Positions 1 to 11,662 of a stretch of DNA of 11,662 nt are shown one piece after another. The position numbers and the translations under genes are program-made. Position 1 is the stretch's first letter, and the number at the start of each line of letters is the position of its first letter. The stretch comes from Sedimenticola sp. (GTDB lineage Bacteria; Pseudomonadota; Gammaproteobacteria; Chromatiales; Chromatiaceae). Where the stretch lies: positions 1-11,662 of the forward strand of contig JAUUYI010000032.1 of NCBI GenBank assembly GCA_030590525.1. The letters run 5' to 3'. A model generated the notes under the pieces. That model was not told the DNA's origin. It ran no database searches and worked only from the letters and a program-made list of their open reading frames with translations.

Positions 1-219
1 CTCAAGTTTCGGAGTTCATTGCTGTCAGCAGAAATGTAGGGTCGAATTTATTCGACCATCGAATCGGCCGAATGAATTCGGCCCTACAACGGCAATCTAT
101 CTACCCGCTTGATTAGGGGAAGAAGCGATTTATCGAATCCCCTCATCCTATCCTTCTTCCTAAGGAAGAAGGGATGGCCTGATTCAGCCTTTTCTATCAT
201 CTGAACTCCGAAACTTGAG
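1..219. mobile_element. MITE-like element, copy 1 (18-bp perfect terminal inverted repeats)
   Basis: The ends are perfect 18-bp inverted repeats: CTCAAGTTTCGGAGTTCA at 1-18 and its reverse complement at 202-219. The element encodes nothing credible. Its right half (about 127-219) matches the right half of the second copy at 1995-2166. Both contain a 9-bp stem, 3-nt loop hairpin, here at 152-172. One stem pair differs between copies by a compensating change (C-G in copy 2, T-A here), which suggests that the folded structure is conserved. The left half carries a separate nested palindrome at 35-88 that copy 2 lacks. The left flank is outside the window, so a target duplication cannot be tested here. 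There is no transposase, so any mobility would have to be in trans. Confidence 0.8.
35..88. repeat. Nested 54-bp hairpin repeat inside MITE copy 1
   Basis: Two 23-nt arms (35-57 and 66-88), beginning TGTAGGG and ending CCCTACA, are inverted repeats with 20 of 23 positions matching. Each arm also contains its own small palindrome (TCGAAT..ATTCGA on the left, CCGAAT..ATTCGG on the right). The sequence could therefore fold as one long hairpin or as two short ones. All three mismatches are transitions, and two of them pair up within their own arm palindrome. MITE copy 2 lacks this block, so it is either a later insertion or a lineage-specific module. No coding potential is seen. Confidence 0.7.
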
Positions 220-317
220 TTACAGGACGCTTGGAAATAGAGCGGACTGGAAACAGATATGACAGAATAACCGGCTTGGTAATCTGCCCAATCACTTTGG
301 ACCTGGAAAATCAGTAT

Positions 318-1985
318 ATGGCTCAATACATCTACACCATGAACCGCGTCGGTAAAATCGTACCACCGAAGCGGGTAATCCTGCGCGATATATCACTCTC
401 CTTCTTCCCTGGCGCCAAGATCGGAGTGCTCGGCCTCAACGGGTCCGGCAAATCCACCCTGCTGCGGATCATGGCCGGTCTGGATACCGAGATCGAGGGT
501 GAGGCGCGGGCCCAGCCAGGCATCCACGTCGGTTATCTGCCCCAGGAACCCTGGCTTGACCCGGAAAAGGATGTGCGGGGCAACGTGGAACTGGCGCTGG
601 CTGAAGTGAAGGAAGCATTGACAGAACTGGACCAGGTGTATGCCGCCTACGCCGAGCCCGATGCCGACTTTGATGCCCTGGCCTCACGTCAGGCAGCGCT
701 GGAGAACCTGATCCAGACGCGGGACGGACTCAACCTGGAGCGTACTCTGGAGATAGCCGCGGATGCCCTGCGTCTTCCCCCCTGGGAGGCGGATGTCTCC
801 ACCCTTTCTGGTGGTGAACGGCGCCGGGTCGCCCTCTGCCGGCTGCTGCTGGAAAAACCAGACATGCTGCTGCTGGACGAACCCACCAACCACCTGGATA
901 CCGAGTCCGTGGCCTGGCTGGAGCGTTTCCTGCTCGACTATCCCGGAACGGTGGTGGCGGTTACCCACGACCGCTACTTCCTGGACAACGTAGCGGGCTG
1001 GATACTGGAGCTGGACCGAGGCTACGGCATCCCCTGGGAGGGGAACTACTCCTCCTGGCTGGAGCAGAAAGAGCAGCGTCTGGAGCAGGAGCAGAAGCAG
1101 GAGGCGGCCCGGATCCGAAGCATGAAGCACGAGCTGGAGTGGGTACGTTCCAACCCCAAGGGGCGCCACGCCAAGAGCAAGGCGCGTCTGCAGCGGTTCG
1201 AGGAACTGCAGAGCCAGGAGTTCCAGAAACGCAATGAGACCAACGAGATCTACATCCCGCCCGGGGAACGCCTGGGAGAGCTGGTGATCGAGGCCAAGGG
1301 GCTGAAGAAGGCCTACGGCGACAGGATCCTGTATGAAGACCTGAGCTTCAACCTCCCCCAGGGTGGCATCGTCGGGATCATCGGCCCCAATGGGGCAGGC
1401 AAGACGACACTATTCCGCATCATCGACGGCCAGGAGCAACCGGATGGCGGTGAGTTGCGCATCGGGGAAACGGTGCAGGTGGCCTGCGTGGATCAGTCCC
1501 GTGACTCGCTCAACGACGACAACACGGTCTGGGAAGAGATATCGGGAGGCTCCGACATCATCACCGTCGGGCGCTACGAACTCAATTCCCGCGCCTATGC
1601 CAGCCGCTTCAACTTCAGGGGCTCGGACCAGCAGAAACGGATCGGCGACCTCTCCGGGGGAGAGCGCAACCGGGTCCATCTGGCCAACGTGCTGAAGAGC
1701 GGTGGCAATCTGCTGCTGCTGGACGAACCCACCAACGACCTGGATATCGAGACCCTGCGCGCTCTCGAAGAGGCACTGCTCGCCTTCCCCGGCTGCGTGG
1801 TAGTGATCTCCCATGATCGCTGGTTCCTGGATCGTATCGCCACCCACATCCTCGCCTTCGAAAGCGACTCACGAACCGTCTGGTTCGAAGGCAACTACGC
1901 GGATTACGAAGAGAACCGCAAACGCCGGCTGGGTGCCGAGGCGGATCAGCCACACCGGGTGCATTACAAACGGCTGGCCCGGTAA
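318..1985 (+). CDS. ettA: Energy-dependent translational throttle protein EttA (ABC-F ATPase)
   Basis: This is a 555-residue ABC-F protein with two ATPase domains and no membrane segment. It is the same length as Escherichia coli EttA and very similar along its whole length. In the family, EttA binds the ribosomal E site and gates the first peptide-bond step according to the ATP/ADP ratio. Domain 1 has Walker A GLNGSGKST near residues 39-47, signature LSGGERRR, and Walker B LLLDEPTNHLD with catalytic E188. Domain 2 has Walker A GPNGAGKT, signature LSGGERNR, and Walker B with catalytic E470. The two glutamates fall at the same numbers as in E. coli. The charged linker between the domains (about 245-320) contains the arm and the tRNA-interaction region. 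The start at 318 (MAQYIYTMNRVGK) matches the family N-terminus; the reading frame is open for 29 more codons upstream, but those residues look unrelated. The ribosome-binding site is weak. MITE-like repeats lie 98 bp upstream and 9 bp downstream. Confidence 0.97.
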   Translation: MAQYIYTMNRVGKIVPPKRVILRDISLSFFPGAKIGVLGLNGSGKSTLLRIMAGLDTEIEGEARAQPGIHVGYLPQEPWLDPEKDVRGNVELALAEVKEALTELDQVYAAYAEPDADFDALASRQAALENLIQTRDGLNLERTLEIAADALRLPPWEADVSTLSGGERRRVALCRLLLEKPDMLLLDEPTNHLDTESVAWLERFLLDYPGTVVAVTHDRYFLDNVAGWILELDRGYGIPWEGNYSSWLEQKEQRLEQEQKQEAARIRSMKHELEWVRSNPKGRHAKSKARLQRFEELQSQEFQKRNETNEIYIPPGERLGELVIEAKGLKKAYGDRILYEDLSFNLPQGGIVGIIGPNGAGKTTLFRIIDGQEQPDGGELRIGETVQVACVDQSRDSLNDDNTVWEEISGGSDIITVGRYELNSRAYASRFNFRGSDQQKRIGDLSGGERNRVHLANVLKSGGNLLLLDEPTNDLDIETLRALEEALLAFPGCVVVISHDRWFLDRIATHILAFESDSRTVWFEGNYADYEENRKRRLGAEADQPHRVHYKRLAR

Positions 1986-1994
1986 TCTTTAGAA

Positions 1995-2166
1995 CTCAAG
2001 TTTCAGGGTTCATTGCCCCCTCTCCCTCAGGGAGAGGGCTGGGGTGAGGGGATCTTAAAGAGCTAACACTTTGATTTATTGTATTCCCCTCATCCTATCC
2101 TTCTCCCTGAGGGAGAAGGGACGGCCTGCTTCAGCCTTTTATATCGTTTGAACCCCGAAACTTGAA
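1995..2166. mobile_element. MITE-like element, copy 2, with 8-bp target duplication
   Basis: Terminal inverted repeats at 1995-2012 and 2149-2166 match at 16 of 18 positions and are close to those of the copy at 1-219. The direct repeat TTTAGAAC occurs at 1988-1995 and again at 2167-2174 and reads as a target-site duplication; it shares one base with the left end, so the exact boundary is uncertain by a base. Inside, two 32-nt inverted arms (2021-2052 and 2085-2116) match at 28 of 32 positions. Each arm carries a 9-bp stem, 3-nt loop hairpin (2018-2038 and 2099-2119). The element separates the convergent stop codons of ettA and the cytochrome b gene. No transposase is encoded. Confidence 0.85.
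2018..2119. terminator. Possible bidirectional terminator hairpins within the MITE
   Basis: The two GC-rich hairpins at 2018-2038 and 2099-2119 (stems CCCTCTCCC/GGGAGAGGG and CCTTCTCCC/GGGAGAAGG, each with a 3-nt loop) lie between convergent genes. They are the only strong stem structures available there to stop transcription from either side. No clear U-run follows either stem, so factor-independent termination is not established. The call rests on position and stem strength. Confidence 0.3.
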
Positions 2167-2167
2167 T

Positions 2168-3001
2168 TTAGAACAGCGTCAGCAGGGCCGCATTGGCAAT
2201 GGCGAACACCAACAGGAACAGGCCCAGGAAGATGATCGAATAGCCGAACAGGAAGTAGAAGATCCGCAGGGGGACCGGCGGCGGCGCGACCAGCGCCTCG
2301 TTCAGGCGGCCTTCCTTCTCCAGGCGTGCGATCCATTCCGGATGATCGTGCTTCGCTTCCTCGATATCCAGTGTGCCGTCGAACATCGCGGCATTGAAGG
2401 GAAACGAACCGAGTCGCCAGTGCTCAATCATGAAGTGGGCGGTGAATGAGTAGCCCATTGCCAGCACCGCCTCGATGCGATGCACCCAGAGCGCCACGTT
2501 GAGCATCCACCCCGGCATATAGTCGCTGGTCAGCACCGGATTGTAGAGCATCAGCCCGGTGACGCCGATGATTATGAGGCCCCACCAGACCGCCCAGTAG
2601 TCGAACTTCTCCCACCAACTCCAGCGGTCGAAGTGCGGCAGCTTGTTGAGTCCGAAGACCCAGCCAAGATGACGGAAGAACCCCTTCACGTCGACCCATT
2701 GGAAGACCAGGGTCTCAGGACCCAGCAGGGAGCGTGGGAAGCCTTTCCAGTCGATGCGATAGATCATATAGAGAATATGCGAGGTGAACCCGGCCAGCAT
2801 CACCAGGCCGGCGGTGCGGTGGATCTCCAGGACATTGACGTAGCCGCCGAACAGGTTGGCGAGGCCACGGCCCCAGGGCGTCTCGAAGAACATCCAGGCG
2901 ATGCCGGTGACCGACAGGGTCATGAATACCAGGATCAGCCCCAGGTGCCAGAGCCGATGGACCGGGGTGAACCGTTTCAGGCGGGTGCGTTCGTCAGCCA
3001 T
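2168..3001 (-). CDS. Membrane cytochrome b (b/b6 or Ni-hydrogenase cytochrome b-like), quinone-linked subunit
   Basis: A 277-residue integral membrane protein with about five hydrophobic helices (near 20-37, 62-83, 134-153, 168-190 and 247-270). Histidines sit in or beside the helices in a pattern suited to two b hemes: H15 and H19 (VHRLWH), H61 and H75, H174, H189 and H194. This resembles the gamma/cytochrome b subunits of formate dehydrogenase and Ni-hydrogenase, which exchange electrons with the quinone pool. It is the last gene of a three-gene operon. Its ATG overlaps the stop of the triheme gene by 8 bp (2994-3001), and a strong Shine-Dalgarno (AGGGAGG, 3009-3015) lies 7 nt upstream, so translation is probably coupled. 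Its stop codon lies inside the target duplication of the adjacent MITE. Exact subfamily and heme ligands are inferred. Confidence 0.82.
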   Translation of the reverse strand: MADERTRLKRFTPVHRLWHLGLILVFMTLSVTGIAWMFFETPWGRGLANLFGGYVNVLEIHRTAGLVMLAGFTSHILYMIYRIDWKGFPRSLLGPETLVFQWVDVKGFFRHLGWVFGLNKLPHFDRWSWWEKFDYWAVWWGLIIIGVTGLMLYNPVLTSDYMPGWMLNVALWVHRIEAVLAMGYSFTAHFMIEHWRLGSFPFNAAMFDGTLDIEEAKHDHPEWIARLEKEGRLNEALVAPPPVPLRIFYFLFGYSIIFLGLFLLVFAIANAALLTLF

Positions 3002-3641
3002 GATCGGGCCTCCCTTTCAGCTTGGCGACCAACTCCCGTATCCACCACAACGCGGTATAGGGGAGGAAGAACAGAAACACCCCGCTTGCAAGGATCAACA
3101 TGAACCAGACGACGTAGTAGAATAACGGAAAGCTGCCGCGGGTCTCGGGGGCAATGGGGTTCGGTTCGTGCACCATGTAAGAGGCGAACGAGGGTGTCGC
3201 CCCTTCATGGCACTTGGCGCAGACATAGGCATGGCGGCGGATCGGGTTGAGCGACGAATAGTAATGGTAGACACCGGCGACCGGCTGGCTGCGGTGGCAC
3301 TGCACGCAGGTAATGCCCATCCGCAGGTAGTGCAGGTCCTTGGTCTGTGGAATGTGGCATTTTTTACAACGGACTTCTGGACTGTAGTCCGCGACTTCGT
3401 CGTGGGCATCCATCTTGAAACTGGAGCGCCGAATCTTCTGGCGGCTGGGCCCAAGCCCCCATAGCCCACCTTCGCCGCCCGGGAGTTGGCTGTAGAAACG
3501 GATGGCGCCAGGCAGGGTATCCTGATCCCGGTAATACCCGGTTCCCGCCATGTCTTTGGGCGTGCCCGTCGCCTGCCCGAAGGCAGGCGAGGTCAGGAGC
3601 AGCGCCACTAGTAAGCAGATAATCGTTCGGCCGATAGACAT
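2994..3641 (-). CDS. Triheme cytochrome c with signal peptide and C-terminal membrane anchor
   Basis: A 215-residue protein. Residues 1-22 form a Sec signal peptide ending near AFG. Three CxxCH heme-binding motifs follow (C92-H96, C112-H116, C141-H145). H104, H126, H137 and H158 are candidate distal ligands. A single hydrophobic helix at about 173-200 is followed by basic residues, so the heme domain should face the periplasm with the tail in the membrane. This is the reverse of the N-terminal anchor of NapC/NirT proteins. Residues 25-90 have no recognised motif. The start is supported by GGGAGGG at 3646-3652. It lies 35 bp after the octaheme gene and overlaps the cytochrome b gene. The likely role is an electron relay between the cytochrome b and the octaheme protein. 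No family name is claimed beyond multiheme cytochrome c. Confidence 0.85.
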   Translation of the reverse strand: MSIGRTIICLLVALLLTSPAFGQATGTPKDMAGTGYYRDQDTLPGAIRFYSQLPGGEGGLWGLGPSRQKIRRSSFKMDAHDEVADYSPEVRCKKCHIPQTKDLHYLRMGITCVQCHRSQPVAGVYHYYSSLNPIRRHAYVCAKCHEGATPSFASYMVHEPNPIAPETRGSFPLFYYVVWFMLILASGVFLFFLPYTALWWIRELVAKLKGRPDHG

Positions 3642-3676
3642 CGTACCCTCCCGTGGTTGGTTACGGTAAGGTCAAA

Positions 3677-4921
3677 CTACTGACTGGCCTTGATCAACTC
3701 TCCGACGAAAACACCCCTTTTGGTCAGGGCATCCCAGCGTTGCTGCAGGTCAAGGAGATCCTCGTCCTTGTGCTTGTGGCAGGTCTGGCAGGAATTGGGA
3801 ATATTGCTCTCAAGGGTATCCTTGGGCAGCAGCGCTGTGAATACGTGGCTGCGGATGTCACCGGATTCGGCGCTCTTGGCGACCCGGGGCATATGGCAGT
3901 TGGCACAGTTGCCAAAAGAGTGGACCGAATGGGCGCCGACTGCGGCGACCTGCTCGTGGCAGGAGACGCAGAGCTTGTCGCCCTCGAGCTTGGTCTTGCT
4001 GCGGAACAGCGGGTTTCCAAGTTGATGGACCACGTGGCAGGTCATGCAGGTGACGCCGCTATCGGCGTGCCTCGATTGCTTCCAGTCGATGTACTGCTGG
4101 TGGTGCCCCTTGGAAAAGCCGCTGGAATAGAGGTGCTTGTCACCGAGTTCGATGGACTTGTAGTAACTCTCGAGCGCCTTGCCCGGCCTGTAGCCGACAG
4201 GCCAGCCCGCTCCCTCGGACTTGGTCGATTTGCCACGGTTGTGGCACGAGCCGCAGATCTGGACAGCGATTCCGCCCGTCAGCTTGCTCGGGTTGACGAT
4301 GGTGCCACGTTTCTTGAAGGTCTCGGTGGCGGGCAGGGCGGCGTGGTGTGATCCGGGGCCGTGACAGGCCTCGCAACCGACACCCGGCTCAAGGAATGTC
4401 TCCTTCTCCAGATCGACGCCGGTGGCGTGGCAGCCGCCGCATTTCTTCAGCCAGGGGCGCTTGTCCCAATCATGATCGTGGTAGTTGACCCAACGGCCGG
4501 TATCGATGTTGAACTGGGTCGGCGCGATGTAGTAGGTGCCATCCTTCTGCACCAGGAAGCGCTGCTTCCACTGGCTGCCGATGGTGTATTTGATATCTTC
4601 GAGTTTGGGGTAGTAGATCTCATCGATCGGGGTCTTGAGCTTGTTCTCGATCTTCTTGAAGTCCGCTTTCATCACCGCCGGGTCCACTTCAACGACGATC
4701 ACGTCCTCGTTCTTGGATACGTCCTGCAGCATCTTGCTGTGCAGCGTCCTCTTCCAGGCGTCGTAGTGTTCCAGATGGCAGGTTTTACACACATCCGAGC
4801 CAATGTAGGTCTTGGGTTCCGACAGGAGCTTTTTTGAGTCTATTGTCTGTGCGACGACTGACTGGAGACAGAAAACTGAGAGTGAAACCAACAGAAAGAC
4901 AAGCCTGGACACGAGTGCCAT
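3677..4921 (-). CDS. Periplasmic octaheme cytochrome c, cytochrome c554-like
   Basis: A 414-residue exported protein with a signal peptide (about residues 1-25, ending VVAQ) and eight CxxCH motifs starting at C45, C161, C183, C223, C292, C318, C339 and C378. There are no other cysteines in the mature part. The first block (YIGSDVCKTCHLEHYDAW, then H61) and the CEACHGPGSHH block at 183 resemble cytochrome c554/multiheme families. Residues 65-160 lack heme motifs and may form a separate fold. All eight sites are ordinary CxxCH, with no CxxCK or widely spaced site of the kind marking NrfA, octaheme tetrathionate reductase or MccA, so a catalytic heme cannot be identified. The ATG at 4919-4921 has AGGAGT 6 nt upstream; an in-frame start 22 codons further upstream would put a hydrophilic stretch before the signal peptide and is less likely. 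It is the first gene of the cytochrome operon. Confidence 0.88.
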   Translation of the reverse strand: MALVSRLVFLLVSLSVFCLQSVVAQTIDSKKLLSEPKTYIGSDVCKTCHLEHYDAWKRTLHSKMLQDVSKNEDVIVVEVDPAVMKADFKKIENKLKTPIDEIYYPKLEDIKYTIGSQWKQRFLVQKDGTYYIAPTQFNIDTGRWVNYHDHDWDKRPWLKKCGGCHATGVDLEKETFLEPGVGCEACHGPGSHHAALPATETFKKRGTIVNPSKLTGGIAVQICGSCHNRGKSTKSEGAGWPVGYRPGKALESYYKSIELGDKHLYSSGFSKGHHQQYIDWKQSRHADSGVTCMTCHVVHQLGNPLFRSKTKLEGDKLCVSCHEQVAAVGAHSVHSFGNCANCHMPRVAKSAESGDIRSHVFTALLPKDTLESNIPNSCQTCHKHKDEDLLDLQQRWDALTKRGVFVGELIKASQ

Positions 4922-5096
4922 CGTTTTACTCCTCACTATCGTTATTGTTATATCTGGTTGAAGAGGCAGGAGATACTGCACGGCCAACCACTGATACTAC
5001 CGAGCAAAACGTCAACTCACCCGACGAACATTAGACCCATGTCATTATCTGTTACAAGGGATTTTTTGACCCTGACCGGACCTACCCTGTGTTTTT

Positions 5097-5110
5097 TTGA
5101 TCTGCATCAA
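5097..5110. promoter_or_regulatory. FNR/ANR-type operator upstream of cytochrome operon
   Basis: TTGATCTGCATCAA is an exact match to the FNR-family consensus TTGAT-N4-ATCAA and is a perfect half-site palindrome. It lies about 176 bp upstream of the octaheme start codon, in the 275-bp gap after the HDOD gene. On the minus strand a possible -10 (GATAAT, + coordinates 5044-5049) would put the operator near -66, in the range for upstream (class I) activation, though no good -35 is seen. FNR, ANR and DNR-type regulators cannot be told apart from the site. Low-oxygen or nitrogen-oxide control of the cytochrome operon is inferred. Confidence 0.75.
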
Positions 5111-5167
5111 GTATATTCAAGTATATTTGAGACATTTGGGGAGTTTTATTCTGACCTCAAATACTTG
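5108..5167. repeat. Tandem 10-bp repeat and inverted repeat beside the FNR-type site
   Basis: CAAGTATATT occurs twice in tandem (5108-5117 and 5118-5127), one helical turn apart, and the first copy overlaps the right half of the FNR-type site. CAAGTATATTTGAG (5118-5131) also forms an imperfect inverted repeat with CTCAAATACTTG (5156-5167), with a 2-base bulge and a 24-nt loop. The position suggests extra regulator contacts or a DNA-bending tract. No known binding consensus was matched. Confidence 0.45.
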
Positions 5168-5182
5168 CAGAGGGTAGGCGGG

Positions 5183-5201
5183 GCGGATACACCAGGTTAC
5201 G
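5183..5201. repeat. REP-like half repeat overlapping the HDOD stop codon
   Basis: GCGGATACACCAGGTTACG here matches, at 18 of 19 positions and in reverse orientation, a segment of the REP-like pair at 10220-10238. The HDOD stop codon (TAA, minus strand, 5197-5199) lies inside it, so the last codon or codons of that gene may come from an old repeat insertion or from recombination at the repeat. Confidence 0.5.
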
Positions 5202-6090
5202 CCGCTACCGACGGCAGAAACACAGTTGCCAGTTCGGTCGTGAGCGCCTCGGCTTCTTCCATCAGCGTACCCAGTGATTCCGGGGTAAGCTCGGTGGCCG
5301 ACCAGGCGGCTTTATCCAGCTGTCGGATCAACTCATCCTGGTTGAGTTGCTGCCCGACTGCATCAGAGACCGCCGAGGCAATATGCAGTATGGATGCCTC
5401 CAGCAGCGTACTTCGATCGCCGCCGGGATGGGGGTAGCAACGTATCGGTTCCAACAGCGTATCGGGCAGATTCCAGCAGCTGAATAGTTCACCAGCTACC
5501 TTGGCATCGTCGAAACCCAGTATTTCACCCACGGCCTGGTGGATAGGTATGTCCCGCTGCCCGGCCACCACGTGCGCCTGCCGCATAGCAGCCGGCTGCT
5601 GCAGCCAGATCACCAACCGGCCGATATGTGCCAGCAGACCAGCGATGAACATACGTTCACTGTCGAGGATACCGCAACGTTCCGCCAACACCCTGGAACC
5701 AGCGGCACAAAGCAGGCTCATCTGCCAGAAGCGCCTCATCTCCATCCCCTCCACAGCCACACCGGAAAAGGCATTTACCACAGTGGTGGCCAGCACCAGG
5801 TCGTGAACCTGCTGGGTGCCGACCAGATTGACGGCGCGGTTCACATTGTCGATCTGTGCGGTAAAGCCAAAAAAGGCGCTGTTAGCGATGCGCAGCAGTC
5901 GGGCGGTGATTCCGGGGTCGAGGGAGACAGCCTCGGCGATCTCATTGAGCGAGGTGGACGGATCATCCAACAGCGCCCGAACCCTCAGATAGACATCAGG
6001 CAGTGAGAACAGATCCGTCACCCCCTGCGCCAGGAAGAGAGGAGTAAGCTGAGTATTTTCCCCGGCGGGGTGGTTGTCAATCGTGTTCAA
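5197..6090 (-). CDS. HDOD-domain signalling protein
   Basis: A 297-residue soluble protein with a single HDOD domain spanning most of it (about 20-225). Family landmarks are visible: DPGITARLLRIANSAFFG (58-75), FIAGLLAHIGRLVI (148-161) and a block with CWNLPDTLLEPIRCYPHP (205-222). The metal-binding HD pair is absent (AHIG instead of HDIG), as is normal for HDOD, so no phosphodiesterase activity is expected. The family acts in signal transduction, often with sensor kinases or cyclic-di-GMP circuits; the partner is unknown. The start is uncertain: the longest frame begins with TTG at 6088-6090, with no ATG or GTG between it and the upstream in-frame stop and only a weak ribosome-binding site. 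No domain fusion is present and the C-terminal 70 residues are helical and unassigned. Confidence 0.88.
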   Translation of the reverse strand: MNTIDNHPAGENTQLTPLFLAQGVTDLFSLPDVYLRVRALLDDPSTSLNEIAEAVSLDPGITARLLRIANSAFFGFTAQIDNVNRAVNLVGTQQVHDLVLATTVVNAFSGVAVEGMEMRRFWQMSLLCAAGSRVLAERCGILDSERMFIAGLLAHIGRLVIWLQQPAAMRQAHVVAGQRDIPIHQAVGEILGFDDAKVAGELFSCWNLPDTLLEPIRCYPHPGGDRSTLLEASILHIASAVSDAVGQQLNQDELIRQLDKAAWSATELTPESLGTLMEEAEALTTELATVFLPSVAA

Positions 6091-6220
6091 GGTTTGGTCT
6101 TTTCTGGGTGCCCTGTCAGGCTCATACTGGGTTTATCGGTCGACTGTCAGTATTCTTTACAATGGTCGCAAGCGGGGGCGGGGGCCCTTCTCCTGTTTCT
6201 TCTATCTTGAGTCATATCGT

Positions 6221-6280
6221 TACCCATATCTCGGTAAGAAAAAACGTTCTCACACGGAGTCGAGGAGACACGGGGAAGAA
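6221..6280. repeat. Half copy of the TTTACCC/CACGGAG repeat, in the HDOD-EamA gap
   Basis: TACCCATATCTCGGTAAGAA, followed within 20 bases by CTCACACGGAG and GGAGACACGG, matches one arm of the larger element at 7331-7588. The partner arm is missing, so this is a solo or decayed half. The gap around it (6091-6397, between divergent genes) also has a GCTGAA/TTCAGC hairpin (6288-6308) and a G-rich tract (6173-6186). I could not assign a convincing promoter for either flanking gene. Confidence 0.6.
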
Positions 6281-6397
6281 GAGGTAGGCTGAACAGTTAC
6301 TATTCAGCTTTACCCGTGGGCCGTGAGCGACCCTTGCCAGTCGGGCGCCTCGACGCCCCAAATTCAGGGAATTATTGTTTCGCGAGCCCTAAGCACC

Positions 6398-7312
6398 ATG
6401 CCAGAGACCCGAAATCCACCACTCAACCAACCTGCCGCCATCCTGGGCCTTGCTGCCGGCGCCGTGCTGATCAGTTTCTCTTCTGTCTTCGTCAAGCTGT
6501 CCGGGGTCGGTCCGGCCAGTGCCGGTTTCTATCGTATGCTGTTCGGTGCCTTGGCTCTGACGGCAGCCGCCCTGCTGTTGCGGGAGCGCCTCCGACTGGA
6601 ATACCGGACCCTGCTCTGGGCCACGGCGGCCGGGCTGATGTTTGCGGCCGACCTCAGCGTATGGCACCGGAGTATCGAGGGTGTCGGCCCGGGATTGGCC
6701 ACGGTGCTGGGAAACTTCCAGGTATTCGTAATGATCGCCGCCGGCGCCCTGTTCCTGGGGGAGCGGGTAACCTGGCGCACGCTGAGCGCGGTACTTCTGG
6801 CCATCCTCGGGTTGCTGCTGCTGGTAGGCCCGGGCTGGGGAAACCTGTCAGGGGATTGGCGCAATGGCGTGCTCCTGGGGCTGACGACTGCCTTCTTCTA
6901 TGCCGCTTACATGATGATTCTTCGGCGTATGCAAAACGAACACCACAATCGCAGCCCGATCTGGAGCATGACGGTAATGGCCGTCGTCTGCAGCCTGCTG
7001 ATGGGAATGGAGATCCCCTTATCCAAGGAGAGTTTTATCATTCCTGACCGGGCCGCTTTCCTCTACCTGCTGGCCTATGGGGTTCTCTGTCAGGCACTGG
7101 GCTGGTACCTCATCTCCCGCAATATCCCCCGGGCGACCCTCACCATCACTGGCATCACCATCCTGTTGCAACCGGCGCTCTCTTTCGGCTGGGACATCCT
7201 CCTGTTCTCCCGGCCAACCACGTTTCTGGATCTGACCGGGGCGTTGCTCACGCTGACTGCGATCTACATCGGGGTGACACGACAAAAAGCAGGACCGAGG
7301 ACCGAGGACTGA
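6398..7312 (+). CDS. EamA/DMT-family inner-membrane transporter
   Basis: A 304-residue, very hydrophobic protein with about ten membrane helices arranged as two EamA halves (roughly 13-145 and 156-293). Typical landmarks are the early YRMLFGAL (45-52), the LGNFQVF stretch closing the first half, the GERVTWR loop (121-127), and ALGWYLISRNIPRAT before the ninth helix. Members of the drug/metabolite transporter superfamily export amino acids, nucleotides or other small metabolites; the substrate cannot be read here. The ATG at 6398 is chosen because the protein then starts just before helix 1. A GTG at 6323 is in frame and would add 25 hydrophilic residues; neither start has a strong ribosome-binding site. 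The final residues (AGPRTED) are encoded by a tandem DNA repeat, so the C-terminus is probably of secondary origin. Confidence 0.88.
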   Translation: MPETRNPPLNQPAAILGLAAGAVLISFSSVFVKLSGVGPASAGFYRMLFGALALTAAALLLRERLRLEYRTLLWATAAGLMFAADLSVWHRSIEGVGPGLATVLGNFQVFVMIAAGALFLGERVTWRTLSAVLLAILGLLLLVGPGWGNLSGDWRNGVLLGLTTAFFYAAYMMILRRMQNEHHNRSPIWSMTVMAVVCSLLMGMEIPLSKESFIIPDRAAFLYLLAYGVLCQALGWYLISRNIPRATLTITGITILLQPALSFGWDILLFSRPTTFLDLTGALLTLTAIYIGVTRQKAGPRTED

Positions 7313-7318
7313 GGACCG
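7291..7318 (+). repeat. Four tandem 7-bp repeats spanning the EamA stop codon
   Basis: AGGACCG is repeated at 7291, 7298, 7305 (as AGGACTG) and 7312. The variant base in the third unit creates the TGA stop of the EamA gene. A partial fifth unit (AGGAC) occurs at 7326-7330. Slippage in this tract would change the length or the frame of the transporter C-terminus. Confidence 0.85.
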
Positions 7319-7330
7319 AAAGGCTAGGAC

Positions 7331-7588
7331 TGCCCTTTACCCATATCTGTTAAAACTCACACGGAGACACGGAGGCACGGAGAAAACAAATAAAAACAAA
7401 TAGTTGCACAACGACTCAAGATGCTGATCCAATGTTTGATGCGGTTCCCACGCGGTTTGGGCGCCAGCCGACCATGAACAGGCTAAGTCGCATCTACCGA
7501 AAGCCTTTGTTTTTATCTTTATTTTCCCCTTCGTGTCTCCGTGCCTCCGTGTGAGGCACTTTTTTTACCGAGATGTGGGTAAAGAGCA
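7331..7588. mobile_element. MITE-like element of about 258 bp with TTTACCC ends
   Basis: The ends (7331-7348 and 7571-7588) are inverted repeats matching at 16 of 18 positions. Inside each end lies an arm rich in the 8-mer CACGGAGR: three tandem units on the left near 7360-7383, and the complementary 7532-7554 on the right, inverted with 2 differences over 23 nt. The central 110 bp shows no open frame or other structure. GGCTAGGAC (7322-7330) and GGCTAAGAG (7590-7598) flank the element and agree at 7 of 9 positions, possibly a decayed target duplication. A half copy sits at 6221-6280. No transposase is present. Confidence 0.7.
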
Positions 7589-7595
7589 GGGCTAA

Positions 7596-7660
7596 GAGTC
7601 TGTCGGATTTAACGCTAATCGGCTGCAAATCCCTGGAGATCGGTCAAATCCGACAGACTC
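7596..7660. repeat. 65-bp element with perfect 15-bp inverted ends
   Basis: GAGTCTGTCGGATTT (7596-7610) and its exact reverse complement (7646-7660) flank a 35-nt centre. The element directly abuts the TTTACCC MITE and is followed by a small CCAGG/CCTGG hairpin (7661-7675). It could be a small MITE or a REP-like unit. As RNA it would fold into a strong stem with a large loop on either strand. No U-run follows on the plus strand. Confidence 0.7.
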
Positions 7661-7671
7661 CCAGGGTTTAC

Positions 7672-7700
7672 CTGGCACTCTCGCTATTTTGATCCATAAT
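7672..7700 (+). promoter_or_regulatory. Candidate sigma-70 promoter for the pentapeptide-repeat gene
   Basis: CTGGCA (7672-7677, 4 of 6 matches to TTGACA) and CATAAT (7695-7700, 5 of 6 to TATAAT) are spaced by 17 bp. They lie about 50 bp upstream of the pentapeptide-repeat start codon, just after the repeat cluster. This is a sequence match only. Confidence 0.4.
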
Positions 7701-7749
7701 CAGGACCTGGGGCCGGCCTGACGCCAGTCGTAAACGAGAGGATGGATGG

Positions 7750-8091
7750 ATGGCAACACCAGAGATACAGCATGACCCCCTCTATCAACTACTGAGAGAG
7801 GGGCGCATCGATGAGTTCAACCGGCGCCGACGGGCGGGGGAATCCTGCGACCTTCATGGCAGCGACCTGCGCGGTGTGAATCTGCAGGGAGTAGAGGCGG
7901 AAGACCTGGATTTAGGCGACTGTTATCTGCGCCAGGCCGATCTGCGAGGAGTGGATCTCTCACACACCCGGTTGGATGGGAGCAGTATCAATGGCGCCAG
8001 AATCTCGGGCACCTTGTTTCCGAAAGAGCTGTCACCTGAAGAGATCACCCTGTCACTGCTGCACGGCATCCGTATGCGTTACCAGGAATAA
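7750..8091 (+). CDS. Small pentapeptide-repeat protein
   Basis: A 113-residue soluble protein. From about residue 33 to 92 it reads as eleven or twelve consecutive pentads with a central L, I or F (CDLHG, SDLRG, VNLQG, a degenerate VEAED, LDLGD, CYLRQ, ADLRG and so on), which should fold as about three turns of a right-handed quadrilateral beta-helix. A charged helical N-terminus (1-32) and a short C-terminal helix (95-113) cap it. Some pentapeptide proteins mimic DNA and inhibit gyrase, but most have no known role, and this one is shorter than QnrB or MfpA. The start is the third of three overlapping ATGs in a GGATGGATGGATGG tract; only this one is in frame, with AGAGGA 8 nt upstream. Convergent with the DUF255 gene, 58 bp apart. 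Confidence 0.85.
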   Translation: MATPEIQHDPLYQLLREGRIDEFNRRRRAGESCDLHGSDLRGVNLQGVEAEDLDLGDCYLRQADLRGVDLSHTRLDGSSINGARISGTLFPKELSPEEITLSLLHGIRMRYQE

Positions 8092-8092
8092 C

Positions 8093-8117
8093 GGCCGCGG
8101 AAATAATAACCACGGCC
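8093..8117. terminator. Hairpin between convergent genes, possible terminator
   Basis: GGCCGCGG (8093-8100) and CCACGGCC (8110-8117) pair at 7 of 8 positions, with the remaining pair G-T as DNA or G-U as RNA, around an A-rich 9-nt loop. It lies 2 bp after the pentapeptide stop codon, in the 58-bp gap before the convergent DUF255 stop. No U-run follows on either strand. Confidence 0.3.
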
Positions 8118-8149
8118 CGGACCCTGCATCTCCCGGCAAGGGGCTTTGT

Positions 8150-9991
8150 TCACTGGCTTTCCGCCACACTCTCAGGCTTTGGTACACGCAACAGATTCCT
8201 TGCCTGGGTGGCGTACCAGATGGGGTTTTCACTGACCATGGCAGCGGCCACACCCATCGCTTCCCGGGCCTGGCGCTGCATCTCCGGGTCACCCAGCTGA
8301 AAACTCAGATCGATCAGCATCGCCGGCGGTGAAGGCAGCGGCCCGTCTGAAATGGCCGGCTCAGTGGCGATACCCGGTATCAGCAGTGCCTCTGCACTCT
8401 GCCAGCCCCGCTGCCGGTAGAATTTCTTCCACGCCGCCCGGGCCAGACGGAGGGAGAGTTTCCGGTCCGCTTGCGATCCAGAGAGCCGGGCCCAGTCGTT
8501 CAACGCGACCGCCACATAGACGTAGTCCTCCAAGGCCGCGGTACCGATCGGCCCTTCCGGCGCCCGCGCCCGGTAGAGGCTCTCCCCGTCCCACAGCCGG
8601 GTCACCAGATAGTCACGCAGCGCAGAGGCCGCCTGGCGATAGCGCTCCTCTTCCAGGGTGGCTGCACCGTCCACCAGGGCCGATAACATGAGCCCGTTCC
8701 AGGCCGCCAGCTGTTTCACGTCCCTGGGATGGTTCCTGGGGGTCCGTGATTTAAGCAGCTTCGAGCGGGTCTGTTGCTCCAGCTGCCTGAGCGCATCCAG
8801 CGATTCCCCCGTCTCACGGCTGATCTGCTCCAGGGACTCCCCATCGACGGGGAGATAACCGCCCTCATTGGCAGGCGTCCCCTGCAGTTGCCAGCGTTTT
8901 CGGGCAAAGGAGAGCTCTTGAGCATTCAGCACCTGCTCCAGCTGCGACGGGTGCCACAGGTAGCCACCACCCTCCTCCCCTTGCGGGTCCACCGCCGAGA
9001 GGCTGGCAATAAAGCCACCCCGCTCCCCCCGCAGCCCGGAGAGGGCGAAGTCCAGGGTTTCCCGGGCCACCGCCCGATACTCTGGCCGGTCGAATACCCG
9101 GGCCGCCTGGAGATAGAGCCTTGCCAGCTGGGCCTGGGTATAGAGCATCTTCTCAAAATGGGGTATCTGCCAGCCAGGATCGACGGTGTAGCGGAAAAAG
9201 CCACCACCCAGATGGTCCCGCATCCCCTGAGTGGCCATCTGCTGCAATGTCAGCTCGGCGAACGATCTCAGCTCTGGGTTGGGATCGCTCCCCAGCACTC
9301 CCAGCAGCACCGACCACTGAGGAGCCATGGGAAAGCGGCTCTGACGACCAAACCCCCCCTCCATTTCGTCTCCCAGGGAGAGCGACGCTTTGATCAGGAG
9401 AGTTCGCAACCTGGCGGGATCCACCGATTGGGCCGGCTTCTGCTCTGCCGTTTCCTGGGTCAGCGCCAGCGAAGCACGCCGGGCCATCTGTTTCAGCTTT
9501 TCCGGGTCCGCCCGCCACAACCGCTCGACTCTTTTCAGCAGTCCGATGAAAGGCCTGGTCGGGGAGTAAGTCAGCCCCACCAGCGGGTAGCCCTCCGAGG
9601 TCAGGAACACATTCAGGGGCCAACCGGCACTGCCCCGGGTATGCGTCACGAAGGCGATCAGGTGGGCATCCAGGGCCGGCTGCAGTTCCCGGTCGATCTT
9701 GACTGGAATGAAGTATCTGTTCAGCAGCGATGCCACCTCCGGGTTCTTGTAGCTCTCCTGCTGCATCACGTGGCACCAGTGGCAGGCGAAATAACCACTG
9801 GAGATGTAGATCATCTTGTTTTCCGTCTTAGCCTTGACCAGCACCTCCGGCCCCCATTCCTGCCACTGTACCGGGTCGTCGCCATGCATGGCGAGGTAAG
9901 GAGATGGGTGACCCTGCAACTGGTTCTGCAGCGCGGCCTGGACCGGCAGTGCGACCAGAATGAGTGCAATGGCCCGAATGATGCGCATCAT
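8150..9991 (-). CDS. Exported DUF255 thioredoxin-fold / alpha-alpha barrel protein (YyaL/SPATA20 family)
   Basis: A 613-residue protein. Residues 1-19 are a Sec signal peptide (MMRIIRAIALILVALPVQA), placing it in the periplasm; most members of the family are thought to be cytosolic. The N-terminal thioredoxin-like domain (about 20-165) has the family start (NQLQGHPSPYL, PVQW..W) and the CHWC motif (C70, C73), with GWPLNVFLT near the cis-proline position (P125). The rest resembles the family's (alpha/alpha)6 barrel: GGFGRQSRFP (212-221), LGGGFFRYTVD..W..PHFEKMLY (261-284), AAWNGLMLSAL (429-439) and LEDYVYVAVAL (487-497). The function of the family is not established; thiol redox plus carbohydrate or metabolite processing is a guess. 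The ATG at 9991 is preferred over a TTG 11 codons upstream because it opens the signal peptide. It shows no link to the cytochrome operon apart from a shared periplasmic location. Confidence 0.87.
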   Translation of the reverse strand: MMRIIRAIALILVALPVQAALQNQLQGHPSPYLAMHGDDPVQWQEWGPEVLVKAKTENKMIYISSGYFACHWCHVMQQESYKNPEVASLLNRYFIPVKIDRELQPALDAHLIAFVTHTRGSAGWPLNVFLTSEGYPLVGLTYSPTRPFIGLLKRVERLWRADPEKLKQMARRASLALTQETAEQKPAQSVDPARLRTLLIKASLSLGDEMEGGFGRQSRFPMAPQWSVLLGVLGSDPNPELRSFAELTLQQMATQGMRDHLGGGFFRYTVDPGWQIPHFEKMLYTQAQLARLYLQAARVFDRPEYRAVARETLDFALSGLRGERGGFIASLSAVDPQGEEGGGYLWHPSQLEQVLNAQELSFARKRWQLQGTPANEGGYLPVDGESLEQISRETGESLDALRQLEQQTRSKLLKSRTPRNHPRDVKQLAAWNGLMLSALVDGAATLEEERYRQAASALRDYLVTRLWDGESLYRARAPEGPIGTAALEDYVYVAVALNDWARLSGSQADRKLSLRLARAAWKKFYRQRGWQSAEALLIPGIATEPAISDGPLPSPPAMLIDLSFQLGDPEMQRQAREAMGVAAAMVSENPIWYATQARNLLRVPKPESVAESQ

Positions 9992-10180
9992 AGGATGAAT
10001 ATCCAGAATAAAGTGGGGGATCAATCAGCTATTCGACCCTGATCGAGTCAAAAGGTTGCGGCTGACTGCTTCTTATCCTGGGCAGGCTCGCGGATTACGT
10101 TCCCGGGGGGAGAGGGGGTATTTTGCAAGAGGCTCTTATGTAGGATGCCGGTTGTTTCTCAAAAACCCGGAGCAAACGGA

Positions 10181-10256
10181 CAGGGTGGATCCGGGAGCGC
10201 GGCGACGGATCCACCACTCCGTAGCCTGGTGTATCCGCTCCGCTTGATACACCCTG
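10181..10256. repeat. REP-like head-to-head hairpin pair in the DUF255-tatC gap
   Basis: Two hairpins lie side by side: GGTGGATCCG/CGGATCCACC (10184-10193 and 10206-10215) and GGTGTATC/GATACACC (10228-10235 and 10246-10253). Both are enclosed by CAGGGTG (10181-10187) and CACCCTG (10250-10256). This is the layout of a REP/BIME unit. A 19-nt segment (10220-10238) recurs in reverse at 5183-5201. The wider gap (9992-10356) also holds a GCGAAC/GTTCGC hairpin at 10282-10299. I see no gene in it. The gap lies downstream of tatC and upstream of the DUF255 gene, and no clear promoter was found for the latter. Confidence 0.65.
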
Positions 10257-10356
10257 CCTTTTAGATTCTTTCCTGGCGGTCGCGAACGAAGCAGTTCGCA
10301 GACTCACCACATCCTGCGACTTCTCTGCTGTGCTGTGCTCAGCGCCACACGAGGTT

Positions 10357-11565
10357 TCACCCCTCGTCCAGTTGCTGCAGGATGTTGCGGGCCACCGCAA
10401 TCTGGTCGTCGTTACCCTGGGCGAGCACCTCATACAGCAGACCACGTGCCCCGGTCCGATCCTCCCGGTCCCGCAGTACCTGAACCTGCCGCAGTTTCTC
10501 TTCAACCGGGTCGATCCCCTCCCCGCTCTCATCCCTGACCTCTGCCTCGTCCTCGTCCGACTCGATCATATCGAGCTCGGCATCGAGTTCCTCCTCGGTG
10601 AGGGGCACGAAACGGTCGGGATCAAGAGGCTGATCGGCATCCGGCGACGGGTCGCCATCGAAGGCCGGTATCACGCCGGACTCCGGGTGCCAACCGTCGC
10701 TGCCGGTTACCGTCGCTGCCGCAGCAGCGGGCGAGGGCTCTACCGGGCCCGGATTGGGGGAAGAACCCCGGGCGCCGTTATCCGTCTCGGATGCCGCCCC
10801 ATCCGCTGCCCTGGCCTTGTCTCGCCGGCGAATGAAACCTCGGGAAAACAACAGCCCCGCCTCGAACAGAATCCACATCGGCAGCGCCAGCAGGGTCTGA
10901 GAGATGACATCCGGCGGCGTCAGCAGCATGCCAAGCAGGAACACGCCGACGATGATATAGGGCCGCTTTTCCGCCAGTTTGTCCGGTGTCGTCACCCCCA
11001 TCCAGACCAGGATGATAGTGGCAATGGGGATCTCGAAGGCCATGCCGAAGGCGAAAAAGAGGGTCAGGATAAAATCCAGGTACTTGGAGATATCGGTGGC
11101 GACCGTTACCCCTTCCGGTGCGGCGCTGGTCAGGAAAGCGAATACCAGCGGGAACACCACATAGTAGGCAAACACCATCCCCAGGTAGAAGAGCAGGGTG
11201 CTGGAGGCCACCAGGGGGGCGACCAGGCGTTTCTCGTGTTTATACAGCCCGGGAGCAACAAAGGCCCACAACTGATACAGGATGAACGGCATGGAGAGAA
11301 AGAGCGCGGCGACCAGGCTCAATTTGAACGGGGTCAGGAAAGGGGAGGCCACCTCGGTGGCGATCATGCTCGTCCCCTCCGGCAGGTGCATCATCAGGGG
11401 GGTGGCCACCCAGACATAGATGTCGTTGGCAAAGGGGAACAGGATGACGAAGAATATCGCCACCACCACCACCGCACGCAACAGCCGGTCGCGAAGTTCC
11501 AGCAGGTGGGAGACGAAGGGTTGTTCCTTGAGTGAAAAGTCAGCCTGTTCGTTTTTCGTTGTCAT
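10357..11565 (-). CDS. tatC: TatC, twin-arginine translocase core subunit, with a long C-terminal extension
   Basis: A 402-residue protein. Residues 11-245 are a full TatC with six membrane helices. Key positions are conserved: [10 protein letters not shown] at the cytoplasmic N-terminus (E23 equivalent to E. coli E15), ALYKHE-like [11 protein letters not shown] (E111 equivalent to E103) and FGMAFEIPI (E178 equivalent to E170). TatC binds the twin-arginine signal and organises TatB and TatA for export of folded proteins, including many redox enzymes. TatC is normally about 250-260 residues; here a tail of about 155 residues follows. Residues 246-345 are Pro/Ala/Gly/Asp-rich and probably disordered, and residues 352-399 ([10 protein letters not shown], then [14 protein letters not shown]) resemble the FimV C-terminal TPR-like domain. 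The tail should be cytoplasmic. The ATG at 11565 gives the normal family N-terminus; an in-frame GTG at 11646 would add 27 residues. The frame is open throughout with no sign of frameshift. Confidence 0.95.
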
Positions 11566-11662
11566 GGGGCTGGTTGGTGGAAACGTCTGCGGGATCACCG
11601 AAACGGGCGTAAGAGTCGTCCTCGGAGCCGTGCTCTTTTTCAGCACTGCGCCTGGCGCTCCC
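11540..11662 (-). CDS. tatB: Partial CDS, probable C-terminal tail of TatB
   Basis: In the frame one step from tatC, the minus strand is open from the window edge to a TGA at 11540-11542, giving 40 residues ([20 protein letters not shown], then a hydrophilic tail ending NEKRTG). It has no domain of its own, but its position immediately before tatC and its charged low-complexity character fit the variable TatB tail. It overlaps the start of tatC by 26 nt, which would imply translational coupling in a tatABC operon. The TatB transmembrane part and tatA lie outside the window. The call rests mainly on gene order. Confidence 0.55.

Follow-up and report, generated by a model that had tools for sequence, protein, structure and literature searches.

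The stretch of DNA analysed here, referred to as the window, comprises 11,662 nucleotides of a Sedimenticola sp. draft genome (contig JAUUYI010000032.1). On its minus strand lie three closely spaced genes, named OCT, TRI and CYB in 5' to 3' order, and the features considered in this work are the following:

2168..3001, minus strand: CYB, a diheme-type cytochrome b, formate dehydrogenase gamma-like, predicted quinone-reacting subunit (PF01292, conserved His)
2994..3641, minus strand: TRI, a cytochrome c with three hemes, a signal peptide and a C-terminal membrane anchor, predicted electron bridge (three CXXCH, hydrophobic residues 173-191)
3677..4921, minus strand: OCT, an exported cytochrome c with eight hemes, of the OcwA/MccA/c554 kind and predicted to be the catalytic subunit
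4100..4105, minus strand: OCT His273-His274, aligned with OcwA His281-His282 over heme 2
4427..4441, minus strand: OCT heme-2 site CGGCH, residues 161-165, equivalent to OcwA heme 2, with a predicted open sixth position (6i5b alignment, description of OcwA, sequence)
5097..5110, no strand: TTGATCTGCATCAA, a perfect palindrome of the FNR type, located some 180 bp 5' of OCT and a candidate site of anaerobic control

The initial annotation had placed three genes here, and the open reading frames bear this out. OCT has 414 aa from the ATG at 4921, with exactly eight CXXCH motifs (starting at residues 45, 161, 183, 223, 292, 318, 339 and 378) and, by hydropathy, a single hydrophobic segment at the N-terminus, in agreement with the exported eight-heme protein proposed there. 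TRI (215 aa) presents three CXXCH, at 92, 112 and 141, and two hydrophobic segments, one N-terminal and the other at 173-191, downstream of the hemes, as expected of the C-terminal anchor claimed for this three-heme protein. The TRI protein of the window matched the Pfam cytochrome c3/c7 families weakly, below the cut-off. The gap between OCT and TRI is 35 bp, and the 8-bp overlap between TRI and CYB was found at 2994-3001.

CYB (277 aa, without CXXCH) belongs to the PF01292 family (36.1 bits, gathering cut-off 30.1), so its description as a cytochrome b stands. The five helices also attributed to it were not reproduced as such, since three strong hydropathy segments appeared at the threshold used and five are plausible. 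Among 71 loci, His19, His61, His174 and His189 are kept in all and His75 in 69, a set that is enough for the two b hemes considered probable from the beginning. CYB missed the cut-off of TIGR01583, the formate dehydrogenase gamma model (30.7 vs 115.85 bits), and no formate dehydrogenase gene is present among the window proteins annotated with Pfam and NCBIfam. Members of the formate dehydrogenase gamma family are quinone-reacting subunits through which electrons flow to quinone. Past the signal region, all cysteines of OCT and TRI fall within CXXCH motifs, which leaves no room for an iron-sulfur centre. The earlier statement that the module lacks the Hmc, Tmc, Qrc, Nrf or Nap subunits is supported.

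The other genes of the window encode EttA (plus strand), an HDOD protein, an EamA transporter, a pentapeptide protein, a DUF255 thioredoxin-domain protein and TatC, and none of them looks functionally tied to the module. A single OCT was found in the source genome, a draft that is 70% complete, and an Rfam scan of the window gave no matches. On either side of ettA, at 1-221 and 1993-2168, lies a copy of a small element bounded by terminal inverted repeats, which are perfect over 18 bp in the first copy and match at 18/20 in the second; the second copy extends to the CYB stop codon. The draft genome gave 54 matching pieces, including short and overlapping ones, with 40 of 75 candidates scored, and the element resembles a MITE family. 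The nested palindromic repeat region at 7325-7594 separates the EamA gene from the pentapeptide gene and is likely a further small mobile element; the stretch at 6217-6277 is partly similar to it. In addition, TatC (10357-11646) carries a long acidic, Pro/Ala-rich C-terminal extension ending in a stretch similar to the FimV C-terminus (TIGR03504, 27.3 bits, below the cut-off of 30.65).

Regarding the region upstream of OCT, TTGATCTGCATCAA is the only FNR-type match in the window at up to one mismatch, and 36 of 200 shuffles also held one. Perfect boxes precede OCT in 4 of 68 loci, the window and three others, against 0.05 expected from shuffles; with one mismatch allowed the number is still four, against 1.5 expected. 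The box is therefore absent in 64 of the 68 loci, which we count against the interpretation preferred below. Sigma-54 promoters were found upstream of OCT in 2 of 68 loci, against 1.6 expected. In the OCT leader (4908-5020), GTTTTGCTC pairs with the ribosome-binding site GGAGTAAAAC in a fold that encloses an inner hairpin. This fold was observed in the window, L004 and L008, and partially in L006, and the motif is absent from L002 and L005; its z-scores are weak (-0.8 to -1.5), and translational control is possible.

Conservation and distribution of the cassette

The search for OCT relatives gave 2308 sequences at E <= 1e-3 among 6205 candidates, and the best 120 of these 2308 share at least 61% identity. 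In a scan of one genome per species, 93 of the 175 pattern-matching stretches encode an OCT relative, and the best 80 of the 93 were kept. A contig end precedes CYB in five of them (L003, L073, L078, L079 and L081), leaving 75 testable loci. TRI and CYB were located directly 3' of OCT, on the same strand, in 73 of these 75, counting L037, whose CYB is cut by a contig end. The two exceptions, L066 and L069, encode OCT without TRI-CYB and are counted against our best explanation. The order OCT-TRI-CYB is thus far beyond chance, and the strong co-occurrence in related genomes supports the proposal of the initial annotation that the genes form one co-inherited module. Its function is unassigned and, as also proposed there, it probably links quinone and periplasm. 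The Pfam and genome-neighbourhood searches suggested at that time returned PF01292 for CYB, PF02335 for OCT and this conserved cassette.

The hosts, the majority of them metagenome bins, are mainly Desulfobacterota (Desulfospira, Desulfoluna, Pseudodesulfovibrio, Desulfarculus and many uncultured members) and gammaproteobacteria (Sedimenticola, Thiodiazotropha, a Chromatiales bin and others), with a few alphaproteobacteria (Aliiruegeria and a Rhodospirillales bin). A CYB search in the family of Pseudodesulfovibrio matched 13 of 99 genomes, nine of them strongly, and in all nine TRI and OCT adjoin the match. Among the 174 genomes of the class of Desulfospira, OCT exceeds 600 bits in 18; one more has a cut copy, and another a truncated gene followed by TRI and CYB. 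OCT is present in 5 of 96 genomes of the window's own family, including that of the window, and in 1 of 345 of the family of Aliiruegeria.

Some loci depart from the simple arrangement. The TRI and CYB domains share one open frame in L118 and also in L059, where the frame belongs to an extra copy that OCT does not directly precede. In L049, L063 and L113 the cassette, or most of it, is present twice. The distance matrices of the subunits correlate with r between 0.56 and 0.78 (permuted maxima 0.11-0.16), for which shared species history alone would suffice. In the 2.2 Mb genome that contains L113 (G268, contig 2), three OCT-like genes are found consecutively; those at 6602 and 9805 adjoin TRI and CYB, and the third scores 321 bits. 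In the family of Pseudodesulfovibrio, four loci (L142, L143, L145 and L146) encode single frames of about 700 aa with seven CXXCH and a cytochrome b stretch, in which PF01292 was confirmed for L142 only; these frames are a one-chain analogue of the module.

Beyond the three module genes, the largest neighbour cluster, represented by a hybrid sensor kinase, occurs in only 14 loci. Clusters present in at least four loci have as representatives this kinase, a sigma-54 activator, an adenylate cyclase, an ABC ATPase, an AMP-binding enzyme and a response regulator, and these annotated representatives gave no hint of a substrate. The sigma-54 activator and the response regulator are located upstream of the module in some Desulfobacterota loci. 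Clusters c7-c9 were regarded as probable artefacts of the ORF caller because they have no Pfam match and run antisense to the module.

The heme-2 site of OCT

The best match of OCT, both by sequence and by predicted fold, is OcwA, the nonaheme cytochrome of Thermincola potens (PDB 6i5b), and the heme domain of OCT classifies as OcwA-like. The two proteins align heme for heme except for OcwA heme 5, the second open site of OcwA, which is missing from the shorter OCT with its eight CXXCH. According to the available text of PMC6703420, hemes 2 and 5 of OcwA have His as proximal ligand and lie beneath His-His pairs, the distal side of heme 2 being open under its pair. This pair is common to OcwA and OCT. 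It should be noted that the residue numbering between OCT and 6i5b is an offset derived from alignments, and that the structure model of OCT contains no hemes, so that the open heme-2 site is inferred from the alignment; an earlier model from a 23-row alignment (pLDDT 46.8) was set aside.

His273-His274 is invariant in 96 of 96 rows of the OCT clade, and SN, RH or NR occupies its place in 7 of 8 distant rows. The residues W118, Q120, W152, W157, W240, K271, Q275, Q276 and W280 are also invariant in the 96 rows, 95 of which hold eight CXXCH and one seven. Outside the CXXCH motifs, His 52, 61, 193, 299, 331, 334 and 359 are kept in 71 of 71 loci, His285 in 70 and His384 in 69; besides the pair, these nine are enough as second ligands for the other hemes of OCT. 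OCT is also the most conserved subunit, with a mean pairwise identity over 71 loci of 64% (46% for TRI and 49% for CYB), and of 59% between the gamma/alpha and Desulfobacterota groups (37% and 45%, respectively), which fits a catalytic role better than that of a wire.

A lipoprotein-like signal matched the pattern in 33 of 49 Desulfobacterota rows of OCT and was recognized by eye in nine more, the remaining seven being cut too short; it appears in 1 of the 47 other rows (L021), with L066 and L069, which have no such signal, counted apart. A sister octaheme family, 40% identical to OCT, was observed in L097, L120 and L121. In its members a membrane segment lies at the N-terminus and SN replaces His-His, and TRI and CYB are absent within about 1.4 kb on each side; L097 is located a few kb from the OCT-TRI copy L100, on the same contig.

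Proposed electron flow and candidate substrates

The three genes probably build a membrane-anchored electron-transfer enzyme in which OCT resembles the known heme reductases more than a simple wire. We consider it fairly likely that OCT-TRI-CYB is a quinone-coupled periplasmic oxidoreductase, most likely one that reduces a small nitrogen or sulfur compound under anaerobic conditions. The three proteins would form an inner-membrane complex that links a redox reaction in the periplasm with the quinone pool. CYB, with two b hemes, would exchange electrons with quinone; TRI, placed next to CYB through its C-terminal helix, as the shared TRI-CYB frames suggest, would pass electrons between CYB and OCT; and the heme chain of OCT would lead to heme 2, where a small inorganic substrate may react at the open sixth position under His273-His274. 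The most likely direction would be the anaerobic, quinol-dependent reduction of a nitrogen oxide (nitrite, hydroxylamine) or of a sulfur compound. A quinol-fed reductase is preferred on two grounds: the relatives NrfA, MccA and OcwA all act as reductases, and the window operon carries a perfect FNR-type box, the latter being weak evidence for this direction.

OCT could instead be a conduit that hands electrons, received from quinol by way of CYB and TRI, on to further cytochromes of the periplasm or the outer membrane, with a non-catalytic heme 2. The initial annotation had leaned towards a conduit or storage protein on the basis of the standard heme motifs. That argument is not supported, since the open-site hemes of OcwA are also His-ligated, and OCT keeps the His-His pair and is the most conserved subunit. 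Still, a CXXCH at every heme site and the lipoprotein-like signal of Desulfobacterota agree with a conduit, and the available text of the literature describes OcwA and OmhA, the nearest relatives, as cytochromes that transfer electrons at the cell surface; that OcwA itself hands electrons to minerals and electrodes makes such a role conceivable. However, the invariant pair over heme 2 and the very high conservation of OCT speak against it, as does the lack of porins and outer-membrane cytochromes among the annotated representatives of clusters in at least four loci, and we judge it unlikely.

Electrons could also run in the opposite sense, with OCT oxidising a periplasmic donor, or taking electrons from small periplasmic cytochromes, and delivering them through TRI and CYB to quinone in an Ohc-like manner. 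This would suit a CYB of the formate dehydrogenase gamma kind, a family known to send electrons to quinone. The available text of the sources describes Ohc as running from periplasm to quinone (PMC4287179) and OcwA as oxidising hydroxylamine besides reducing it (PMC6703420). Nevertheless, the solved relatives with tested activity (OcwA, MccA and NrfA) are reductases and the window operon has its FNR-type box, so that we regard reverse flow as rather improbable.

Returning to the preferred quinol-fed reductase, nitrogen oxides and sulfur compounds are equal candidates as substrate, given the activities of OcwA, the copper cysteines of MccA without counterpart in OCT, a weak link with dsrA and a neutral result for NrfA. 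As described in the available text of PMC6703420, OcwA reduces nitrite slowly (kcat 1 per minute), both reduces and oxidises hydroxylamine, and does not reduce sulfite. Most hosts belong, by name, to sulfur-cycling groups. We surveyed dsrA in 18 module genome entries, which did not include the non-Desulfobacterota loci L003, L004, L006, L007 and L008. From outside the Desulfobacterota there were 16 entries, two of them the same assembly with identical places, corresponding to 15 distinct genomes. Of these 15, 10 contain a clear dsrA, which in one case is divided into two parts and scores slightly below the cut-off, two contain a fragment and three have none. Since dsrA is present in 81 of 96 genomes of the window's own family, and in the family of Aliiruegeria (22 of 345) there is a single module carrier, which has dsrA, the link between the module and the Dsr pathway is suggestive at most.

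NrfA was found in 2 of 20 module genomes of the class of Desulfospira, against 30 of 174 overall. The 20 carriers comprise the 18 with OCT above 600 bits, the one with a cut copy and the one with a truncated gene; G096 (the centre) was chosen as a carrier. Carriers show no clear enrichment or depletion of NrfA and hence no inverse link between NrfA and OCT, which counts against our best explanation, and the idea of OCT as an NrfA replacement was rejected.

Comparison with known systems

NrfA has five hemes and, in most members, a catalytic CXXCK. OCT differs from NrfA, cytochrome c554 and octaheme nitrite reductase in heme number and in the absence of CXXCK, and its model does not contain their long C-terminal helix bundle. 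It matches PF02335, the NrfA family, with 47.8 bits (gathering cut-off 24.1; best stretch, residues 180-325), and falls far under the cut-offs of the NCBIfam NrfA models (40.9 vs 595 and 33.4 vs 692.5). With eight CXXCH, no CXXCK and these scores, OCT was rejected as a standard NrfA.

MccA carries copper-binding cysteines beside heme 2 and has iron-sulfur and NrfD-like proteins as partner subunits. The heme-2 motif of OCT, unlike that of MccA, is an ordinary CGGCH, and beyond residue 45 there are no cysteines outside CXXCH in 88 of 96 rows of OCT and one or two in the other eight; without a conserved cysteine of this kind, a copper site as in MccA is not expected. OCT was therefore rejected as a standard MccA, the copper cysteines having no counterpart. 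The overall overlay with the MccA/SirA octaheme sulfite reductase (PDB 4rkm) is poor (TM 0.36-0.39), which we also count against our best explanation.

By composition, and judging from the available text of the sources, the nearest named complex is Ohc of sulfate reducers, which consists of the octaheme OhcA, the iron-sulfur protein OhcB and the cytochrome b OhcC (PMC4641369) and whose electron flow was proposed to run from periplasm to quinone (PMC4287179). Both systems join periplasm and quinone through an octaheme cytochrome and a cytochrome b; the second subunit is the iron-sulfur OhcB in one and the triheme TRI in the other, a distinction based on subunit composition. Identity with a standard Ohc was rejected, since no iron-sulfur gene is present among the annotated recurrent neighbours of the module and the cysteines of mature TRI all bind heme.

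In the titles and abstract openings searched, which a mention in full text could escape, we found no description of an OCT-TRI-CYB complex. Within this scope, neither finding named as a refutation of the initial annotation, a characterised complex of this make-up or a lack of co-occurrence, was made. The available text of the literature lists related octahemes as of "unassigned function". In databases the proteins have so far been named "predicted CXXCH cytochrome family protein", "formate-dependent nitrite reductase cytochrome c552 subunit" and "formate dehydrogenase subunit gamma". The fold and the heme plan are already known from OcwA and MccA. That the module is an undescribed respiratory enzyme, an octaheme reductase coupled to quinone in which a single open heme lies under a His-His pair, and that it is spread across sulfate reducers and sulfur oxidisers and acts on a substrate new to the superfamily in these organisms, seems to us a tentative proposal with slightly less than an even chance. 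If our interpretation is right, such generic names are all that a respiratory complex widespread in sulfur-cycling bacteria has received until now, and its invariant His-His pair and constant three-gene arrangement open the function to direct tests in cultured hosts. OcwA is described in the available text of PMC6703420 as a terminal reductase on the Gram-positive cell surface that passes electrons to minerals and electrodes, and that text mentions no TRI-CYB partners; the module would put a site of the OcwA type at the inner membrane, in connection with quinone.
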